From the NCBI GenBank assembly GCA_000620545.1, contig JIBA01000003.1, positions 62,001 to 126,000 of the forward strand: a DNA stretch of 64,000 bases. The letters are read 5' to 3'. Below are positions 1 through 64,000 of the stretch, one piece after another; positions within the stretch are counted from its first letter, which is position 1; each line of letters begins with the position of its first letter. The notes beneath the pieces were generated by a model. The model worked only from the letters and a program-made list of their open reading frames with translations. It ran no database searches and was not told the origin of the DNA. The stretch comes from Intrasporangiaceae bacterium URHB0013. Lineage in GTDB: Bacteria > Actinomycetota > Actinomycetes > Actinomycetales > Dermatophilaceae. The position numbers and the translations under genes were made by a program.

Positions 1-1151
1 GATTCGGCGAGGGGTTCGGTTACCAGCACGATCTGTCCCCGAGTGGCCGCAGCGATGCCGGCGGCCTGCGCGTCGGCGGCTCGGAAGGTCGGGGTCCGCA
101 TTGCAAGAAGCGCGGCAACCCCGAGGAGGCACACCCCGGACACCAACAACGGCGGGACTCGAGAGGGCTGCGGCTTGGGCTCCACGACCGTGCCTTCCGG
201 ACGGCCAACAGCCACGGCGGCTGGCACTAGGAGGAAGAGCAGCAGCCAGATGCCGTGCCGCGCCGCAGATAGCGTTGCAAGGACGAGACCCAGCCCGGCG
301 GCATACTCCCACAGCGGTATTCGGCGACGCAGTGCACAGGCGGCAAGCGCTGCAGCGGCGATGAGCAACAGCAGGTCGAAGGGATTGGTCACGCTCACTC
401 GGCTCCACATGCCGGAGTCGTCGCTCGTGGCAGCACCGCCGAAGACGCCGACGTAGTAGCGGGGAGCGTTGAGGAGGCCGGGGTTGAGACACGTCGCGAC
501 CAAGGAGGCGACTCCGACGGCCACCGCAGTCGAGGGTGAGACGCGAAGTAGTGAGAAGAGCAGATAGCACCCGAGCACTGCCACGCCGGCCAGGACGGCT
601 CCGTGGAGGTTGCTCCAGATCGCGATGAGGGGTATGGCCCACCAGATGGCCTTCGAGGGACGCTCGTGTTGACGGCGGATGAGGATCAGCAGGAGGGCGT
701 AGGGCACGAGGGAGAGCAGCTGCGCGCGCGCGATGAACAGCGGGGCGACCGCACCGAGGCACACCGCGACGACTGCTGCAGCTGTCGCCACGGGCTTGGC
801 GCGTCTCCTTGTCGCCTCGGCCGCCAGGAGGGCCAAGGTGGCCATCACCGCGACGATCTGCGCGACGACGATCCCAAGGCTGCCGACTGAGTGCATCAGT
901 GAGAAGACCAGCTGTCCGAGAACGGTGGTGTTGACCCAGTCGGTGGATGGCGCTGAGGCGAAAGGGATTCCGCTCGGAATCGCCTTTGCCTGTCGAATGT
1001 GGCCGCCCATTGCGGGGAGCCATAGGGCATCCGACCCGACGATGGTCAGGGTGGTCGCGGCCAGGGCCACGAGACCCAGGGCGACTGACACAGCAAGGGG
1101 TGTGGCCGGCGTCGACCCCGCGGGCGACGGCGCGCGGTCCGCTCGTGACAA
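1..1151 (-). CDS. Polytopic GT-C-like membrane protein, C-terminus outside window
   Basis: About 383 codons are readable before the frame leaves the window, so the C-terminus is missing. The product is very hydrophobic, with roughly nine likely membrane spans and short charged loops. Near the N-terminus a DALWLPAMGGHI segment is followed by GIPFASAPSTDW. This is the same arrangement as the DPDGFWHVVAGEHL segment followed by DDPFG in the protein at 9921-11351, so the two look like distant paralogues. That layout (Asp, then His in the first periplasmic loop) recalls GT-C glycosyltransferases, but no catalytic activity is proved. I chose a TTG start at 1151 because AGGAAAG lies four bases upstream. 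An in-frame GTG at 1181 is the alternative. It diverges from the pilus operon. Confidence 0.75.
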   Translation of the reverse strand, partial: MSRADRAPSPAGSTPATPLAVSVALGLVALAATTLTIVGSDALWLPAMGGHIRQAKAIPSGIPFASAPSTDWVNTTVLGQLVFSLMHSVGSLGIVVAQIVAVMATLALLAAEATRRRAKPVATAAAVVAVCLGAVAPLFIARAQLLSLVPYALLLILIRRQHERPSKAIWWAIPLIAIWSNLHGAVLAGVAVLGCYLLFSLLRVSPSTAVAVGVASLVATCLNPGLLNAPRYYVGVFGGAATSDDSGMWSRVSVTNPFDLLLLIAAAALAACALRRRIPLWEYAAGLGLVLATLSAARHGIWLLLFLLVPAAVAVGRPEGTVVEPKPQPSRVPPLLVSGVCLLGVAALLAMRTPTFRAADAQAAGIAAATRGQIVLVTEPLAE

Positions 1152-1200
1152 GGCTCTTTCCTGACCTCTCGGTGTGCTCACGTCCCGCGCTCTCGACCCT

Positions 1201-1221
1201 CGGCCAAGACGGTCTTGGCCG
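1201..1221. promoter_or_regulatory. 10-bp palindrome between divergent genes
   Basis: CGGCCAAGAC and GTCTTGGCCG form perfect 10-bp arms around a single central G. The site lies in the 230-bp gap between the leftward membrane-protein gene and the pilin operon. A palindrome of this kind in a divergent promoter region is a good operator candidate. No regulator for it is identifiable, and it could also fold as a hairpin in the leader of the leftward transcript. Confidence 0.45.
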
Positions 1222-1379
1222 CTCCCAACGCTCTCATCCGGGCGTGTCTGAAAGGCGCACTTTGGGAACGTGTTGTGAACTTCAAGCATTTTGAGGACAC
1301 GGGGTGACGCGCCACCTAATCTTCCCTCAGCGGGGGGCACGTTCGGGTGGCCCTGCATCACTGGGAGGAACGCTTCACC

Positions 1380-1562
1380 ATGACCAAGATTGCTGCCAAG
1401 GTTCAGACCAAGGTTCAGACGATGCTCGACCGTGAGCGCGGCGCGACCGCCGTCGAGTACGGCCTGATGGTCGCCCTGATCGCTGTTGTGATCATCGCCG
1501 CCGTCACGCTGCTCGGCAACAAGCTCTCCACGACGTTCAACAACGTCGCGACGCAGGTCTGA
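1380..1562 (+). CDS. flp: Flp-type pilin, first copy
   Basis: This 60-residue prepilin has a short basic leader with the cleavage region RGATAVEYGLMVALIAV. The Glu-Tyr pair followed by a hydrophobic helix (about residues 21-48) is diagnostic of Flp/Fap pilins. The product would be the major subunit of the Tad pilus, processed by a prepilin peptidase that is not encoded here. I chose the ATG at 1380 because GGGAGGA lies 9-15 bases upstream; a longer in-frame start at 1347 would spoil the normal short leader. It is nearly identical to the next gene, which indicates a recent tandem duplication, and is followed by a strong hairpin. Confidence 0.93.
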   Translation: MTKIAAKVQTKVQTMLDRERGATAVEYGLMVALIAVVIIAAVTLLGNKLSTTFNNVATQV

Positions 1563-1574
1563 CGTTGTCCATGG

Positions 1575-1601
1575 GCGCGAGGCCGGGGGTCGGCCTCGCG
1601 C
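1575..1601 (+). terminator. Hairpin between the two pilin genes
   Basis: GCGCGAGGCCG and CGGCCTCGCGC form a perfect 11-bp stem with loop GGGGT, 13 bases after the first pilin stop. There is no T-tract, so partial termination or a 3'-end stabilising structure is likelier than complete termination. Either would let the first pilin transcript accumulate above the rest of the operon. Confidence 0.6.
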
Positions 1602-1671
1602 TCACCTATCACTCGGGGTGGCGAACGCGGGTGTTACAGCTCAAGTTCCAGTTCACTCACAGGAGGAAAAA

Positions 1672-1842
1672 GTGACCAAGTCCATTGCCAAGGTGCAGAC
1701 GCTGCTCAACCGTGAGCGCGGCGCGACCGCGGTCGAGTACGGCCTGATGGTCGCCCTGATCGCTGTCGTGATCATCGCTGCCGTCACCCTGCTCGGCAAC
1801 AACCTGTCGACGACGTTCAACAACGTCGCGTCCCAGGTCTGA
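1672..1842 (+). CDS. flp: Flp-type pilin, second copy
   Basis: This 56-residue prepilin is nearly the same as the upstream pilin across the GATAVEYGLM processing region, the hydrophobic helix and the LSTTFNNVASQV tail. Differences sit mainly in the leader, which is four residues shorter, and near the C-terminus. The GTG start at 1672 is fixed by a perfect AGGAGG five bases upstream. The longer in-frame extension to 1618 would give an untypical leader. It is probably a major or minor subunit of the same Tad pilus. Subunit ratios may be set by the hairpin before it and by its strong ribosome binding site. Confidence 0.92.
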   Translation: MTKSIAKVQTLLNRERGATAVEYGLMVALIAVVIIAAVTLLGNNLSTTFNNVASQV

Positions 1843-1911
1843 CACATAGCAATACGTCTACGTCGGGGGGCGCTGGACGGAACCGCACAACTTTGGGGAG
1901 GGCGATCTGGC

Positions 1912-2322
1912 ATGGCCAGAACTGAGCGCGGCGCATCCGCCGTGGAGTTCGCGATCGTCCTCCCTGTGCTGTTTCTCGTCATCGCCGGGATCGTCGACTT
2001 CGGCAGGTACTTCTTCACCCAGATCCAGGTGACGAACGCCGCTCGGGAGGGCGTTCGCGCGGCCGTCGTGCTGCCGAATCCGGCTCCCTCGGACATCGAC
2101 ACGATCGTCCAGCGGGCGCTCGCAGCGGCTCCTGGGCTACCGGGAGCCGGCGCCAGCGTGTTGACCAGTTGCCCGGCAGCATCACCGTCCAACGCCACAG
2201 TGCAGGTGACCGCGCCCTTCAACTGGATCGTGATGGGGCCAGCGATTCGGATGGTCGGAGGCAACTGGAACAAGCTCAGCGGTCCTGTCACGGCGAACGG
2301 AGTCATGAGATGTGGCGCATAA
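1912..2322 (+). CDS. tadE: TadE-like pseudopilin
   Basis: This 136-residue protein starts with RTERGASAVEFAIVLPVLFL, which combines the pseudopilin processing motif (Gly, then Glu five residues on) with a single N-terminal membrane helix. The segment GRYFFTQIQVTNAAREGVRAA after the helix is typical of TadE/TadF. The remaining ~80 residues should lie outside the membrane. TadE proteins are minor pseudopilins needed to assemble Flp pili. The gene lies 70 bp after the second pilin, and its last 13 bases overlap the start of the next gene, so the two are probably translationally coupled. Confidence 0.88.
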   Translation: MARTERGASAVEFAIVLPVLFLVIAGIVDFGRYFFTQIQVTNAAREGVRAAVVLPNPAPSDIDTIVQRALAAAPGLPGAGASVLTSCPAASPSNATVQVTAPFNWIVMGPAIRMVGGNWNKLSGPVTANGVMRCGA

Positions 2323-3602
2323 GGCTTGAAGTTCGCCACGCGCGTTCGACGCGAGAGCACGGCGCCGTCGCTATCGTCGTCGCGGTCTTCGCCTCCACCG
2401 TGGTCATGGCGATGTTGGCTCTGACGATCGACGTCGGCAACATCCGGTTCGAGCGTCGCCAACTGCAGAACGGCGCGGACGCGACGGCGATGGCTCTGGC
2501 GCAGGCTTGTGCATTGGATGCCTCTACCTGTGCGCCGGCGACCACCGAGCCGGCGCTGAACCAACTGGCGAGTGACAACGCCGCGGATCACAAGTCGCAG
2601 TTGGACGTGGCCCGGGGTTCAAGAGGCCAGTGTGTGCGGAACTCAACGCCGCCACTGCCATTCCCGGCGACCATGCCGACGTGCCCATCCGCGTCCGCAG
2701 ATGCGAGCGTCACAGACCTGACTCAGTGCCTGCCGCTGTCCAATGGCTACAAGACGGGAAATGGCGCGAGCTTGGCGTATGTCGAGACCTATGTCCAGAC
2801 GAAGTCGTCAGCAGTGGACAACACGATCTTGCCCAGCTCCTTCGGCAAGGCGGTGGCGAACTTCGACGGCGCGCGACAGACCGCTTGCGCACGAGCCGTT
2901 TGGGGTGGCGGCGCCCCAACGAGCCAGAACGTCATCTCCCTGACGATCTCGGAGTGTGACTGGTCGGCCCAAACAGGCTTTCCGGCTACGCCGAACTTCC
3001 CCCCAGCGCCCTCAGGCGCCCCGCCCGGCTACTCGAACACCGATGATCGGCCAGACTGGCCCACTGCTGAGCACGCCGTGTGGTCGAAGGACAACCCAAG
3101 TCCGAATTGCGACACCTCGAGCCCTGGGGGCACCGCCCCTGGTGGATTCGCGTGGCTAGCCGGGCAGGGGTGCCAGGCAACGATGCATGAGGGCTGGGTT
3201 CAAAGTGACCCGGGAGCCAATGAGGAATGCACGCGCGCCCAGCTGCTGAACTTGAGGGGCAAGGTCATTTACATCCCGGTGTTCGACTGCCGCGCCACAG
3301 CTCCGACGAACCCGATTCCCGCGACTCCCACCAACTTCTGCACGCAGTCCAGTGGCTCAAACACCTACTACCACGTATCCGGGTTTGCTGCTTTCTATCT
3401 GGCCGGGTGGTACTTCGGGAACAACGCAGACTCGAAGATGGAGAGCATCGCGCCTCCGGCGGGTAGATACCTGTGCTCGGGTGGTTCGGAAAGGTGCATC
3501 TTCGGGTGGTTCACGAGGGGACTTATCACTGACGGGGATTTCCAGTGGGGGTCGCCATCAGATCCGAACTACGGCATCACGATCGTGAAGCCGGCTGGCT
3601 GA
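2310..3602 (+). CDS. TadG-like pilus assembly protein
   Basis: This is a 430-residue protein. Residues ~18-62 (HGAVAIVVAVFAS..., then LTIDVGNIRFERRQLQNGAD) match the putative Flp pilus-assembly TadG-like N-terminal domain: one membrane helix followed by a conserved Asp/Gln/Ala segment. The rest is a long exported region rich in Thr, Ser, Pro, Asn and Cys with no recognisable domain; its many Cys residues could form disulfides. I chose ATG 2310, which overlaps the tadE stop, over a frame open back to 2169. TadG proteins anchor or guide the pilus across the envelope. The C-terminal region is unlike proteobacterial TadG, which also carries a vWA domain; in this locus the vWA domain is on the TadB protein instead. 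Confidence 0.8.
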   Translation: MWRIRLEVRHARSTREHGAVAIVVAVFASTVVMAMLALTIDVGNIRFERRQLQNGADATAMALAQACALDASTCAPATTEPALNQLASDNAADHKSQLDVARGSRGQCVRNSTPPLPFPATMPTCPSASADASVTDLTQCLPLSNGYKTGNGASLAYVETYVQTKSSAVDNTILPSSFGKAVANFDGARQTACARAVWGGGAPTSQNVISLTISECDWSAQTGFPATPNFPPAPSGAPPGYSNTDDRPDWPTAEHAVWSKDNPSPNCDTSSPGGTAPGGFAWLAGQGCQATMHEGWVQSDPGANEECTRAQLLNLRGKVIYIPVFDCRATAPTNPIPATPTNFCTQSSGSNTYYHVSGFAAFYLAGWYFGNNADSKMESIAPPAGRYLCSGGSERCIFGWFTRGLITDGDFQWGSPSDPNYGITIVKPAG

Positions 3603-3644
3603 AGGCCGCATCAACATGAAAATCGTCTTTTGGGGGATATACGC

Positions 3645-4445
3645 ATGAACCGTCGAGTAATCGCCATCGTCGTGGCGCTCGCCTTGGCCGTCCTGGGCGG
3701 CGCGCTGGTCATCACGTACGCGCGTAACGCCGACGCCCGCGCGATCGCCGGCGAGTCACCTTCTCCGGTGTGGGTGGCCCAGGGGCCGATCCGGTCCGGC
3801 ACGAGCCTCAAGGATGCGCAGCGCACCGGGCTCATCGCCCAGAGTGCGGTGGCCGCCAAGGCCGTGCCAGTCGGCGCGCTGCAGGAGGTCAACGCGGACA
3901 ACAACGCTCTGCTGGCTCTGACTGACATCGCCCCGGGGGAGTTCCTGCTCGCCGCACGCTTCGGCACGACTCTGCCGGGCGTCAAGGCCATCGACATTCC
4001 GAGTGGAATGCTCGCCGTGTCCTTCAACCTCTCAGATGCTGCCCGTGTCGGGAAGTTCGTCACGCCGGGATCACACATCGCTCTCTTTCAGAGCTACACG
4101 ATCAAGAGCGCGACAGACAACCCCGACGCGAAGGCGACCACCAACGACAGCGGGGTGCAGGCAACCAGCCTGCTGGTGCCAGACGTGCTCGTGATCGCGA
4201 TGGGCGACGCCCCGCTCTCCGGCCAAGCGGCTCAACCACCAGTCGAGGGCCAGCCTGTGACCGCCGCCGGAGCCAGCGGCGGCTACCTGGTCACGATAGC
4301 TGTCAAGCCCTCCGACGTAACGTTGCTCATTCACGCCATCAAATACCGTGAGCTCTATGCAGCCCTCCGGGGTTCTGACGTCAAGCTCAATCCAACTATC
4401 GAGGTAACGGACCTTCAGCTCCGAGACGCGGTGACCACGCCATGA
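3645..4445 (+). CDS. cpaB: CpaB/RcpC-type pilus assembly protein
   Basis: This 266-residue protein has one N-terminal membrane helix (about residues 5-23) followed by a SAF-like/RcpC region. The sequence around IRSGTSLKDAQRTGLIA and the later DIPSGMLAVSFNLSDAARVG and PGSHIALF segments is characteristic of CpaB. A low-complexity insert (~150-200) precedes a C-terminal strand region. CpaB proteins act at the outer face of the membrane in Tad pilus biogenesis. The start is ATG 3645 with GGGGGA upstream; a TTG at 3630 is less likely. The gene ends inside the next start (ATGA), so CpaB and CpaE are probably coupled. Confidence 0.87.
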   Translation: MNRRVIAIVVALALAVLGGALVITYARNADARAIAGESPSPVWVAQGPIRSGTSLKDAQRTGLIAQSAVAAKAVPVGALQEVNADNNALLALTDIAPGEFLLAARFGTTLPGVKAIDIPSGMLAVSFNLSDAARVGKFVTPGSHIALFQSYTIKSATDNPDAKATTNDSGVQATSLLVPDVLVIAMGDAPLSGQAAQPPVEGQPVTAAGASGGYLVTIAVKPSDVTLLIHAIKYRELYAALRGSDVKLNPTIEVTDLQLRDAVTTP

Positions 4446-5614
4446 CAATCCTGTGGGACTTCGACCCGGCCGCGGCCGACACCTACCGTTTCGCCCTCGG
4501 CGGCGACGCGCTCCACCTCAACTCGGCGCCGCGCGTCAGCCGCGCTCTGGAGGAGGACCGCAACCACGCGCTCGTCGTCATCGGGCCTGACATCGACCTC
4601 GACTCTGCGTGCGACCTAGCCGAGCGCGAGCGTATCGATCGCCCCGAGCTCGGTGTCATCCTGCTCCGTCACCGCCTCGACGTGACTGCCCTCGCGCAGG
4701 CCCTGCGCAGCGGCGTCCGCGAGGTCGTCCAGGCGGATGACCAGACCGCGCTCGCCGACGCGGTGCGCCGCTCGGTGGCCTTGACCCAACAGCTGACCGG
4801 TCACGGCACGCAGGTCGGCGCCAGGGACGGCAAGATCATCACCGTCTTCAGCGCCAAGGGCGGCGTCGGCAAGACCACGATGTCGACCAACCTGGCGGTC
4901 TACCTCGCCTCGGTCGGGGCCAAGACACTGCTCGTCGACCTCGACCTCATGTTCGGCGACGTCGCCATCAGCCTGCAGCTGCAGCCGCACAGCTCGGTCC
5001 GTGACGTCGTCGCCATGGGGGGGCATCTCGACGACCAAGGCGTGCACTCGGTGGTCACCCGGCATGAGGAGAGCGGGCTTGACGTCATTGCGGCGCCGAC
5101 CGACCCAGCCGACGCGGACCGCGTCCCGTCGCACGTCATCATCGAGCTGCTACGCGTGGCGCGTGGGCAGTACGACTACGTCATCGTCGACACGCCGCCG
5201 TCGTTCACCGAGCACGTGCTCGCGGCCTTCGACGTCAGCGACCTCACCATCCTCATCGCGACCCTCGACATCCCGGCCGTCAAGAACCTCCGCATCGCCA
5301 TCAACACCCTCGACACGCTCGGGGCGTCGAGGGAGGCCCGGACCATCGTGCTCAACCGCGCCGACGCCAAGGTCGGGCTCAAGCCCGACGACGTGGAAGC
5401 CGCGCTGAAGGCGCCGATCTCGGCGAACGTCCCGAACAGCCTCACGGTGCCGGCCTCGGTCAACCGCGGCGTCGCGCTGGTGCTGGACGACCCACGCAAC
5501 CCGGTGTCGCTCGCCATCCGCGACCTCGCCGACCAGGAGATTCGTCGCCGCTTCGGCGAGGACCTGCAGAACGGCGCCAAGCGGAGCTTCTCTCTGTTCG
5601 GAGCAAAGAAATGA
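4442..5614 (+). CDS. cpaE: CpaE/TadZ-type ATPase
   Basis: This 390-residue protein has an N-terminal receiver-like domain (~1-115) and a MinD/ParA-type ATPase domain. The deviant Walker A motif SAKGGVGKTT places its catalytic lysine at residue 144. A LLVDLDLMFGDVAISL segment follows, and YVIVDTPPSF is the Walker B region. TadZ/CpaE proteins place the Tad machine at a cell site and recruit the TadA ATPase. The motif set is intact, unlike that of the homologue at 28453. It overlaps its neighbours on both sides by ATGA, which argues for strict stoichiometry in the operon. Confidence 0.92.
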   Translation: MTILWDFDPAAADTYRFALGGDALHLNSAPRVSRALEEDRNHALVVIGPDIDLDSACDLAERERIDRPELGVILLRHRLDVTALAQALRSGVREVVQADDQTALADAVRRSVALTQQLTGHGTQVGARDGKIITVFSAKGGVGKTTMSTNLAVYLASVGAKTLLVDLDLMFGDVAISLQLQPHSSVRDVVAMGGHLDDQGVHSVVTRHEESGLDVIAAPTDPADADRVPSHVIIELLRVARGQYDYVIVDTPPSFTEHVLAAFDVSDLTILIATLDIPAVKNLRIAINTLDTLGASREARTIVLNRADAKVGLKPDDVEAALKAPISANVPNSLTVPASVNRGVALVLDDPRNPVSLAIRDLADQEIRRRFGEDLQNGAKRSFSLFGAKK

Positions 5615-7008
5615 GCAACCTCGCCGAGCGCCTGGAGCGTGCCCGCCAGTCCAGCCAGGTCAACGAGCCCGCGCCGACCAATGGCGGCCAGGTCCGCATC
5701 ACGAACGGCGCGGTGCCCGTGCGTCGGCGCGGCGTTGACCCCTTTGCCAGCGTCAAGGACCGTGTCCACCAGGCGCTCGTCGCCTCGCTCGGGCCGCGCC
5801 TCTATGACCCGAACCTCAGCGAGGGTGAGCTGGCCTCGCAGGTGCGCACGACGCTTCAGGAGGTCATCGACTCCGAGCAGACGCCCCTGTCGCACGCCGA
5901 CCGCACCCGTATCGCGCAGGACGTCTCCGACGACATCCTCGGCCACGGCCCTCTCGAGCCCTTCCTGCGTGACGCAGAGGTCTCCGAAATCATGGTCAAC
6001 GGCGCCGAGGACATCTTCATCGAGCGCGCCGGCAAGCTCTACCCCGTGGATGCGCGTTTCTCCGACGAGGCGCACCTGCGCCGCACCATCGACAAGATCG
6101 TCGGTCGCGTCGGTCGTCGTGTCGACGAGTCGAGCCCGATGGTCGATGCCCGCCTCCCAGACGGATCACGCGTCAACGCCGTCGTGCCGCCGATCGCCCT
6201 CGACGGGTCGATGCTGACGATCCGTAAGTTCTCTGCGGACCCGTTCACGGCGACGGACCTCATCTCGTTCGGGACGTTCACGCCGAACGTCCGTGACTTC
6301 CTCGACGCCTGCGTCAAGGGTCGGCGCAACATCATCATCAGCGGCGGCACCGGCTCGGGCAAGACGACGACGCTCAACGTCATCAGCTCCTTCCTGCCGC
6401 ACGACGAGCGCATCGTCACCATCGAGGACGCGGCCGAGCTCCAGCTGCAGCAGCAGCACGTGCTGCGCCTCGAAGCCCGTCCGGCCAACATCGAGGGCCG
6501 CGGCCTCGTCTCAATCCGCGAGCTCGTGAAGAACACGCTGCGTATGCGTCCCGACCGCATCATCGTCGGTGAGATCCGTGACGGGGCAGCGCTCGACATG
6601 CTCCAGGCCATGAACACCGGTCACGACGGGTCGATCACGACGGTCCACGCCAACACCCCTCGAGACAGCCTCTCTCGTCTCGAGACCATGGTCCTGATGG
6701 CCGGTGTCGACCTTCCCGTGCGCGCCATCCGTGAGCAGGTGGCCGGCGCGGTCGACCTCATCGTCCAGCAGTCCCGTCTGAAGGACGGGTCGCGTCGTAT
6801 CGTCGCGATCTCCGAGGTCGTCGGCATGGAGTCGGACGTCATCACGCTCCAGGACATCTTCACCTTCAACTACGGCGCCGGGCGCGACGAGAACGGCCGC
6901 TTCCTCGGAACCCTCGTCCCCACCGGGATCCGGCCGAAGTTCACCTCGGACCTCGCTGACGTGGGTGTCGAGCTGCCCGTCACCTTGTTTGCTCGGTCGG
7001 CCCCGTGA
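5611..7008 (+). CDS. cpaF: CpaF/TadA secretion ATPase
   Basis: This 465-residue hexameric traffic ATPase powers Tad pilus assembly at the inner face of the membrane. The N-terminal domain is followed by the P-loop GGTGSGKTTT (Lys 251), an Asp box (IVTIEDAAELQL), the Walker B-like RIIVGEIRDG (~317-326) and the His box TGHDGSITTVHANTP. All signature residues are present and the length is normal for TadA. The start overlaps the cpaE stop by ATGA, and its own stop overlaps the next GTG. A second TadA homologue, 398 residues, lies at 29238-30434. Confidence 0.95.
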   Translation: MSNLAERLERARQSSQVNEPAPTNGGQVRITNGAVPVRRRGVDPFASVKDRVHQALVASLGPRLYDPNLSEGELASQVRTTLQEVIDSEQTPLSHADRTRIAQDVSDDILGHGPLEPFLRDAEVSEIMVNGAEDIFIERAGKLYPVDARFSDEAHLRRTIDKIVGRVGRRVDESSPMVDARLPDGSRVNAVVPPIALDGSMLTIRKFSADPFTATDLISFGTFTPNVRDFLDACVKGRRNIIISGGTGSGKTTTLNVISSFLPHDERIVTIEDAAELQLQQQHVLRLEARPANIEGRGLVSIRELVKNTLRMRPDRIIVGEIRDGAALDMLQAMNTGHDGSITTVHANTPRDSLSRLETMVLMAGVDLPVRAIREQVAGAVDLIVQQSRLKDGSRRIVAISEVVGMESDVITLQDIFTFNYGAGRDENGRFLGTLVPTGIRPKFTSDLADVGVELPVTLFARSAP

Positions 7009-8993
7009 GCCGCAGTCGCCGCCTCGTCACCGCAGTGGCCACAGTCGTGGTCGGTCTCGTGGTCCTTCCGGCAACCGCCGCGCAGGCGGCGGACGTGACG
7101 GTGGGCCTGAGCGACATCAAGGCGGCCACGGCCGCCTCGTCCTCGACCCTGAGCGGCGTGATCACCTTGCGGAGCACGGTCGACGTCCAGGTCGATCCGG
7201 CGTCGCTCAAGGTGAAGGTCGACGGGCAGGACTTCCCGGCCACGGTCAAGCAGGCTCCGAAGCTCGACCGCAAGGCGATGCTCGTCATAGACACGAGCGG
7301 CTCGATGGGCGCGCAGGGCATGTCGACGGTCCGCAAGGCGTCCGCCACCTACCTCAAGACCGTGCCCGCGGACGTCAAGGTCGGCGTCGCATCCTTCGCC
7401 AACACCGCCGGCGTGGACCTGGCACCCTCCGTCGACCGGGCGGCAGCGCAGCGGGTCATCAACGGCCTCGACTCGCGCGGTGACACCAGCCTGTATGCCG
7501 CCATGGAGAGCGCCGCCGGCGTGCTCAGTGGTGCGGGCGACCGCAGCATCGTGCTGCTCAGTGACGGAGCAGACACCGTCGCCAACGACAAGGCGCGAGC
7601 CCTTCAGGATGCCGTCGCGAAGATCAAGGCCGGCGGCATCCGCGTCGACGTCGTGCGCTTCAAGACCAACGACCCGGACGCGACGAACGCCCTGCAGTCG
7701 TTCGCCGCGGCGAACGGCGGTGCCGTCGTGGCTGCCGACAACACGGCGGGTGTCTCCGCTGCCTTCCAGGACTCCGCGCAGGCGCTCAACCGTCAGGTCC
7801 AGTTCTCGGCCGCGATCCCCAGGGCACTGTCCGGAAACCGCCCCTACGAGGTCTCGGGCCTCGCCGGCGCCACCCCCTTCAGCTTCAAGCGGCAGGTCGC
7901 CTTCGGCGCACCGGTTGCCCCCCAGCCGTCGCCGTCGTCGCCGTCCTCAGCGCCCGCGACGGCTGGGCCGCCCCAGGCCGCTGGTGTCGTCGGTCTCGAC
8001 CCCACGGTCATCGACCGAACCCCCTACATCGCCGGTGGACTGCTGGCCTTGGCGCTCTTCGTGGTCCTCTCGACCTCGCTGATGCCGACCCTCGAGACCA
8101 AGCGCGAGCGGCGCGTCGCCTCGATCGACTCCTACGTCGTCGGTGACGCAGTCACCCTCTCGCGTCAGGAGATGAAGGCTGCGCAGAGCACCATCACGGC
8201 GCAGCTGCTCGACATGGGCGACCGCGTCATGAAGGACCGCAAGTCGACGAGCAAGACGATGGCCCTCATCGAGCGTGCCGACCTGCCTTTCCGGGCCGGG
8301 GAGTGGCTCGTCCTCCGGGTCGTGGCCGTCATCGTCGGGGCCGCCGTCGGACTCGTCCTCGCCGGGGAGACCAAGCTCCTGGGCCTCCTTGTCGGTGCCG
8401 TCCTCGGGCTCCTCGTAATGCCCGTGGTCCTGCGGACCGCCGCGGCACGTCGAGCGAAGAAGTTCGAGGCGCAGCTGCCGCAGATCCTGCTGCTCGTGTC
8501 GACGAGCCTGAGGAGCGGGTTCGGCCTGCCTCAGGCGCTGGAGGCCGTTGCACGTGATGCCGCCGACCCCGCCGGCAAGGAGTTCAGCAGGGCTCTCGCC
8601 GAGACCCGCATCGGCACGGACATAAGCGAGGCGCTCGAGCGCGTCGGGCACCGCATGGAGAGCAACTCCATGCACTGGACCGTGATGGCGATCCGCATCC
8701 AGCGAGAGGTCGGCGGCAACCTCGCCGAGACCCTTCGCACCACGGCAGGGACGTTGCGTGAGCGCGAGGCCCTGCACCGGCAGGTGGCCACGCTGTCGGC
8801 CGAGGGTCGGCTCTCGGCGTACATCCTCATCGCGCTGCCGATCTTCCTGTTCTTCTACATGATGCGCGTCAACTACGAGTACGTCGCCCTGCTCTGGACC
8901 ACGACGCCAGGCCTCTTCATGAGCGTCGGCGGGTTGGTCATGCTCGGCATCGGCATCGTGTGGATGCGCAAAGTCGTCACGATCGAGGTGTGA
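7005..8993 (+). CDS. vWA domain fused to TadB platform protein
   Basis: This 662-residue protein has two parts. Residues 1-31 are a signal peptide ending near AQA. Residues ~90-270 form a von Willebrand A domain with an intact metal site (DTSGSMG from residue 96, then a conserved Thr and LLSDGADT). A Pro/Ser linker leads to a membrane helix at ~340-360. Residues ~415-655 then form a TadB/GspF platform with paired helices and the T2SSF core LPQILLLVSTSLRSGFGLPQ. TadB proteins are the inner-membrane platform on which TadA acts. The extracytoplasmic vWA half could bind pilin, TadG or a surface ligand through Mg2+. It starts at a GTG overlapping the cpaF stop and ends one base before tadC. Confidence 0.9.
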   Translation: MSRSRRLVTAVATVVVGLVVLPATAAQAADVTVGLSDIKAATAASSSTLSGVITLRSTVDVQVDPASLKVKVDGQDFPATVKQAPKLDRKAMLVIDTSGSMGAQGMSTVRKASATYLKTVPADVKVGVASFANTAGVDLAPSVDRAAAQRVINGLDSRGDTSLYAAMESAAGVLSGAGDRSIVLLSDGADTVANDKARALQDAVAKIKAGGIRVDVVRFKTNDPDATNALQSFAAANGGAVVAADNTAGVSAAFQDSAQALNRQVQFSAAIPRALSGNRPYEVSGLAGATPFSFKRQVAFGAPVAPQPSPSSPSSAPATAGPPQAAGVVGLDPTVIDRTPYIAGGLLALALFVVLSTSLMPTLETKRERRVASIDSYVVGDAVTLSRQEMKAAQSTITAQLLDMGDRVMKDRKSTSKTMALIERADLPFRAGEWLVLRVVAVIVGAAVGLVLAGETKLLGLLVGAVLGLLVMPVVLRTAAARRAKKFEAQLPQILLLVSTSLRSGFGLPQALEAVARDAADPAGKEFSRALAETRIGTDISEALERVGHRMESNSMHWTVMAIRIQREVGGNLAETLRTTAGTLREREALHRQVATLSAEGRLSAYILIALPIFLFFYMMRVNYEYVALLWTTTPGLFMSVGGLVMLGIGIVWMRKVVTIEV

Positions 8994-8994
8994 C

Positions 8995-9906
8995 ATGACC
9001 TTCAATCCCGTCTACGTCGGCGCAGCCCTTGTGGCCGTCGGGCTGATCATCGCGGTGTTGAGCATCAACTTCGCCGGCGGCGAGCCCCGCGGCGTGGCGA
9101 AGTCGCTGATGCTCATCGAGAACTCAGTGGATCGGCGAACCGTGGTGACGACGGAGTTGGCAGCGAAGGACCGCCTCATTGCTCCGGTCTTGGATCGCAC
9201 CAAGAATCTTGCTCGCGCCCTGTCGCCTTCAGGAACGGACGAGCGGTACACCATGATGCTCGACCAGGCCGGCAACCCCACTGGCTGGACAGTCGAGCGC
9301 ATCCTCGGCCTGAAGGGTGTGGCACTCCTGCTCGGCACGGTGCTAGGCGCGTTCTACGCGCAGTTCCAGCTGCCGACGGCCTTGCTCTACGCGCTGATCG
9401 GCGGGGCGGCCCTGTTCTTCCTTCCCGACCTTCTCCTCAAGAACGTTGCGCTGCGACGTCAGGAGGAGACCAGCAAGAGCCTCGCTGATGCACTTGACAT
9501 GCTCAGTGTTTGCGTGGAGGCGGGGCAGGGCTTCGATGCAGCGCTGCTCCAGGTCGCACGGAACGTCGACGGCCCCATCTCCGGAGAGTTCGCCAGGGTC
9601 CTGTCCGAGATCCAGATTGGCAAGTCCCGCGGACAGGCGTTCTCGTCGATGGGAAACCGGGTCACCCTTCCGGAGGTCAAAAACTTCATCACGGCCCTGG
9701 TCCAGGCCGACCGGCTCGGCCTGCCGATCGCCGGCGTGCTGCGCGAGCAGACCGTCAACATGCGCCTCGTCCGTCGCCAGAAGGCTGAGGAGAAGGCCCA
9801 GAAGGTCACCATCAAGATCCTCTTCCCGCTGATGTTCTGCATCCTGCCCGCTCTCTTCATCGTCATCATCGGCCCCGGTGGCATTCGCATGATGCAGTCC
9901 CTCTAG
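8995..9906 (+). CDS. tadC: TadC platform protein
   Basis: This 303-residue inner-membrane protein has hydrophobic segments at the N-terminus, around ~105-150 and at the C-terminus. Between them is a GspF-type core (LADALDMLSVCVEAGQGFDA, later GLPIAGVLREQ). It partners TadB to form the platform that couples the CpaF ATPase to pilus extrusion. The ATG follows the preceding stop after one base, so translation is coupled. It is the last recognisable pilus gene of this locus. No prepilin peptidase (TadV/CpaA) gene is present here, so processing must be supplied from elsewhere. Confidence 0.92.
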   Translation: MTFNPVYVGAALVAVGLIIAVLSINFAGGEPRGVAKSLMLIENSVDRRTVVTTELAAKDRLIAPVLDRTKNLARALSPSGTDERYTMMLDQAGNPTGWTVERILGLKGVALLLGTVLGAFYAQFQLPTALLYALIGGAALFFLPDLLLKNVALRRQEETSKSLADALDMLSVCVEAGQGFDAALLQVARNVDGPISGEFARVLSEIQIGKSRGQAFSSMGNRVTLPEVKNFITALVQADRLGLPIAGVLREQTVNMRLVRRQKAEEKAQKVTIKILFPLMFCILPALFIVIIGPGGIRMMQSL

Positions 9907-9920
9907 GGACCGGACCTGCT

Positions 9921-11351
9921 GTGCCCGTCGCGACCCGAGCGAATGTCCATGCTGTCCGCGGTGTCCCATCGAGCTCGCCGTCAGCCCGCATCGGTTGGCT
10001 GCTGCCTCCACTCGTCCTGGTGCTCTTCACGCTCAAACCTCTGGGGCCGCTCAAGGATCCTGACGGGTTCTGGCACGTGGTGGCAGGCGAGCACCTCATG
10101 CAGACAGGGCAGTTCGTCCTCGACGACCCCTTCGGTGCCGGCACCGAGAAGGCCTGGATCCTCAACCAATGGCTGCCCGAGGTGCTCATGCACGGGGCCT
10201 ACACGGCATACGGCCTCCCCGGTGTGGCTTGGCTGCTCTGCCTTGCCACCTTCCTCGTGGGGCTCTCGGTGTATGCCGCCTGCCGGCGCCGCTCGTCTGC
10301 CCTCGTCGCGGCCCTCGTCCTCGCGGTCACCTTCGTCGCCCTGAGCGGCAGCCTCTCGCCCCGACCCCAGCTCGTGACGTTCGCGCTCGCTGCCGTCACC
10401 ACCAGCACCTGGCTCCTGACTCGCGAGGACGGACGTGCCCGCTGGTGGCTCGTGCCCCTCACGTGGCTGTGGGCGTGCAGCCACGGCATGTGGTTCGTCG
10501 GTCCGGTCATCGGTGGGCTCGTGGTGGTCGGCATGTTCCTCGAGCAACGGGTCACGTTGCGTCGGGCAGCGCGGCTGGCTCTGGTGCCGGTGCTCTCGGT
10601 CGCCGTCGCGGCCCTCACGCCGGTCGGGCCGCGCCTCTTCACCTCGCCGTTCCAGGTGAGCGGCGTGACCGCGATGATCAGTGAGTGGCAGCCGCCCGGG
10701 CTGACGGATCCAGGGCTGGTCGCGGCGCTGCTTCTCGTGGCCGTGGTGGTCGTCGACCAGGTGCTTCGCGGTCGTCGGGAGTGGTCGGTCTCGTTCCTCA
10801 CGGTCTTTGCCCTCGTGCTCGCTGTCTCGTGGTCGCGGACGACAGGCCTCGCCGCCGTCGTGCTGGCTCCTCTGGCCGCCATGGCGATCCAACGCGTGAG
10901 CCGGCAGCAGGTCCCGGTCGTCCCGCGGCGCGAGCGACTGGCGGTGCTCGTGTCGGGAGTCGTGAGCCTCGTGCTGGCAGGGGTGCTCGCTCCCGCAGCG
11001 GCGGCGTCTCCGGGGATCGGCGCCAACGGTCTCGACTCCGCGCTCGCCCGGCTTCCTGCCGGCACTGTCGTGTGCAACGACCAGGCGGACGGGGGTTGGC
11101 TCATGCTCCGGCACCCCGGCCTGCGTCCCACGATGGACACACGCGTCGAGCTCTACACCGTGGAGCGCATCAGGGCCTATCTCGGTTTCGTGGCCGCGGA
11201 GCCCGGATGGCAGTCCTACCCCGACGCCGTCGGCTGCACGTATGCCGCGCTGCCGGCCGATGCGGCCGTCGTCCCTGCGATGCGCGCCACCGGCGACTGG
11301 GAGCTGGTCGAGCAGGCCCGTGGCTACATGCTGCTGAGGTCTCGCGGATGA
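9921..11351 (+). CDS. Polytopic GT-C-like membrane protein
   Basis: This 476-residue protein has about ten membrane helices. The first periplasmic loop contains DPDGFWHVVAGEHL followed by DDPFG and WLPEV, and the arrangement repeats in the partial protein at 1-1151. Such Asp/His loops occur in GT-C-type glycosyltransferases and related uncharacterised proteins, so a lipid-linked sugar transferase is possible but not shown. The C-terminal ~120 residues (ARLPAGTVVCNDQADGGWLM onward) look extracytoplasmic. The GTG start lies only 14 bp after tadC. That suggests cotranscription with the pilus genes and a possible role in decorating the pilus or envelope. Confidence 0.72.
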   Translation: MPVATRANVHAVRGVPSSSPSARIGWLLPPLVLVLFTLKPLGPLKDPDGFWHVVAGEHLMQTGQFVLDDPFGAGTEKAWILNQWLPEVLMHGAYTAYGLPGVAWLLCLATFLVGLSVYAACRRRSSALVAALVLAVTFVALSGSLSPRPQLVTFALAAVTTSTWLLTREDGRARWWLVPLTWLWACSHGMWFVGPVIGGLVVVGMFLEQRVTLRRAARLALVPVLSVAVAALTPVGPRLFTSPFQVSGVTAMISEWQPPGLTDPGLVAALLLVAVVVVDQVLRGRREWSVSFLTVFALVLAVSWSRTTGLAAVVLAPLAAMAIQRVSRQQVPVVPRRERLAVLVSGVVSLVLAGVLAPAAAASPGIGANGLDSALARLPAGTVVCNDQADGGWLMLRHPGLRPTMDTRVELYTVERIRAYLGFVAAEPGWQSYPDAVGCTYAALPADAAVVPAMRATGDWELVEQARGYMLLRSRG

Positions 11352-12247
11352 CTGGCGACGGCAGGGCCGAACTCCACCGTGACGAGCACGTCGTCCTGCC
11401 GAAGGAGGAGGCGGTGCTGACGGGTGGCGTTGCCGGGCGGGAGCGGAACCTTCAGGACGTGGGCCGAACGGCACTGTGGCTCGCCATGGTCCCGACGCTG
11501 TGGATCCTCTTCGGCAGCCGCCTGACGTCGTTCGGCACGGACTCGGCTCACGCGTACTGGAACGTCTGGAGGGTGGGTCCTTACACGCTTCCGCCGGGGT
11601 CAGTGGACGCCTTCAACTACACCCCGGCGTTCGCGCAGGCCATCTACCCGTTGACGCTGCTGCCGTGGCCTGTCTTCCTCACCGTGTGGTCGCTGTTGCT
11701 CGCATCGGCTCTCGTCTGGCTCCTGTGGCCGCTGCCAACGCGCTGGCGCTGGCTCGTGCTCGCCTACGTGGCACCGCCTGCTCTGCTCATCGGCAACATC
11801 GAGGCGTTCCTCGCCGTGGCCGCCGTCATCGGTCTCCGGCATCCGTCGGCCTGGGCGTTCCCGCTGCTGACGAAGGTGACCCCGGGGCTCGGGCCGGTGT
11901 GGTTCGCGGTACGCCGTGAGTGGCGCGAGGCAGCAGTGGCCGTGCTCGGTACGGCGGCCGTGGTGGCGGTGTCCTTCGCGATCTCGCCCGAGCTCTGGCA
12001 GCGATGGTGGGACTTCCTCGTCGGATCTCCCACGCCACCGACCCAAGCGGGCTATCCACCGCTGGCACTGCGGCTCGTCGTCGCCGTCGCCGTGCTGGTG
12101 TGGGGGGCCGTGAAAGGGCGCCGGGTCACCATCGCGGTGGCCATGCTGCTCGCCATGCCGCTGTGGTCGAGCGGGATCCTGGTCCTCCTCACGGCTCTCC
12201 CCAGACTGCGCTCCGACCACGTGCAGGCGGACCGCCACGACAACTGA
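11348..12247 (+). CDS. GT87/DUF2029-like membrane protein
   Basis: This 299-residue protein has about seven membrane helices. The N-terminal loop (FGTDSAHAYWNVW, then SVDAFNYTPAFAQ) and the later KVTPGLGPVWF segment resemble the DUF2029/GT87 family. That family includes mycobacterial polyprenol-phosphate mannosyltransferases. It is shorter than most members, so activity is uncertain. The start is ATG 11348, overlapping the stop of the upstream membrane protein; the frame is open further upstream but only as a shadow of that gene. The overlap places it in the same transcript as the preceding gene. Confidence 0.72.
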   Translation: MTGDGRAELHRDEHVVLPKEEAVLTGGVAGRERNLQDVGRTALWLAMVPTLWILFGSRLTSFGTDSAHAYWNVWRVGPYTLPPGSVDAFNYTPAFAQAIYPLTLLPWPVFLTVWSLLLASALVWLLWPLPTRWRWLVLAYVAPPALLIGNIEAFLAVAAVIGLRHPSAWAFPLLTKVTPGLGPVWFAVRREWREAAVAVLGTAAVVAVSFAISPELWQRWWDFLVGSPTPPTQAGYPPLALRLVVAVAVLVWGAVKGRRVTIAVAMLLAMPLWSSGILVLLTALPRLRSDHVQADRHDN

Positions 12248-12348
12248 CTGTCCGTTTTGACCGCTCTTGTCCCGATTCGAATTACCCCTGATACCAGTCC
12301 TTTTCGGATTTTCGAGAGCGCTGGGCGACGGTCGGGCACGCTTGCTCC

Positions 12349-13437
12349 ATGGCACCGAGGGGGAGCATCGACACGGCGCCCGTCGGCCTGCGTCTGGACG
12401 ACCGCGACAACGCACTCAATGCCATCCGACTGCTGCTCGCAGTCTTCGTCGTCGTCGACCATGCCTACAAGGCCGCGACCGGCCGACCCGGTCCCTGGGC
12501 CCACATGGGTGACTTCGCGGTCGAGGGCTTCTTCGCGATCTCCGGGTACCTGATCGCCGGTAGCCGGGGCCGGATGGCGATGCGGCCCTTCGCGTGGCGC
12601 AGGGGGTTGCGGCTCATGCCCGCCTATTGGGCGCTCCTGCTCTTCACCGCGTTCGTCGTCGCGCCGCTGTCAACCGTGTTGACGCGCAGCCACTACGACT
12701 GGGCGAGCGCGGCCGGCTACGTGGTGAACAACTCGCTGCTGTTCACAACTCAGATGGGCATCGGTGGCACGCCCGAGGGCGTCGCCTACTTCGGCCTCTG
12801 GAACGCCTCGACGTGGAGCCTGCCCTTCGAGGCGGCTGCATACGTCATGTTCGGGTTGCTTCTCGCGATACCTGCCTTCGGCCGACGCGCCGCAGCGGTG
12901 GCCTGCGCGGCCCTCAGTGCCGCCACGGCGGTGCAGAGCGTGACTGGTCTTGGTGTGAACGTCACGCCCGACCTCACTCGCCTGTGGTCCTTCTTCGCAG
13001 CCGGGGTGCTGCTGTGGTTCGTCCGGGAGCGGCTTCCGGTGTCTCGCGGGGCCGGTGCCGCCGCCGGCATCGTGGTCATCGCGTTGCTGGTGCTCGACCG
13101 CTCCCTGTACCTCGCGGTCGCCCCAGTGCCGGTCGCGTTTCTGCTGCTGTGGCTCGGGGCCCGTCTGCCGGTACGCATCGGCGCACGGAACGACATCTCC
13201 TACGGTGTCTATCTCTTCGCCTTCCCGCTCCAGCAGCTCATGGCCGTCGGGAGGGTCCCGGAAGCCGTCGGTCTCGACTGGTTCGCCCTGCTCTCCGTCG
13301 CTGTGACGGTGCCCGTCGCCTGGGCGTCCTGGTTGCTCGTCGAGCGGCCGTCGATGCGGCTGCGCCGACGCGTACCGGTCGGGCCGCGCCCTTCATCCGT
13401 CGTCGTCTCGGTCGACACGGTGGCGCCCGCTCAGTAG
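12349..13437 (+). CDS. Acyltransferase family 3 (OafA/YrhL-like)
   Basis: This 362-residue integral membrane protein has about ten helices. The N-terminus DRDNALNAIRLLLAVFVV followed by VDHAYKA is the hallmark of acyltransferase-3 proteins, with the conserved His in the first helix. FFAISGYLIAGSRGRM and a C-terminal VERPSMRLRRR are also typical. These enzymes move acetyl or other acyl groups onto surface glycans or lipids. A 101-bp A+T-rich gap precedes it (TTGACC at about 12256), so it may have its own promoter. Together with the two glycosyltransferase-like proteins before it, it suggests glycan modification next to the pilus locus. A strong terminator follows. Confidence 0.85.
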   Translation: MAPRGSIDTAPVGLRLDDRDNALNAIRLLLAVFVVVDHAYKAATGRPGPWAHMGDFAVEGFFAISGYLIAGSRGRMAMRPFAWRRGLRLMPAYWALLLFTAFVVAPLSTVLTRSHYDWASAAGYVVNNSLLFTTQMGIGGTPEGVAYFGLWNASTWSLPFEAAAYVMFGLLLAIPAFGRRAAAVACAALSAATAVQSVTGLGVNVTPDLTRLWSFFAAGVLLWFVRERLPVSRGAGAAAGIVVIALLVLDRSLYLAVAPVPVAFLLLWLGARLPVRIGARNDISYGVYLFAFPLQQLMAVGRVPEAVGLDWFALLSVAVTVPVAWASWLLVERPSMRLRRRVPVGPRPSSVVVSVDTVAPAQ

Positions 13438-13565
13438 GGCTCGATCTCAGCTCGTTGCCGAGCTCGACGTCGAACGCGACGACGATGGGGCTCTCGAGGC
13501 ACCGGCAGTGGTGCTCGACGACGAAGTCGTCAGCCCGCATGGGCTCGTGCTGGCCGACCGGACGC

Positions 13566-13600
13566 CCGACTCCCGGACGCGGAAGCCGTCCGGGAGTCGG
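13566..13600. terminator. Strong hairpin terminator
   Basis: CCGACTCCCGGAC and GTCCGGGAGTCGG form a perfect 13-bp stem around a 9-base loop, followed on the plus strand by the T-rich tgcatttcttcattc. It lies between the acyltransferase and the convergent surface-protein gene. It is best oriented for the acyltransferase transcript but could serve both. The 128 bp before it hold no gene I can support. Confidence 0.8.
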
Positions 13601-13653
13601 TGCATTTCTTCATTCAGGTGATCGTCGACGGCTTGCCGCCGCCGTGGCCCTCA

Positions 13654-15468
13654 TCAGGGGGCGACGAACGCCTGGCTGTTGTTGATGGCGTCGAAGGTGT
13701 CCTTGGCCAGCTCCTGCGTCTTCTTGACCTGGCCGTACCAGACGGAGCCTCCCGTGTTGGACTGCGAGGCTGCATAGGAGAGCAGCTGGTTCACGGTCAA
13801 GGAGGTGGCACCGCCGAAGGCGCTGCTGGCGGGGATGTACGCGCCGGTGCAGGCACCACTGAGGCTCAGGACGGAGCAGATCTTCGTGAGGTCGATCTTC
13901 ACGCCACCGAGCGGCAGTGGCGAGCTGATCTTGTTGCCACCGAGCGCCGGGTCGCTGAAGTAGACGTCCAGGGCCGTGGCCAGCATCTGGGCCTTGAGCA
14001 TCGCGTTCATGCTGGAGCCGGAGGCGTTGGCCGCCTTGATGACGTTGGTGGCGTAGGTCCCGACCTGGGCACACGTTGCCGTGGCCGACAGGTCCTGGAA
14101 CGGCACGTACTGGCGGAGCCAGGTGGTCGATGGGCACGTGCCCGTCTTCGCCTGGCCGGTGATGATCGCCTGGCCGTTCTTGTTCTGCCAGAAGCCGATG
14201 GTCAGGCCGAAGTCACGCCCACAGACCTTGACGGACTGGCTGGCAGAGCCGGTCGCTCCCGTGTCGTTGGTCGTGAAGGTCGCCGTGTTGTCGTAGCCGA
14301 CGCACTGGTCCACCGGGACGGGGACGCTCCGGCTGTAGGTGAACGCCGTCGGGTTGGGACCTCCGACGCAGACGGTGCCGAGGACGCCCGCGTAGGAGTC
14401 CGTGACGTTCACGCACTCGTCCACGTCGGTGCCGGTGAAGGCGACGTCCGTGAAGATGAAGTCCGCCGCTCCTCCGGGGAGGAAGCTCTCGCCGACGTTC
14501 TGGTTCGACCAGGCGACGGCTGCCGTGTTGTCCAGCTGCCCTTGGGGGAGACTGGTCAGCGCGCAGGTGTAGGCGAAGTTCGTGTCGCCCGCAGGAATGT
14601 CCTGGGGCCCGCCTCCGATGACGTCGCAGACCGTGCCATCCGAGAGGATGTCGGTGACCCCGTCGATGTGGACCTGGTCGGGGTTGGGGTTGAAGACCGT
14701 GACGACGCCCGAGACGCCGACGTCGCCGACGGTGCCCGCGTCATGAGTCACGCCAACCGTGTAGTTGAACGTCGCCGAGCTGCCGGCGCTCTGGACCAAC
14801 GTCTTGTCGACGTCCTTGGTGATGCTCCACGTCCAGGTGTCCGTGTAGGCGCCCACGGCAGTCTTGGTGACGGTGGGCGGTGCGGCGTTCTCCGCTTGGG
14901 CACCGACCTTGAATGCGTCGTACTTGCAGGAGCTCGGGTCGACCTCGTAGCCGTTGGCCAGCGAGCAGACGGCGAGGATGTAGACGCCGCCCGGGTTCGT
15001 CGTGTCCGCGTAGGGCATCAAGCGGATCTTGTTGTTGGCGAGGTCGTGCGTGCCTGCGGTGGTGATGTCGCCGGCGTCGTCGATGCTGAACGTCCGGTTC
15101 GTGTAGGCGTCGTAGTCGTCCGAGAGGTTGTTGGCGCCGCCGTCGTTGGGGTCGGCCTGCCCGCCCGGCACGAGCACGGCGAAGAAGTAGCTGCCCGAGT
15201 CGAGTCCGGCTCTGGAGGGCAGCCCGCTGAGCCAGACCGCGTCCTTGCTGTCGTAGATGTTGCAGTTCACGGCCTCGTTGCCGTTTTGGCAGTGCCCCGG
15301 GCCGTCGACGTCCGGGTTGGTCGTCGTCGAGATCGCATGGGTCACCGGCTCCGCGGCACCGGCCGACGGCGCGGTGGCAACGGCAAAGGCCGGGGCGGCG
15401 ATGAGACTGATCGCCACCCCGAGCCGACCGAGGATGGAGCGACGGCGTGTCGCTGTTGGTCTGGTCAT
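13654..15468 (-). CDS. Secreted surface protein with GFWQNKNGQ domain
   Basis: This is a 604-residue exported protein. The start is ATG 15468 with GGAGGAGGG upstream; the frame open further upstream has no support. A signal peptide covers about residues 1-38 (RRRSILGRLG, then a hydrophobic stretch ending SAGA). The middle (~150-330) contains beta-rich, DUF11-like segments such as TFNYTVGVTHD. The C-terminal ~240 residues begin with TIGFWQNKNGQ, a motif seen in many actinobacterial surface proteins of unknown function. No LPXTG anchor or C-terminal helix is visible, so it is probably released or held non-covalently. Evenly spaced Cys pairs suggest disulfides. A cell-surface or matrix role is an inference. 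Confidence 0.8.
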   Translation of the reverse strand: MTRPTATRRRSILGRLGVAISLIAAPAFAVATAPSAGAAEPVTHAISTTTNPDVDGPGHCQNGNEAVNCNIYDSKDAVWLSGLPSRAGLDSGSYFFAVLVPGGQADPNDGGANNLSDDYDAYTNRTFSIDDAGDITTAGTHDLANNKIRLMPYADTTNPGGVYILAVCSLANGYEVDPSSCKYDAFKVGAQAENAAPPTVTKTAVGAYTDTWTWSITKDVDKTLVQSAGSSATFNYTVGVTHDAGTVGDVGVSGVVTVFNPNPDQVHIDGVTDILSDGTVCDVIGGGPQDIPAGDTNFAYTCALTSLPQGQLDNTAAVAWSNQNVGESFLPGGAADFIFTDVAFTGTDVDECVNVTDSYAGVLGTVCVGGPNPTAFTYSRSVPVPVDQCVGYDNTATFTTNDTGATGSASQSVKVCGRDFGLTIGFWQNKNGQAIITGQAKTGTCPSTTWLRQYVPFQDLSATATCAQVGTYATNVIKAANASGSSMNAMLKAQMLATALDVYFSDPALGGNKISSPLPLGGVKIDLTKICSVLSLSGACTGAYIPASSAFGGATSLTVNQLLSYAASQSNTGGSVWYGQVKKTQELAKDTFDAINNSQAFVAP

Positions 15469-16060
15469 GGGTCGTGGCCCTCCTCCATGGAAGTGAAAGG
15501 TCACACCCCGGCTGGTCGGGGCGCGACCGGCCGACGAAGGCCCCCGTGCTCCGGCCCCTGTGCTCCGACCCCCTGGCGCCTCGACATCGTGCTGTCGACC
15601 GCGCCGTCGCATCTGACCGGACTCCTTCGTCAGAGGAATCCCTCTGGGTGAGTTGCGGTCCCCCTGGCCGCAGTCCCGATCACCCTGGCTACTAATGGGA
15701 TACACCTCCGCGGCCGAGCGCGTCGGGGAACGACGGAAACCCGTCGGAAGTCGAATTGAATTGGGCGACAAGCCAATCGGTGTCCCCTTGACTATGACTT
15801 GTGCGAAATGCGTCGCCTTGTGACGTCTGCGGCCGGCGACGAGTTTGCAACAGCAGACACCCGGTGCGCAGGTGCGCCCCGGGGTGGATCTGTCCGTTTC
15901 CCACCACCTTGGGCGCGGTCAGTTCTACCGTTTGAGGACGACGAGCTGCGGGGGGAGTCATGTCCGAAGCGCGAGGAGCCAGGCACCGGTCCAGTGTCAA
16001 GTTCGCGAACCTCACGTTGACGCCCGTTGCTGCGCCCTGACCTCACGGCCTGACAGGTCG
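15469..16060. other. Gene-free region upstream of the surface protein
   Basis: These 592 bp lie between the surface-protein start and the helicase stop, both leftward. I find no gene. CAGAGG-AATC-CCTCTG (15631-15646) forms a 6-bp hairpin, and TACTAATGGGATAC (~15690) is a rare A+T-rich patch that may mark the promoter. The long leader of ~200 bases before the surface protein could carry regulatory RNA, but I recognise no known riboswitch. Confidence 0.4.
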
Positions 16061-17959
16061 TCAGTCGCGCGAGCCCTTCCGGTGCGGCCTGGGCTGCGTT
16101 GGGCGGCTGCCGCGCTCCTGCGACTCGCTCAGCTCGATGAGCTGACCAGAGATGCGCGTGCCACGCAGCTTGTCCCACGTGCCCGGCGGCAGCGTCGCCG
16201 GAAGCTCGACGAGCGAGTGGTCGGCCCGGATGTCGATGTGCCCGAAGTCCTGCCGGCCGAGGCCACCCTCGTTGGCGAGGGCGCCGACGATCTGTCGCGG
16301 CTCGACCTTGTGCCGGCGCCCCACGGCGATCCGGTACGTCGCCATGGGCCCGGAGCTGCCACGTCGCGGCCCTCGGTCGCCCCGGTCGCCGCGGTCGCTG
16401 CGGTCGTTCCTGGTCGACCGGCCCCCGCGGTCATCGCGGCGGTCGTCGCGCCGGTCCCGCGGTCCGCGATCGTCGAAGGTCCGTGCGGGCCGTTGCTGCT
16501 CGGGGTCGAGCAGCATCGGCTCGTCGCCCTGGAGCACGACGGCCAGGGCTGCGGCGACGTCGGCCTCCGGAACGTTGTACTCGTTGACGTAGTGCCCGAT
16601 GACGTCCCGGAACGCGTCGATCCTCTCGGTGGCCGACAGCGCGGCGGTGATGGCGTCGTCGAAGCGGGTCAGACGAGTGGCGTTGATGTCCTCGACGCTC
16701 GGCATGCTCATCGGAACGAGCGACTGTCGCGTCGCCTTCTCGATGGCCTTGAGCAGGTGCCGCTCGCGAGGCGTGACGAACGAGATGGCGTCGCCGCTGC
16801 GACCCGCGCGACCGGTGCGGCCGATGCGGTGGACGTAGGACTCGGTGTCGGTCGGGATGTCGTAGTTGACGACGTGGCTGATGCGGTCGACGTCGAGCCC
16901 GCGCGCCGCGACGTCGGTGGCGACGAGGATGTCGAGCTTGCCGGACTTCAGCTGGTCGACGGTGCGCTCGCGCTGGTTCTGCGCGATGTCGCCGTTGATC
17001 GCCATCGCCGAGAAGCCTCGCGCCCGAAGCTTCTCCGCGAGGGTCTCGGTCTCGTTCTTGGTGCGGACGAAGACGATCATCCCCTCGAAGTTCTCCACCT
17101 CGAGGATGCGCGTCAGGGCGTCGACCTTCTGCGGGTAGCTCACCGTGAGGTAGCGCTGCGTGATGTTCGGCGCCGTCGAGGTCGTCGACTTCACGGTGAT
17201 CTCGACGGGGTCGTGGAGGTACTTCTTGGAGATGCGGCGGATCTGCGCCGGCATCGTCGCGGAGAAGAGCGCGACGTGCTTGTCGTCCGGGGTGTCGGCG
17301 AGAATCGTCTCGACGTCCTCGGCGAACCCCATCTTGAGCATCTCGTCGGCCTCGTCGAGCACGAGGAAGCGCAGCTCGCTGAGATCGAGCGTGCCCTTCT
17401 CGAGGTGGTCCATGATGCGGCCCGGCGTGCCGACGACGATGTGGACGCCGCGGCGCAGCGCGCTCAGCTGCACGCCGTACGCCTGCCCGCCGTAGACGGG
17501 CAGCACGTGCACGCCCTTCATCCACGCGGCATACCGCTCGAACGCCTCGCAGACCTGCAGGGCGAGCTCGCGGGTCGGGGCGAGGACCAGCGCCTGCGGC
17601 TTCTTCTGCTTGAGATCGAGCCGGCTGAGGATCGGCAGCGCGAACGCCGCCGTCTTGCCGGTACCGGTCTGGGCGAGCCCGACGACGTGGCGACCCTCGA
17701 GAAGGGCCGGGATGGTGGCGGCCTGGATCGGAGACGGGTACTCGTAGCCGACGTCACGCAGCGCCTTGAGCACCTTGTCGTCGAGGCCGAGATCGCCGAA
17801 CGTCACCTGGTCGGAGGCGGGACCCGTCTTCGGCGCGTCGGCCTCAGGCTCGGGTGCGTCGGTCGCGGAAGCCTCACCCCCAAGGGCTTTCGTCGCGGCT
17901 GCTTCAGCCTCTGGTGCCTCGGGCTCGGGTGCTTCTGACTCCACGGTGTGCTCGCTCAC
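16061..17959 (-). CDS. deaD: DEAD-box RNA helicase, DeaD/CsdA type
   Basis: This 632-residue ATP-dependent RNA helicase acts in ribosome assembly and mRNA turnover, typically at low temperature. An acidic Glu/Ala/Pro leader of ~50 residues precedes the Q motif (FGDLGLDDKVLKALRDVGYE). Then come AQTGTGKT, PTRELA, DEAD, SAT and HRIGRTGRAG. An Arg/Asp/Gly-rich tract of repeated DRGDRG units links to a C-terminal DbpA-like RNA-binding domain (YRIAVGRRHKVEPRQIVGAL). The GTG at 17959 is preferred over a frame open to 18007. A TANNNT -10 element lies six bases before it, suggesting a leaderless transcript. Confidence 0.93.
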   Translation of the reverse strand: MSEHTVESEAPEPEAPEAEAAATKALGGEASATDAPEPEADAPKTGPASDQVTFGDLGLDDKVLKALRDVGYEYPSPIQAATIPALLEGRHVVGLAQTGTGKTAAFALPILSRLDLKQKKPQALVLAPTRELALQVCEAFERYAAWMKGVHVLPVYGGQAYGVQLSALRRGVHIVVGTPGRIMDHLEKGTLDLSELRFLVLDEADEMLKMGFAEDVETILADTPDDKHVALFSATMPAQIRRISKKYLHDPVEITVKSTTSTAPNITQRYLTVSYPQKVDALTRILEVENFEGMIVFVRTKNETETLAEKLRARGFSAMAINGDIAQNQRERTVDQLKSGKLDILVATDVAARGLDVDRISHVVNYDIPTDTESYVHRIGRTGRAGRSGDAISFVTPRERHLLKAIEKATRQSLVPMSMPSVEDINATRLTRFDDAITAALSATERIDAFRDVIGHYVNEYNVPEADVAAALAVVLQGDEPMLLDPEQQRPARTFDDRGPRDRRDDRRDDRGGRSTRNDRSDRGDRGDRGPRRGSSGPMATYRIAVGRRHKVEPRQIVGALANEGGLGRQDFGHIDIRADHSLVELPATLPPGTWDKLRGTRISGQLIELSESQERGSRPTQPRPHRKGSRD

Positions 17960-17965
17960 CCCCCG

Positions 17966-17971
17966 ACGGTA
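17966..17971 (-). promoter_or_regulatory. -10 element for a leaderless deaD transcript
   Basis: On the minus strand TACCGT matches TANNNT and ends six bases before the GTG start. No good Shine-Dalgarno sequence lies in between except a G-run. This is the usual geometry of actinobacterial leaderless transcripts. I see no convincing -35. Confidence 0.45.
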
Positions 17972-18045
17972 GTGCCTCGGGCGGGGTGTGCGACACGCTC
18001 GGGTCAAGCCCGGCAGCCCGGCGAGCCGGCGGGCCGGCGTGGCCG

Positions 18046-18639
18046 TCAGGCAGGCAGGGGAAAGACGCCGGCGATCCGGCAGGCGCCACCGCCGCCCGTG
18101 ATCGGCGGCGTCGAGCGCTGTCCACTGCAGATGGTGACGGGTCGGGAGCCGCCCACCAGTGGTGAGCAGTCACAGCCGTACTGGACGTACGTCACGCAGA
18201 TCTCGCTGTTGGAGCTCGTGCCGCTGGTCGCGCCGTCCGTGTAGAGCAGCACCCGCTGCGTGCCCGCGCTGCTCGGGGTGCAGAACTGGTGCTTCGCCGG
18301 AGCGTTCCCACACGGCGCGCACGTGCAGGCACCACTCTTGACCGAGACGGTGAAGACCGGCTCGACGACCCCGTTGACGGTCACGCTCGTGATCACCGTG
18401 ACCGTGTCGGCAGCGCCGCCGGTACTGGTGGCGACCAGCTCGAAGACGAAACCCTTGTACGTGTCCGTGGCGCTGCCCGGCAGCTTGCAGGCCGAGCCCG
18501 TGAAGGTCAGCGCTCCCGTCGACGCGGCCACCATGGGAGCCGGTGCGGCGACCAGCACGGCGGGCATGGTCCAGGCAGCGCCCTTGACGACCGAGCGACG
18601 GCTGGGCGCGTGCGACGCGTGCGCGTCCGTGTTCGACAT
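18046..18639 (-). CDS. Tat-exported Cys-rich protein of unknown function
   Basis: This 197-residue protein has a twin-arginine leader: SRRSVVKGAAW, then a weak hydrophobic stretch ending around PMVAAS. Export in a folded state is therefore predicted. The mature part is beta-rich and Thr/Val-rich. It has a Cys cluster CTCAPCGNAPAKHQFC (~110-125) and a second pair CDC near residue 160. These could bind metal or form disulfides. I recognise no family. The ATG is fixed by GGAGGA seven bases upstream. It may be cotranscribed with deaD, which follows 86 bp downstream on the same strand. Confidence 0.7.
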   Translation of the reverse strand: MSNTDAHASHAPSRRSVVKGAAWTMPAVLVAAPAPMVAASTGALTFTGSACKLPGSATDTYKGFVFELVATSTGGAADTVTVITSVTVNGVVEPVFTVSVKSGACTCAPCGNAPAKHQFCTPSSAGTQRVLLYTDGATSGTSSNSEICVTYVQYGCDCSPLVGGSRPVTICSGQRSTPPITGGGGACRIAGVFPLPA

Positions 18640-18904
18640 GGCATTCCTCCGGGTGCGTGCGGGCCGGCGGCAGGGTGTCCCGGCGACATGCTGGAACGAC
18701 CCAATGGCCCCGTCTGCCCCGTTTTATCACCCGGGTGACCGGCGCGTCTGCCAAACGGACACAAGTGCTCTCCCGCCCCAGCAGCCGCAGACCGCAGACG
18801 TGCGCGGTTGGCGGCATGCGTCCTCGCCGACGGCATACGCCAGTGGTGGTTGAGCCCGGGGGCCGAGGGAGAGATCGTCGAGTGCGCCGGGCGGATGCGA
18901 CGAA

Positions 18905-18931
18905 GGGGGCCGCCCGTGGTGGGCGACCCCC
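18905..18931 (-). terminator. Terminator after the FMN reductase
   Basis: GGGGGCCGCCC and GGGCGACCCCC pair over 11 positions with one wobble, loop GTGGT. It lies 25 bp beyond the stop of the leftward reductase gene. The surrounding 316-bp gap (18640-18955) otherwise holds only the upstream region of the Tat-exported protein and one GGCATACG motif. Confidence 0.7.
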
Positions 18932-18955
18932 TCCGGGAGGTGTGGTGCGGCGGAC

Positions 18956-19501
18956 TCAGGCGGTGGCGGCGACGGGCTCGTCGACCTTGGCGGCCAGCGC
19001 GCCCAGGAGGGTGTCGAGCTCGGCGCGGCGCTCGTCGGTGACGTCGAGCTCACCGGCCGGGGAGACGTCCTGGGTGAAGACGAGGCCCGTCGAGCCGACG
19101 ACGTCGGCCTTGACGTGGCCGAGGACCTTCGTGAGGTCGGCCGTGGCGTCGCTCGCGCCGCTCCAGCCGTAGCCGACGAGCGCGATGGGCTTGGCGTCCC
19201 ACTCGGCAAAGAGGTAGTCGATGGCGTTCTTGATCGGAGCCGGGAAGCTGCGGTTGTACTGCGGCGTCACGACGACGATCGCGTCGGACTCGAAGACCTT
19301 GGAGGCCCAGTCCTTGGTGTGCGGCTTGGCGTAGTTGCCATTGCGCGGCATGTCCTCCTCGTCGAAGAACGGCAGCGAGGACAGGTCGAGCAGCTCGACC
19401 TCCCACTCGCTCGCTGGAGCCTGGGCGGCGACCCACTCGGCGACCTTCGGGCCGATGCGGCCGGGACGGGTGGAGGACACGACGATACGAAGTTGCTTCA
19501 C
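18956..19501 (-). CDS. NAD(P)H-dependent FMN reductase
   Basis: This 181-residue flavodoxin-fold oxidoreductase of the NADPH-dependent FMN reductase family (ChrR/SsuE-like) should reduce FMN or quinone-like substrates with NAD(P)H. The FMN phosphate-binding loop is VVSSTRPGRIGPKVAEW at residues 6-22. The second flavin-binding segment is VVVTPQYNRSFPAPIKNAID (~76-95), and VGYGWSGASD is also conserved. The length is normal for the family. It is monocistronic, with its own terminator, and its physiological substrate cannot be read from the sequence. Confidence 0.9.
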   Translation of the reverse strand: MKQLRIVVSSTRPGRIGPKVAEWVAAQAPASEWEVELLDLSSLPFFDEEDMPRNGNYAKPHTKDWASKVFESDAIVVVTPQYNRSFPAPIKNAIDYLFAEWDAKPIALVGYGWSGASDATADLTKVLGHVKADVVGSTGLVFTQDVSPAGELDVTDERRAELDTLLGALAAKVDEPVAATA

Positions 19502-19630
19502 GGTTCAACCAACTGTGGCGATCGGCTGGGCATTCCGGACACAGCGGTCTTCGCGCTGTGGTTCGCCTCACACCCGATGGCGTATGCCGTCCCCTCCCTC
19601 GCGCGCGAGCGTGTCCTTCCGCAGCGCGCC

Positions 19631-19993
19631 CTATGGCGTATGCGGCTGCATGGGTTGGGGCTCAGGGGGCCGAGGAGCCGTGTCCGTCCGATGCAGGGTC
19701 GTGTCCCTGACCCAGCGCTCCAAGGCCTCGAGGCGCGGGACGAGATCGGCCGCGATGCGGGCCTCGAGATGCGCCTCGAGGGCGGAGAGCTGCGAGGGGG
19801 ACTCGAAGGACGAGGAGCTGGCGGCCGCGGGCGTCGTGCCTGCCCCCAGTGCCTGGCGCACGAAGGTGCGCGCGAGGGTGGACGGACCGACGCCGACCTC
19901 CGTGGCGCGAGCGGTGAGTGCCTCGAACTCCTCGGTGGTGAGGCGGACCGAGAGCACCTTGGTGCGGTCGGCTCCCGTGGTGGGGCTCGGCAT
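19631..19993 (-). CDS. Ribbon-helix-helix-like DNA-binding protein
   Basis: This is a 120-residue protein. Residues ~12-50 (KVLSVRLTTEEFEALTARA, then PSTLARTFVRQALG) fit the beta-strand/helix/helix arrangement of CopG/Arc-type regulators. The C-terminal half has a helical segment (LSALEAHLEARIAADLVPRL) that could oligomerise, then a disordered Pro-rich tail. AAGGAG lies just upstream of the ATG. It diverges from the DUF222/HNH gene, with 84 bp between starts, so it may regulate that gene or itself. No toxin partner is seen. Confidence 0.75.
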   Translation of the reverse strand: MPSPTTGADRTKVLSVRLTTEEFEALTARATEVGVGPSTLARTFVRQALGAGTTPAAASSSSFESPSQLSALEAHLEARIAADLVPRLEALERWVRDTTLHRTDTAPRPPEPQPMQPHTP

Positions 19994-20065
19994 CTTGCTC
20001 CTTCGGATGGGTGCGTCTGCTCTGGTCGCCGTGTGACGAGGTCATGCATTGTCAGTGGTCGACTC

Positions 20066-20071
20066 TACAGT
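20066..20071 (+). promoter_or_regulatory. -10 element for the HNH gene
   Basis: TACAGT (TANNNT) ends six bases before the ATG at 20078 and no Shine-Dalgarno sequence lies between, so a leaderless transcript is likely. No clear -35 is seen at 16-18 bp. Confidence 0.45.
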
Positions 20072-20077
20072 GAAGAC

Positions 20078-21400
20078 ATGAGCACAGCACCCACCATCGA
20101 AGCCTACGCGGCGGCCGATCCAGTGCTGCGCATGGACGCGTTCGGCGCCGTGAGCATGGTCGGTGTGCTGCGCTCTATGGCGGACACCCTGCGTGAGCTG
20201 ACCCGGGACTTCCCGACGTGGTCGCTGCCCGAGGTCGAGGTGGGTGAGGTCATTGGGCAGGCGCAGGCGATCCGAGAGCTGAGCCAGTCCCTGACGGCGG
20301 TGCTGGCTCGTGAGGCGGACTCGCGCGGTCTCGGCACCGAGGACGGGTTCTCTCGCACGGACTGGCTGCGCGCACAGACAGCCGCCGGTGGTGCCGGGGG
20401 AGCGATCGGGCTCGACGGACCGTCTGCGGCGGCGGTGACGCGGGTCGGTGCGGCGATGAACGAGCCGCGCTGGGCCCGGCTGGCCGAGCGGGTCGCGGGT
20501 GCGGAGGTGCCCGTCGCCCATGCCGCCGCCATCATCCGCTTCCACGACGACGTCGCCCGGATCGCCGACCCGGAGCATCTCAGCGGGATCGTCGAGTCGA
20601 TGGTCGAAGCCTGCGCCGTCCTGACCGGCCGTGAGCTGGGACGGCTCATCGCCCACGCGCGAGCCACGCTGAAGCCCCCGGCGGAGCGCGAGTCGGAGGA
20701 GGCCGGTCTGAGGCTCGGCCGCTCGTTCCGCAAGGTCCGATCCTGTGCCGGCTTCACCGTGTTCGAGCTGCGTCTCGACCCCGAGGGCGCCGCCATCGTC
20801 GAGGCTGCCATCGACCGGCTGTCCCGACCCCGACCCGACCTGGCGCCCGGGCTTGGTCTGGGTGGGCACGCGGGCAGCGTCGACGGCGACCCGCGCACAC
20901 CGACGGCTCGCCGAGCCGACGCCCTTCTCGAGATCATCGGCCGCGGCGTCGCGGCCCCTGAAGGCGTCACCCGCTCACCCCGCACGACCCTCGTCATCAC
21001 GATCACCCTCGAGGCCCTGATGGACACCCTGCGCGGGGTCGGGATGCTCGACACCGACGCAGCCCTCTCGCCCTCAGCCGTGCGACGTCTTGCCTGCGAG
21101 GCCGGCATCGTCCCCATGGTCCTCGGCGCGCCCTCACAGGTGCTTGACCTCGGCTACACCCAACGCCTCTTCACCCCAGCCCAACGCCGGGCCCTGGCTC
21201 ACCGTGACCGAGGGTGCACCTACCCGGGTTGCACGGTCCCGCCGATGTGGTGCCAGGCCCATCACGTGATCCATTGGCTGCACGGCGGACGCACCGACCT
21301 GTGCAACGGCGTCCTTCTCTGCGAACGCCACCACACCGTCGTGCACCAACGAGACCTCACTGCCACCGTCACCGCCACCGGCGTCACCTGGCATCTGTAG
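20078..21400 (+). CDS. DUF222 domain HNH endonuclease-like protein (13E12 type)
   Basis: This 440-residue protein has an N-terminal DUF222 helical domain (~20-330) and a C-terminal HNH nuclease motif. In the HNH region CTYPGCTVPPMWCQAHHV is followed by HWLHGG and CNGVLLCERHH, giving both zinc-binding Cys pairs and the catalytic His. These 13E12/REP-family genes are multicopy in many actinobacteria, and their role (mobile, selfish or DNA repair) is unsettled. I chose ATG 20078. The frame is open upstream, but that part is the antisense of the reductase. The copy looks intact. A repeat-bearing region follows it, in keeping with frequent recombination at such loci. Confidence 0.88.
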   Translation: MSTAPTIEAYAAADPVLRMDAFGAVSMVGVLRSMADTLRELTRDFPTWSLPEVEVGEVIGQAQAIRELSQSLTAVLAREADSRGLGTEDGFSRTDWLRAQTAAGGAGGAIGLDGPSAAAVTRVGAAMNEPRWARLAERVAGAEVPVAHAAAIIRFHDDVARIADPEHLSGIVESMVEACAVLTGRELGRLIAHARATLKPPAERESEEAGLRLGRSFRKVRSCAGFTVFELRLDPEGAAIVEAAIDRLSRPRPDLAPGLGLGGHAGSVDGDPRTPTARRADALLEIIGRGVAAPEGVTRSPRTTLVITITLEALMDTLRGVGMLDTDAALSPSAVRRLACEAGIVPMVLGAPSQVLDLGYTQRLFTPAQRRALAHRDRGCTYPGCTVPPMWCQAHHVIHWLHGGRTDLCNGVLLCERHHTVVHQRDLTATVTATGVTWHL

Positions 21401-21580
21401 CTGCCCCGCCCCACACCCCGCCGCCCAGCGACGGGGCCCAGGGCTTGCCTGCGCTCGCAGTGCCCGTGGAGGCCGTCGGGCGTGCTGCCCGCCACGCCGC
21501 GGTCAAGGTCACCAGGCGTGCCGTCGCCCTCACCCCGGGCCGAGGCTGCGACGTCTACCGGCTGTCTCTTCATGAGGAAA

Positions 21581-21711
21581 CCACCACGTGTGACGCCCGC
21601 CTCGCCCCGGGGCCAGGCCCAACGCATGGCCCCCCCGCCTCGCCGGCGGAGCGCCACCACAGTCTGTCGCCGCCTCTTCGGAGACGAGGCCACCACGTGT
21701 GACGCCCGCCT
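21581..21711. repeat. 22-bp direct repeat within longer imperfect copies
   Basis: CCACCACGTGTGACGCCCGC followed by CT occurs at 21581-21602 and again at 21690-21711. Similarity extends a little on both sides (TCTTC before, CCCC...GGGGC after), so the units are about 50 bp. They lie in the 387-bp gene-free gap between the HNH gene and acs, and the second unit overlaps the terminator. They may be a degenerate repetitive element. Confidence 0.6.
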
Positions 21712-21732
21712 CCCCGTGGGGCGAGGCGGGCG
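21703..21732. terminator. Bidirectional terminator between HNH gene and acs
   Basis: CGCCCGCCTC and GAGGCGGGCG form a 10-bp stem extended by CCC/GGG with a one-base bulge. The flanking genes converge here, so it can serve both transcripts. There is no T-tract. Confidence 0.65.
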
Positions 21733-21787
21733 GCATACGTGGTCGGTCAGAAGGGTCTTGGGTCGGCGGTGAGGGCGCTCGGAGGAG

Positions 21788-23764
21788 TCAGTCCTTCGTC
21801 ATGCCCGTCTTGATGAGGTCCATGACGGAGCTGTCGGCGAGGGTGGTCACGTCGCCGACCTCGCGACCCTCGGCGACATCGCGCAGCAGGCGTCGCATGA
21901 TCTTGCCGGAGCGCGTCTTGGGCAGCTCGCTGACGATCATGATCGAGCGAGGCTTGGCGATCGGGCCGATCTCCTTGGCCACGTGGTTGCGCAGCTCCTG
22001 GACGAGGTCCTTGCCCTCGCCCGGCTCGTCGGCCTCCTCGACCGCCTCTTGCCGCAGGATGACGAAGGCGCACACGGCCTGTCCGGTCGTGTCGTCGTTC
22101 GCGCCGACGACCGCCGCCTCGGCGACCTTCGGGTGCGACACGAGCGCCGACTCGATCTCGGCCGTCGACAGGCGGTGGCCGGAGACGTTCATGACGTCGT
22201 CGACGCGGCCGAGCAGCCAGATGTTGCCGTTCGCGTCGTACTTGGCGCCGTCGCCAGCGAAGTAGTACTTCTCGCCGAACCGCGACCAGTAGGTCTCCTT
22301 GTAGCGCTCCGGGTCGCCCCAGATGCCGCGCAGCATCGCGGGCCAGGGCTTGGTCAGCACGAGGTAGCCGACCTGCTCCGGCGTCGTGAACGGCTTGCCC
22401 TCGTCGTCGAGGATCTCGGCGCTGATGCCAGGGATCGGCTTCTGGGCCGAGCCCGGCTCGAGCGTCGTCACGCCGGGCAGCGGGCTGATCATGATCGCGC
22501 CGGTCTCGGTCTGCCACCACGTGTCGACGATCGGGGCGCGGCCCCCGCCGATGTGCTTGTGGTACCAGAGCCAGGCCTCGGGGTTGATCGGCTCGCCGAC
22601 CGAGCCGAGCAGCCGCAGCGAGCTCATGTCGAACTTCGCCGGGATGTCCGTGCCCCACTTCATGAAGGTGCGCACCGCGGTCGGGGCGGTGTAGAGGATC
22701 GTCACCTTGTAGTCCTGCACGATCTCCCACCAGCGACCTTGGTGCGGGGTGTCGGGGGTGCCTTCGTACATCACCTGGGTGACACCGTTGGTCAGCGGCC
22801 CGTAGACGATGTAGGAGTGGCCGGTCACCCAGCCGATGTCGGCGGTGCACCAGTAGACGTCGGTGTCCCGGTGGACGTCGTGCACCACGGCGTTGGTGTA
22901 GGCAGCCTGCGCGAGGTAGCCGCCCGTCGTGTGGAAGATGCCCTTCGGCTTCCCCGTCGTGCCCGACGTGTAGAGGATGAAGAGCGGGTGCTCGGCCTCG
23001 AAGGACTGCGCCTCGTGCGTGGGCTCGGCCTTCTCGAGCGCCTCGTGCCACCAGATGTCGCGGTCGTTCCACGCGATGTCCTGGCCCGTGCGCCTGACGA
23101 CGACCACGTGCTCGACCGACGTGTCGTCGTGGTCGAGGGCCGCGTCGACGGCCGGCTTGAGGGCCGAAGGGGCGCCTCGCCGGTAGCCACCGTCGGAGGT
23201 GATGACGACCTTGGCCTTGGCGTCGTCGATGCGCGAGTGCAGCGCCTCCGCGGAGAAGCCACCGAAGACGACCGAGTGCGGGGCGCCGAGACGGGCGCAC
23301 GCGAGCATCGCGACCGCGGCCTCGGGGATCATCGGCAGGTAGATGGCGACGGTGTCACCCTTGCCGACGCCGAGGTCGGCGAGGGCGTTGGCGGCGCGCT
23401 GCACCTCGGCGTGCAGGTCGGCGTACGTGATGTCGCGGGTATCGCCCTCGGGCTCACCGACGAAGTGGATCGCGACCTTGTCGCCGCGGCCCGCCTCGAC
23501 GTGGCGGTCGACGGCGTTGACGCACGCGTTGAGCTCACCGTCGGCGAACCACTTCGCAAAGGGCGGGTTGCTCCAGTCGAGCGACTGCGTGAACGGCGTG
23601 CTCCACGTGAGGTAGGTGCGGGCCTGCTCGGCCCAGAAGCCCTCGTGGTCCGCGGCCGCCTGGTCGTAGAGCTCGGCCGTGCCGTTCGCCTGAGCGGCGA
23701 AGTCGGGCGGCGGCGGGAAGGTCAGTCCCTCGTGGACGAGGTTCTCGAGCGGCTCTTCGCTCAC
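21788..23764 (-). CDS. acs: Acetyl-CoA synthetase
   Basis: This 658-residue AMP-forming synthetase converts acetate, ATP and CoA to acetyl-CoA in the cytoplasm. The adenylation motif [12 protein letters not shown], the DTWWQTETG core motif and the hinge region [20 protein letters not shown] are present. So is [11 protein letters not shown] near the C-terminus, which carries the lysine that is commonly acetylated for control. Full length matches the family (~650). The GTG start at 23764 has AAAGGG eight to ten bases upstream; an in-frame ATG at 23782 would place that Shine-Dalgarno sequence inside the gene. It is monocistronic. Confidence 0.96.
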
Positions 23765-24261
23765 GGTGTCACCCTTTCGCATCGACGATGGTGCGCTCGC
23801 GCCGCCCGCACGTTGTCCGGCGCGGCGAGGCTGATTCACAACTCAAACGCAGGCTAGTTCGCGCTACAAGGGGAGAGTGAGGCGGGTCTCATCGCTACCC
23901 ACGAGTAGCCCGCCGAGCGGTCCCGCTCCGAGGACGAGCGGTCGGAGCCCGCGTGCACAGCCCGGACACACGGCATACGCCCTCGGCGCGGCTGCGCAGC
24001 TAGTGCCAAGCGGGTCGGTCTGCGGCCGATCGGCTGCCCCCGATCGGCTGCCCCCGCCGACGAATCGCGCGCTCGTGGCTGGAGCGCGCGATTCGGCCCT
24101 CGAGCGCGTGAAATTCTGCGCGCTCCGATCCGACATCGCGCGCTCGTCGCGGGAGCGCGCGAAACGGGGCCAGTGAGGGTGTGGGGGCCCACTGGCTGAG
24201 GCACTCCTCCGTCATCCGTCCGGGACCGCATCGGGTTCCGACGTGCCGCGCCGGGGCTACC
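23765..24261. other. Gene-free region with repeats upstream of acs
   Basis: These ~500 bp between acs and the next leftward gene contain no gene I can support. They hold a tandem pair of the 14-mer CGATCGGCTGCCCC (24027-24054), a cluster of GC-rich hairpins (24061-24162) and one GGCATACG motif (~23971). The acs promoter should lie in the right part near 23800-23860, but no clear -35/-10 pair stands out. Confidence 0.5.
24061..24162. repeat. Cluster of three GAGCGCGCGA inverted repeats
   Basis: The first hairpin pairs CGAATCGCGCGCTC with GAGCGCGCGATTCG: 14 bp, loop of seven at 24075-24081. A weaker one pairs GAGCGCG with CGCGCTC around AAATTC (~24102-24125). The third pairs TCGCGCGCTC with GAGCGCGCGA (24136-24162, seven-base loop). 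The same core recurs three times in about 100 bp, so this is a repeated structural element and not a single terminator. Confidence 0.7.
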
Positions 24262-25248
24262 TCAGGAACGCCGGACCCAGCCGCGCTCTGACGCGGCCCA
24301 CCCGAGCTGGATGCGGGTCGTCGCCCTCGTCGCATCCATGAGCGATCGCACCCGACGCTGCACGGTGCGCAGGCCGACGTCGAGCTGCCGGGCCACTCGG
24401 GCGTCCGACGCTCCGGCGATGAGCAGTGCCAGCACCTGCAGGTCGAGCGCGTCGGGGCCGGGTTCGTCCTCGACGAACTCGTCGGCATCCGGTGTCGCGA
24501 GCACGAGGGGCCACGCGTCGCGCCACACGGAGTCGAACAGCGCGACGAGCGACTGGACCAACCCGTCCGCGTGCACGACGAGCGCGGACGGCTCAGCTCC
24601 ATCGCTGTCGAGCGGCACCATCGCCGTGCGGGAATCGGCGATGATCAGCTTGGTGGGGACGCGCTCGACGACGCGCACCTGCTGCTCCCGGCGCAGCACG
24701 TCGACGAGGTTCTCCTGCGGTTCGGTCTCGAGAACGTTGCGTTCGAGGACGATCCGGTAGCGCACGCCCCGGGCCGTTGCCACGTCCTCCGCCTCGTTCG
24801 CCTCCGAGGTGACCGCCGCCGGCTTGTCGGTGACGAAGATGGCGATCTCCTCGACCGCACCGAGCTGGAGCTGGTGGAACCGCTGCGCGACGGCCACGGC
24901 GCCCACGACGACCTCCACCAGGTCCCGGACGTCGCTGGCCGCGTCAGTGCGGTGCACCTCCGCCAGCTGGGCAGCGGTCAGCTCCGCCAGGTCGAGATCA
25001 TGCCGGCGTTCGTTGAGGAGCACTCGCAGCGCGACGCCGGGCGGCGCGGCCACCCAACGGTCGGAGTCTGCAGCCGACTGTGCGACCAGACCGCGTTGCT
25101 CGAGCGTCACCACGATGTCGGCAGCGGTGGCTTCCGGAAGGCCGCAGCGGTGCGCGAGGTCGGCCAGAAGCGTGGAGCCGAGGGCGACCAGGGTGCGGTA
25201 GAGGTGGGCCTCGTCCGCCGAAAAGCCAAGCGCGCCGAGCGTCTCCAC
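24262..25248 (-). CDS. TrmB/LuxR-like transcriptional regulator
   Basis: This 328-residue protein has a TrmB-like winged-helix N-terminus (residues 1-65: LGFSADEAHLYRTLVALG, then the recognition-helix region). A ~190-residue central sensor region has no clear family. The C-terminal LuxR-type helix-turn-helix has LLIAGASDARVARQLDVGLR followed by TVQRRVRSLMDA. This TrmB-plus-LuxR layout is common in actinobacteria. Targets and ligand are unknown. It sits between the acs upstream region and trpS. It is not in an operon with trpS, since 152 bp including a hexamer repeat separate them. Confidence 0.83.
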   Translation of the reverse strand: METLGALGFSADEAHLYRTLVALGSTLLADLAHRCGLPEATAADIVVTLEQRGLVAQSAADSDRWVAAPPGVALRVLLNERRHDLDLAELTAAQLAEVHRTDAASDVRDLVEVVVGAVAVAQRFHQLQLGAVEEIAIFVTDKPAAVTSEANEAEDVATARGVRYRIVLERNVLETEPQENLVDVLRREQQVRVVERVPTKLIIADSRTAMVPLDSDGAEPSALVVHADGLVQSLVALFDSVWRDAWPLVLATPDADEFVEDEPGPDALDLQVLALLIAGASDARVARQLDVGLRTVQRRVRSLMDATRATTRIQLGWAASERGWVRRS

Positions 25249-25326
25249 CAGTCATCCTCTCCAGGACGAGGCCCGCCATGGCACACCCGTCCGCACACAG
25301 TCTGGCGCATCGAGGACGGTTGCGCC

Positions 25327-25356
25327 CCGTGGCCGTGGCCGTGGCCGTGGCCGTGG
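25327..25356. repeat. Five tandem CCGTGG hexamers
   Basis: Five perfect copies of CCGTGG lie between the regulator start and the trpS stop, followed by a partial unit. This is a simple-sequence tract that could vary in copy number by slippage. It is not inside a supported gene. Confidence 0.8.
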
Positions 25357-25400
25357 CTGGGGTCGGCCGGCCTGCGCCACGGCGGCCACGGTGGGCAGGT

Positions 25401-26582
25401 TCAGTAGCTCATCCCCATCACCGCCCGCACGGTGGCCAACGTCCGCTCGGCCACCGCGTTGGCCCGCGCGTTGCCGTCGTGGAGCACCGAGGTCACGTAT
25501 GCCGGGTCCCGGGCGAGGTCTGCACGCCGCGCCCGGTGGCCCCCGAGGGACTCGTTGACCGCCTCGGTGACGACGCCCTTCAGGGCCTGTGCGCCGCCGT
25601 TGCCGATGCGCTCGGCCACCGCCTCCGGCTCCTCGCCGAGGAACAGCCCAGCGATGGTCAGCAGGTTTGCGACGGCCGGACGACGGCTGGGGTCGAACGT
25701 GATCCGGCGTTCCGAGTCCGTCCGGGCGACACGGATCCGGGCCGCCGTCTCGTCGGCCGTGTCGCTCAGGTTGATGACGTTGCCCTTGCTCTTCGCCATC
25801 TTCGTCCCGTCTGTGCCGAGCAGCAGAGGGACCTCGCTGAGCAGGGCGTCCGGCTCGGCGAAGACGCTGTGCCCGGCGGCATACCTCTGGTTGAAACGGC
25901 GCGCGATGGCGCGCGTCTGCTCCAGATGCGGCAGCTGGTCGCGGCCGACCGGCACGATCCGGCTGTGGCAGAAGAGGATGTCGGCCGCCTGGTGCACGGG
26001 ATAGGTGAGCAGCAGGCCCGAGAGCGGACGACCGCCGGAGAGGGTGAGCTCGTCCTTGACCGTCGGGTTGCGACGCAGCTCAGCGTCGGTCACGAGGGAC
26101 AGGAAGGGCAGCACCAGCTGGTTGAGCGCCGGGACCGCACTGTGCGTGAAGATCGTCGTTCGGGCGGGGTCGAGGCCGGCCGCGAGGTAGTCGAGGACGA
26201 GACTCCGGACGTTGGCGCCCATCTCGCCCACCGAGTCGCGGTCGGTGATGACCTGGTAGTCGGCGATGACGACAAAGGTCTCGACTCCCTTCTGCTGCAG
26301 GCGGACTCGGTTGCGGAGGCTCGAGAGGTAGTGGCCGATGTGGAGCGGGCCCGTCGGTCGGTCGCCGGTGAGCATCCGGAAGCGGGCGGGATCCTCGCCG
26401 GCACGTGCGTCGATGAGCGCGTCCAGGATGGCGCTGCGGTCACGGGCTGCGGCATACGTCGCGCTGTCGTCGGGATCGAGGGCGCCGAACGTGTCGGGGC
26501 TGTCGACCGCTTCGCTGGTGCCGACCGTGTCGACCGGGTCGATGGTTGCGGCTGCGGTGGGGCTGGTCGTGCTGGTGGACAT
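25401..26582 (-). CDS. trpS: Tryptophanyl-tRNA synthetase
   Basis: This 393-residue class I aminoacyl-tRNA synthetase charges tRNA(Trp). The HIGH motif appears as GPLHIGHY (~80-87) and the KMSKS loop as KMAKSKGN, in the region that binds ATP. An Ala/Thr/Asp-rich extension of about 50 residues precedes the catalytic core and is longer than in typical enzymes. The ATG at 26582 is preceded by GAGGAGAG; the frame is open to 26639 but that part belongs to the leader RNA. Upstream lie a short peptide with adjacent Trp codons and a hairpin over the ribosome binding site, so expression is probably set by Trp-tRNA charging. Confidence 0.95.
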   Translation of the reverse strand: MSTSTTSPTAAATIDPVDTVGTSEAVDSPDTFGALDPDDSATYAAARDRSAILDALIDARAGEDPARFRMLTGDRPTGPLHIGHYLSSLRNRVRLQQKGVETFVVIADYQVITDRDSVGEMGANVRSLVLDYLAAGLDPARTTIFTHSAVPALNQLVLPFLSLVTDAELRRNPTVKDELTLSGGRPLSGLLLTYPVHQAADILFCHSRIVPVGRDQLPHLEQTRAIARRFNQRYAAGHSVFAEPDALLSEVPLLLGTDGTKMAKSKGNVINLSDTADETAARIRVARTDSERRITFDPSRRPAVANLLTIAGLFLGEEPEAVAERIGNGGAQALKGVVTEAVNESLGGHRARRADLARDPAYVTSVLHDGNARANAVAERTLATVRAVMGMSY

Positions 26583-26619
26583 GGTCTCTCCTCGTGGTCG
26601 AGAGCCCACGGGAGAGACC
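26583..26619 (-). promoter_or_regulatory. Hairpin sequestering the trpS ribosome binding site
   Basis: Read on the transcript, GGTCTCTCC pairs perfectly with GGAGAGACC just before the ATG. An inner CGTGG/CCACG stem adds five pairs beyond a one-base bulge, giving about 14 bp in all. The 3' arm contains the Shine-Dalgarno GGAGAG, so the folded form should block translation of trpS. The 5' arm includes CCCGTGGG, which can instead pair with CCCACGGG of the upstream hairpin. Confidence 0.8.
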
Positions 26620-26644
26620 TGGCCGCACGTGCTGGACATGCGCA

Positions 26645-26664
26645 GAGCCGCCCGTGGGCGGCTC
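26645..26664 (-). promoter_or_regulatory. First leader hairpin of trpS
   Basis: GAGCCGCC and GGCGGCTC form an 8-bp stem with loop CACG. The 5' arm can alternatively pair with GGCGGC just after the leader-peptide stop (26688-26693). The loop region CCCACGGG complements the 5' arm of the sequestering hairpin. No T-tract follows, so it looks like a switching helix and not a transcription terminator. Confidence 0.7.
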
Positions 26665-26693
26665 CGGATCTCGGGTTGGTTCGATGGGCCGCC

Positions 26694-26747
26694 TCAGCTG
26701 GGCAGCCACCACGCTCCGTTCAGGACGGGTCGGTTCATCGAGCTCAT
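26694..26747 (-). CDS. trpS leader peptide with tandem Trp codons
   Basis: This is a 17-residue open frame, MSSMNRPVLNGAWWLPS, upstream of trpS. Two adjacent TGG codons lie at 26706-26711, close to the end of a peptide that otherwise lacks Trp. This is the classical design of an attenuation leader: a ribosome waiting for charged tRNA(Trp) would stall there. The A of the ATG lies seven bases after a -10 hexamer, so the transcript is probably leaderless. No Shine-Dalgarno sequence is needed or seen. Streptomyces trpE and an auxiliary Streptomyces trpS are known to use Trp-codon leaders, which supports the reading. Confidence 0.82.
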   Translation of the reverse strand: MSSMNRPVLNGAWWLPS

Positions 26748-26754
26748 GGCAGTG

Positions 26755-26783
26755 AGGGTACTCACGCCGGGAGGAGCTGTCGA
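26755..26783 (-). promoter_or_regulatory. Promoter of the trpS leader
   Basis: On the minus strand, -35 TCGACA (26778-26783) and -10 TACCCT (26755-26760) are separated by exactly 17 bp. The predicted start point is the A of the leader-peptide ATG, seven bases downstream. Both hexamers fit the housekeeping-sigma consensus well for a high-G+C organism. Confidence 0.75.
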
Positions 26784-26809
26784 TCGAACGGATCACGCCC
26801 TGCCGCTCC

Positions 26810-26815
26810 TAGGCT
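26810..26815 (+). promoter_or_regulatory. -10 element for the Fic-like gene
   Basis: TAGGCT (TANNNT) ends six bases before the GTG at 26822. With no Shine-Dalgarno between them, a leaderless transcript is likely. It diverges from the trpS promoter, only ~30 bp away. Confidence 0.45.
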
Positions 26816-26821
26816 GGGTCG

Positions 26822-27748
26822 GTGCCCGACGCCCAGCCCGCTCAACCATCCCAGCCCGCCCAGCACGCCCAACCAGCCACGAGAGTCGGGGCGGCCCAGG
26901 CGGTCCTGCTCGACCGGCTCGCTGCGCTGACCGACCTGCCCGACGTGCGTGACCGCGCAGACGCCGCGCGCGAGGCGTGCACGCGGCTGCGCTTCCACGA
27001 GGCCCTGCGCCGGCGCATCCCCGAGGCGTCGGCCGAGTCACGCGTCCGCGGTGCCCAGGCCAGCGCGGCCCTCGACGGTGCAGAGTTCCCCGTCGACGTC
27101 GTGAGGGAGCTCATGAGCGGCGCCCGCAGCTGGCCCGACGACCTCGACCCGGGTCTGCGCACCCTCAAGGGGGCCGTCGCGGCCACGGCCGAGAGCGAGC
27201 GCGTCGTCGCGCTGGTGCGCACCGCGCCGCTCCAGGCGCTGGCCCGCCTCCATGTCGCGGCCGCCTCGCCCGTCGTCAGCGGCGGCGAGCTCGGCCGTCC
27301 CCGCGTCGCCGACGAGGGATGCACCGAGCTCGTCGACCTGGGACCGGCCCCGGCGCCGACCGTCGTCGCTGCGCGCCTGGCATCGCTGTCCGAGGTGATC
27401 GTCGCGGCGGCAGCCAGCAACCGGGTCCCCGCCGCCGTCGTGGCCGGGCTCGTGCACGCCGAGATCGCAGCGATCCGCCCCTTCGTGCACGGCAACGGTC
27501 TCGTCGCCCGGGCCATGGAGCGGGCCCTCGTCCAGGCCCTCGGGCTGGACCCGACGGGTGTAGCCGTCCCGGAGGCCGGCCACGTCGCGAACGGCGGCCC
27601 CGCCTACCTCGGTGCGCTCACGGCATACGCCCAGGGTGGGACGGCCGGAGTCGGGCTCTGGCTCTCGCAGGCGGGCGAGGCCGTGGCCCGAGGGGCCGTG
27701 GAAGGGGAGCGGATCAGCGACGCGGTGCGAGCGGGACGCCTCTCCTGA
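26822..27748 (+). CDS. Fic-like protein lacking the catalytic histidine
   Basis: This is a 308-residue protein. A Gln/Pro/Ala leader is followed by a helical N-terminus with RGAQASAALDGAEF, the position of the Fic N-terminal signature. The Fic core appears as HAEIAAIRPFVHGNGLVAR (~218-236). The usual HPFxxGNGRxxR reads RPFVHGNGLVAR: the catalytic His and the GNGR arginine are replaced. AMP transfer is therefore unlikely in the normal way, though the nucleotide-binding GNG is kept. Actinobacterial homologues near the ssd locus are often labelled 'oxidoreductase'. The GTG start is supported by a -10 element six bases upstream. The small-RNA region follows. Confidence 0.78.
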   Translation: MPDAQPAQPSQPAQHAQPATRVGAAQAVLLDRLAALTDLPDVRDRADAAREACTRLRFHEALRRRIPEASAESRVRGAQASAALDGAEFPVDVVRELMSGARSWPDDLDPGLRTLKGAVAATAESERVVALVRTAPLQALARLHVAAASPVVSGGELGRPRVADEGCTELVDLGPAPAPTVVAARLASLSEVIVAAAASNRVPAAVVAGLVHAEIAAIRPFVHGNGLVARAMERALVQALGLDPTGVAVPEAGHVANGGPAYLGALTAYAQGGTAGVGLWLSQAGEAVARGAVEGERISDAVRAGRLS

Positions 27749-27798
27749 GCCGGTTCGGTCGTCCGAACGTGGCGATTCGTGCGGGATGTCCACGGGGG

Positions 27799-27827
27799 TG
27801 GACAGTTTCTTGGCGCAGCGACAAGGT
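27799..27827 (+). promoter_or_regulatory. Promoter candidate for the Ms1-like RNA
   Basis: -35 TGGACA (27799-27804) and -10-like CAAGGT (27822-27827) are separated by 17 bp. The -35 is strong and the -10 keeps the A at position 2 and T at position 6. It lies 50-79 bp after the Fic-like stop. Confidence 0.5.
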
Positions 27828-27833
27828 GGGGGG

Positions 27834-28076
27834 TGTCGCCACGCCGAAGGCCTGGAGTACAACAGGAGTCAGGAACCACATCGCCGGGAGGCGTAGATCC
27901 GGATCCACGTACGGCAGATGTCTCGAGAAGAGGCCGAGTACCCACGCGAGAGCAGTTCCCTTGGAACAGTCCACCCCCGGACGCACAACCGGGGCGACAT
28001 TACGAGAAATGCACGCCTGGTAGCCCGGAACTTCTCTGGAGGCCCCCCGACCGATGGTCGGGGGGCCTCCACCTTG
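27834..28076 (+). ncRNA. Structured small RNA, probably Ms1-like
   Basis: There is no coding frame here, but the ~240 bases are bounded by a promoter candidate and a very strong terminator. They contain internal hairpins such as GTTCC-CTT-GGAAC and CCCCGG...CCGGGG. In mycobacteria the RNA-polymerase-core-binding Ms1 RNA and the 6C RNA lie near the ssd gene, and Streptomyces has matching RNAs (scr3559, scr3558). The order here, Fic-like gene, this RNA, 6C-like RNA, then ssd, is consistent with that. Identity with Ms1 rests on position, size and structure, not on sequence match. Its alternative is an unusually long 3' region of the Fic-like gene. Confidence 0.58.
28038..28070 (+). terminator. 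Very strong terminator of the Ms1-like RNA
   Basis: GGAGGCCCCCCGACC and GGTCGGGGGGCCTCC form a perfect 15-bp stem with a three-base GAT loop. The following bases are accttg, so the stem and not a T-run must do the work. It can also fold on the opposite strand. Confidence 0.85.
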
Positions 28077-28168
28077 CGCGGCGGCGGTGTTGCCACGGGC
28101 GGGATCTGGACCTAGCCGGTGCGTGGCGCGAAATCCGGAGAAATCGCCGCGTGTCGCCACTTCTCGGT

Positions 28169-28197
28169 TTGCAATCCGAGAGTGCAGCGTCCAGCAT
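28169..28197 (+). promoter_or_regulatory. Promoter candidate for 6C RNA
   Basis: -35 TTGCAA (28169-28174) and -10-like CAGCAT (28192-28197) are 17 bp apart. The predicted start point is about 28204, just before the first hairpin of the RNA. The -10 resembles that of the upstream RNA (CAAGGT) in lacking the initial T. Confidence 0.5.
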
Positions 28198-28203
28198 TGT
28201 TAG

Positions 28204-28312
28204 TGGTGCTCCCCTCACGGGTCGAGCACCAGCGCGACCTGGCCCCTCCCCCCCGGTGCCAGTCTCGTGAGGTGGCCTTCGTCTTCCCCCGGACGAGGGC
28301 CACCACTCTTTT
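28204..28312 (+). ncRNA. 6C RNA (C-rich double stem-loop)
   Basis: This ~109-base RNA has three hairpins: GGTGCTC/GAGCACC (28205-28230), then CTGGC/GCCAG (28239-28262), then a 13-bp terminator stem. The second loop is CCCC-T-CCCCCCC-GG-T and the terminator loop is TTCCCCCG. Paired stem-loops with exposed runs of about six C define the actinobacterial 6C family (B11 in M. tuberculosis). Its C-rich loops base-pair with G-rich ribosome binding sites of target mRNAs. Location beside ssd is also conserved in mycobacteria and Streptomyces. No coding frame competes. The 5' end is inferred from the promoter candidate. Confidence 0.8.
28272..28305 (+). terminator. Intrinsic terminator of 6C RNA
   Basis: GGTGGCCTTCGTC and GACGAGGGCCACC pair over 13 positions with one wobble and an eight-base C-rich loop, followed by actcttttg. 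It is the only hairpin in this region with a proper T-tract. The next 140 bp, up to ssd, hold a repeated CTCGTTCTCGGG(C) pair (~28340-28365) and presumably the ssd promoter. Confidence 0.88.
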
Positions 28313-28452
28313 GCGTGCCGTTCTGAGGCTGGCGCGGCTCGTTCTCGGGCCTCGTTCTCGGGTTGTCCACACCCCTCGGGCGCCGCGCCACTCTGTCCAC
28401 CGGAGCGCGTATGCCGCTGGGCGGGCTCGTGCCGCTGGGTGACGGTGGGCGC

Positions 28453-29241
28453 ATGGGAAACGTCATCGCCTTCGTGCCGGCCTCCGGTGGGGTCGGGGCC
28501 TCGACTCTCGCGGCCGCCGTCTCCGTGCGGGCCGCCGCAGCAGGACGCTCGGTCGTCGCCGTCGACCTCGACCACCTGTCCGGATGTCTCGACATCGTCT
28601 TCGGTCTCGAGCAGCAGCCAGGGTGGCGTTGGCCCGAGCTCGACGACGTTGCCGGCGTCGTGGACGGGCTCGGGCTGGCCGACGAGCTCCCGGTGTCGTG
28701 CGGCGTGCCGGTGCTCTCGGGGCGCGGCGGTCTGGGGTGGGAGGCGCCAGCCGACGGCGAGGGCGACCGGTGGGCGGAGTGCCTGCCCGACGTCGTGGCC
28801 GGTCTTGCCGACGCACATGACCTGACGGTCCTCGACCTGCCTCGGGGCGGGTCCGTGCTGGCCGCCGTGGCGCTGCTCGTCGACGCGGTGGTCGTGGTGT
28901 CCGGCACGCAGGTGCCACAGCTCGCCGCCACGTCCGCTGTCGTGCCGGGCGTGCGTGGAGTGCTGCGCCGACTCCGCGATGCCCGTCGGGCGTGGGAGGC
29001 GGAGCCCCTCCTGCCCATCGAGCCGTGGGTGGTGCTCCGCGGCGACCGCGTCGAGCCCGACCTCGAGGACCTCGTCATGGACGAGCTCGACGTTCCTGTC
29101 GTGGCCACCGTCGGCGACGACCGGCGCCTCACCGCCGAGGTGGCGGAGGGGCTGCCGCCGGGAGCGCGGGGCCGGGGCGAGGTCGTGCGCGCCGCCGACG
29201 AGCTGCTGCTCCGACTCGTCGACCAGGCGATTGCCGCATGA
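28453..29241 (+). CDS. ssd: Ssd/CpaE-like protein without Walker A lysine
   Basis: This 262-residue protein is related to the septum-site-determining/CpaE-like family of the actinobacterial 'helicase/secretion neighbourhood'. The MinD-type P-loop is degenerate: ASGGVGAST replaces xKGGVGKTT, so both lysines are lost and ATP hydrolysis is doubtful. VVAVDLDHLSGCLDIVFGLE and LTVLDLPRGGS keep the fold. It is about 90 residues shorter than usual and lacks the N-terminal receiver-like region. The ATG at 28453 is chosen; the frame stays open to 28363 but the extra residues look non-coding. It overlaps the next gene by ATGA. It probably places or regulates the second Tad machine. Confidence 0.85.
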   Translation: MGNVIAFVPASGGVGASTLAAAVSVRAAAAGRSVVAVDLDHLSGCLDIVFGLEQQPGWRWPELDDVAGVVDGLGLADELPVSCGVPVLSGRGGLGWEAPADGEGDRWAECLPDVVAGLADAHDLTVLDLPRGGSVLAAVALLVDAVVVVSGTQVPQLAATSAVVPGVRGVLRRLRDARRAWEAEPLLPIEPWVVLRGDRVEPDLEDLVMDELDVPVVATVGDDRRLTAEVAEGLPPGARGRGEVVRAADELLLRLVDQAIAA

Positions 29242-30434
29242 CCGTGCACCCGCGCACCGGAGGCTCGCTCACCCCGGCGATGTGGCAGCGCGTCCGAGAC
29301 GGGGTGGGTCCGGACCGCGCCGCGGTGACGCAGGTGGCGACGCAGGAGCGCGGGGCACTTGGGGCACAACGGGTCGCGGAAAGCCGCTCGGCGCTGGCGT
29401 CACGGGTGCTCGGCGCCGGACCCCTCGACCCGTGGCTCGCTGAGCCGGGCGTCACCGACGTGGCCGTCAACGGCGATGGGCGCATCTGGGTCGACCGAGG
29501 CCGCGGCATGGAGTGGGTGGGCGAGCGGCTCGAACCCGAGGACGCGCGCGGGCTCGCGGTCCGCCTCGCCGGCATCGCAGGCCGCCGCCTCGACGAGGCC
29601 AGCCCCTGGGTCGACGGGCAGCTGCCCTCAGGGGTCCGCCTGCACGCGATGCTGCCGCCACTCGTCGACGGGGGCCCGCACATCACCATCCGCGTGCCAC
29701 CGGGTGAGCCGGTGTCCCTCTCCGAGCTGAGAATCCGGGACATGCTGCCGCCGGAGTGGGAGCCGGTGCTGCGCGCCGTGGTCTCTCGTCGGCTCGCGTT
29801 AGTCGTCTCGGGTGGCACGGGAGCGGGCAAGACAACGCTCCTCGCCGCGCTGCTCGGCTGCATCGACCCGGTCGAGCGACTGCTCGTCGTCGAGGACGTG
29901 CGCGAGCTGACGGTCGACCATCCGCACCTCGTGCGGCTGGAGGCTCGGCCGGCCAACGTCGAGGGGGTGGGCGAGGTGACCCTGACCATGCTGGTCCGTC
30001 AGGCGCTGCGCATGCGCCCCGACCGGATCGTCGTCGGCGAGGTCCGGGGCGCGGAGGTCCGGGAGCTGCTGGCGGCGCTCAACACCGGCCACGAAGGTGG
30101 GTGCGGCACGGTGCACGCCAACGCGCCCGCCGACGTCGTGGCCCGCTTCGAGGCGCTCGGCGCCCTGGCGGGCCTGACGCCAGAGGCGGTCCGCGCACAG
30201 CTGGCCGCAGCGATCGACGTCGTCGTCCACGTGACCCGCGACCGCGGAGGTCGGCGCGTCGCATCGGTGGCGGCCCTCTTCCGTCGCGACGGTGACCCCT
30301 GCATTGTCCCTGCGCTCGAGTGGGACGGTCCAGGGCAGGCACCTCGGTTCGGTCCGGCGTGGCCGGCGCTCGCGGCGCGGCTCGAGCTGGATCCGGAGCT
30401 CGGCGAGCCGACCCTGAAGGGGGTGACCTCATGA
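29238..30434 (+). CDS. TadA-like secretion ATPase, second locus
   Basis: This 398-residue traffic ATPase has VSGGTGAGKTTL (Walker A), an Asp box (LLVVEDVRELTVDHPH), Walker B-like RIVVGEVRGAE and the His box TGHEGGCGTVHAN. All are intact, so unlike its Ssd partner it should be catalytically competent. It matches the TadA-like member of the helicase/secretion neighbourhood seen in Mycobacterium (near Rv3659c) and Streptomyces. The ATG at 29238 overlaps the ssd stop, and its own stop overlaps the next ATG. It is distinct from the longer CpaF at 5611-7008. Confidence 0.93.
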   Translation: MTVHPRTGGSLTPAMWQRVRDGVGPDRAAVTQVATQERGALGAQRVAESRSALASRVLGAGPLDPWLAEPGVTDVAVNGDGRIWVDRGRGMEWVGERLEPEDARGLAVRLAGIAGRRLDEASPWVDGQLPSGVRLHAMLPPLVDGGPHITIRVPPGEPVSLSELRIRDMLPPEWEPVLRAVVSRRLALVVSGGTGAGKTTLLAALLGCIDPVERLLVVEDVRELTVDHPHLVRLEARPANVEGVGEVTLTMLVRQALRMRPDRIVVGEVRGAEVRELLAALNTGHEGGCGTVHANAPADVVARFEALGALAGLTPEAVRAQLAAAIDVVVHVTRDRGGRRVASVAALFRRDGDPCIVPALEWDGPGQAPRFGPAWPALAARLELDPELGEPTLKGVTS

Positions 30435-31357
30435 ATGCCGCTCCAGCGGGGGTCCTTGCAGCGGCTCTCCTCGGCTTGGCCGTGCTGGTGTGGCCACGGA
30501 GCCCACCGGCGCAGGCGACCTTCGTCGACGTCTGGCCCGGCGTTGCCGTCGATTCCGGGCTGGGCACGGGCCGGGTGTCGGCGGGTGGCGGAGCTCGAGA
30601 TGGAGCCGGCGCCAATGAGCCGAACCTGTGGCAGCAGGACCCCGTCGACATCTACCGCCGGTGGCGGCTGCGGCGTCGGCCGGGAGCACTGGTCGACGAC
30701 GTCCTCGACCTGCTGCGGGGCATCGGGCCGGCGCTCGGCGCCGGGTTGACGCCGAGTCGCGCCATCGAGCTCGCCGCCTCCTCACTGCTCGGCGCCGAGC
30801 GCGTACATCTGGCCCGACGGGCCACCCGTCGGAGGAGCAGGCGAACCGTCGACATCCGGTCGTGGCGCCGCCCGTGGCGGTCCCGCGGTGTCACGCGCGA
30901 CGACCTCCGGACCTCGCCTGCCGCGGACATCGACCTACTTGTCGGAGCCCTGCTCGAGGCGAGCGATCGAGCCGATCCCTGCTCGCCAGTCTGGGCTGCA
31001 TGGGCCGAGCGCAGCGCCACGCCGGAACTGGCCCTGGTCGCGGCGGCCTGGCGCCTGTCCGAGACCACGGGCGCCCCCCTCGCGTCCGCCGTCGACCGAG
31101 CCGTCCGCGGACTCCTCGACGCCCGAACCCGGCGAGGCAAGGTCGCCGTCGCCGTGGCGGGCCCGCGGGCCACCGTCACGGTGTTGACCCTCCTTCCGCT
31201 CACGGGTCCGCTCTTCGGGTTGGCCTGCGGTCTCGACCCGGCCACGCTCTACCTCGGGTCCCCGATTGCGACCGTGTCCGTCGTGCTCGGAGTGCTCCTC
31301 GTCTGGGCGGGACGTTTCTGGTGCACCCGCATGATCCGACGGGCGGTGCGACCGTGA
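30431..31357 (+). CDS. TadB-like platform protein, second locus
   Basis: This 308-residue membrane protein starts with a hydrophobic helix ([14 protein letters not shown]). A cytosolic region follows with [20 protein letters not shown], the start of the GspF-type core. Two C-terminal helices ([20 protein letters not shown], then [17 protein letters not shown]) end the protein. It lacks the vWA domain found on the TadB of the first locus. A basic insert [17 protein letters not shown] interrupts the core. It overlaps TadA by ATGA and the next gene by one base, so the platform proteins are coupled to the ATPase. Confidence 0.85.
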
Positions 31358-32112
31358 TGACCCAAGCCATGGCCGAGAGTCTGCGTGACGCGCCGCTCGC
31401 CGGCATCGTGGCAGCTGGACTGGCCGCCTTGGCCGTGCTCGTCCTGCTCGGTGGCGAGCGCGACGCGGCAGGCGGTGCGAACGAGGCATTCGCCCCGTCG
31501 ACTTGTCCGACGGACCCCATGGAAGCGACCGGCGCGACGGGCGCGACGGGCGCCACGGGTGCGACCGGTGCGACCGGTGCTGTCGGCGCGACCGGTGCTG
31601 TCGGCGCGACCGGCGCGTCCAGTGCGACCGGTGCTGTCGGCGCGACCAATCCCTCCAGCGTTGATGGCGCGAGGCCTGCCACGGAGGCTGAGGTGTCCTC
31701 GGCGCTCGCGCTGCTTGCACTCGCCTACCGCTCGGGCCTGCCGACGTGGGACGTCCTCGAAGCGGTCGCCGTCGGGCTGACGGGCCGTGCGTCCACGGAC
31801 CTCCGTCAGGTGGCGGCCGCCTTGAGATGGGGAGCGAGCGAGGCCGAGGCGTGGGCCTCGGTCGGACCCCGGTGGGCGCCTGCAGCTCGGGCGGTCGCGA
31901 TCGCACACCAGGCCGGAGTGCCGCCCGGGGCGATGCTGCTCGCCGCCTCGGACGACCTGCATGAGACCGAGCTGGAGCGGCTCGAGGTCTCGGCAGCCAA
32001 GGTCGGGGTACGGCTCGTCGCTCCGCTGGGACTCGTGCTCCTACCCGCGTTCTGTCTGACGACCGTCGCACCGCTCGTCATCGCTCTGGCCGGCGACCTG
32101 CTCACCACCTGA
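31357..32112 (+). CDS. TadC-like platform protein with Gly-Ala-Thr repeat
   Basis: This is a 251-residue protein. An N-terminal helix (~15-32) is followed by residues 57-97, a low-complexity tract of G-A-T and G-A-V triplets. The GspF-type core then begins with [20 protein letters not shown], and the C-terminal helix is [20 protein letters not shown]. The repeat sits where other TadC proteins have a short linker. Start is ATG 31357, sharing its A with the preceding stop; a GTG three bases upstream is equally possible. It would be the second platform subunit of this reduced Tad system. Confidence 0.83.
31525..31647 (+). repeat. In-gene GCGACCGGY triplet repeat (Gly-Ala-Thr)
   Basis: The tract encodes GAT and GAV triplets from codons such as GCG-ACC-GGT and GCT-GTC-GGC, 41 codons in all. 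Some units are perfect DNA repeats of 15-18 bp, so length could change by recombination without breaking the frame. Confidence 0.88.
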
Positions 32113-32214
32113 TCGACGCCAGCAAGGGCCCGGGCGCTGGCACGACCTGGCAGGCGGCAGCCGCCGCCAAGGCGGTCGACGGCGCCAACCCTCGACCCAC
32201 GAGGGCCACAGCGT

Positions 32215-32233
32215 CCCGGGCACTTCGCCCGGG
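32215..32233 (+). promoter_or_regulatory. Hairpin before the small pilin-like gene
   Basis: CCCGGGC and GCCCGGG form a 7-bp stem with loop ACTTC, 17 bases before the next ATG in a 138-bp gap inside the operon. It may process or attenuate the transcript so that the pilin-like gene is expressed at its own level. No T-tract. Confidence 0.45.
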
Positions 32234-32250
32234 CGAGGAGAGGAGAACCC

Positions 32251-32454
32251 ATGACTCACAAGCTCATCCGAAAGATGACGCGCCGCAGAGCGGCCGTCGG
32301 GCCGCGCGACAGGGGGATGACGACGGCGGAGTACGCCGTGGGCATCATGGCCGCCTGCACGTTCGCGCTCGTGCTGCTCGGAGTGGTCAAGTCCGACGCG
32401 GTGCGCGGCGCGCTCGCCGGAATCGTCCAGAGCGCATTGGGGATCGCGGGGTGA
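32251..32454 (+). CDS. Small pilin-like protein (DUF4244 type)
   Basis: This 67-residue protein has a basic leader, the processing-like motif RGMTTAEYAVG and one hydrophobic helix (GIMAACTFALVLLGVV). The Glu-Tyr pair after the Gly corresponds to the Flp pilin pattern. Such proteins occur in the second Tad locus of actinobacteria and are classed as DUF4244. It has GAGGAGAGGAG upstream, a very strong ribosome binding site in keeping with a structural subunit. Its stop overlaps the next GTG. Confidence 0.85.
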   Translation: MTHKLIRKMTRRRAAVGPRDRGMTTAEYAVGIMAACTFALVLLGVVKSDAVRGALAGIVQSALGIAG

Positions 32455-32819
32455 GGTCTCGACGCGCTCGACCTTCACCGGGTCGGGAGCGCGGGATGGT
32501 GACGGCGGAGCTCGCCGTCGCCATCCCGTCCGTCGTGCTCGTGCTGGCCTTCTGCCTCGTGGCGGTCAACGCCGCGGTCGACCAGATCCGTTGCGTCGAC
32601 GCCGCACGCGTCGCGGGTCGGGCTGCCGCCCGCGGCGACGACCCTGCACGAGTCCGATCGCTCGCGGCTGAGTCGGCACCGGCCGGAGCGCGCGTCGAGG
32701 TCATCGGCGTCGCAGGGGGAGTGCGCGTCACCATCTCCGCGCGAACCGGCGGGTGGGGGGTGCTGCCCGGTTGGGACCTCAGCGCTTCTGCCGTGACGCC
32801 CGTCGAGTCGCCGTCATGA
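32451..32819 (+). CDS. TadE-like pseudopilin, second locus
   Basis: This 122-residue protein has RERGMVTAELAVAIPSVVLV at residues ~12-31: the pseudopilin Gly/Glu signature followed by one membrane helix. DQIRCVDAARVAGRAAARGD matches TadE after the helix. The remaining residues form a small extracytoplasmic domain. GTG start overlaps the preceding stop. It would be a minor pseudopilin of the second Tad system. Confidence 0.82.
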   Translation: MRSRRARPSPGRERGMVTAELAVAIPSVVLVLAFCLVAVNAAVDQIRCVDAARVAGRAAARGDDPARVRSLAAESAPAGARVEVIGVAGGVRVTISARTGGWGVLPGWDLSASAVTPVESPS

Positions 32820-33238
32820 CAGGGAAACCGAGAGCGATGCCCGCAGCCACGCTCCCTGAGCCACCGGCGGGGCCGTTCAGGTCGTCGCGCAGGGCGGAGC
32901 GCGAGCGTGGGGCGGCGAGCGTCATGGCTCTGTCGCTCGTGGCTGTGGTCCTGGCACTGACGGTGGGCGCTCTCGTGCTGGCGTCTGTGGTCGTGGCCAG
33001 CCACCGGGCCCGCATCGCGGCCGACCTCGGAGCGCTTGCCGGTGCGTCGGCGATCCAGGACGGCGCGACTCCGGGACATGCTTGCGCGGTCGCGCGACAG
33101 GCCGCACACGCGAACGGCGCTGCTACGCAAACATGTTCGTCGACGGGTGCAGAAGTCGAGATGCGCGTGACGGTCCACTCCGCGCTGTGGCCCTTGCCTG
33201 CGGCCGCCCGGGCGCGGGCCGGGCCCGCACGCCGATGA
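32816..33238 (+). CDS. Helicase/secretion neighbourhood TadE-like protein
   Basis: This 140-residue protein has a ~35-residue cytosolic leader, then RGAASVMALSLVAVVLALTV and a membrane helix. ASHRARIAADLGALAGASAI follows, the hallmark of the Rv3654c-type TadE-like protein that closes this locus in actinobacteria. Two Cys pairs in the outer part may form disulfides. It overlaps the previous stop by ATGA. It is the last gene of the second Tad operon and converges on the Rrf2 gene seven bp later. Confidence 0.82.
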   Translation: MTGKPRAMPAATLPEPPAGPFRSSRRAERERGAASVMALSLVAVVLALTVGALVLASVVVASHRARIAADLGALAGASAIQDGATPGHACAVARQAAHANGAATQTCSSTGAEVEMRVTVHSALWPLPAAARARAGPARR

Positions 33239-33245
33239 TCGCGCG

Positions 33246-33710
33246 TCACCGGTTCTGCCAGGCGTCCGGGGCGGTGAGCAGCTGGCGCACCCGGTCCGGC
33301 AGGTCGCCCGTCCGCAGATCCTCGAGAGACGTGTCATCGAGCACTTCGCGCAGGCTCGCACGGACCGCCACCCAGAGGCTCGGGAGGTGGGTGGCGACCC
33401 CCTGGTACTCCGTCTCGTGGGGCCGCAGGCCTCGCACCTCGGCGAGTGGTCCGTCGACGGCGCGGAACACGTCGCCGACGCTGATCTCGCTGCGGGGACG
33501 GGCCAGCACGTAGCCGCCCCGGGCTCCGCGACGGCTCAGCACCAGCTTGCCGCGGCGGAGGTCGGCGAAGATCGCTTCGAGGAACTTGCGCGGCAGCTCC
33601 TGCCGGGTCGAGAGGCTGTCGATGCTGATCGGGCCTGAGCCCTCTGCGTCCGACTCGGCGAGGATGAGCATCGCGCGGACCGCGTAGTCGACTCGTGCGG
33701 AGATGTCCAC
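33246..33710 (-). CDS. Rrf2-family regulator without Fe-S cysteines
   Basis: This 154-residue winged-helix regulator has VDISARVDYAVRAMLILAE at the N-terminus and the recognition/wing segment PRKFLEAIFADLRRGKLV followed by SRRGARGGYVLARP. The three Cys that hold the cluster in IscR and NsrR are absent. It therefore resembles cluster-free members such as CymR, the cysteine-metabolism repressor. The sulfate-importer genes lie directly upstream on the same strand, which fits a role in sulfur control, though that is inference. GTG 33710 is chosen; the frame is open much further upstream but the extra residues look non-coding. Confidence 0.85.
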   Translation of the reverse strand: MDISARVDYAVRAMLILAESDAEGSGPISIDSLSTRQELPRKFLEAIFADLRRGKLVLSRRGARGGYVLARPRSEISVGDVFRAVDGPLAEVRGLRPHETEYQGVATHLPSLWVAVRASLREVLDDTSLEDLRTGDLPDRVRQLLTAPDAWQNR

Positions 33711-33860
33711 CCGTGCAGTCTGCCGCACCGATGACGCCGCCGCGCCCCTGCTCGCAGCTGACCGCTCCCCGAGTCGGCGCGCAGCTCTCGGCACCGTGCG
33801 AAGTGGCGAGGTGGCGAGCTGGCAAGGGATGGAGGTACCTGTGCCCGCTCGGACTGGGGC

Positions 33861-33983
33861 GCGACATTGACCGATGCGACGAGGCCGCTGGGCCCACCCA
33901 GCTGGGCCTTGACCTGACCGATGCCGCGAGGTCACCGGGCCCACCCAGCCGGGGCGGGGCGTGACATGACTGAGGCGGCGAGG
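33861..33983. repeat. Three imperfect ~45-bp direct repeats
   Basis: Units begin near 33862, 33911 and 33962. They share (C/T)GACATTGACCGATGCGACGAGG-like sequence, and the first two also share GGGCCCACCCAG. The third unit runs into the terminator at 33971. They fill part of the 425-bp gap between the cysA stop and the Rrf2 start and could be regulator-binding sites for the Rrf2 gene. The rest of the gap shows no gene. Confidence 0.55.
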
Positions 33984-34004
33984 TGTCGTCCCCTCGCCGC
34001 CTCA
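33971..34004. terminator. Terminator downstream of the sulfate operon
   Basis: TGAGGCGGCGAGG and CCTCGCCGCCTCA form a perfect 13-bp stem around an eight-base loop. It is placed to stop leftward transcripts from the sulfate importer before the Rrf2 promoter. Confidence 0.75.
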
Positions 34005-34058
34005 GTTCACTCGGTGACCCGAGCCGCCCGCTCTCGCCGCTCGGCGACGAGAGGAGCT

Positions 34059-34081
34059 TCACGGCATACGGTATGCCGTGA
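34059..34081. repeat. Inverted pair of the GGCATACG motif
   Basis: TCACGGCATAC and GTATGCCGTGA form 11-bp arms around one G, 55 bp after the cysA stop. The arms are two copies of the octamer that recurs throughout the window, here fused head to head. Confidence 0.75.
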
Positions 34082-34135
34082 CGCGTGCCCACGTCAGGTC
34101 GGTCTCATCGTGACAGTGCCGATCTGGACGCAGGG

Positions 34136-35146
34136 TCAGATCGCGAGAGCTGGGTCGACGTCGATGACGCTCGAGCGGCCGGTTGCGCGCGCATGGATCT
34201 TCTCGCCCTCGCGCAGCTGCAGCTCGGCAGCGTCGCGCCGCGTGATCTGCGCCGCGAACCGCTCACCCGACTCGGCGCGCAGCTCGACGCGCACCTCGAA
34301 GCCGAGCGGCACCACGCGTTCGACGACGGCGTCGATGACGCCGGGGGAGTCGACGACCTTGGCGTCGAGCGCGAGCGCGGTCGCCCGGTCGCGCTCGAGG
34401 GCGATGTCGTGCGGGCGGACGAGCTGACCGCCGAGGTGCGCGACGGAACCGAGGAATCCCATGACGAAGTCGTTGGCAGGGCGCTCGTAGAGCGTCACCG
34501 GGTCGCCGACCTGCTCGATGCGGCCCTTGTTGAGCACGGCGATCCGGTCGGCGACGTCGAGCGCCTCCTCCTGGTCGTGCGTGACGAGCACCGTCGTCAC
34601 GTGGACCTCGTCGTGCAGCCGACGCAGCCACTGGCGCAGGTCGGTCCGGACCTTGGCGTCTAGCGCCCCGAACGGCTCGTCGAGCAGCAGCACCTGGGGG
34701 TCGACGGCGAGAGCCCGGGCCAGCGCCATCCGCTGGCGCTGACCACCCGAGAGCTGCGCCGGGTAGCGGTGCTGGAAGCCGTCGAGCCCGACGATCTCGA
34801 GCAGCTCGTCCACCTTCTTGCGCGTCTCGGCCTTGGGGCGCTTGCGGATCGTCAGACCGAAGGCGACGTTGTCGCGGACCGTCATGTGCTTGAACGCGGC
34901 GTAGTGCTGGAAGACGAATCCGATCCCGCGCCGCTGCGGCGGCTCGTCGGTGACGTCTCGGCCCTCGATCGTCACGGTGCCGGAGTCGAGCTCCTCCAGC
35001 CCGGCGATCGAGCGCAGCAGCGTCGACTTGCCCGAGCCGCTCGGCCCGAGCAGGGCAGTGAGCGAGCCGCTCGGGATGTCGAGGCTCACGTCGTCGAGCG
35101 CGGCGAACGAGCCGTAGTTCTTCCGGGCGCTGGTCACGGTGATCAT
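34136..35146 (-). CDS. cysA: Sulfate/thiosulfate ABC importer ATPase
   Basis: This 336-residue ATP-binding subunit has [18 protein letters not shown] (Walker A), the Q-loop [14 protein letters not shown], the signature [15 protein letters not shown], Walker [12 protein letters not shown] and switch His in [11 protein letters not shown]-terminal TOBE-like regulatory domain follows (~235-336). Sequence and operon order (Sbp-CysT-CysW-CysA) identify it as the sulfate/thiosulfate importer subunit. It powers uptake through the CysT/CysW channel. The start overlaps the cysW stop by ATGA. Confidence 0.95.
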
Positions 35147-35949
35147 CGGTCGCTCCTCTTGCGGTCGAGCACGGTCATGAGCAGGAGCACGACGAGTGCG
35201 ATGCCCATGAGGAGGGTGGCGGCGGCATACGCGCCGTAGGTGTTGTGGTCGTCGATGTAGCGCGAGTGCACGAGGAGTGTGAGCGTCTGCGAGACCCCGG
35301 GGAAACCGGAGCTCACCATGATCACGGCGCCGAACTCACCGAGGGCGCGGGCGACCGTGAGGACGACGCCGTAGGTCAGGCCCCAGCGGATCGCCGGGAG
35401 GGTGATGCGCCAGAACGTCTGCCACCCGTTGGCGCCCAGCGTCGAGGCGGCCTGCTCCTGCTCCTGGCCGATCTCGTGCAGCACCGGCTCCACCTCGCGC
35501 ACGACGAAGGGGAGTGTCACGAAGATCGTCGCGAGCACCATGCCCGGGATGCCGAAGATCACCTGGAAGCCGGCCTGGTCGAGTGCGCCGAACCAGCCAC
35601 CCGCACCCCACAACATGATCAGGGCGACGCCGACGACGATCGGCGACACCGCGAACGGCAGGTCGACGACGGCCTGGAGCAGCCCGCGTCCGCGGAAGCG
35701 CCCGCGCACGAGGGCGAGCGCGGTCGCGACGCCGAAGACGACGTTGACCGGCACGGTGATCGCGACGATGAGCAGTGACAGGTTGAGCGCCGACCTGGCG
35801 GCCGGCGTCGAGATCGAGGCGAGGAACTCGGACAGCCCGGGCTCGAACGTGCGCCAGAGGATGACCCCGATCGGCACGGCGAGCAGGACGAAGAGGTAGC
35901 CGAGCGCGACGACGCGCAGTGACAGGCGGATGCCCCGGGAGACCCTCAT
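35143..35949 (-). CDS. cysW: Sulfate ABC importer permease
   Basis: This 268-residue permease has six membrane helices. The cytosolic coupling motif [20 protein letters not shown] (EAA loop) contacts CysA. The N-terminal [18 protein letters not shown] and the later helices follow the CysW pattern. It forms a heterodimer with CysT. It overlaps both neighbours by ATGA/GTGA-type junctions, consistent with equimolar production. Confidence 0.94.
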
Positions 35950-36917
35950 GCGTCACGCTCCTCGCGTCGTTGGCTGCGGCCCGACACGACGCGCAGCAGG
36001 AGCAGCGTGACGAACGCGATCGCGAGCAGCGCGACCGAGACGGCGGCGGCGTTGAGCGGCCGGTCGATCTCGATCTGCTGCTGGATGTACTGGGAGGCCA
36101 CCTGCGTCTCGCGGGGGATGTTGCCGCCGATGAGCACGACCGAGCCGTACTCCCCGATGGCGCGCGCGAAGGCTAGTCCGGTGCCGCTGAGGATCGCCGG
36201 GGCCAGTGTGGGCAGCACGATGCGGCGGAAGGTCGTCCACGTGGAGGCGCCGAGCGAGGCGGCGGCCTCCTCGACCTCGTGGTCGGCCTCGATGAGCACC
36301 GGCTGCACCGACCGTACGACGAACGGCAGGGTGACGAAGAGCAGCGCGACGACGAGGCCCCACCGCGTCGCGTTGAGCTCGACGCCGATGGGGCTGTTGG
36401 GGCCGTAGAGCGAGAGCAGCACGATGCTCGCGACGATCGTCGGCAGCGCGAACGGCAGGTCGATGACGGCGTTGACGAAGCGCTTCCCGCGGAACTCATC
36501 ACGCACGAGCACCCACGCGACGAGCGTCCCGACGACGGCGTTGACCAGCGCCACGATCGCCGAGACGAGCACGGTCACCCACAGTGCGGCGACCGCGGCG
36601 GGCGCCGTCACCGCCTCCCAGAAGCCGGCCAGGCCCTCGTCGAAGGCCGCGACCGTCAGCGCCGCGAGCGGCAGCAGGACGATGACGCTGAGCCACAGGG
36701 TGACGACGCCGATGCCGAGTGGCCGACGCAGCGCCCGCAGGCCCCTCCCGTGGTGCTTCGGCCGCGCCGCGGCATCGCCTGGGTCGGCATACGGCGGGGC
36801 GCCACCTCCGTGAGGGTGTATGCCGTCCGGCGCGGTCGCGTCCGGACGCGGCGGCAGGGGCGCCACGTCCGTTCCCGGACGCGGGCCCCTGCGCTGCTGG
36901 TCGGTGTCAGACGTCAC
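35946..36917 (-). CDS. cysT: Sulfate ABC importer permease
   Basis: This 323-residue permease has a ~65-residue Pro/Gly/Asp-rich cytosolic leader, longer than in most CysT/CysU proteins. Six membrane helices follow, with the EAA loop SLGASTWTTFRRIVLPTLAP. The helix content and position next to cysW and the binding protein identify it. The GTG at 36917 overlaps the stop of the binding-protein gene. An internal start after the leader cannot be ruled out. Confidence 0.92.
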   Translation of the reverse strand: MTSDTDQQRRGPRPGTDVAPLPPRPDATAPDGIHPHGGGAPPYADPGDAAARPKHHGRGLRALRRPLGIGVVTLWLSVIVLLPLAALTVAAFDEGLAGFWEAVTAPAAVAALWVTVLVSAIVALVNAVVGTLVAWVLVRDEFRGKRFVNAVIDLPFALPTIVASIVLLSLYGPNSPIGVELNATRWGLVVALLFVTLPFVVRSVQPVLIEADHEVEEAAASLGASTWTTFRRIVLPTLAPAILSGTGLAFARAIGEYGSVVLIGGNIPRETQVASQYIQQQIEIDRPLNAAAVSVALLAIAFVTLLLLRVVSGRSQRREERDA

Positions 36918-37951
36918 TGCGTCGCCTGGTCGTAGATCTTGGCGATGTCACCGACGTCCTTCTTGAAGAGCGTGCTGTCGACCGTCTTCCATCCACCGAG
37001 GTCGGCGATCGTCCAGAGCTTCGTCGGGTCCGGGAACTTCGAGGCGTACTCCGCGGCGACCGTCTCGTCGACGGGGCGGAAGCCGGCCTCGGCGAGGAGC
37101 TTCTGCGCCTCCGGCGTGTAGAGGTACTCGTTGAACGCCGTGGCCTTGGCGAGGTTCGTGCTGCCCTTGAGGACGGCGGCGGGGTTCTCGATCTTGAAGG
37201 TGGTCGGCGGCGTCACGTGCTCGACGGGGTCGCCGTTCTTCTCGATGAAGAGGGCCTCGTTCTCGTAGCTGAGGAGCACGTCGCCGCTGCCCTGAAGGAA
37301 CGTCTCGGTCGCCTCACGGCCCGACTTCGGCTGGACCTTCACGTGGTCCTTGACGAGGGCCGAGACGTACGCCAGACCAGCCGCCTTGTCGGCGCCGCCG
37401 GTGCTCTTGGCGGCATACGGGGCGAGGAGGTTCCACTTCGCCGAGCCGGACGAGAAGGGGTTGGGGGTGACGACCTCGACGCCGGGCTTGAGCAGGTCGT
37501 CCCAGTCCTGAATGCCCTTGGGGTTGCCCTTGCGCACGACGATGGTCACGACCGAGCCGAAGGGGATCCCCTTGTGAGCGTTCGCGTTCCAGCCCGCGTC
37601 CACGAGACCCGCGTCGACGAGGCGCGTGATGTCGGGCTCGACCGAGAAGTTGACGAAGTCGGCCTCCGCGCCCGCGGCGACCTTGCGGCTCTGGTCGCCC
37701 GACGCGCCGTAGCTCTGCTGGAACTGCACGCCCCGGCCAGCCTCGGTCTTCTGGAAGGTGGGGATGACGACGTCGAAGCCGACCTTCGGGACGGCGTACG
37801 CGTAGAGGTTGATGGTGCTCGTCGCGGCGCCACCGGCGGCGGCCGTACCCGCCGCGGCGGTGGAGTCGCTGGCCCCGCCTCCGGCACATGCCGTCAGGCC
37901 GAGGGTCGCCGTGACGGCGATGGCTGCGATGGCGATCGAGGGGCGGCGCAT
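36914..37951 (-). CDS. sbp: Sulfate-binding lipoprotein
   Basis: This 345-residue exported protein has a lipoprotein leader: a basic start, a hydrophobic stretch and the lipobox LTAC, with the Cys at about residue 22. A Ser/Gly/Ala spacer follows. Mature features such as INLYAYAVPKVGF, SYGASGDQSRKV and FSSGSAKWNLLAPYA match the sulfate-binding protein family, including residues that contact sulfate through main-chain NH. The ATG at 37951 has CAGGAG upstream; a frame open to 38023 is less likely. It heads the operon. An A+T-rich leader of ~150 bp (to ~38110) should hold the promoter and any Rrf2 site. Confidence 0.94.
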   Translation of the reverse strand: MRRPSIAIAAIAVTATLGLTACAGGGASDSTAAAGTAAAGGAATSTINLYAYAVPKVGFDVVIPTFQKTEAGRGVQFQQSYGASGDQSRKVAAGAEADFVNFSVEPDITRLVDAGLVDAGWNANAHKGIPFGSVVTIVVRKGNPKGIQDWDDLLKPGVEVVTPNPFSSGSAKWNLLAPYAAKSTGGADKAAGLAYVSALVKDHVKVQPKSGREATETFLQGSGDVLLSYENEALFIEKNGDPVEHVTPPTTFKIENPAAVLKGSTNLAKATAFNEYLYTPEAQKLLAEAGFRPVDETVAAEYASKFPDPTKLWTIADLGGWKTVDSTLFKKDVGDIAKIYDQATQ

Positions 37952-38180
37952 GGTCGGCTCCTGAGGGGTGAGTGCGGCATCGGGGGTCGGGGGGTCGCGC
38001 CGCGGGTACGTCGCGCCGGGCAAGGCGGCAGCCGGTGCTGCTTTCCTATCCGATGCATGGGAGTTTCGAATAGCAGCGCGTTACTGGTCAAATAACTCGG
38101 CATTATGTCTCAGAGTGTGGTCCGGCACCGCTCGGCAGCCGCCGGTCGACGACCGCGGCGTCGCCCCGGGGCCGCCGTGC

Positions 38181-38663
38181 TCAGTCGGCGCGCGACAGGG
38201 ACCGGACGCGCAGCAGCGGCCCCACCATCGACGTGGTGGCCATGTCGGTGACGGCGTCCCCGGTCACGGTGACGCGTGCGCCCGGCTCGGCGTCGAGCAC
38301 CCACCCGGCCGGGAGCATCAGCTCCCACGTCGTGCCGTCGTCGGCGTCGAGCACGAGGGGCTGCATCTCCACCTCGACGCGCCTCAGCGTGCCGCGGGCG
38401 ACCACCGTCGCAGCCTGGCGGGACGTCGCCGCGCGAGCGGCCCGTCGCAGCTCCTCCGGGACACCGCCGGGCGGGCGCCCTTCACCCCCAGCCGGATCGA
38501 CCTGACGGCCGGACGCGGGTGGGTCCGCCCCCTCGGGCTGTTCGGGATGCGGCTCACCGGGCCCGGGTGGCCGGCCTCCGGCCGGACGCCGAGCGGGGAG
38601 GCCCCGGCGGCTGCCGGGACCTCCCCGTCGTTCGGGGCCTGCTGGCCCCCGTTGGTCGTTCAC
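38181..38663 (-). CDS. Small hypothetical protein, C-terminal domain supported
   Basis: The C-terminal ~75 residues (ARGTLRRVEVEMQPLVLDAD, then GTTWELMLPAGWVLDAE, then ARVTVTGDAVT) read as a small beta-barrel-like domain resembling DUF5818-type proteins. The first ~85 residues are Pro/Gly/Arg-rich and coincide with a strong hairpin, so they may not be translated. A GTG at 38663 follows the protease stop closely and gives 160 residues, but a start below 38590 is as likely. No signal peptide is clear. Function unknown. Confidence 0.45.
   Translation of the reverse strand: MNDQRGPAGPERRGGPGSRRGLPARRPAGGRPPGPGEPHPEQPEGADPPASGRQVDPAGGEGRPPGGVPEELRRAARAATSRQAATVVARGTLRRVEVEMQPLVLDADDGTTWELMLPAGWVLDAEPGARVTVTGDAVTDMATTSMVGPLLRVRSLSRAD
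38595..38626 (-). terminator. Terminator after the subtilisin-like protease
   Basis: GGGGAGGCCCCGGC and GCCGGGACCTCCCC pair at 13 of 14 positions with loop GGCT, 40 bp after the protease stop. It lies inside the frame of the next hypothetical protein, which argues for a later start of that protein. Confidence 0.75.
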
Positions 38664-38665
38664 CC

Positions 38666-41600
38666 CTACGGCACGTCCACCCGCACGATGGTCGGGTTGG
38701 GCAGGCCCTCGGAGCCGCTGTAGGCCACGGATCCGAGCCACTTGCCGGCCGTCAGTCCGGCGAACGCGAGCCGGATCGTGCCGGTCTGGCCAGTGACTGC
38801 CTGCGTCGGCCCGGTGACCGTCATGTTGGCGGGGGAGGCGGGAGCGTCACCCAGCAGCCAGGTGTGCAGCCGGTACGGCGACGAGACGTCGACGCCCCAG
38901 CCCTGGACCACGACGGTGTACGTGCCGGCGGCCGGGTTCACGAGGTTGACCTCCTCGGCCGACGTGCCCGAACCGCTCGACCCGACCTGCGTCGTGCCGT
39001 TGAAGACGCACATGTCGATGTCGCTGCCGGGCTTGACGTCGGCGTCGAACAGGCCGAACCGGGCGTACGTCATGCCGGCCGGCACGACGACGTCGTGCTT
39101 CGCGGCGTTCGGTGAGCTCAGCGAGCACGTCGAGTCGGTCGGGTCGTCGGCCACCGTGCCCGGCGTCACGACTGCCGGCACGAGCCCGCGCGCCGCCGTG
39201 CTGAACGGCCCGGTGTAGCCGAAGGTCACGTCGTACGACGTGCCCGCGACCGGAGCCGTGACCGTCCGCGGTGCGGCCAGGGCGACGGGCCGCACGACGA
39301 TCGGCGAACGCACGACGTGCTTGCCATCGGCCCACGTGAGGTTTCCGGCGGTGTACTGGTTGACGGCCGCGGTCGTCCGCTCCAGCCGCACGGTGAACGT
39401 GCCGGACTGGCCCGGTGCCAGGTTCAGCGTGGACGGCGAGACCGTCACGTTGAGCCCCGGCACGCTGGCCGACGCCGTGTACACGGACGACGCGGAGCCG
39501 ACGTTGGTGACCTTGCGGGTGACCGTCTGGACGCCGGCGAGGTCACCGACGGCGATCGAGGCCCCGTTGAAGTCGCTCGCGTCGGTCTTGAAGCCGGCAG
39601 CCGTCAGGGCCGAGCAGGTCGCGGGCCCGACGGCGCTCGAGCTGCCGCAGAGGAAGGCGAGCCAGTCGTTCCAGCCGCTGTCGTAGACGAGGCCGGGGTC
39701 GGCCGCAGCGTTCGGCTTCACGTGGCCGGCGCCCTGCGCGAAGGCCAGCGCGGCCGCGGACACGTCGTCCTTGACGTCATAGCCGGTCGTCATGAGCGCG
39801 CTCTTGACGGCCATCGGCGACCAGCTCGGGTGCAGGTCCTTGAGCAGGGCGGCGAGTCCCGCGACGTGCGGGGCCGACATCGACGTGCCGGAGAGCAGGT
39901 TGAAGCCGTATCCACGGTTCGTCGACGGCGAGACCGCCGCGAGGATGTCCTGCCCCGGCGCCATGACGTCCGGCTTGAGCAAGTCACCGCCGCCGGCGAG
40001 AAGCGGGCCGCGCGAGGAGAACGAGGCCGTGAACGGTGCAGGCGCGTTGGTGACGAGCTCGGCCTTGTTGATCGTCGCGGTCGCCCCTGCCGTGGCCGCG
40101 TACGCCTTGACGGCAGCGCGGTCGGTGTCCGCCAGGTGCACCGTCGGCACGATGTGCAGGTCGGCGTTGATCGAGTTCGGCGAGGTGTTGACGAGGATCA
40201 TGCCGACGCCGCCGGCCTCCTGGACCGCGAGGCTCTTGTTGGTGCGGCCCGTGACGCCACGGTCGCAGACCACGATCTTGCCGGCCACCTTGGCCGGGTC
40301 GAGCACCTTGGCACCGTCCGCGCTCGAGTAGCAGAGCGACAGCTTCGTGGCGTCTGCTCCGGGCAGGCCCACCGCGTTGGCGTCGACGAGCGGTGCGCTG
40401 ACAGCGCTGGCGGCGATGCTCGCGCCGTTGTAGGTCGAGCCGTTGCCGAGCGTGACCGAGCCGCGTCCGTCACGGTTGTGCGTGCCGGCGGCGACAGTGG
40501 TCACCCACGGCGACGGGTGGGCGACGGTCGAGGCCGTCGGCCCGCTGTTGCCGGCCGAGGCCGAGACGAAGATGCCGGCGTTGGCCGCGAAGAGGAAGGC
40601 GATCTCGGCCGGGTCGGCGAAGTTGGTCAGCGAGCCGCTGACCGAGTAGTTGATGACGTCGACGCCGTCGGCGACGGACTGGTCGATGGCCGCCACGAGG
40701 TCGGAGGTCGTGCCGCCCGCCGTGTCACCGCTCTCCGTCGACCACAGCGCCTTGTACGTCGAGATGCGGGCTCGCGGTGCGATGCCGCTGATGCCGTTGG
40801 GGGCGATGCCCGCGGCGGCGCCGCTGACCGGCACGGCGTGGTTGCCGCCCGAGGTGCTCGAGGTGTGCGTCCCGTGACCGTTGTAGTCACGCGGGGAGTT
40901 GAACTCCCACGGCTTGTCCCTGTCGATCGCGGCGTTGCCGCCCTGGCCCTCGTTGAAGTACCGGGCCCCGATGAGCTTCTGGTTGCAGAGCGAGTTGTTC
41001 CACTGCTCGCCGTTCTGGCACTTCGCGTTCCAAGCCGGGATCTGCTGGTACGCAAGGCGGCCCGTGGCTGCGCGCGTCGGGATGCCGTTCGCGTCGACGC
41101 GGTCGGTGAACGACAGCGACTCGGGCCAGATGCCGGAGTCGATGATCCCGATGACGATGTCCTCACCCGCACTCTTCGTGCCGCCGAGCTGGTCCCAGAG
41201 GCCGCCCTTGTCCGTGAGGCCGAGGAAGCCGGGCGTCGTCGACGTGTCGATGGTGTACGTCTGCTGCTTGGAGACGGCGAGGACGCCGGCCGTCGAACGC
41301 ATCGCCTTGGCCTGGGCACCGGTGAGGCGCGCGGCGAAGCCGTTGTAGGTGTAGGCGTAGTCGTAGAGCCGCGTGGTGGCACCGACCGAGCGCAGGGCGT
41401 TCCCGTGCTTGCTCTTGAGGTTGTCGGCCCAGCGCGTCACGGCGGTCGACGTGACGTCGATCTTGGAGCCCTTGGCGGGCTTCGTTGCGGCGTAGCCGGG
41501 GGTGGACCCGTCGTAGGCGACGACCGGGAGGTCGGCCATCTGGACGACGTAGACGCCGTCGGTGTCGACGCTGCCGGCGGCTGCCGGGGCGGCGGAGGTG

Positions 41601-41701
41601 GAGGAGGCGGCGGCGGTGGAGGCGGCGTCGGCCGCCCCGGTCCCGGCGACGCTGAGGGCTAGCGGCACTGCGGCGAGCGCCGCAAACCATCGACGATTCA
41701 T
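38666..41701 (-). CDS. Secreted subtilisin-like (S8) serine protease
   Basis: This 1011-residue exported protease has a signal peptide at 1-27 and a propeptide inhibitor (I9-like: VYVVQMADLPVVAYDG). The S8 catalytic triad is Asp 188 (IIDSGIWPES), His 276 (NGHGTHTSS) and Ser 607 (LSGTSMSAPH). A protease-associated domain is inserted between His and Ser (~400-540). An Fn3-like domain (~715-820) and a pre-peptidase C-terminal domain complete it. The DSGIWPES form and the PA insertion resemble plant-type subtilases, also found in actinobacteria. No sorting signal is seen, so it is probably released. AGGAG precedes ATG 41701. Confidence 0.94.
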   Translation of the reverse strand: MNRRWFAALAAVPLALSVAGTGAADAASTAAASSTSAAPAAAGSVDTDGVYVVQMADLPVVAYDGSTPGYAATKPAKGSKIDVTSTAVTRWADNLKSKHGNALRSVGATTRLYDYAYTYNGFAARLTGAQAKAMRSTAGVLAVSKQQTYTIDTSTTPGFLGLTDKGGLWDQLGGTKSAGEDIVIGIIDSGIWPESLSFTDRVDANGIPTRAATGRLAYQQIPAWNAKCQNGEQWNNSLCNQKLIGARYFNEGQGGNAAIDRDKPWEFNSPRDYNGHGTHTSSTSGGNHAVPVSGAAAGIAPNGISGIAPRARISTYKALWSTESGDTAGGTTSDLVAAIDQSVADGVDVINYSVSGSLTNFADPAEIAFLFAANAGIFVSASAGNSGPTASTVAHPSPWVTTVAAGTHNRDGRGSVTLGNGSTYNGASIAASAVSAPLVDANAVGLPGADATKLSLCYSSADGAKVLDPAKVAGKIVVCDRGVTGRTNKSLAVQEAGGVGMILVNTSPNSINADLHIVPTVHLADTDRAAVKAYAATAGATATINKAELVTNAPAPFTASFSSRGPLLAGGGDLLKPDVMAPGQDILAAVSPSTNRGYGFNLLSGTSMSAPHVAGLAALLKDLHPSWSPMAVKSALMTTGYDVKDDVSAAALAFAQGAGHVKPNAAADPGLVYDSGWNDWLAFLCGSSSAVGPATCSALTAAGFKTDASDFNGASIAVGDLAGVQTVTRKVTNVGSASSVYTASASVPGLNVTVSPSTLNLAPGQSGTFTVRLERTTAAVNQYTAGNLTWADGKHVVRSPIVVRPVALAAPRTVTAPVAGTSYDVTFGYTGPFSTAARGLVPAVVTPGTVADDPTDSTCSLSSPNAAKHDVVVPAGMTYARFGLFDADVKPGSDIDMCVFNGTTQVGSSGSGTSAEEVNLVNPAAGTYTVVVQGWGVDVSSPYRLHTWLLGDAPASPANMTVTGPTQAVTGQTGTIRLAFAGLTAGKWLGSVAYSGSEGLPNPTIVRVDVP

Positions 41702-41857
41702 GGTTCTCCTGAGGTGTTTTCCCCGAGCCGGCGCATGGGCGGACTGCTGCACCCATGTGGCAAGGACCATAACCGCGCAGGCCACCTTTTGGGGAGGGTT
41801 CTGCGCGAATGACTTCCTGCCCTTGACGTGGTCCTTCAGCCGTTCGTGTCGGGCCCC

Positions 41858-44221
41858 TCAGCGGCCTCCGGGCCCACCTTCGAGCATCGCGCGCGGGACA
41901 TTCAGCTCGCCTGGACCACCGGCGTGGCGCAGCGTCAGGTCCAGCAGGGCGATCGCACCCGCCTTGTCGAGCGGCTCGTTGCCGTTGCCGCACTTCGGCG
42001 ACTGGATGCACGAGGGGCAGCCCTCTGGACACTCGCAGGCCGCGATGGCCTCGCGGGTGGCGCCGAGCCACGCCCGGATCCGCCTGTAACCGCGCTCGGC
42101 GAAGCCCGCCCCACCCGGATGTCCGTCGTAGATGAGGATCGTCGGCAGGCCGGTGTCCGGGTGCAGCGCCGTCGAGACCCCGCCGATGTCCCACCGGTCG
42201 GCCGTGGCGAAGAGCGGGAGCATCCCGATCGCGGCGTGCTCGGCGGCGTGCGCGGCCCCGGGTATGCCGTCCTCCGTCACGCCTGCGGCCGCAAGCTGCT
42301 CGACGGGCATCGTCCACCACACCGCCTTCGTCGCGAGCGACCGCGGCGGCAGGTCGAGCGGGTGCTCTCCGAGCACCTCGCCGCCAGGCAGGCGGCGCAG
42401 GAACGAGGTGACCTGGTGGCGTACGGTCACGTGGCCGAAGGAGCACCGCAGCGGTCCCCAGTCCTCGTGCTCGGTCTCGTGCACGATCTGGAAGTCGCTG
42501 ACCGACTGCGCCTGGGTCGTCCACCCCGGATCACCGCGCACGGCGAAGGCGGCATGGTCGTCGAGGTCGAGCTCGGTGATCACCCAGGTCTGGCCCTGGT
42601 GGAGGTGCACCGCGCCGGTGTGCACCTGCGAGTGCGCGCTCGAGTCGTCGACGGTGCCGACGACCCGGCCGGTGCGGGTCTCGATGATCCGGACCGGCTC
42701 ACCCGCCCCGCGCAGCGACAAGTGGTCGGCGGGCCGGTCCTCCCGCCCCCAGAACCAGCCGCGCGGCCGCTTCCTGAGGATGCCGCGGCCGACGAGCGCG
42801 TCGAGCAGCACGCGCGTCTGCGGCCCGAAGATCGCGATGTCCGCCTCCGTCACCGGCAGCTCCGCCGCGGCCGCGGCGAGGTGCGGCCCGAGGACGTGCG
42901 GGTTGTCGGGGTCGACGACCGTGGCCTCGATGCCGCGGCCGAAGATCGCCTCGGGATGGTGCACGACGAACGTGTCGAGCGGGTCGTCGGCGGCGACGAG
43001 GACGGCGAGCGACCGCTCGCCGGAGCGGCCGGCCCGACCGGCCTGCTGCCACAGCGACGACAGGGTTCCGGGCCACCCCGCGAGCAGGACGGCGTCGAGG
43101 CCGCTGACGTCGACGCCGAGCTCGAGGGCGTTGGTCGCGGCGAGGCCGAGCAGCTCCTTGGCGCGCAGCGACCGCTCGAGCTCGCGCCGCTCCTCGGGCA
43201 GGTAGCCGCCGCGGTAGGCAGCGACGCGGTGCTCATCGGTGACGGCCACCCGCTCCTTCGCGATCCGCGCCACCACCTCGACCCCGGCGCGCGAGCGCGC
43301 GAAGGCCACGGTCTGCACCTGCTCGCGCACGCACCCGGCGAGCAGCTCGCCGGTCTCGGTGATGGTGCTGACGCGCTGCGGCTGTCCGGTCTCGTCGACG
43401 AGCAGCGGCGGCTCCCAGAGGGCGAAGGTCATCGACGCCCGTGGCGACCCGTCGCGCGTCACCGGGGTGACCGGCATACCGAGGAGTCGGGAGGCGTGCT
43501 CCTCGGGGTCGGCCACGGTCGCGGACGCGAAGACGAAGGTCGGCTCGGAGTGGTAGCGCGCGGCCACCCGGCGCAGCCGTCGCAGCACCGCGGCCATGTG
43601 GGCGCCGAAGACGCCCTTGTAGACATGGCACTCGTCGACGACGACGTAGCGCAGCGCCCGCAGGAACGAGCTCCACCGCTCGTGACCCGGTAGCAGGGAG
43701 TGGTGCAGGAGGTCCGGGTTGGTCAGCACCAGGTTGGCGTGGTCGCGGATCCAGCGTCGCTCGTCGGTGGGCGTGTCACCGTCGTACGTCGCAGGCCGCA
43801 CCGCGGGCAGCGCGAGCCGGTCGATGCGGCTGAGCTGGTCCGCCGCGAGGGCCTTGGTGGGGGAGAGGTAGAGCGCCGTCGCGCCGCGGCCGTTCGGTGC
43901 TCCGGCGCCGGCGATGAGGTCGGTGAGGATCGGCAGGTGGTAGCCGAGGCTCTTGCCCGACGCGGTGCCGGTGCTGACCACGACGTGTCGTCCGGCGTGC
44001 GCGGTCTGCGCCACCTCGACCTGGTGCGACCACGGGGCCTCGATGCCGGAGGCCAGCAGGGCGCCGAGCAGCGTCGGCTCGACCCACTCGGGCCAGGCGC
44101 CGAGGAGGGCCCGGCGCGCAGGCACTTCGTGCACGTGCACCAGTCGCTCGGGATGGTCGCCGACGAGCGTGCGCAGGAGGTCCTCCGGCACGCGTCCCGT
44201 GGGCGCTGACTCCCCGTTCAT
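41858..44221 (-). CDS. DECH-box helicase of the secretion neighbourhood
   Basis: This 787-residue superfamily 2 helicase has VVVSTGTASGKSLGYHLPIL (Walker A), VVVDECHVYKG (Walker B as DECH), FASATVADPEEHA (SAT) and QQAGRAGRSG (motif VI). A C-terminal DUF1998-like zinc domain ends with CECPEGCPSCIQSP-type Cys clusters. This is the helicase typically found beside Rv3654c-like Tad genes. Here it lies ~8.6 kb from them, with sulfate-import and protease genes in between. ATG 44221 is chosen. A TACGGT -10 element lies eight bases before it, suggesting a leaderless transcript divergent from the STAS gene. Confidence 0.9.
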   Translation of the reverse strand: MNGESAPTGRVPEDLLRTLVGDHPERLVHVHEVPARRALLGAWPEWVEPTLLGALLASGIEAPWSHQVEVAQTAHAGRHVVVSTGTASGKSLGYHLPILTDLIAGAGAPNGRGATALYLSPTKALAADQLSRIDRLALPAVRPATYDGDTPTDERRWIRDHANLVLTNPDLLHHSLLPGHERWSSFLRALRYVVVDECHVYKGVFGAHMAAVLRRLRRVAARYHSEPTFVFASATVADPEEHASRLLGMPVTPVTRDGSPRASMTFALWEPPLLVDETGQPQRVSTITETGELLAGCVREQVQTVAFARSRAGVEVVARIAKERVAVTDEHRVAAYRGGYLPEERRELERSLRAKELLGLAATNALELGVDVSGLDAVLLAGWPGTLSSLWQQAGRAGRSGERSLAVLVAADDPLDTFVVHHPEAIFGRGIEATVVDPDNPHVLGPHLAAAAAELPVTEADIAIFGPQTRVLLDALVGRGILRKRPRGWFWGREDRPADHLSLRGAGEPVRIIETRTGRVVGTVDDSSAHSQVHTGAVHLHQGQTWVITELDLDDHAAFAVRGDPGWTTQAQSVSDFQIVHETEHEDWGPLRCSFGHVTVRHQVTSFLRRLPGGEVLGEHPLDLPPRSLATKAVWWTMPVEQLAAAGVTEDGIPGAAHAAEHAAIGMLPLFATADRWDIGGVSTALHPDTGLPTILIYDGHPGGAGFAERGYRRIRAWLGATREAIAACECPEGCPSCIQSPKCGNGNEPLDKAGAIALLDLTLRHAGGPGELNVPRAMLEGGPGGR

Positions 44222-44396
44222 GTGGAGCAACCGTATGCGGTCGGGGTACGGTAACCGACGTGCGGGGCATGTTACTGCGCAGTCAGTCAAGCAGGGTGAA
44301 CGGGACCGGCCGGGAACGGTAGCCCGACGTCAGGACCGGGCCAGCGCGACCGCGCGACCGGAGGCTTTGCAAGTGTGGGCACAGGAAGGGGCACAG

Positions 44397-44768
44397 GTGG
44401 ATCTCTCGATCACCCGAGCCGACCATGGCGAGCAGACCGTGGTGCACCTCGGCGGCGAGATCGACGTGTACACCGCGCCGCTCGTGCGCGAGAAGCTCGA
44501 CGAGCAGATCCAGAGCGGCCGCACGCAGCTCGTCGTCGACCTGACGGACGTGACCTTCCTCGACTCGACGGGGCTCGGGGTCCTCGTCGGGCGGCTCAAG
44601 CTGGCCCGGACGCAGGGTGGGTCCATGCGTCTCGTCGGCACTGACGACCGGGTCCTCAAGGTCTTCTCCATCACCGGCCTCGACAAGGTCTTCGAGATCC
44701 ATCCCGATCTCGACTCGGCTCTCGCCGCGAGCGAGGCCGGGCTGAGCGCCACGGGCGAGGGGTCCTGA
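44397..44768 (+). CDS. bldG: BldG-type anti-anti-sigma factor (STAS)
   Basis: This 123-residue STAS-domain protein has VDLSITRADHGEQTVVHLGG at the N-terminus and FLDSTGLGVLVG at the phosphorylation site. The serine falls at residue 57, the same position as the phosphorylated Ser of Streptomyces BldG. It should bind an anti-sigma kinase when unphosphorylated and release a sigma factor. In Streptomyces bldG neighbours a DECH helicase gene, as here, but the anti-sigma partner gene (apgA) is not present in this window. The GTG at 44397 is preceded by AGGAAGGGG. Confidence 0.9.
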   Translation: MDLSITRADHGEQTVVHLGGEIDVYTAPLVREKLDEQIQSGRTQLVVDLTDVTFLDSTGLGVLVGRLKLARTQGGSMRLVGTDDRVLKVFSITGLDKVFEIHPDLDSALAASEAGLSATGEGS

Positions 44769-46363
44769 ACGACACTCCCGTCGTCGACGAGCCGCTCCTC
44801 GCCCTGCTGCGAGCAGACCTTGCGGCGGCCGGCTACACCGTCCACGGCGTCGCCGAGCGGCTCGGCCCGGTGGCCTCGGCCGCTCTCCATCGCGAGCAGC
44901 CGCTGCCGGCCCTGCTCGCGACCGAGTCGTCCGTCACGGCGGTGGACGATGCGTGCGGCGTCCTCGTGCGGCTCTTCGCCTTGGGCCGGTCCGTGCGCGC
45001 GGCGGCCCTGGCTGCTGCCCTGCCGTCGCTCGGTGTCGACGGGGCCGTCGCCCTCGGGCTCGTACGCCTCGAAGGCGGCCGGGCCGGCTTCGGTGCCGAC
45101 CGCCTCGGGCGGACGGACCGCGACGTCCTTCCTCTCTGCGACCTACGCCCCTACGGCGACGACGCCCACGACTGGTGGGTCGCCTCCGACCTGTCCGAGC
45201 TGGCCGTCGGCGGTCCGCTGCGACCCGACCACGTGCTCGGCATCGGCGGCGCCTCGACCACGCTCGCCTCGTGGACCGCCCGCCGGTCCGTCGAGCGCGC
45301 CCTCGACCTCGGCACCGGCTGCGGGGTGCAGGCGCTGCACCTGACGGGGCACGTCGGCGCGATCATCGCCACCGACATCTCGGAGCGAGCCCTGGCGTAT
45401 GCCGCCTTCAACGTCGCCCTCAACGTCGCCCTCGCCGCGTCCGACGGTGCCGGCGCGATCCCGGACGTCGAGCTGCTCTCTGGTGACCTGCTCGATCCCG
45501 TTGCGGGGCAACGGTTCTCGCTGGTCGTCAGCAACCCTCCCTTCGTCATCACGCCGCGGGACCAGGACCTGCCGCTCTACGAGTACCGCGACGGCGGCCG
45601 GGCCGGTGACACCCTGGTCCGTTCGCTCGTGCGCCAGGTGGGCACGGTGCTCGAACCGGGTGGCGTCGCCCAGTTCCTCGGCAACTGGGAGGTCCGGGCC
45701 GGTCGCACGTGGCTCGACGTGTGGGGCGACTGGCTCGACGAGCAGGCCCGCGAGGGTGTCGCCCTCGATGCCTGGGTGATCCAGCGCGAGTCGCAGGACC
45801 CCGCCGAGTATGCCGAGCTGTGGGCGCGCGACGGCGGCGCTCAGCCCGGAAGCGAGGCCCACTCGCGCATGTATGCCGCGTGGCTGCGCGACTTCGCCGC
45901 GCGCGGGGTCGAGCGGATCGGCTTCGGCGTCGTCACGCTCCAGCGACCGACGACCGACCGTCCGACGTGGCGCTCGCTCGACGAGGCGCACGGTCCCGTC
46001 GCGGCGCCGATGGGTCCGACGATCGACGCGGGTCTGCGGGCCCGGACCTGGCTTGACGAGCACTCCGACGACGAGGTCCTCGACGTCGCGTGGTCCTGCG
46101 CCGCTGACGTGACGGAGGAGCGACACGGCACCCCCGGTGCCGAGGACCCGAGCGTCATCCTCGTGCGCCAGGGCGGCGGGCTGGGACGCGTCGTCCGCGC
46201 CGGGACGCTGCTGGCGGCATACCTCGGCGTGGCGGACGGGGAGCTGACGGCGCGGGTCGCACTCGACGCCATCGCGACGGTGCTCGGTACCGACGCGGCT
46301 GACGTGTACTCGGAGCTCGTCCCGCAGGTGCGCGACCTCGTGGCAGACGGTCTGCTCGTCTGA
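44765..46363 (+). CDS. Class I methyltransferase with CTG start
   Basis: This 532-residue protein has an N-terminal helical domain that begins LNDTPVVDEPLLALLRADLA, then a Rossmann methyltransferase. It has LDLGTGCGVQALHL (SAM-binding motif I, ~180) and VVSNPPFVITPRD (~253). The NPPF motif points to an N-methyltransferase of the RlmF/PrmC type acting on rRNA, DNA or a protein glutamine. The coding-like sequence continues upstream of the first GTG (44870) to a CTG at 44765 that overlaps the STAS stop, with GAGGGG just before it. So I propose CTG initiation coupled to bldG. A C-terminal ~90-residue domain is of unknown role. Confidence 0.82.
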   Translation: MNDTPVVDEPLLALLRADLAAAGYTVHGVAERLGPVASAALHREQPLPALLATESSVTAVDDACGVLVRLFALGRSVRAAALAAALPSLGVDGAVALGLVRLEGGRAGFGADRLGRTDRDVLPLCDLRPYGDDAHDWWVASDLSELAVGGPLRPDHVLGIGGASTTLASWTARRSVERALDLGTGCGVQALHLTGHVGAIIATDISERALAYAAFNVALNVALAASDGAGAIPDVELLSGDLLDPVAGQRFSLVVSNPPFVITPRDQDLPLYEYRDGGRAGDTLVRSLVRQVGTVLEPGGVAQFLGNWEVRAGRTWLDVWGDWLDEQAREGVALDAWVIQRESQDPAEYAELWARDGGAQPGSEAHSRMYAAWLRDFAARGVERIGFGVVTLQRPTTDRPTWRSLDEAHGPVAAPMGPTIDAGLRARTWLDEHSDDEVLDVAWSCAADVTEERHGTPGAEDPSVILVRQGGGLGRVVRAGTLLAAYLGVADGELTARVALDAIATVLGTDAADVYSELVPQVRDLVADGLLV

Positions 46364-46421
46364 GCGAGCGGGCACCCGCGTCGCCGCGAAGGCGCCTGGA
46401 CCAGTTTCGGGAATCGACTTG

Positions 46422-46439
46422 TGAGTGAGCACTCACTCA
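46422..46439 (+). promoter_or_regulatory. TetR operator candidate
   Basis: TGAGTGAG-CA-CTCACTCA is an 8-bp inverted repeat ending three bases before the first ATG of the TetR gene. The spacing and the TGAG/CTCA half-sites fit a TetR-family operator used for self-repression. A related CTCAC-N5-GTGAG lies before the ABC exporter. Confidence 0.65.
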
Positions 46440-46442
46440 TTC

Positions 46443-47225
46443 ATGATGGACAGCATGTCGACACGCGTGGAGGGCCAAGCGACCAGCGTCCCGACCGGTC
46501 AGCGAACCGGTCAACGAGCGTCTCCGATGAGTCCCGAGGACCGTCGCGACGCCCTCATCGACGTCTTCGTCCGCCTCGCCCACCGCGAGGGACGCAAACC
46601 CACGACGAGTGAGATCGCCCAGGAGGCCGGTGTCGCCGAGGGGACCATCTTCCGGGCCTTCCCGACCAAGGAGGTCCTCGAGAAGGAGGCCGTGCAGGCG
46701 GCGTTCTGCCCGGCCCCCGTGCGGCGACGCATCGCGGCCATCGACCCCGAGGGCTCACTGCGGGACCGGCTCGTGGACTTCACCCGGATCATGCAGCTGC
46801 GCTTCACCGAGGTCTTCGGCCTGATGGGCGCGCTCGGACTGACGGAGCCGCCCAACCGCGGGCCGCACCAGGCCTGTTACGACGCCGGCCGCCACCTGCG
46901 CGGCCACGCCGACGAGGAAGAGCACGGGGCCGCTCACCAGCCGCTGCTCGACACGGTCCACCAGCTGCTCATCCGCGACGAGGACCGCCTCCTCGTCCCC
47001 GGCGTCGACGTCGTCCACCGGATCCGGCTGCTCACCTTCTCGGGCAGCCACCCCGGCATCGCCGACGGACAGGTGCTGACTCCCGAGGAGATCGTCGACA
47101 CCGTCCTCTTCGGTCTCGTGCGGCGGCCGAGCACGACCGAGAGCGGCCTGTCCATCACCGAGCTCCACGCTCAGCTCGGCGGCGACCCGCGGATGCTCGC
47201 ACCGCTCGAGGAGCCACGGCCGTGA
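46443..47225 (+). CDS. TetR-family regulator
   Basis: This is a ~260-residue protein. The helix-turn-helix lies in RKPTTSEIAQEAGVAEGTIF, after a ~35-residue leader, and a ligand-binding alpha-helical domain follows. Three in-frame ATGs (46443, 46446, 46455) are possible starts. A GTG at 46425 would lie inside the operator and is rejected. It sits 73 bp before the two-gene ABC exporter and has a palindrome in its own promoter. It therefore probably represses itself and the exporter and responds to an exported compound. Confidence 0.88.
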   Translation: MMDSMSTRVEGQATSVPTGQRTGQRASPMSPEDRRDALIDVFVRLAHREGRKPTTSEIAQEAGVAEGTIFRAFPTKEVLEKEAVQAAFCPAPVRRRIAAIDPEGSLRDRLVDFTRIMQLRFTEVFGLMGALGLTEPPNRGPHQACYDAGRHLRGHADEEEHGAAHQPLLDTVHQLLIRDEDRLLVPGVDVVHRIRLLTFSGSHPGIADGQVLTPEEIVDTVLFGLVRRPSTTESGLSITELHAQLGGDPRMLAPLEEPRP

Positions 47226-47233
47226 CAAACCAG

Positions 47234-47264
47234 TTGACCCTCACCCCCCGTGAGTCCCTAGCGT
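47234..47264 (+). promoter_or_regulatory. Promoter and half-sites before the ABC exporter
   Basis: -35 TTGACC (47234-47239) and -10 TAGCGT (47259-47264) are 19 bp apart. CTCAC-N5-GTGAG (47240-47254) fills the spacer and echoes the half-sites of the TetR operator. Binding there would block RNA polymerase. Confidence 0.5.
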
Positions 47265-47298
47265 TCCCGAGCGACACCACGCACCGAAAGGCACCACC

Positions 47299-49029
47299 AT
47301 GCTGATCCGACTGCTCCGCAGTCACCTGCGCCCCTACTCGGGCCAGATCGTGCTCATCGTGCTGGCCCAGCTGGTCAGCACCATGGCTTCGCTCTACCTG
47401 CCGAGCCTCAACGGCGAGATCATCGACCAGGGCGTCGCCAAGGGTGATACCAGCTTCATCCTCAGCCGCGGCGGCATCATGCTCGCCGTCAGCATGGTGC
47501 AGATCGCCGCATCGGTCGCGGCCACCTTCCTCGCGGCCCGCGTCGCCATGGGGATGGGTCGCGACGTCCGGGGCAACGTGTTCGGCACGGTCGTCGACTT
47601 CTCGGCCCAGGAGGTGACCCGCTTCGGCGCCCCGACGCTCATCTCCCGCAACACCAACGACGTGACGCAGGTGCAGATGGTCGTCTTCATGGCCTTCACC
47701 CTGCTCGTGACGACGCCGATCATGATGGTCGGCGGCATCATCATGGCGCTGCGTGAGGACATCGGCCTGGCGTGGCTCGTCGCCGTCGCGGTGCCGCTCC
47801 TCGGTCTCGTCGTCGGCCTCGTCATCTCGCGGATGGTGCCGTGGTTCGGCCGCATGCAGACCTCCCTCGACGGGGTCAACCGCGTCATGCGCGAGCAGAT
47901 CACCGGCATCCGCGTCGTGCGCGCCTTCGTCCGCGAGGAGCACGAGGAGGCGCGGTTCGCCGAGGCCAACGGACAGCTGACCAATGCCGGTCTGCAGGTC
48001 GGCCGGCTCATGGCGCTCGTCTTCCCGATCGTCATGCTGATCTTCAACCTCTCGACCGCGGCGGTCATGTGGTTCGGCGCCCACCGCATCGCGTCGGGCG
48101 ACCTGCAGATCGGCCAGATGACGGCGTTCCTGTCCTACCTCGTCCAGATCCTCATGGCCGTCATGATGGCGACCTTCATGGCGACGATGATCCCGCGCGC
48201 CTCGGTCTCGGCCGGGCGCCTCCAGGAGGTCCTCGAGACCGAGTCGTCCGTCGTGGAGTCCGTCCAGCCCCTGCGGATGCCTGCGGCCGCCGCCGGGCTC
48301 GAGTTCGTCGGTGTCGACTTCCACTACCCGGGCGCCGAGGCGGCCGTGCTCCACGACGTCAGCTTCCGGGCCGAGCCCGGCCGGACGACGGCCATCATCG
48401 GCTCCACAGGAGCCGGCAAGACGACGCTCATCGGCCTCGTCCCGCGCCTCTTCGACGCGTCCACCGGCCGGGTGCGGGTGGCCGGCGTCGACGTGCGCGA
48501 CCTCGAGCTCGACGACCTGTGGGGCAAGATCGGGCTCGTTCCCCAGAAGCCCTACCTCTTCAGCGGGACCGTCGCCAGCAACCTGCGCTACGGCAACCCC
48601 GAGGCCACCGACGACGAGCTGTGGGACGCCCTGCGCATCGCGCAGGGGGTGCAGTTCGTGCAGGCCATGGGAGGCCTCGACTCAGCCATCGCGCAGGGCG
48701 GTACCAACGTGTCGGGGGGCCAGCGCCAGCGCCTCGCCATCGCCCGGGCCATCGTCAAACGCCCCGACATCTACCTGTTCGACGACTCGTTCTCGGCCCT
48801 CGACCTGTCCACCGACGCTCGCCTGCGCCGGGACCTCCGGCCGGCCACGGCCGACAGCACCGTCGTCATCGTGGCCCAGCGCGTGTCGACCATCGTCGAC
48901 GCCGACCACATCATCGTGCTCGAGGACGGCCGCATCGTCGGCCAGGGCACGCACGACCAGCTCGTCGACTCCTGCGAGACCTACCAGGAGATCGTCGTGT
49001 CCCAGCGCAGCGCGGAGGAGGCGGCCTGA
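47299..49029 (+). CDS. ABC exporter half-transporter, degenerate-site subunit
   Basis: This 576-residue half-transporter has six membrane helices (residues ~1-300) fused to a nucleotide-binding domain. Walker A is GSTGAGKTT and the signature is NVSGGQRQRLAIA. Walker B reads YLFDDSFSALD, with Asp in place of the catalytic Glu. That substitution is typical of one subunit in heterodimeric multidrug exporters such as BmrCD or LmrCD. GAAAGG precedes the ATG. Its stop overlaps the start of the partner gene (TGATG). Substrate unknown; the TetR gene upstream suggests drug-induced efflux. Confidence 0.92.
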   Translation: MLIRLLRSHLRPYSGQIVLIVLAQLVSTMASLYLPSLNGEIIDQGVAKGDTSFILSRGGIMLAVSMVQIAASVAATFLAARVAMGMGRDVRGNVFGTVVDFSAQEVTRFGAPTLISRNTNDVTQVQMVVFMAFTLLVTTPIMMVGGIIMALREDIGLAWLVAVAVPLLGLVVGLVISRMVPWFGRMQTSLDGVNRVMREQITGIRVVRAFVREEHEEARFAEANGQLTNAGLQVGRLMALVFPIVMLIFNLSTAAVMWFGAHRIASGDLQIGQMTAFLSYLVQILMAVMMATFMATMIPRASVSAGRLQEVLETESSVVESVQPLRMPAAAAGLEFVGVDFHYPGAEAAVLHDVSFRAEPGRTTAIIGSTGAGKTTLIGLVPRLFDASTGRVRVAGVDVRDLELDDLWGKIGLVPQKPYLFSGTVASNLRYGNPEATDDELWDALRIAQGVQFVQAMGGLDSAIAQGGTNVSGGQRQRLAIARAIVKRPDIYLFDDSFSALDLSTDARLRRDLRPATADSTVVIVAQRVSTIVDADHIIVLEDGRIVGQGTHDQLVDSCETYQEIVVSQRSAEEAA

Positions 49030-51155
49030 TGGCCGAGGGAGTCAAGACGGCCGAGGAGAAGGCCGCAGAGGACCGGCGCGGTCCCGCCCGCCGGGGCGGT
49101 CCGCCCCACATGCAGATGGGCCAGCCCGGTGAGAAGTCGCTCGACTTCGGACCCTCGGCCAAGCGCCTGCTCGGCCGGTTGCGTCCTCACCGCGTCAAGG
49201 TGGTGCTCGTCCTCGTGCTGGCGGTTGCCAGCGTCGCGCTCAGCTCGATCGGCCCGAAGATCCTCGGCCGCGCGACCGACCTGATCTTCGCCGGAGCCAT
49301 CGGTGGCACGATCGACGCTCCGCCCGGCACGACCAAGGAGCAGGTCGTCGACACCCTGCGCGCGCAGGGCCAGACGACGTATGCCGACCTGCTGAGCAAC
49401 GTCGACTTCACCCCCGGCGAGGGCATCGACTTCGAGGCCGTGGGCAGCGTGCTGCTGTTCGTCGTCGGGCTCTTCGTCGCGGCATCGCTGCTCATGTGGA
49501 TCCAGGGCTGGATCCTGCAGGGCGTCCTCCAGCGCACGATGTACGACCTGCGCCAGGAGGTCGAGGCCAAGCTCAACCGGCTGCCCCTGCCCTACTTCGA
49601 CAACCAGCCCCGCGGCGAGCTGCTGAGCCGGGTCACCAACGACATCGACAACGTCGGCCAGTCGCTGCAGCAGACCATGTCGCAGCTGCTCAACTCACTG
49701 CTGACCGTCGTGGCCGTGCTCGGCATCATGTTCTGGATCTCGTGGGGGCTCGCGCTCCTGGCGCTCGTCACCATCCCGATCTCGGTCGTCGTCACGAGCC
49801 TCATCGCCAAGCGCTCGCAGAAGCTGTTCATCCAGCAGTGGCGCAACACGGGCGAGCTCAACGGCATCGTCGAGGAGACCTTCACCGGCCACGGCCTCGT
49901 CAAGGTCTACGGCCGCCAGAAGGAGACCCAGGAGAACTTCAAGCGGAAGAATGACGAGCTGTTCGAGGCGTCCTTCGGTGCGCAGTTCATCAGCGGCATC
50001 ATCATGCCGGTCATGATGTTCGTCGGGAACCTCAACTACGTCGCGATCGCCGTCGTCGGTGGCCTGCGGGTCGCGTCGGGCACGATGAGCCTCGGTGACG
50101 TCCAGGCGTTCATCCAGTACTCGCGGCAGTTCACGCAGCCGCTGACCCAGGTCGCCTCGATGGCCAACGTGCTCCAGTCCGGTGTCGCGTCGGCCGAGCG
50201 CGTCTTCGAGGTGCTTGACGCCGATGAGCAGGAGCTCGACGCCGCCGCGCCGGCGCGCATCGACGACCCGCACGGCGCCGTCGCGTTCGAGTCGGTCGCG
50301 TTCTCCTACACCCCCGAGAAGCCGCTCATCGAGGACCTCGACCTGTCGGTCCGCCCCGGCCAGACGGTTGCCATCGTCGGACCCACCGGCGCCGGCAAGA
50401 CGACGCTCGTCAACCTCATCATGCGGTTCTACGAGCTCGACGGTGGACGCATCACCATCGACGGCGTCGACATCCGCGATCTGACGCGCCACGACCTGCG
50501 CGCGCGCATCGGCATGGTCCTGCAGGACACCTGGCTCTTCGGCGGCTCGATCCGCGACAACATCGCCTACGGCCGCCCGGGCGCCACGGACGAGGAGGTC
50601 ATCGCGGCCGCCAAGGCCACCTACGTCGACCGCTTCGTGCACTCGCTGCCCGACGGCTACGACACGGTGCTCGACGACGAGGCGTCCAACATCTCGGCTG
50701 GCGAGAAGCAGCTCGTCACCATCGCCCGGGCGTTCCTGTCCGACCCGGCACTGCTCATCCTCGACGAGGCGACGAGCTCGGTCGACACACGCACCGAGCT
50801 TCTCGTCCAGAGCGCCATGGCGGCGCTGCGGTCCGACCGCACGAGCTTCGTCATCGCCCACCGGCTCTCGACGATCCGCGATGCCGACCTCATCCTCGTC
50901 ATGGAGGAGGGGCGCATCGTCGAGAAGGGCACGCACGCCGAGCTGCTCGCGACGGGCGGCGCCTACGCCACGTTGTATGCCGCCCAGTTCACGGGTGCCG
51001 CGGCCGACCTCGACGAGTCGGCGGAGGCTGCTGCCGCGCCGAACGGCATACCCGAGATGGCGGGTGTCGGAGCGGGCGCACCCGGCCCGGCTGGAGGTCC
51101 CGGCGTCCCGGCGCCCGACACGGCCATCCCGGCGGACGGCAGCGCCCCGGACTGA
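49029..51155 (+). CDS. ABC exporter half-transporter, consensus-site subunit
   Basis: This is a 708-residue half-transporter. A ~55-residue charged leader with GGPPHMQMGQPG precedes six membrane helices. The extracellular loop after helix 1 is long (~60 residues). The nucleotide-binding domain has GPTGAGKTTL (Walker A), the signature NISAGEKQLVTIARAF and LLILDEATSSVDTRT, with the catalytic Glu intact. It therefore supplies the hydrolysing half of the heterodimer. A Gly/Pro/Ala-rich tail of ~50 residues follows the domain and has no known role. The start overlaps the upstream gene by TGATG. Confidence 0.93.
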   Translation: MAEGVKTAEEKAAEDRRGPARRGGPPHMQMGQPGEKSLDFGPSAKRLLGRLRPHRVKVVLVLVLAVASVALSSIGPKILGRATDLIFAGAIGGTIDAPPGTTKEQVVDTLRAQGQTTYADLLSNVDFTPGEGIDFEAVGSVLLFVVGLFVAASLLMWIQGWILQGVLQRTMYDLRQEVEAKLNRLPLPYFDNQPRGELLSRVTNDIDNVGQSLQQTMSQLLNSLLTVVAVLGIMFWISWGLALLALVTIPISVVVTSLIAKRSQKLFIQQWRNTGELNGIVEETFTGHGLVKVYGRQKETQENFKRKNDELFEASFGAQFISGIIMPVMMFVGNLNYVAIAVVGGLRVASGTMSLGDVQAFIQYSRQFTQPLTQVASMANVLQSGVASAERVFEVLDADEQELDAAAPARIDDPHGAVAFESVAFSYTPEKPLIEDLDLSVRPGQTVAIVGPTGAGKTTLVNLIMRFYELDGGRITIDGVDIRDLTRHDLRARIGMVLQDTWLFGGSIRDNIAYGRPGATDEEVIAAAKATYVDRFVHSLPDGYDTVLDDEASNISAGEKQLVTIARAFLSDPALLILDEATSSVDTRTELLVQSAMAALRSDRTSFVIAHRLSTIRDADLILVMEEGRIVEKGTHAELLATGGAYATLYAAQFTGAAADLDESAEAAAAPNGIPEMAGVGAGAPGPAGGPGVPAPDTAIPADGSAPD

Positions 51156-51275
51156 GTCGTGTGCGACGGGGCCCCGTCATCCACCCGGATGGCGGGGCCT
51201 CGTCGTACCCGTCCTCAGGTGCGACGGCCAGTGCCGCGGGGCGCCACGACCCGCCGTGACCCGGAACGGGCGCTC

Positions 51276-51347
51276 GCCTGTCACCGCGCCTGTCACCGCG
51301 CGTGTTACCGCGGCGGTTAGGGGGGTGTTAGCGGGCCTGACGAGTCT
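51276..51347 (+). promoter_or_regulatory. SARP-type direct repeats before the secreted CHAP-like gene
   Basis: GTTAG occurs at 51316-51320 and 51327-51331, an 11-bp period, ten bases before a -10-like GAGTCT (51342-51347). Upstream, three 12-bp units (GCCTGTCACCGC twice, then GCGTGTTACCGC; 51276-51311) extend the series. SARPs bind such heptamer repeats one helical turn apart just upstream of -10. Confidence 0.65.
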
Positions 51348-51443
51348 GGAGTCACGTCCTCGTCCTGCAGTTCCGGGACAAGGCCTGCCGACCTCGGGCG
51401 ACCGACCGGCCCACGAGTTGCACCCACCAGCAAGGAGCACACC

Positions 51444-51932
51444 ATGTTGTCCCTCAACCGGCGGAACACCGCTCGCACGTTCGCAACTGCCGTCGCCCTG
51501 GCGGCCGCCACCTCCGGCGTCGTGCCCCTGGCCCCCGTCTCGTCGGCCGATGCGGCCAGCGCCATGGTCACCCACGCGCGCAACTACCTCGGCACCTACC
51601 AGGGCCAGTGCAAGGTCTTCGTCCAGAAGATCTACGCCGAGGTCTACCCGAACACCCTTGGCGTCGGCTACTACCAGGCCTACGTCAACGCGGGCTACCA
51701 CCGGGTGGCCAAGGCGGACGTCGTGCCGGGCGACATCATCCAGGAGACGGATGCCGGGTCGCACACGACAGGGATCCACACCGCGATCGTCACCGGCGAC
51801 CCGGCCGGTGGCGAGATCCGGGTCATCGACTCCAACTTCGTGGCGACCAACAAGGTCGGGGAGCACACCTACAACCCGACGACGCACGCGCAGTCCCACG
51901 GCGGCGTGGCCTACTACTGGCACAAGGGCTGA
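51444..51932 (+). CDS. Secreted CHAP/NlpC-like protein
   Basis: This 162-residue protein has a signal peptide of ~38 residues (RTFATAVALAAATSG, ending near SSADA). The mature part has a Cys in YQGQCKVFVQKIYAE and a later HTAIVTG. This Cys-then-His order with DVVPGDIIQ between them is that of CHAP/NlpC-type cysteine peptidases or amidases, which cut peptidoglycan. The fold is small and the third catalytic residue is not obvious, so catalysis is probable but not proved. AGGAG lies eight bases before the ATG. Its promoter carries SARP-type repeats. A terminator shared with the convergent peptide gene follows. Confidence 0.8.
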   Translation: MLSLNRRNTARTFATAVALAAATSGVVPLAPVSSADAASAMVTHARNYLGTYQGQCKVFVQKIYAEVYPNTLGVGYYQAYVNAGYHRVAKADVVPGDIIQETDAGSHTTGIHTAIVTGDPAGGEIRVIDSNFVATNKVGEHTYNPTTHAQSHGGVAYYWHKG

Positions 51933-51960
51933 CTGGCGCCGAAGGCCGCCCGGACGCGCA

Positions 51961-52002
51961 ACGGGTGCGCCGCAGCGGAGGACTCCTCTGCGGCGCACCC
52001 GT
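51961..52002. terminator. Bidirectional terminator
   Basis: ACGGGTGCGCCGCAG and CTGCGGCGCACCCGT form a perfect 15-bp stem around a 12-base loop. It lies between the CHAP-like gene and the convergent peptide gene and can serve both. Confidence 0.85.
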
Positions 52003-52037
52003 GCGGTTGGTTCGCTCCGGCGCGGGCCAGAGCTCGT

Positions 52038-52199
52038 TCAGATGGACGTGGGCGGCTGGATCGGGCAGGTGCCGTTGGTCGACTGGACGATGTGCTTGAC
52101 GCACCAGACGGACGCCTCGGCGGAGCCGGCGCCGTGCGTCGTGAGGGCGAGGACGGTTGCCGCGACGAGGACGGCTGCGGCCCGGTTGACATGCTTCAC
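52038..52199 (-). CDS. 53-residue secreted peptide precursor
   Basis: The frame starts at GTG 52199 with AGGGGA about six bases upstream. It encodes a basic start (VKHVNRAAA), a hydrophobic core (VLVAATVLALTT) and a cleavage-like region ending GSAEA. The predicted mature peptide is ~24 residues, contains two Cys twelve residues apart (VWCVKH and NGTCPI), one Trp and two adjacent Pro. I recognise no family. It is too short for routine annotation but has its own SARP-type promoter and is 89 bp after the SARP stop. It may be a bacteriocin-like, signalling or surface peptide; the function is open. Confidence 0.75.
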   Translation of the reverse strand: MKHVNRAAAVLVAATVLALTTHGAGSAEASVWCVKHIVQSTNGTCPIQPPTSI

Positions 52200-52259
52200 G
52201 TGGGTCCCCTGATGTGTGACGTGTCGGGCTCCGGGTTCGGAGCCCTGCGGACGTTTCGC

Positions 52260-52292
52260 AGCCTAGGGGAGCCGCCCTAACTCGTCGCTAAC
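52260..52292 (-). promoter_or_regulatory. SARP-type direct repeats before the peptide gene
   Basis: On the minus strand GTTAG occurs at 52288-52292 and 52277-52281, an 11-bp period, 11 bases before -10 TAGGCT (52260-52265). The first repeat overlaps the stop codon of the SARP gene, so the regulator's end carries a binding site for the next promoter. Confidence 0.7.
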
Positions 52293-55200
52293 TCGCGTGA
52301 GCCGGATACGGGGGGTTCGGCAGCCGGAGGGCCGCGTCGGTGAGGCCGAGGTCACCGAGGAGCTGGGCGCACTCGCGTTGCTCGGGATCCACCTGCACCG
52401 CGCACCGCCGGGCGATGGCGACGCGCCGGGCGAGGTCGGCCGCGAGTTCGAGCGGCTGACCGACCCGGCGCCGCAGCTCGACGAGGCGGCGAGCCTGCTC
52501 GTCGGCCCGGGCCCACTCCCCGCGGGCGGCGAGCAGGTCGACGTGGAGCCGCAGGACGTCCGGGTCCTCTCCGGACGGTGCGCGTGGGTCGAGCTCGGCC
52601 CGGGCGGCCGACAGCTCGGCCTCCGCCCGAGCCAGGTCACCGACGCCGCAGTGCACCCGGGCGAGGGCGAGGCGGCAGTGTGCCGTGCCGAGGTCGTCGT
52701 GGATCGCCACCGCCAGCTCGAGGGCCTCGGCGAGCAGGGCGCGTGCCTCCTCCCACCGCTGCAGGTCGAGCAGCCCCTCGGCTCGCGTGGTCAGCCAGAT
52801 GCTCGTCGACCGTGTCGGCTCCGAGACCCGCGACTGCTCCACACGTGCGGCGAGGAGCGGGTCGGCCTCGGCGGCCCGGCCGACGTTGCGCAGCACGACC
52901 CCGCGCTGGGCCTCGGCCCGCAGGCGCCCGGCCTCGTCGCCGAGCTGCGACGCGAGGTCGGCGGCCGCGTCGAACCAACGCATGGCCTCACCGAAGCGGT
53001 CGGCCATCATGGCGGCCCAGCCGGACATCGAGAGCGTGCGCTGCTGGGCGTTGGGGTCGTCGAGCTGTCGCGCCACCTCGAGGGCCCGCGCGGCGACCTG
53101 GGGCAGCTGGTCGGCTCGCTGCCGCTGGGCGAGCACGGCGAACAGCGAGCTGAGCAGCTCGAGCTCCTGCTGGTGTGGCGGGTCCGGCGGCCGGTGCTCG
53201 TGCGCCTCCAGTGCGACCCGGAGGACACGCTCCCGGTCGTCGTCGTACGCCCGCATGGCGAGGAAGTCCCGGAAGGCCAGGGCCAACGCGCCCGCGGTCT
53301 CCGCCTCGCCCTCACCGGCCATCGTGACGACGGCCGAGACGAGACTGCCCCGCTCGGCCTCGAACCACTCGCGCGGAGCCGCCACGGCCTCGAGCGCGCC
53401 GTCGAGCGTGGCGCGCTCCCCGTCGGTCGAAGGGTGAGCCGTCGTGGTCGGCACGCGCGTCGGAGCAGAGACCGGCGCGGGGGACGCGGGCGGCGATGCG
53501 GCACCCTGCCCGTCGCGGCGCTGCTGGAGGGCCTCGCTCGCGACACGCGCGAGGCCCAGCCACCGCGTCGCGAGCTCCGTGGTCAGGGCCGCGCGCGTGT
53601 CCTGCGGCTCCTCGGCGTCGAGCCGCTCGGATGCGAGCTGGCTGACGAGGCTGTGGACCCGGTAGCGGGGCTGGTTCGCCCCGTCGCGGCCCACCGGCTC
53701 CACGAGGTGCCGGTCGACGAGCTCGTCGAGGGCACGGTGCGCCTCGATCTCCCGGGTGAGGCCGTGCAGCAGGAACCGAGCCAGCCACGCCGGCCAGTCA
53801 CCGGGCGGAGCGAGCGACAGCCGCCGGAACAGCGCCCGCGACGGTGAGGCGAGGTCGGCCAACGAGGCCGCGATGCTCGCCCTGACGTCGATGTCGCCCG
53901 CCGACAGCTCGTCGAGGCGCGCGTGCTCACGGGCGAGCCGTCCGAGGAGGTCCTCGGTGGTGAGCGAGGCGTTGGTCGCGAGCTTCGAGCCGGCCACGCA
54001 CAGGGCCAGCGGCAGGTGACCGCAGAGCGCGCTGACCTCGGCGAGGAGGTCGACCCGACCCACGGCCTCGGAATCGGGACTCGCGAGCTCGGCGATGAGC
54101 GCCGCGCCGTCGCGCGCCGACAACGGGGGAACGATGTGGCGTCGCACGCCGACGAGCCCGGCCAGCTTGCTGCGGGAGGTGACGATCGCCCCCGCCCCCG
54201 GAGTGGTGGGAAGCAAGGGGCGCACCTGGGACTCGGCCACCGCACCGTCGAGGACCATGAGCACGCGTCGGCCCGCCGTGCGGCTGCGATACAGCGCCAG
54301 CCGCTCGTCGAGACTGCTCGGGATGGAGCCGCTCTCGACCCCCAGGGCGCGCAGGAACCGGCCCACGATGTGGTGCGGGTCCGCGGCCCCGGACGGGTCG
54401 TCGCCCAGCGCCGCATACAGCGTGCCGTCGGGATACGTGCTGCTCAGGGCGTGTCCCGCCGTGACCGCGAGCGCCGTCTTGCCGACCCCTCCGACACCCA
54501 CGAGGACGACGACAGCGGGGGGAGCGGCGCTGGGGCGAGGCCGCTCGCGCGCCGGCCGCGTGACGTCCGTCGTCGCGGGCGATCCCGTGTGGCTGGTGGA
54601 GCCGCCGAGCCGCGCCAGCACCGCACTGAGCAAGGCATCCCGCCCGACGAGCGTCCAGGTGGGAGCGGGGAGCTCACGGGGCAGACGGTGGGGCACCTCC
54701 GGGGTGACCGGGTCCCCGCGGAGGATGAGGGCGTTGAGGGCCGCGAGGCGTGGGCCCGGAGGGACCCCGAGCTCGTCGACGAACCGCTGGCGCAGCCGGC
54801 GGTATGCCGTGGCGGCCTCGGTCCTGCGGCCGGCCGAGGCGAGTGCCCGAAGGCGGTGCTCGTGCAGGCTCTCGTTCCAGGGATCGTCCTGCAGGTGCGA
54901 CGCGGTGACCGTGAGGACGTCGTCGTAGCGGCCCAGCTCGGCGAGGACGGCGACGTAGAGGTCGACGGCCGCGATGCGCTCGTCGTCGAGCCGGCGCACG
55001 GCAGCGATGCTGTTGTCACCACCGGTCGCCTCGGCCGCACCACCGAAGGGCGTCCCCCGCCATAGCGCCACGGCGCTACCGAGCCACTGCGCCCGTTGGT
55101 CCGCGGAGGCGGACAGGTCGTTCTTGGCCAGGTCGACGAGAGCTCGGAACTCGACGAGGTCGAGCGTGTGCCCGGGCCCCAGCCGCAGCTCGTAACCGGT

Positions 55201-55455
55201 GCGGTGCGACACGATGAGATCACGGCCGTGCTCGCCGAGGTGGCGCCGGAGCGTCGACATGACGTTCTGGACCTGTTGCTTGGCCGTCGGCGGCGGGTCG
55301 TCCCAGAGCAGGTCGATGATCGCCTCGCTGCGCAGCAGTCGATCGGTGGCGATCAGCAGGTGTGCGAGGACCAGACGTTCGCGCCCGCTGCCGAGGGGTA
55401 TGGCGACGCCATCCTCGTCGCGGACCTCGACGGGCCCCAGCACCCGGAACTGCAC
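52288..55455 (-). CDS. AfsR-type SARP regulator with NB-ARC and TPR regions
   Basis: This is a 1055-residue protein. The N-terminal winged-helix DNA-binding region opens MQFRVLGPVEVRDEDG and contains QQVQNVMSTLRRHLGEHG. A bacterial transcriptional activation domain follows (~95-240). An NB-ARC ATPase has VGVGGVGKTALAV (Walker A), and a long TPR-like C-terminus starts at ~600. This is the architecture of AfsR and other large SARPs, which activate promoters with tandem heptamers. The start is GTG 55455. It is surrounded by small secreted-protein genes whose promoters carry the matching repeats, so these are its likely targets. Confidence 0.93.
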   Translation of the reverse strand: MQFRVLGPVEVRDEDGVAIPLGSGRERLVLAHLLIATDRLLRSEAIIDLLWDDPPPTAKQQVQNVMSTLRRHLGEHGRDLIVSHRTGYELRLGPGHTLDLVEFRALVDLAKNDLSASADQRAQWLGSAVALWRGTPFGGAAEATGGDNSIAAVRRLDDERIAAVDLYVAVLAELGRYDDVLTVTASHLQDDPWNESLHEHRLRALASAGRRTEAATAYRRLRQRFVDELGVPPGPRLAALNALILRGDPVTPEVPHRLPRELPAPTWTLVGRDALLSAVLARLGGSTSHTGSPATTDVTRPARERPRPSAAPPAVVVLVGVGGVGKTALAVTAGHALSSTYPDGTLYAALGDDPSGAADPHHIVGRFLRALGVESGSIPSSLDERLALYRSRTAGRRVLMVLDGAVAESQVRPLLPTTPGAGAIVTSRSKLAGLVGVRRHIVPPLSARDGAALIAELASPDSEAVGRVDLLAEVSALCGHLPLALCVAGSKLATNASLTTEDLLGRLAREHARLDELSAGDIDVRASIAASLADLASPSRALFRRLSLAPPGDWPAWLARFLLHGLTREIEAHRALDELVDRHLVEPVGRDGANQPRYRVHSLVSQLASERLDAEEPQDTRAALTTELATRWLGLARVASEALQQRRDGQGAASPPASPAPVSAPTRVPTTTAHPSTDGERATLDGALEAVAAPREWFEAERGSLVSAVVTMAGEGEAETAGALALAFRDFLAMRAYDDDRERVLRVALEAHEHRPPDPPHQQELELLSSLFAVLAQRQRADQLPQVAARALEVARQLDDPNAQQRTLSMSGWAAMMADRFGEAMRWFDAAADLASQLGDEAGRLRAEAQRGVVLRNVGRAAEADPLLAARVEQSRVSEPTRSTSIWLTTRAEGLLDLQRWEEARALLAEALELAVAIHDDLGTAHCRLALARVHCGVGDLARAEAELSAARAELDPRAPSGEDPDVLRLHVDLLAARGEWARADEQARRLVELRRRVGQPLELAADLARRVAIARRCAVQVDPEQRECAQLLGDLGLTDAALRLPNPPYPAHAS

Positions 55456-55587
55456 AGGTGCATTGTGTCGGTTTCCACGCAGCGAGGCGCAACCCCGCAG
55501 CCAGATCTCGGCTCGGCGCCTCTAGCTCACGTCGGGTCCTGGTGGTCTCCTTCGAGGTTGGAGCGGGTCAGCTCGTGTTCCGGGTTT

Positions 55588-55620
55588 GCCCGCAGGTCCG
55601 GCTTCGTCGGACCCGCGGGC
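55588..55620 (-). terminator. Terminator after the two-gene secreted-protein operon
   Basis: GCCCGCAGGTCCG and CGGACCCGCGGGC pair at 12 of 13 positions with loop GCTTCGT, ~20 bp past the stop of the 67-residue gene. It separates that operon from the SARP gene. Confidence 0.75.
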
Positions 55621-55638
55621 ACGGCGGGAACGGCGGGC

Positions 55639-55842
55639 TCAGCCGCAGGCGACGTCGTTCCACGTCCCGAGGTACGGGATGCCGCCGTAGTCGACCATGG
55701 CCGTGACGTCGACGCAGCGACCGTTGGTGCCCGTCACGATCAGACCTCCGGCGTAGAGCTCGAACGTCCCTTGGTCGTGCGCGGTCTGGGACAGGCCGTT
55801 GCGGTGCAGCCTCACCTGCATGCGCCGGATGTCGTGCTTCAC
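55639..55842 (-). CDS. 67-residue protein in the SARP-box operon
   Basis: The GTG at 55842 has AGGAGAG five bases upstream. The product begins VKHDIRRMQVRLHRNG and continues in a beta-rich stretch (FELYAGGLIVTGTNGRCVD, then a second Cys at the end). It has no signal peptide, so it may act inside the cell or leave with the upstream protein. It follows that gene by 32 bp on the same transcript. No family recognised; an immunity, chaperone or modulator role for the secreted partner is speculative. Confidence 0.65.
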   Translation of the reverse strand: MKHDIRRMQVRLHRNGLSQTAHDQGTFELYAGGLIVTGTNGRCVDVTAMVDYGGIPYLGTWNDVACG

Positions 55843-55874
55843 GCTCTCTCCTTCCGAGGACGCCCGGTCCGCGG

Positions 55875-56318
55875 TCACGCGTACGGGTTCATCCGCCAGT
55901 CGTAGCCCGAGCAACCCCCGGAGCCGCAGACCCTGATCGCGAAGGCGTCGACGTCCTCGTAGCCGCTCTGGTAGTACGTGCTCGTGCTGACCGGGGCAGA
56001 GCCGCACCCGCCGCTGTCGACGCGCTCGCCGACCTTGATCCAGATCATGTCCTGGATGGTGCCGCCGCGTCCGATGTAGAGGTTGATCTTCGCCGCCACG
56101 CCGTCACCGGGACACCGGTCGTTGACGTAGAGGTCGTTGATGTTGACGCGCGTGGCGCTGCGGAAGTCGAGATAGGCCGACCCGTAGGCCCGCTGGTCCG
56201 GTGAGGTCGCCGACACCGACCCGTCGTCGGCCTGGGCGGGAGTGGCGCCGAGCATCACGCCGGACAGCGACAGTGCGAGAGCACTGAGGGCGCCGACGAC
56301 GGTCGTTCTGGTGATCAT
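55875..56318 (-). CDS. Secreted Cys-containing protein of the SARP-box operon
   Basis: This 147-residue protein has a ~30-residue signal peptide (TTVVGALSALALSLSGVML, ending AQA). The mature ~117 residues are beta-rich (AYLDFRSATRVNINDLYVND, then NLYIGRGG) and carry five Cys, including the pattern CGSGGCSGYDW near the end. No family is recognised. GGAG sits about seven bases before the ATG. Its promoter has the GTTAG direct repeats, so SARP control is likely. Confidence 0.8.
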   Translation of the reverse strand: MITRTTVVGALSALALSLSGVMLGATPAQADDGSVSATSPDQRAYGSAYLDFRSATRVNINDLYVNDRCPGDGVAAKINLYIGRGGTIQDMIWIKVGERVDSGGCGSAPVSTSTYYQSGYEDVDAFAIRVCGSGGCSGYDWRMNPYA

Positions 56319-56345
56319 GGACTGACTCCTTGTTCGGGTCTGCCC

Positions 56346-56377
56346 ATCCTCGGGACCGCCGCTAACCAGCCGCTAAC
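56346..56377 (-). promoter_or_regulatory. SARP-type direct repeats before the secreted-protein operon
   Basis: On the minus strand GTTAG occurs at 56373-56377 and 56362-56366, an 11-bp period, ten bases before -10-like GAGGAT (56346-56351). The layout is the same as in the two other SARP-type promoters of this island. Confidence 0.7.
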
Positions 56378-56409
56378 TCGCGCTGGTCGGTCGGCGCTCG
56401 CCGGCACAC

Positions 56410-56444
56410 GGCATACGCCCGCTGCCGCCGGCATACGGCATACG
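56410..56444. repeat. Three copies of GGCATACG
   Basis: GGCATACG lies at 56410-56417, 56430-56437 and 56437-56444, the last two sharing one G. They sit in the gap between SoxR and the secreted-protein operon. This is the densest cluster of the octamer in the window. Confidence 0.8.
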
Positions 56445-56459
56445 CCCTCTGCGGAAGGT

Positions 56460-56891
56460 TCAGGGCTCGAGGAGGACGGCTCCCGGCCCGTGCTCGGCCA
56501 GCACGTCGGACGGGTTGTTGAGCGCGCACGTGCGCAGGCTGAGGCAGCCGCAGCCGATGCAGGAGTCGAGCTGGTCGCGCAGCTTCTCGATGCGCCGGAT
56601 CTGCTCGTCGAGACGGCCACGCCACGCGCGCGAGAGACGGGCCCAGTCGGTGGCGGTGGGCGTGCGAGCGTCGGGAAGCGTCGCGAGAGCAGCCCGGATC
56701 TCCTCGAGGGACAGGCCGACCCGCTGGGCGGCGCGGATGAACGACACCCGGCGGATCGTGACCCGCTCGTAGCGGCGCTGGTTGCCGGTCGTGCGGACCG
56801 ACCGGATGAGACCGAGGTCCTCCCAGTAGCGCAGCGCCGAGGTGGCCGCGCCCGTGCGTTCGGCGACCTGGCCGATGGTCAGGCCCGACAT
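56460..56891 (-). CDS. soxR: SoxR-type redox-sensing regulator
   Basis: This 143-residue MerR-family protein has a winged-helix start (LTIGQVAERTGAATSALRYW), a dimerisation helix and the cysteine cluster CIGCGCLSLRTC. The C-x2-C-x-C-x5-C spacing holds the [2Fe-2S] cluster of SoxR. It senses redox-active compounds and in actinobacteria usually activates a few oxidase or efflux genes. No obvious target gene lies beside it. It starts immediately after the stop of the leftward kinase gene, so the two are probably an operon. Confidence 0.93.
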   Translation of the reverse strand: MSGLTIGQVAERTGAATSALRYWEDLGLIRSVRTTGNQRRYERVTIRRVSFIRAAQRVGLSLEEIRAALATLPDARTPTATDWARLSRAWRGRLDEQIRRIEKLRDQLDSCIGCGCLSLRTCALNNPSDVLAEHGPGAVLLEP

Positions 56892-57455
56892 CTAGGCGAC
56901 CCTCGCTTCGGAGAGCCGAGCGACGATGTCCTCGACGGTCTCGTCCGGCGTCTGCTGCGAGCTGTCGAGCCAGAGGCCGATGTGCGGCGTCTCGGTGCGG
57001 ACCTTGTGGTCGAAGTCGCGAATCGACCAGAGGTCGCCGTAGCCGACCTTGACGCGCTTGGACTCTCGCTGCATGACGGTGTCGACGTCGGGCGCGAGCA
57101 TGACGAGGCTGAGCGGTCGCGCGGTCAGCTGGTCGAGGAACGGCTGAAGCGTCGTCCCCACGAAGAGGTCCTGGACGACGACGGTGAAGCCGGCCGCGGC
57201 GTACTCGTCGGCGGAGTGCGCGGCGACGGAGTGGCGCAGGGCGAGCTGCCGCTCGGCCTCGGGATCGCCGTGCGGCGACATGTCGACGCGCCCGCGCACG
57301 ACGACGCGGCGAAACTCGTCACCGCGCAGGTGCACCGCGCGCGAGAAGCGCTCCGCGAGGAGCTGGGAGACGGTCGACTTCCCCGCGGCCATGACGCCGG
57401 TGACGACGATGATCTGCGGGATGTCGACGGCGGAGTGGAGGGCCCGGTCGCTCAC
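56892..57455 (-). CDS. P-loop kinase-like protein
   Basis: This 187-residue protein has IIVVTGVMAAGKSTVSQLLA (Walker A) near the N-terminus, HLRGDEFRRVVV and a C-terminal region with RTETPHIGLWLDSSQQTPDE. This is the layout of small P-loop kinases of the zeta-toxin/shikimate-kinase fold with unknown substrate. No antitoxin is present, so a toxin role is unlikely. GTG 57455 is chosen because AGGG lies six bases before it; GTG 57464 is the alternative. Its stop abuts the soxR start. The 180 bp upstream contain one CGTATGCC motif and no gene. Confidence 0.75.
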   Translation of the reverse strand: MSDRALHSAVDIPQIIVVTGVMAAGKSTVSQLLAERFSRAVHLRGDEFRRVVVRGRVDMSPHGDPEAERQLALRHSVAAHSADEYAAAGFTVVVQDLFVGTTLQPFLDQLTARPLSLVMLAPDVDTVMQRESKRVKVGYGDLWSIRDFDHKVRTETPHIGLWLDSSQQTPDETVEDIVARLSEARVA

Positions 57456-57643
57456 ACCGCACACCCTAGGTGCCGCCGGCCCAAAAGTCGCCAGAGTTCA
57501 GGTGACGTTCAAGTAGCGCGTGCCGCACCCTGCTGCCGACACCGATGGCGTATGCCGTCGCCGACCTCCTGGAGTGCCCGGTTCGGTGCGTGCGGAACTG
57601 AGCACTCGAGCTGGTGGGATCCTCGAATGGTCACGGCGCCACG

Positions 57644-58588
57644 TCAGGCGTAGGCCTCGACCTCGTCAGGGGTGGCGCGCCGCACGACGACGCGGGTCCA
57701 GGCGCCGACGTAGAGGCGGTCGTCGTCGCCGAGCTCGGTCTTGGGGCCGACGGCGACGGCGCGCTGGGGGAGTGGTCCGGCCGCGGGTCCGACAAAGGTG
57801 CCGTTGGAGCTGCCGAGGTCCTCGACAAACCAGCGCGTGCCGTCCGTGGTCAGCTGCGCGTGCCGGCGGCTCACGCCGGGGTCGGACGAGAGGTCGATCT
57901 CGGGATGGGTGTTCTTGCTCGTGGACACGCGGCCGAGCAGGACGCTGCGGTGGCGCAACGGCATGATCGTGGGCAGTCCGGGCGACGGGCAGGGGTCCTC
58001 GGCCTCCTGGGTCTGGTACCAGTCCGGGTCGACCCAGACCTCCGCCAGCCACTCGAACGACGTCGACGCCTCCTCGGCCGTGGGACCGGATGCAGGAGTG
58101 CGGGCCGACAGGTTCGCGGCCACGCCGCCAGCCGGACCGGGCTGCACGGCTTCTCCGTCGGGCTGGGTGTCGGCGAGGTCCTCCGGTCCCGCCGCGGGGT
58201 CACGCGGCATCGCGCCGGTGGTGAAGTCGTAGCCGCAGGCCTCGCAGAACAGTGCCCCGTCCGGGTTCTCGGTGCCGCAGTTGGGGCACTCGAGCGCCGC
58301 CGGTGCGGCCGGGACTGCCGGACCCGGGGTCGGTGCAGCCGCTGGCGGCACCTCGAGGTCCAGGGACGAGCCCGTCGACGCCGGCGCAGCGCCGGTTGAG
58401 GCGCCGGTTGCAGGGCCGGTCCCGGCGCCGGTCCCAGCGCCAGCGGCGGCACCGAACCTGGGGTCGGCCGCGCCGGCCGCGATCCCGCCCCTCGAGGCGG
58501 CCTGGGCGTTCGGGTCGATGGGCGAGCCGCAGGTGTCGCAGTAGTCCTCGGCCTCGGAGGTGTGTCCGTTGGGGCAGACGGCACTCAC
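57644..58588 (-). CDS. FHA-domain protein with two zinc ribbons
   Basis: This is a 314-residue protein. Residues 5-21 (CPNGHTSEAEDYCDTCG) and ~108-128 (CPNCGTENPDGALFCEACG) are zinc ribbons separated by an Ala/Gly/Thr-rich linker. The C-terminal FHA domain has VLLGRVSTSKN, then SRRHAQLTTDG and EDLGSSNGTFVG. These keep the Arg, Ser-Arg-His and Asn residues that bind phosphothreonine. It should read targets phosphorylated by the kinase of this operon. GTG 58588 overlaps the vWA stop. It is the last gene of the operon. Confidence 0.92.
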   Translation of the reverse strand: MSAVCPNGHTSEAEDYCDTCGSPIDPNAQAASRGGIAAGAADPRFGAAAGAGTGAGTGPATGASTGAAPASTGSSLDLEVPPAAAPTPGPAVPAAPAALECPNCGTENPDGALFCEACGYDFTTGAMPRDPAAGPEDLADTQPDGEAVQPGPAGGVAANLSARTPASGPTAEEASTSFEWLAEVWVDPDWYQTQEAEDPCPSPGLPTIMPLRHRSVLLGRVSTSKNTHPEIDLSSDPGVSRRHAQLTTDGTRWFVEDLGSSNGTFVGPAAGPLPQRAVAVGPKTELGDDDRLYVGAWTRVVVRRATPDEVEAYA

Positions 58589-59874
58589 CGGCGCACCCTG
58601 CTCGTCTTCGTCGAGGCCGTGTCGAGCGACATCTCGTCGATCTTCGACGCCCCCTTCTTGAGGCGGACGGTGCCGGTGTCCGCGTCGTCGATCTCGACCA
58701 CCTTCTTGAGCCGGGTCGTCATGTCGTCGTTGCCAGTGGCGTCGGCGAGCTGCACGGCCCGGCCGAGCTTGGCGGTGGCGACGTCGTCCTGTCCGGCGGC
58801 CTTGGCAGCGAGCCCCTCCTGGATGACCGTCGCGAGCTCGGCCTGCCCGGTGTACGCCGCGACGGCAGGGTCGATGCGCGTCGTCAGCGAGTCGTCGTTG
58901 CTCCACTTGGCCTTGACGAGCGCCTGCGCGACGGGGTCACCGCCGAGGGAGAACTGGACGCGGGCCGCGAGCTGCTCCTGGCCGAGCGTGCGGGCGGGGA
59001 GGCGGACGGCCACGTGGTAGTCGCGACTCTCGTCGGACCACGCTCCGGTCGGGTAGGCGCCGGTCAGCGGGTTGAGGACGGTGCGCCGCGACGTGAGGTC
59101 CTCGAGCGTCGGTGACACCTGCTTGACGAAGAGCAGCTCGGCGCCCTGAGGGACCCAGACGCGCAGCTCCGAGTTGGCGACACCACGCGACATCGACGCC
59201 CGCATCATCGCCTCGAACTCGGCGGCCATCTCCTCCGGGGCCGGGATGAGGTCGACGGTGCCGAGCAGGGCAGAGGCGATGCCACGCACCTCGTCGACGC
59301 GCCACTGGTCGCCGACGCCGCGGCAGTCGCACTGGAACGCGCCGACGCAGCTCTGGACCGCGGCCTGCAGCGACCGAGGGGTCTCGCCCTCGTTCACGCC
59401 GTCGGTGAGCAGGATCGCGTGGCGCTTCGTCACGTGCGGCACGGTCTCGAAGATCTGCCGGGCGAGGGTGAGCCAGGTTCCCATCGCCGTGCCGCCGTTG
59501 GCGCGCAGGCCGTCGATGGCGCGGTTGGCCTCGCCGCGGGTGTGCGCCGACATCGGCACCAAGGCACCCTGGTGGCTGTACGGGTAGACGATCTGGGCCG
59601 TGCCGTTGCCCGACACGATGGAGAAGAGCGTGCCGTCGACCATCTCGGCCAGTGCGGCCTTCGCTGCCTCGCCTGCGGCCTGGACGCCGCGGCGACCCAT
59701 CGAGCCGGACGTGTCGATGAGGATGACCTCGGCGGCCGAGCCCGGGTCGGGCAGCCCGGCCGAGGTCGTCCCTGCCGACGCGCCGGTCGAGGTGACGCGG
59801 ACGATCGCGTGCACATCGGTGCCGCCGTCGGGCAGGAACTCGTTCTGGAACACGTCTGCCGTGAAGTCAGCCAT
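58585..59874 (-). CDS. vWA-domain protein of the PknG-like operon
   Basis: This 429-residue cytosolic protein has VILIDTSGSMGRRGVQAAGE, then a conserved Thr in GGTAMGTW and HAILLTDGVNEG, so all metal-site residues are present. The vWA domain (~45-230) is followed by a beta-rich region and a C-terminal region that ends in a Lys/Thr-rich tail. It is likely a scaffold that binds a partner through Mg2+. ATG 59874 is chosen; it overlaps the phosphatase stop by eight bases and ends inside the FHA gene start. Confidence 0.9.
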   Translation of the reverse strand: MADFTADVFQNEFLPDGGTDVHAIVRVTSTGASAGTTSAGLPDPGSAAEVILIDTSGSMGRRGVQAAGEAAKAALAEMVDGTLFSIVSGNGTAQIVYPYSHQGALVPMSAHTRGEANRAIDGLRANGGTAMGTWLTLARQIFETVPHVTKRHAILLTDGVNEGETPRSLQAAVQSCVGAFQCDCRGVGDQWRVDEVRGIASALLGTVDLIPAPEEMAAEFEAMMRASMSRGVANSELRVWVPQGAELLFVKQVSPTLEDLTSRRTVLNPLTGAYPTGAWSDESRDYHVAVRLPARTLGQEQLAARVQFSLGGDPVAQALVKAKWSNDDSLTTRIDPAVAAYTGQAELATVIQEGLAAKAAGQDDVATAKLGRAVQLADATGNDDMTTRLKKVVEIDDADTGTVRLKKGASKIDEMSLDTASTKTSRVRR

Positions 59875-61138
59875 CGGTCGGGTCCCCTTCCAGCGGCGCC
59901 GTTGCGGTCGCCTCGGTCGTCGTCGTCGATCCTCGCCCAGCCAGTCTCGCGAGGGCAACCGTGATGTTGTCGCGCCCACCCTGCCCGTTGGCGAAGTCGA
60001 CGAGGGCCTGGGCCACCGTGGTGGGCGTGACCTCGTCGAGCCGTCCGGCCGCGTCGTGCAGCAGAGCCCGCAGCGCCTCGGCGTCGGAGCAGTAGTTCCA
60101 GAGCCCGTCGGAGCAGACCATGAGCCATCCCGGTGTCGCCGTCAGCGTCGTCAGGTGCGGCGTGAGATCCGGAGGAGCGTCCTTGCCGAGCCAGCGCGTG
60201 ATCGAGTGCGCGTGCGGTCCGGTCTCGGCCTCCAGCCTCGGGACTCCCGCGGCCATCTGCTCCTGGGCGAAGGAGTCGTCGCGGCCGAGCTGGCGCGCGG
60301 GCTCGCCCACGCCGTCGGGAAGCCAGTAGACGCGGCTGTCGCCGACGTTGCCGGCCACGATGACGTCGTCCTCGACGACCGCGGCCGCGAAGGTGCACGA
60401 CGGTGGGTTGGGCACGTCCTCCACCACGGAGACGGCGACGGCCTCGTTGGCGCGGGCAACGGCGTTCGTGAGTGCTCGGCCCGCTCCTGCCGCCCAGGCG
60501 TCCGGGGTGCCGACCCCCTTGGGGAACGGCTGGTCGAGGACGGATCGGGCGGCCTTCGCGGCGGCGAGCGAGGCGATGTGCGAGTCGGTCGCCATCGAGA
60601 CCCCGTCGCACACGACGAGGACCGCCCGCGATCCCGGCGCCTCGGTGGCGCTGAGCGACATGGCGTCCTCGTTGCGGGCGTGGCGCTTGCCGATGTCGCA
60701 GACACCGCCGACCCAGGCCGTCGGTGACTCGACGAGGTGGTCGCGCGGGTTGGGCGGCGGCGTGCCGCAGTGGTCGCAGTAGCCGTCGACGATGCGACCC
60801 TCACCGCAGGCGTGGCAGGTGAGGTCCTCCGTCACGGGGCCGACGGCCGAGGAGGGCACGGCCCCGGTCCACCCGACGTCGAGCGGGGACTCCTCGCCGG
60901 CGGGGGCGGTCTGCGGCGTGGCGGAGGCGAGGAGGGTGTCGTCCGAGACGTCGGCGGGTGGCTGCGGCTCGCCCGAGGCACGGACCGCGACGACGAGGTC
61001 GGCGCCGCACGCCTCGCAGAAGGTCGACTCGGCCGCGTTGGCCGTGCCGCAGACCGGGCAGTCCCGCGACGCGATCGACTCGGTCGCAGGGAGGACGGGA
61101 GCTGGCTGGCTCGCTCCCGTCGTCGGGATGTCGGTCAC
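59867..61138 (-). CDS. PP2C-type Ser/Thr phosphatase with zinc ribbons
   Basis: This is a 423-residue protein. Residues 27-44 (CPVCGTANAAESTFCEAC) and ~108-125 (CHACGEGRIVDGYCDHC) are zinc ribbons. The PP2C domain then has GKRHARNEDAM, VVCDGVSM (metal-binding Asp), NVGDSRVYWL and SDGLWNY, then GGRDNITVALA. All metal-ligand aspartates are visible. It should dephosphorylate targets of the kinase that precedes it. GTG 61138 overlaps the kinase stop. Confidence 0.95.
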   Translation of the reverse strand: MTDIPTTGASQPAPVLPATESIASRDCPVCGTANAAESTFCEACGADLVVAVRASGEPQPPADVSDDTLLASATPQTAPAGEESPLDVGWTGAVPSSAVGPVTEDLTCHACGEGRIVDGYCDHCGTPPPNPRDHLVESPTAWVGGVCDIGKRHARNEDAMSLSATEAPGSRAVLVVCDGVSMATDSHIASLAAAKAARSVLDQPFPKGVGTPDAWAAGAGRALTNAVARANEAVAVSVVEDVPNPPSCTFAAAVVEDDVIVAGNVGDSRVYWLPDGVGEPARQLGRDDSFAQEQMAAGVPRLEAETGPHAHSITRWLGKDAPPDLTPHLTTLTATPGWLMVCSDGLWNYCSDAEALRALLHDAAGRLDEVTPTTVAQALVDFANGQGGRDNITVALARLAGRGSTTTTEATATAPLEGDPTDG

Positions 61139-63603
61139 GAGAGGCTCCAGGGTCGGATGGCGTTGGCCTCGTCCACGAGGGGAACGCGCTCGGACAGGTC
61201 AGGGGTGCGCTTGGCCAGCTCGCGCAGGGCCTCCTCGAGCCCGGTTCGCAGGCCGTTGGGGGTGCCCTTGTGCTCGCCGAGGCGGACGTCGGCCTTGTTG
61301 CCGCTCTTCTCCACCGTCGCAAGCGCCTCACGGTAGATGAGCGTCGTGAGCTCGGCCCGGCGCCGCGCCGACAGCGACGTGTCGTCGAGGGTGCGCAGGG
61401 CCTCGGCGAGGTCGGGCAGTCCCCGGTTCGCCTTGGTGAGCAGCTCGGCGAGCCCCGCACGCGCCGTGCGGTAGGCGCTCGACTGGACCGGGACGAGGCG
61501 GTATGCCGCCACGGCGCCCTCCACGTCGGTGCGTGCCGCCCGGATGCGGGCGAGTCCGAAGGCCGCCATCGGCACGTAGGTCGCGTCGGTGCGGGCGCAC
61601 GCCACGTAGAGGTTCTCGGCGACGGCGTCGTCACCGGCCTGCTCCGAGGCCTGGGCGAGCGCCAGCTTCGGGGCCAGCTCGCCCGGCACCTGCCCGTAGA
61701 CGGCGTTGAACGCGGCCTGGGCCGCGCGTGCGTCGCCTCGCTCGAGGGCGGCAAGACCCTGGATCCAGACGGCTCGCCACTCCCACGGGTCGGCCCTGAG
61801 CAGCTCGCCCGCGGTGGCCTCTGCGATGTCGGGCTGGCCCGCGTCGAGGGCGGTGCGGGCCTGCTCGAGCAGCACCTCGGTCGTGCGCACCGCCGCGCGC
61901 CGGAGGGTGGCGAGGCGTTCCTCCGGGGAGCCGGCCACGGTGGTCAGCCAGCCGGTCTGCGGGTCGTGCGGATCCCGGCGCAGTGCCGGCAGGTTGCGCC
62001 AGTCGTCCGGTTCGACGCCCGGCGTCGGCACGTCGAACAGGAGCGAGCTGACCGTCGTCGAGGCGGCGCCCGAACCGCGGTCGAGGGCGACGACCTCGCG
62101 CAGCACGCCCACCATCTGCGAGCGGAGCTCGTCGGCGGAGACGAAGCGGTCGTCGCGGTTGGGCGCGCAGGCCTTGGCGACGAGGCGGTAGAAGGAGTCG
62201 TACCGCTGGAAGACCGGCACGGTGTCCTGGGCCGGCAGGGTGTTGAGGTAGGTGGTCTGGTAGCCGCGGAACTCCATCGTCAGCACGACGAGCGTCCGGC
62301 CGATCGTGTAGATGTCCGAGGCCACGGAGACGCCGAGCTCGGCGACCTCGGGGGCCTGGTAGCCCACGGTGCCGAAGATGGCCGAGTCGTCGTCGTCGGC
62401 CCGGCGCACGCCGCCGAGGTCGATGAGCTTGACCTCGTCGCCCACCTGGATGATGTTGTCGGGCTTGAAGTCGCAGTAGACGAGCCCGAGGTCGTGGAGG
62501 TACTGGAACGACGGCAGGATCTCGAGGATGTAGGCGAGAGCCTGGTCCACCGGCAGCGGGTCGTACTTCCCGGCGGCCTGGAGGCGCTGCTTGAGGATCG
62601 ACTTGAGCGACGTGCCGCCGACGTACTCCATGACGATGTAGCCGGCGTCGTCGTGGGTCACGAAGTTGTAGATCTCGACGATGCTCGGGTGCGACACCTG
62701 CGCGAGGAAGCGCTGCTCGGCGATCGCCGCGGCCAGGGCGTCGGGGTCGGCCGAGTTGAGCAGGCCCTTGAGCACGACCCACCGGTCGGAGACGTTCTTG
62801 TCGCGCGCGAGGTAGATCCAGCCGAGGCCACCGTGGGCGAGGCAGCCGGCGACCTCGTACTGCCCGGCGACGAGGTCGCCCGCCTTGAGCTTGGGGTCGA
62901 AGGAGAAGGGGTGGCGGCAGTTGGCGCAGAAGCCGGTGGTGCGGCCGGGCTTGCCGTCGCGTCCGCGACCGACGGGCTCGCCGCACTTGGGGCAGAAGCG
63001 CTTGTTCTCGGGCACCGACGGGTTGGTGAGCAGTGCCTTCTCGGCGTCGATCTCGGGCGCCGGCCGCACCGAGGTGATGCCGCCGCCGAGGCGGGCCGAG
63101 CGGAGCCGCTGTGAGCCCCCGGTGCGACGGGTGGCCACGGATCCGGCCTCGCGGGCGCGCTTGGAGCCCAGGGCGGCCGACGCGAGATTGCTCGATGCCG
63201 CGGAGCGCGTGGAGATCTCGGGCCCGACGCCTCCGGTGGCCCCGTTCGCGGCGATGACGCCTGCCCCACCGGCCTGGCCCGAGGGCGCGGCATAGCCCGC
63301 GACGCCGAGCTGGTCGGCCGGCGTGCCGCAGACGTTGCAGTAGCCCGCCTCGATCGTCCCGCTGCAGCCGGGTTGCTGGCAGGCGCCGCCCTCGGGGATC
63401 GAGGGGGTGACGGCCGGTGCCGCGGCGCGTGCGGGGGGCCCGACGGGGTCGGCAGGGCCGGTGGGGCCGGCGGAACCCGGAGTCCCGCGCCCTCCCACCG
63501 AGGCGCTGACGACGGGGGCGGGGGTGGACCCGGCGGCCATGCCGCAGACGTCGCAGTAGCCGTCGATGATCGTTCCGGTGCAGCCCGGTTGCGTGCAGTT
63601 CAT
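61135..63603 (-). CDS. pknG: PknG-like Ser/Thr protein kinase
   Basis: This 822-residue kinase has zinc ribbons at the N-terminus (CTGTIIDGYCDVCG, CSGTIEAGYCNVCG) and again at ~200-240. The kinase domain (~255-510) has CLAHGGLGWIYLARD, VLKGLL (invariant Lys), CDFKPDNIIQ for the catalytic loop and LIDLGGVRR for the Asp of the DFG position. As in M. tuberculosis PknG it is non-RD. The C-terminal ~300 residues are a TPR domain. PknG controls 2-oxoglutarate metabolism through FHA proteins. ATG 63603 overlaps the stop of the gene before it. Confidence 0.95.
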   Translation of the reverse strand: MNCTQPGCTGTIIDGYCDVCGMAAGSTPAPVVSASVGGRGTPGSAGPTGPADPVGPPARAAAPAVTPSIPEGGACQQPGCSGTIEAGYCNVCGTPADQLGVAGYAAPSGQAGGAGVIAANGATGGVGPEISTRSAASSNLASAALGSKRAREAGSVATRRTGGSQRLRSARLGGGITSVRPAPEIDAEKALLTNPSVPENKRFCPKCGEPVGRGRDGKPGRTTGFCANCRHPFSFDPKLKAGDLVAGQYEVAGCLAHGGLGWIYLARDKNVSDRWVVLKGLLNSADPDALAAAIAEQRFLAQVSHPSIVEIYNFVTHDDAGYIVMEYVGGTSLKSILKQRLQAAGKYDPLPVDQALAYILEILPSFQYLHDLGLVYCDFKPDNIIQVGDEVKLIDLGGVRRADDDDSAIFGTVGYQAPEVAELGVSVASDIYTIGRTLVVLTMEFRGYQTTYLNTLPAQDTVPVFQRYDSFYRLVAKACAPNRDDRFVSADELRSQMVGVLREVVALDRGSGAASTTVSSLLFDVPTPGVEPDDWRNLPALRRDPHDPQTGWLTTVAGSPEERLATLRRAAVRTTEVLLEQARTALDAGQPDIAEATAGELLRADPWEWRAVWIQGLAALERGDARAAQAAFNAVYGQVPGELAPKLALAQASEQAGDDAVAENLYVACARTDATYVPMAAFGLARIRAARTDVEGAVAAYRLVPVQSSAYRTARAGLAELLTKANRGLPDLAEALRTLDDTSLSARRRAELTTLIYREALATVEKSGNKADVRLGEHKGTPNGLRTGLEEALRELAKRTPDLSERVPLVDEANAIRPWSLS

Positions 63604-64000
63604 GGGCGGGGCCTCTGGGCTCGGGGTGCGGACGGACGGGGGGTGGTGCGCCCGGCACGCGGCTGGGGACGGGTCGCTGCGTCGACGTAGGCCTGGAAGG
63701 CGGCCGCGAGGGCACGGGCGCGGGTGATGGGTAGCGGCCGTGAGGCGAGGGTCTCGTCGAGACGTCGGCGCAGCTCGGTCACGTCGGCCTGCGCCTCGGG
63801 CGTCAGGGTCGCCGACGAGGCCATGGCGTTGACGGCACCCACGAGCCCCACGACCTCGTCGCGCTCGGCCAGCCCGGCGGCATACGTCTCGTGGGCGAGG
63901 TCAAGGGCGCGCGAGACCCGCTCCAGCTTCTCGCGGTATGCCGTGAGCTCGGCCGCCGCCTGCGGCACGGGTCCCAGCGCACGCACGTTGGGGATCGCGA
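63600..64000 (-). CDS. Hypothetical protein, N-terminus outside window
   Basis: About 133 codons are visible and the frame continues past the right edge, so the N-terminus is missing. The part seen is helical and charged (TAYREKLERVSRALDLAHE, then LTPEAQADVTELRRRLDETL). It ends in a basic Pro/Arg tail and shows no recognised domain. Its stop overlaps the kinase start, placing it in the phospho-signalling operon. A coiled-coil-type partner for the kinase or a substrate is possible. Confidence 0.75.
   Translation of the reverse strand, partial: AIPNVRALGPVPQAAAELTAYREKLERVSRALDLAHETYAAGLAERDEVVGLVGAVNAMASSATLTPEAQADVTELRRRLDETLASRPLPITRARALAAAFQAYVDAATRPQPRAGRTTPRPSAPRAQRPRP

Follow-up and report, generated by a model that had tools for sequence, protein, structure and literature searches.

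The trpS gene analysed here lies on the minus strand of a 64,000-nucleotide stretch of the genome of Intrasporangiaceae bacterium URHB0013 (hereafter the window). It encodes a tryptophanyl-tRNA synthetase (TrpRS) of an auxiliary type, and its leader is probably a ribosome-sensed Trp attenuator that is read out at the initiation of translation, perhaps together with termination at the first of two hairpins. A preliminary description, made from the sequence of the window alone, had proposed a mechanism of this kind. Comparison with related leaders largely supports it and suggests that a shortage of charged Trp tRNA turns on synthesis of the enzyme through this RNA.

The gene (25401–26582, minus strand) encodes a protein of 393 residues. 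The genome contains two TrpRS genes, and the TrpRS encoded elsewhere is 37% identical to that of the window. The stretches taken as active-site motifs read GDRPTG and ADYQVIT in the product of 25401–26582, compared with GMQPTS and VADLHALT in that of L180:300–1349.

The promoter of the leader, TCGACA-17-TACCCT, is located at 26783–26755 on the minus strand, where TCGACA (26783–26778) is separated by a 17-nt spacer from TACCCT (26760–26755). The distance from the end of the −10 box to the leader ATG at 26747 is 7 nt, corresponding to a leaderless start. The leader ORF (26747–26694, minus strand), which ends with the stop codon TGA at 26696–26694, encodes the 17-residue peptide MSSMNRPVLNGAWWLPS, and peptides with adjacent Trp residues (WW) are also encoded in relatives. 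The tandem Trp codons TGG TGG (26711–26706, minus strand) would serve as the sensor and, together with the following bases, form the protector arm R1. As in known attenuators, a short ORF with tandem regulatory codons, predicted to be translated, is thus placed 5′ of a gene for the same amino acid.

Downstream on the same minus strand, segment A, GGCGGC (26693–26688), starts 18 nt after the first Trp codon. Hairpin 1, GAGCCGCC/GGCGGCTC, occupies 26664–26645 and has 10 base pairs when the flanking pairs are included (26666–26643). Its 5′ arm, GAGCCGCC (26664–26657), is segment B, and its apex, CCCACGGG (26658–26651), together with the 3′ arm is segment C (26658–26645). Hairpin 2, GGTCTCTCCCGTGG / CCACG-A-GGAGAGACC (26619–26583), is the putative sequestor of the trpS Shine-Dalgarno (SD) sequence AGGAG (26592–26588), which is located 5 nt before the ATG; the hairpin covers AGGAG, and its last base adjoins the trpS ATG at 26582. 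Segment D, CCCGTGGG (26612–26605), can pair either with C as an anti-sequestor or with E in this sequestor (D:E). The promoter, the leaderless WW peptide, the two hairpins and the covering of the SD had all been described previously and were confirmed with exact coordinates.

In the proposed mechanism, transcription would start at or next to the leader ATG. When Trp-tRNA is sufficient, the ribosome at the stop codon would cover A, so that hairpin 1 (B:C) forms and C is locked; with C locked, D would pair with E, and the trpS SD would be hidden (OFF). If the leader is left untranslated, the protector R1:A would hide A, again giving the OFF state. When Trp-tRNA is short, the ribosome would stall on the Trp codons and leave A free to capture B; C would then be released and take D, the SD would stay open (ON), and TrpS synthesis would rise. 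The footprint of a ribosome extends approximately 15 nt from the P site; therefore, a ribosome at either Trp codon of the window would leave A free, and one at the stop codon would cover it.

Folding of the leader over 193 nt gives a free energy of −89.4 kcal/mol (z = −3.64), and none of 200 shuffled sequences was as stable. A structure on the plus strand was rejected as a real feature, the fold of the opposite strand having z = −1.21. The earlier claim that stalling frees the trpS start is not supported by equilibrium folding: with a stalled ribosome in place, the best structure is still OFF at −65.6 kcal/mol, compared with −49.5 kcal/mol for the enforced ON structure. Because equilibrium favours OFF by 16 kcal/mol even with A free, ON would have to be held kinetically until initiation has taken place. 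In the growing transcript, A:B is the best structure at 40–48 nt, and hairpin 1 wins from 56 nt, its 3′ arm having by then emerged.

Other readings of the region were also considered. A T-box or another known Rfam leader was rejected, as the Rfam search of 25500–28000 gave only a chance match to gyrA (E = 4.5). The in-frame ATG at 26639 was rejected as the trpS start by inspection of an alignment of 31 leaders (A1), because the lengths from hairpin 1 to the start differ by non-multiples of three among close relatives. Directly 3′ of hairpin 1 (window approximately 26644–26635, minus strand), a GCATGT-like motif is kept in many leaders, with the consensus TTnGCATGT in A1; it has no role in the model.

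The leaders of relatives were collected in two sets. For the larger set, 229 loci were examined, of which 90 were parsed, 84 were unique and 77 were used, after L040, L077, L079, L021, L072, L075 and L113 had been dropped by eye. The tests on the smaller set left out L033, L041, L040, L077, L079 and L168 (wrong leader or hairpin by eye), the duplicates L110 and L123, and L060, which has no usable start; L021, also without a usable start, was left out of these tests except in the analysis of single re-pairings.

A scan of 26300–27000 gave no match to the sigma-70 consensus promoter, so the support for the promoter comes from its conservation across leaders. With a parser blind to promoters and gaps of 5–8 nt searched, TANNNT was found 6–7 nt upstream of the in-frame start in 56 of 57 leaders, compared with 15 of 5210 control ATG/GTG sites. 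In the larger set, the −10 box was present in 77/77 leaders (gap of 6 nt in 40 and 7 nt in 37), a figure that leans upward because the parser scored starts preceded by a −10 box more favourably. The distance from the first Trp codon to A is 14–21 nt (median 18) in 56/57 leaders, and that from the Trp codon to the stop varies from 12 to 30 nt. The exception in both 57-leader counts is L103, where the parser took the wrong Trp codon. In the family genomes L120, L148 and L151, which have a single TrpRS of the window type and no Trp leader, a −10 box lies 7 nt before the likely trpS start, and trpS itself looks leaderless.

The leader is also linked to a second TrpRS. The window-type enzyme occurs in 74 of 186 family genomes, of which 72 were checked for the other type, the remaining two holding gene fragments only; G107, in which a small contig carries a 60% fragment, was counted as lacking it. 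The other type was present in 36 genomes and absent from 36. A Trp-codon leader precedes the window-type gene in 36/36 genomes with the second TrpRS, compared with 10/36 genomes without it. Of the 36 leaders, 33 have adjacent Trp codons and that of L108 has Trp-Gly-Trp; those of L094 and L149, which were unparsed and count only in this figure, have one Trp codon each. In the other 26 genomes without a second TrpRS, no adjacent Trp codons were found, and no −10 box was followed by an ORF with one Trp codon. The Fisher test on 35/36 versus 10/36, calculated before the L149 leader was counted, gave p = 3.9e-10, which is a guide only because the genomes are related. Among the leader-bearing genomes outside the family, six were checked, and two TrpRS genes were present in five of them. 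In the family of the Nocardioides genome L011, the gene type occurs in 12 of 149 genomes, and L011 is the only one of these 12 with a WW leader. The −10 box at a fixed distance from Trp-codon leaders, the steady Trp-to-A spacing and the link with the second TrpRS make it very improbable that the Trp codons are accidental and that the role of the hairpins is confined to mRNA stability or basal expression.

The alternative helices were evaluated by comparing the pairing of the two strands of each leader with that of strands swapped between genera, using 20000 permutations of genus units; the units were assigned by hand, and those outside the family were taken from record titles or likeness. The values for C:D are those recomputed without overlap between the D region and the 3′ arm of hairpin 1. 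By duplex energy, C:D gave z = 6.9 for 17 family genera, 4.8 for 17 outside units and 8.9 for the 34 units together, with 0/20000 permutations in each case. By gapless score, the corresponding values were 5.8, 3.8 (2/20000) and 7.0, and with the loop and 3′ arm taken as C they were 4.7, 2.0 (506/20000) and 4.8. The controls pairing the 5′ arm with D (z = −0.8 family, 0.0 outside, 0.6 all) and C with the trpS coding region (0.3, −0.9 and −0.6) were negative. The same-sense control gave 0.9 in the family, 2.5 outside (131/20000) and 2.4 overall, which is not flat outside the family.

Single re-pairings of C:D are CCCGGTCGGG/CCCGGCCGGG in L005, GCCCTTGGGC/GCCTGAGGGC in L104 and GCCTTCGGGC/GCTCGAGGGC in L103. 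In A1, 91.1% of the C:D cells are paired, compared with 33–63% when the strands are slid. Seven C:D cells changed on both sides, a number reached by 24/500 shuffles; counted as pairs, one C:D pair changed on both sides, which is not above shuffles (492/500). C:D was no better than with strangers in the leaders of Nocardia, Brevibacterium and Arthrobacter and in the units g25 and g4. Hairpin 1 aside, no helix is better supported than C:D; for hairpin 1, 98.4% of the cells in A1 are paired and 12 changed on both sides.

For A:B, R1:A and D:E, the values are those of energy-based tests in which A was placed by its distance from the Trp codon; fixed-length gapless tests of these helices gave z = 0.0–1.8. 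A:B gave z = 5.6 over the 34 units (0/20000), 4.2 in the family and 3.6 outside, with z = 0.1 for a control segment against B; within A1 it is uninformative, being almost invariant in the 31 leaders. R1:A gave z = 4.0 over the 34 units (0/20000), 3.1 outside and 1.4 in the family alone. The values for D:E are modest (z = 2.3 over all units, 2.8 in the family and 0.1 outside), and in the shortest leaders the D region of this test overlapped the 3′ arm of hairpin 1; in A1, 61.6% of the D:E cells are paired and 26 changed on both sides (0/500 shuffles). R1:A and A:B are mutually exclusive pairings that take in the regulatory codons, as in an attenuator, and C:D is a conserved alternative helix that would exclude the sequestor, as in a translational one. 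The two alternative pairings of the preliminary description, A:B and C:D, proved exact, with matched changes in relatives, and the WW peptide and the compensating pairs, on whose conservation it had staked its case beforehand, are conserved.

A further pairing, seen by eye, is possible between the first bases of the leader ORF and the spacer between A and hairpin 1 (UCGAUG:CAUCGA in the window, GTCTCGTC:GACGAGAC in L100 and L103). The two elements vary in step (z = 3.8 over all units, 3/20000; z = 2.7 in the family, 97/20000), and the pairing is perhaps an extended protector hairpin.

The hiding of the SD was evaluated as the predicted cost of opening it, calculated with a D region that, where leaders are shortest, overlaps the 3′ arm of hairpin 1. 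In the window, with hairpin 1 formed, the cost is 13.3 kcal/mol; it is 7.3 kcal/mol when D is blocked and 5.7 ± 2.6 kcal/mol when the upstream part is shuffled. The trpS value is the highest of 12 SD-bearing genes of the window, which were picked by a rough rule. The 34 family leaders average 6.8 kcal/mol, whereas the mean is 3.6 kcal/mol for shuffles and 3.9 kcal/mol when D is blocked; 29/34 lie above their shuffles, and 25/34 drop by more than 0.5 kcal/mol when D is blocked. In the larger set, analysed without one over-long leader, 32/44 family leaders lie above shuffles. Over the 34 units, the mean is 5.9 kcal/mol, compared with 3.1 with D blocked and 3.6 in shuffles, and 27/34 units lie above shuffles. 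The default hairpin is thus predicted to hide the SD, as expected of a translational attenuator. SD hiding is lacking in the units L036, L058, L059, L065, g17, g25 and g48, several Propionibacteriales among them, which indicates that the translational part is not universal. Compared with the main tests, three results are less clear-cut: SD hiding in the larger family set, the alignment count, and the same-sense control for units outside the family. In another family of the order, L153, L155, L158 and L161 have WW leaders with 0–3 T after hairpin 1 and a costly SD hairpin; by eye, the anti-SD arm of these leaders has a potential partner in the 5′ arm of hairpin 1, possibly a different wiring.

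The readout could instead be purely transcriptional as in Streptomyces, with hairpin 1 as the terminator and hairpin 2 incidental or only lowering basal translation. The leaders of Streptomyces trpS are described as attenuators, A:B covaries as an antiterminator would, and 77/77 leaders form a strong, GC-rich hairpin 1, although the parser required one. The 8 nt after hairpin 1 contain 2–5 T in 70/77 leaders (range among relatives 0–6) and at least 3 T in 60/77. The latter is the level called U-rich for 3′ ends in the accessible text of a study of S. clavuligerus (PMC8269248), where ends after hairpins without U were mapped as well, and hairpin 1 may therefore still terminate with a poor U-run. 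However, hairpin 1 of the window is followed by only 2 T in the next 8 nt, and the scan of 26300–27000 found no terminator with a T-tract, in agreement with the earlier statement that a T-tract is absent; the U-tract of a trp-type attenuator is thus missing. Moreover, C:D covaries even though D lies approximately 30–40 nt past hairpin 1 in the window, and SD hiding exceeds that of shuffles and falls to their level when D is blocked. Purely transcriptional control is thus unlikely. Given the position of D, 3′ of hairpin 1 and next to the SD, C:D cannot affect termination at hairpin 1, and the readout is likely to be at translation. The translational readout proposed at the outset is thus likely from the covariation of C:D, while termination at hairpin 1 may act as well.

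A combination of the two levels is a special form of this translational attenuator, and its probability is included there: hairpin 1 would terminate a part of the transcripts, and the D:E/C:D switch would set the translation of the rest, both governed by the same stalled ribosome. The chance of this combination is put at a little less than even. In its favour, the Streptomyces subgroup StrB (7 leaders) has more T after hairpin 1 (mean 5.1 in 10 nt), together with a D whose complement lies in the loop and 3′ arm of hairpin 1, where pairing gives 22.3 kcal/mol, against 11.6 kcal/mol for strangers (rank 0 of 33), and an SD opening cost of 8.2, compared with 4.3 in shuffles. On the other side, the T count after hairpin 1 and SD hiding are uncorrelated over the units (rho = 0.13, p = 0.45); for the same reason, the idea that a T-rich hairpin 1 and SD hiding are mutual alternatives was rejected. 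In the leader of Streptomyces L191, which has a single Trp codon, there is no T run after hairpin 1 and D is kept (by eye). The complementarity of D in StrB and its retention in L191 indicate that a translational layer may exist in Streptomyces.

A Trp-codon leader at trpS is already known in Streptomyces, and the present one is not new in kind. A classical attenuator was predicted at S. avermitilis trpS2 (Seliverstov et al. 2005, PMC1262725), in S. lividans the leaderless peptide trpL2 precedes trpS, with two hairpins but without a U-rich stretch, an arrangement that was read as termination (PMC8079986), and Vecchione and Sello 2010, by its title (cited in PMC4787780), concerns an auxiliary antibiotic-resistant TrpRS gene under ribosome-mediated transcriptional attenuation. 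The window thus shares with these systems the Trp-codon leader peptide before trpS and, by the 2010 title, the auxiliary enzyme; with trpL2 it also shares the leaderless start, the two hairpins and the absence of a U-rich stretch. It differs in that the Streptomyces attenuators were published as transcriptional, and the accessible text of these sources mentions no sequestor or anti-sequestor of the trpS SD. The earlier claim of novelty therefore holds only in part. The literature search found no description of a Trp leader that acts on translation at trpS, which is weak evidence of absence because most subscription papers were outside its reach.

The classical enteric trp attenuator combines Trp codons with a series of protector, anti- and terminator-like hairpins. 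Trp codons and the same series occur in the window, where A, B and C belong to it; to call the leader unlike classical attenuation, as had been done, was too strong. What does set it apart are the segments D and E at the SD and the lack of a U-tract terminator. In mycobacteria, short poly-Cys ORFs (Canestrari et al. 2020, via PMC9031893) are likewise leaderless and codon-rich, and they are reported to regulate the translation of downstream genes through elongation speed; they sense Cys and belong to another operon, and the comparison covers the ORFs and their mode of regulation. In actinobacterial ileS T-boxes, hairpins acting as SD sequestor and anti-sequestor were predicted (PMC1262725, accessible text), so that an aminoacyl-tRNA synthetase gene with a predicted readout by SD sequestration is common to both. 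The sensor there is a T-box instead of a stalled ribosome, and the window has no T-box match. A T-box senses uncharged tRNA.

It is conceivable, and we regard it as somewhat short of an even chance, that the leaders of auxiliary TrpRS genes in many Actinobacteria, Streptomyces included, carry a second, translational switch, in which C, freed once a Trp-starved ribosome blocks hairpin 1, would act as a decoy for the anti-SD arm D. One stall would then both let RNA polymerase pass and open the start of the synthetase gene. The auxiliary antibiotic-resistant gene of Streptomyces is reportedly trpRS1 of Streptomyces coelicolor; if such a second switch exists, the transcriptional account of trpRS1 would be incomplete. 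The present results call for re-examining the auxiliary TrpRS of Streptomyces, published as transcriptional. They offer a specific example, open to experiment, in which a Trp-codon attenuator would act at the SD of a gene for an aminoacyl-tRNA synthetase and the switching helices are marked by matched changes across many genera, and would extend translational attenuation by leaderless ORFs past the mycobacterial Cys case. They also suggest how hairpins with poor U-runs in GC-rich Actinobacteria can still regulate.
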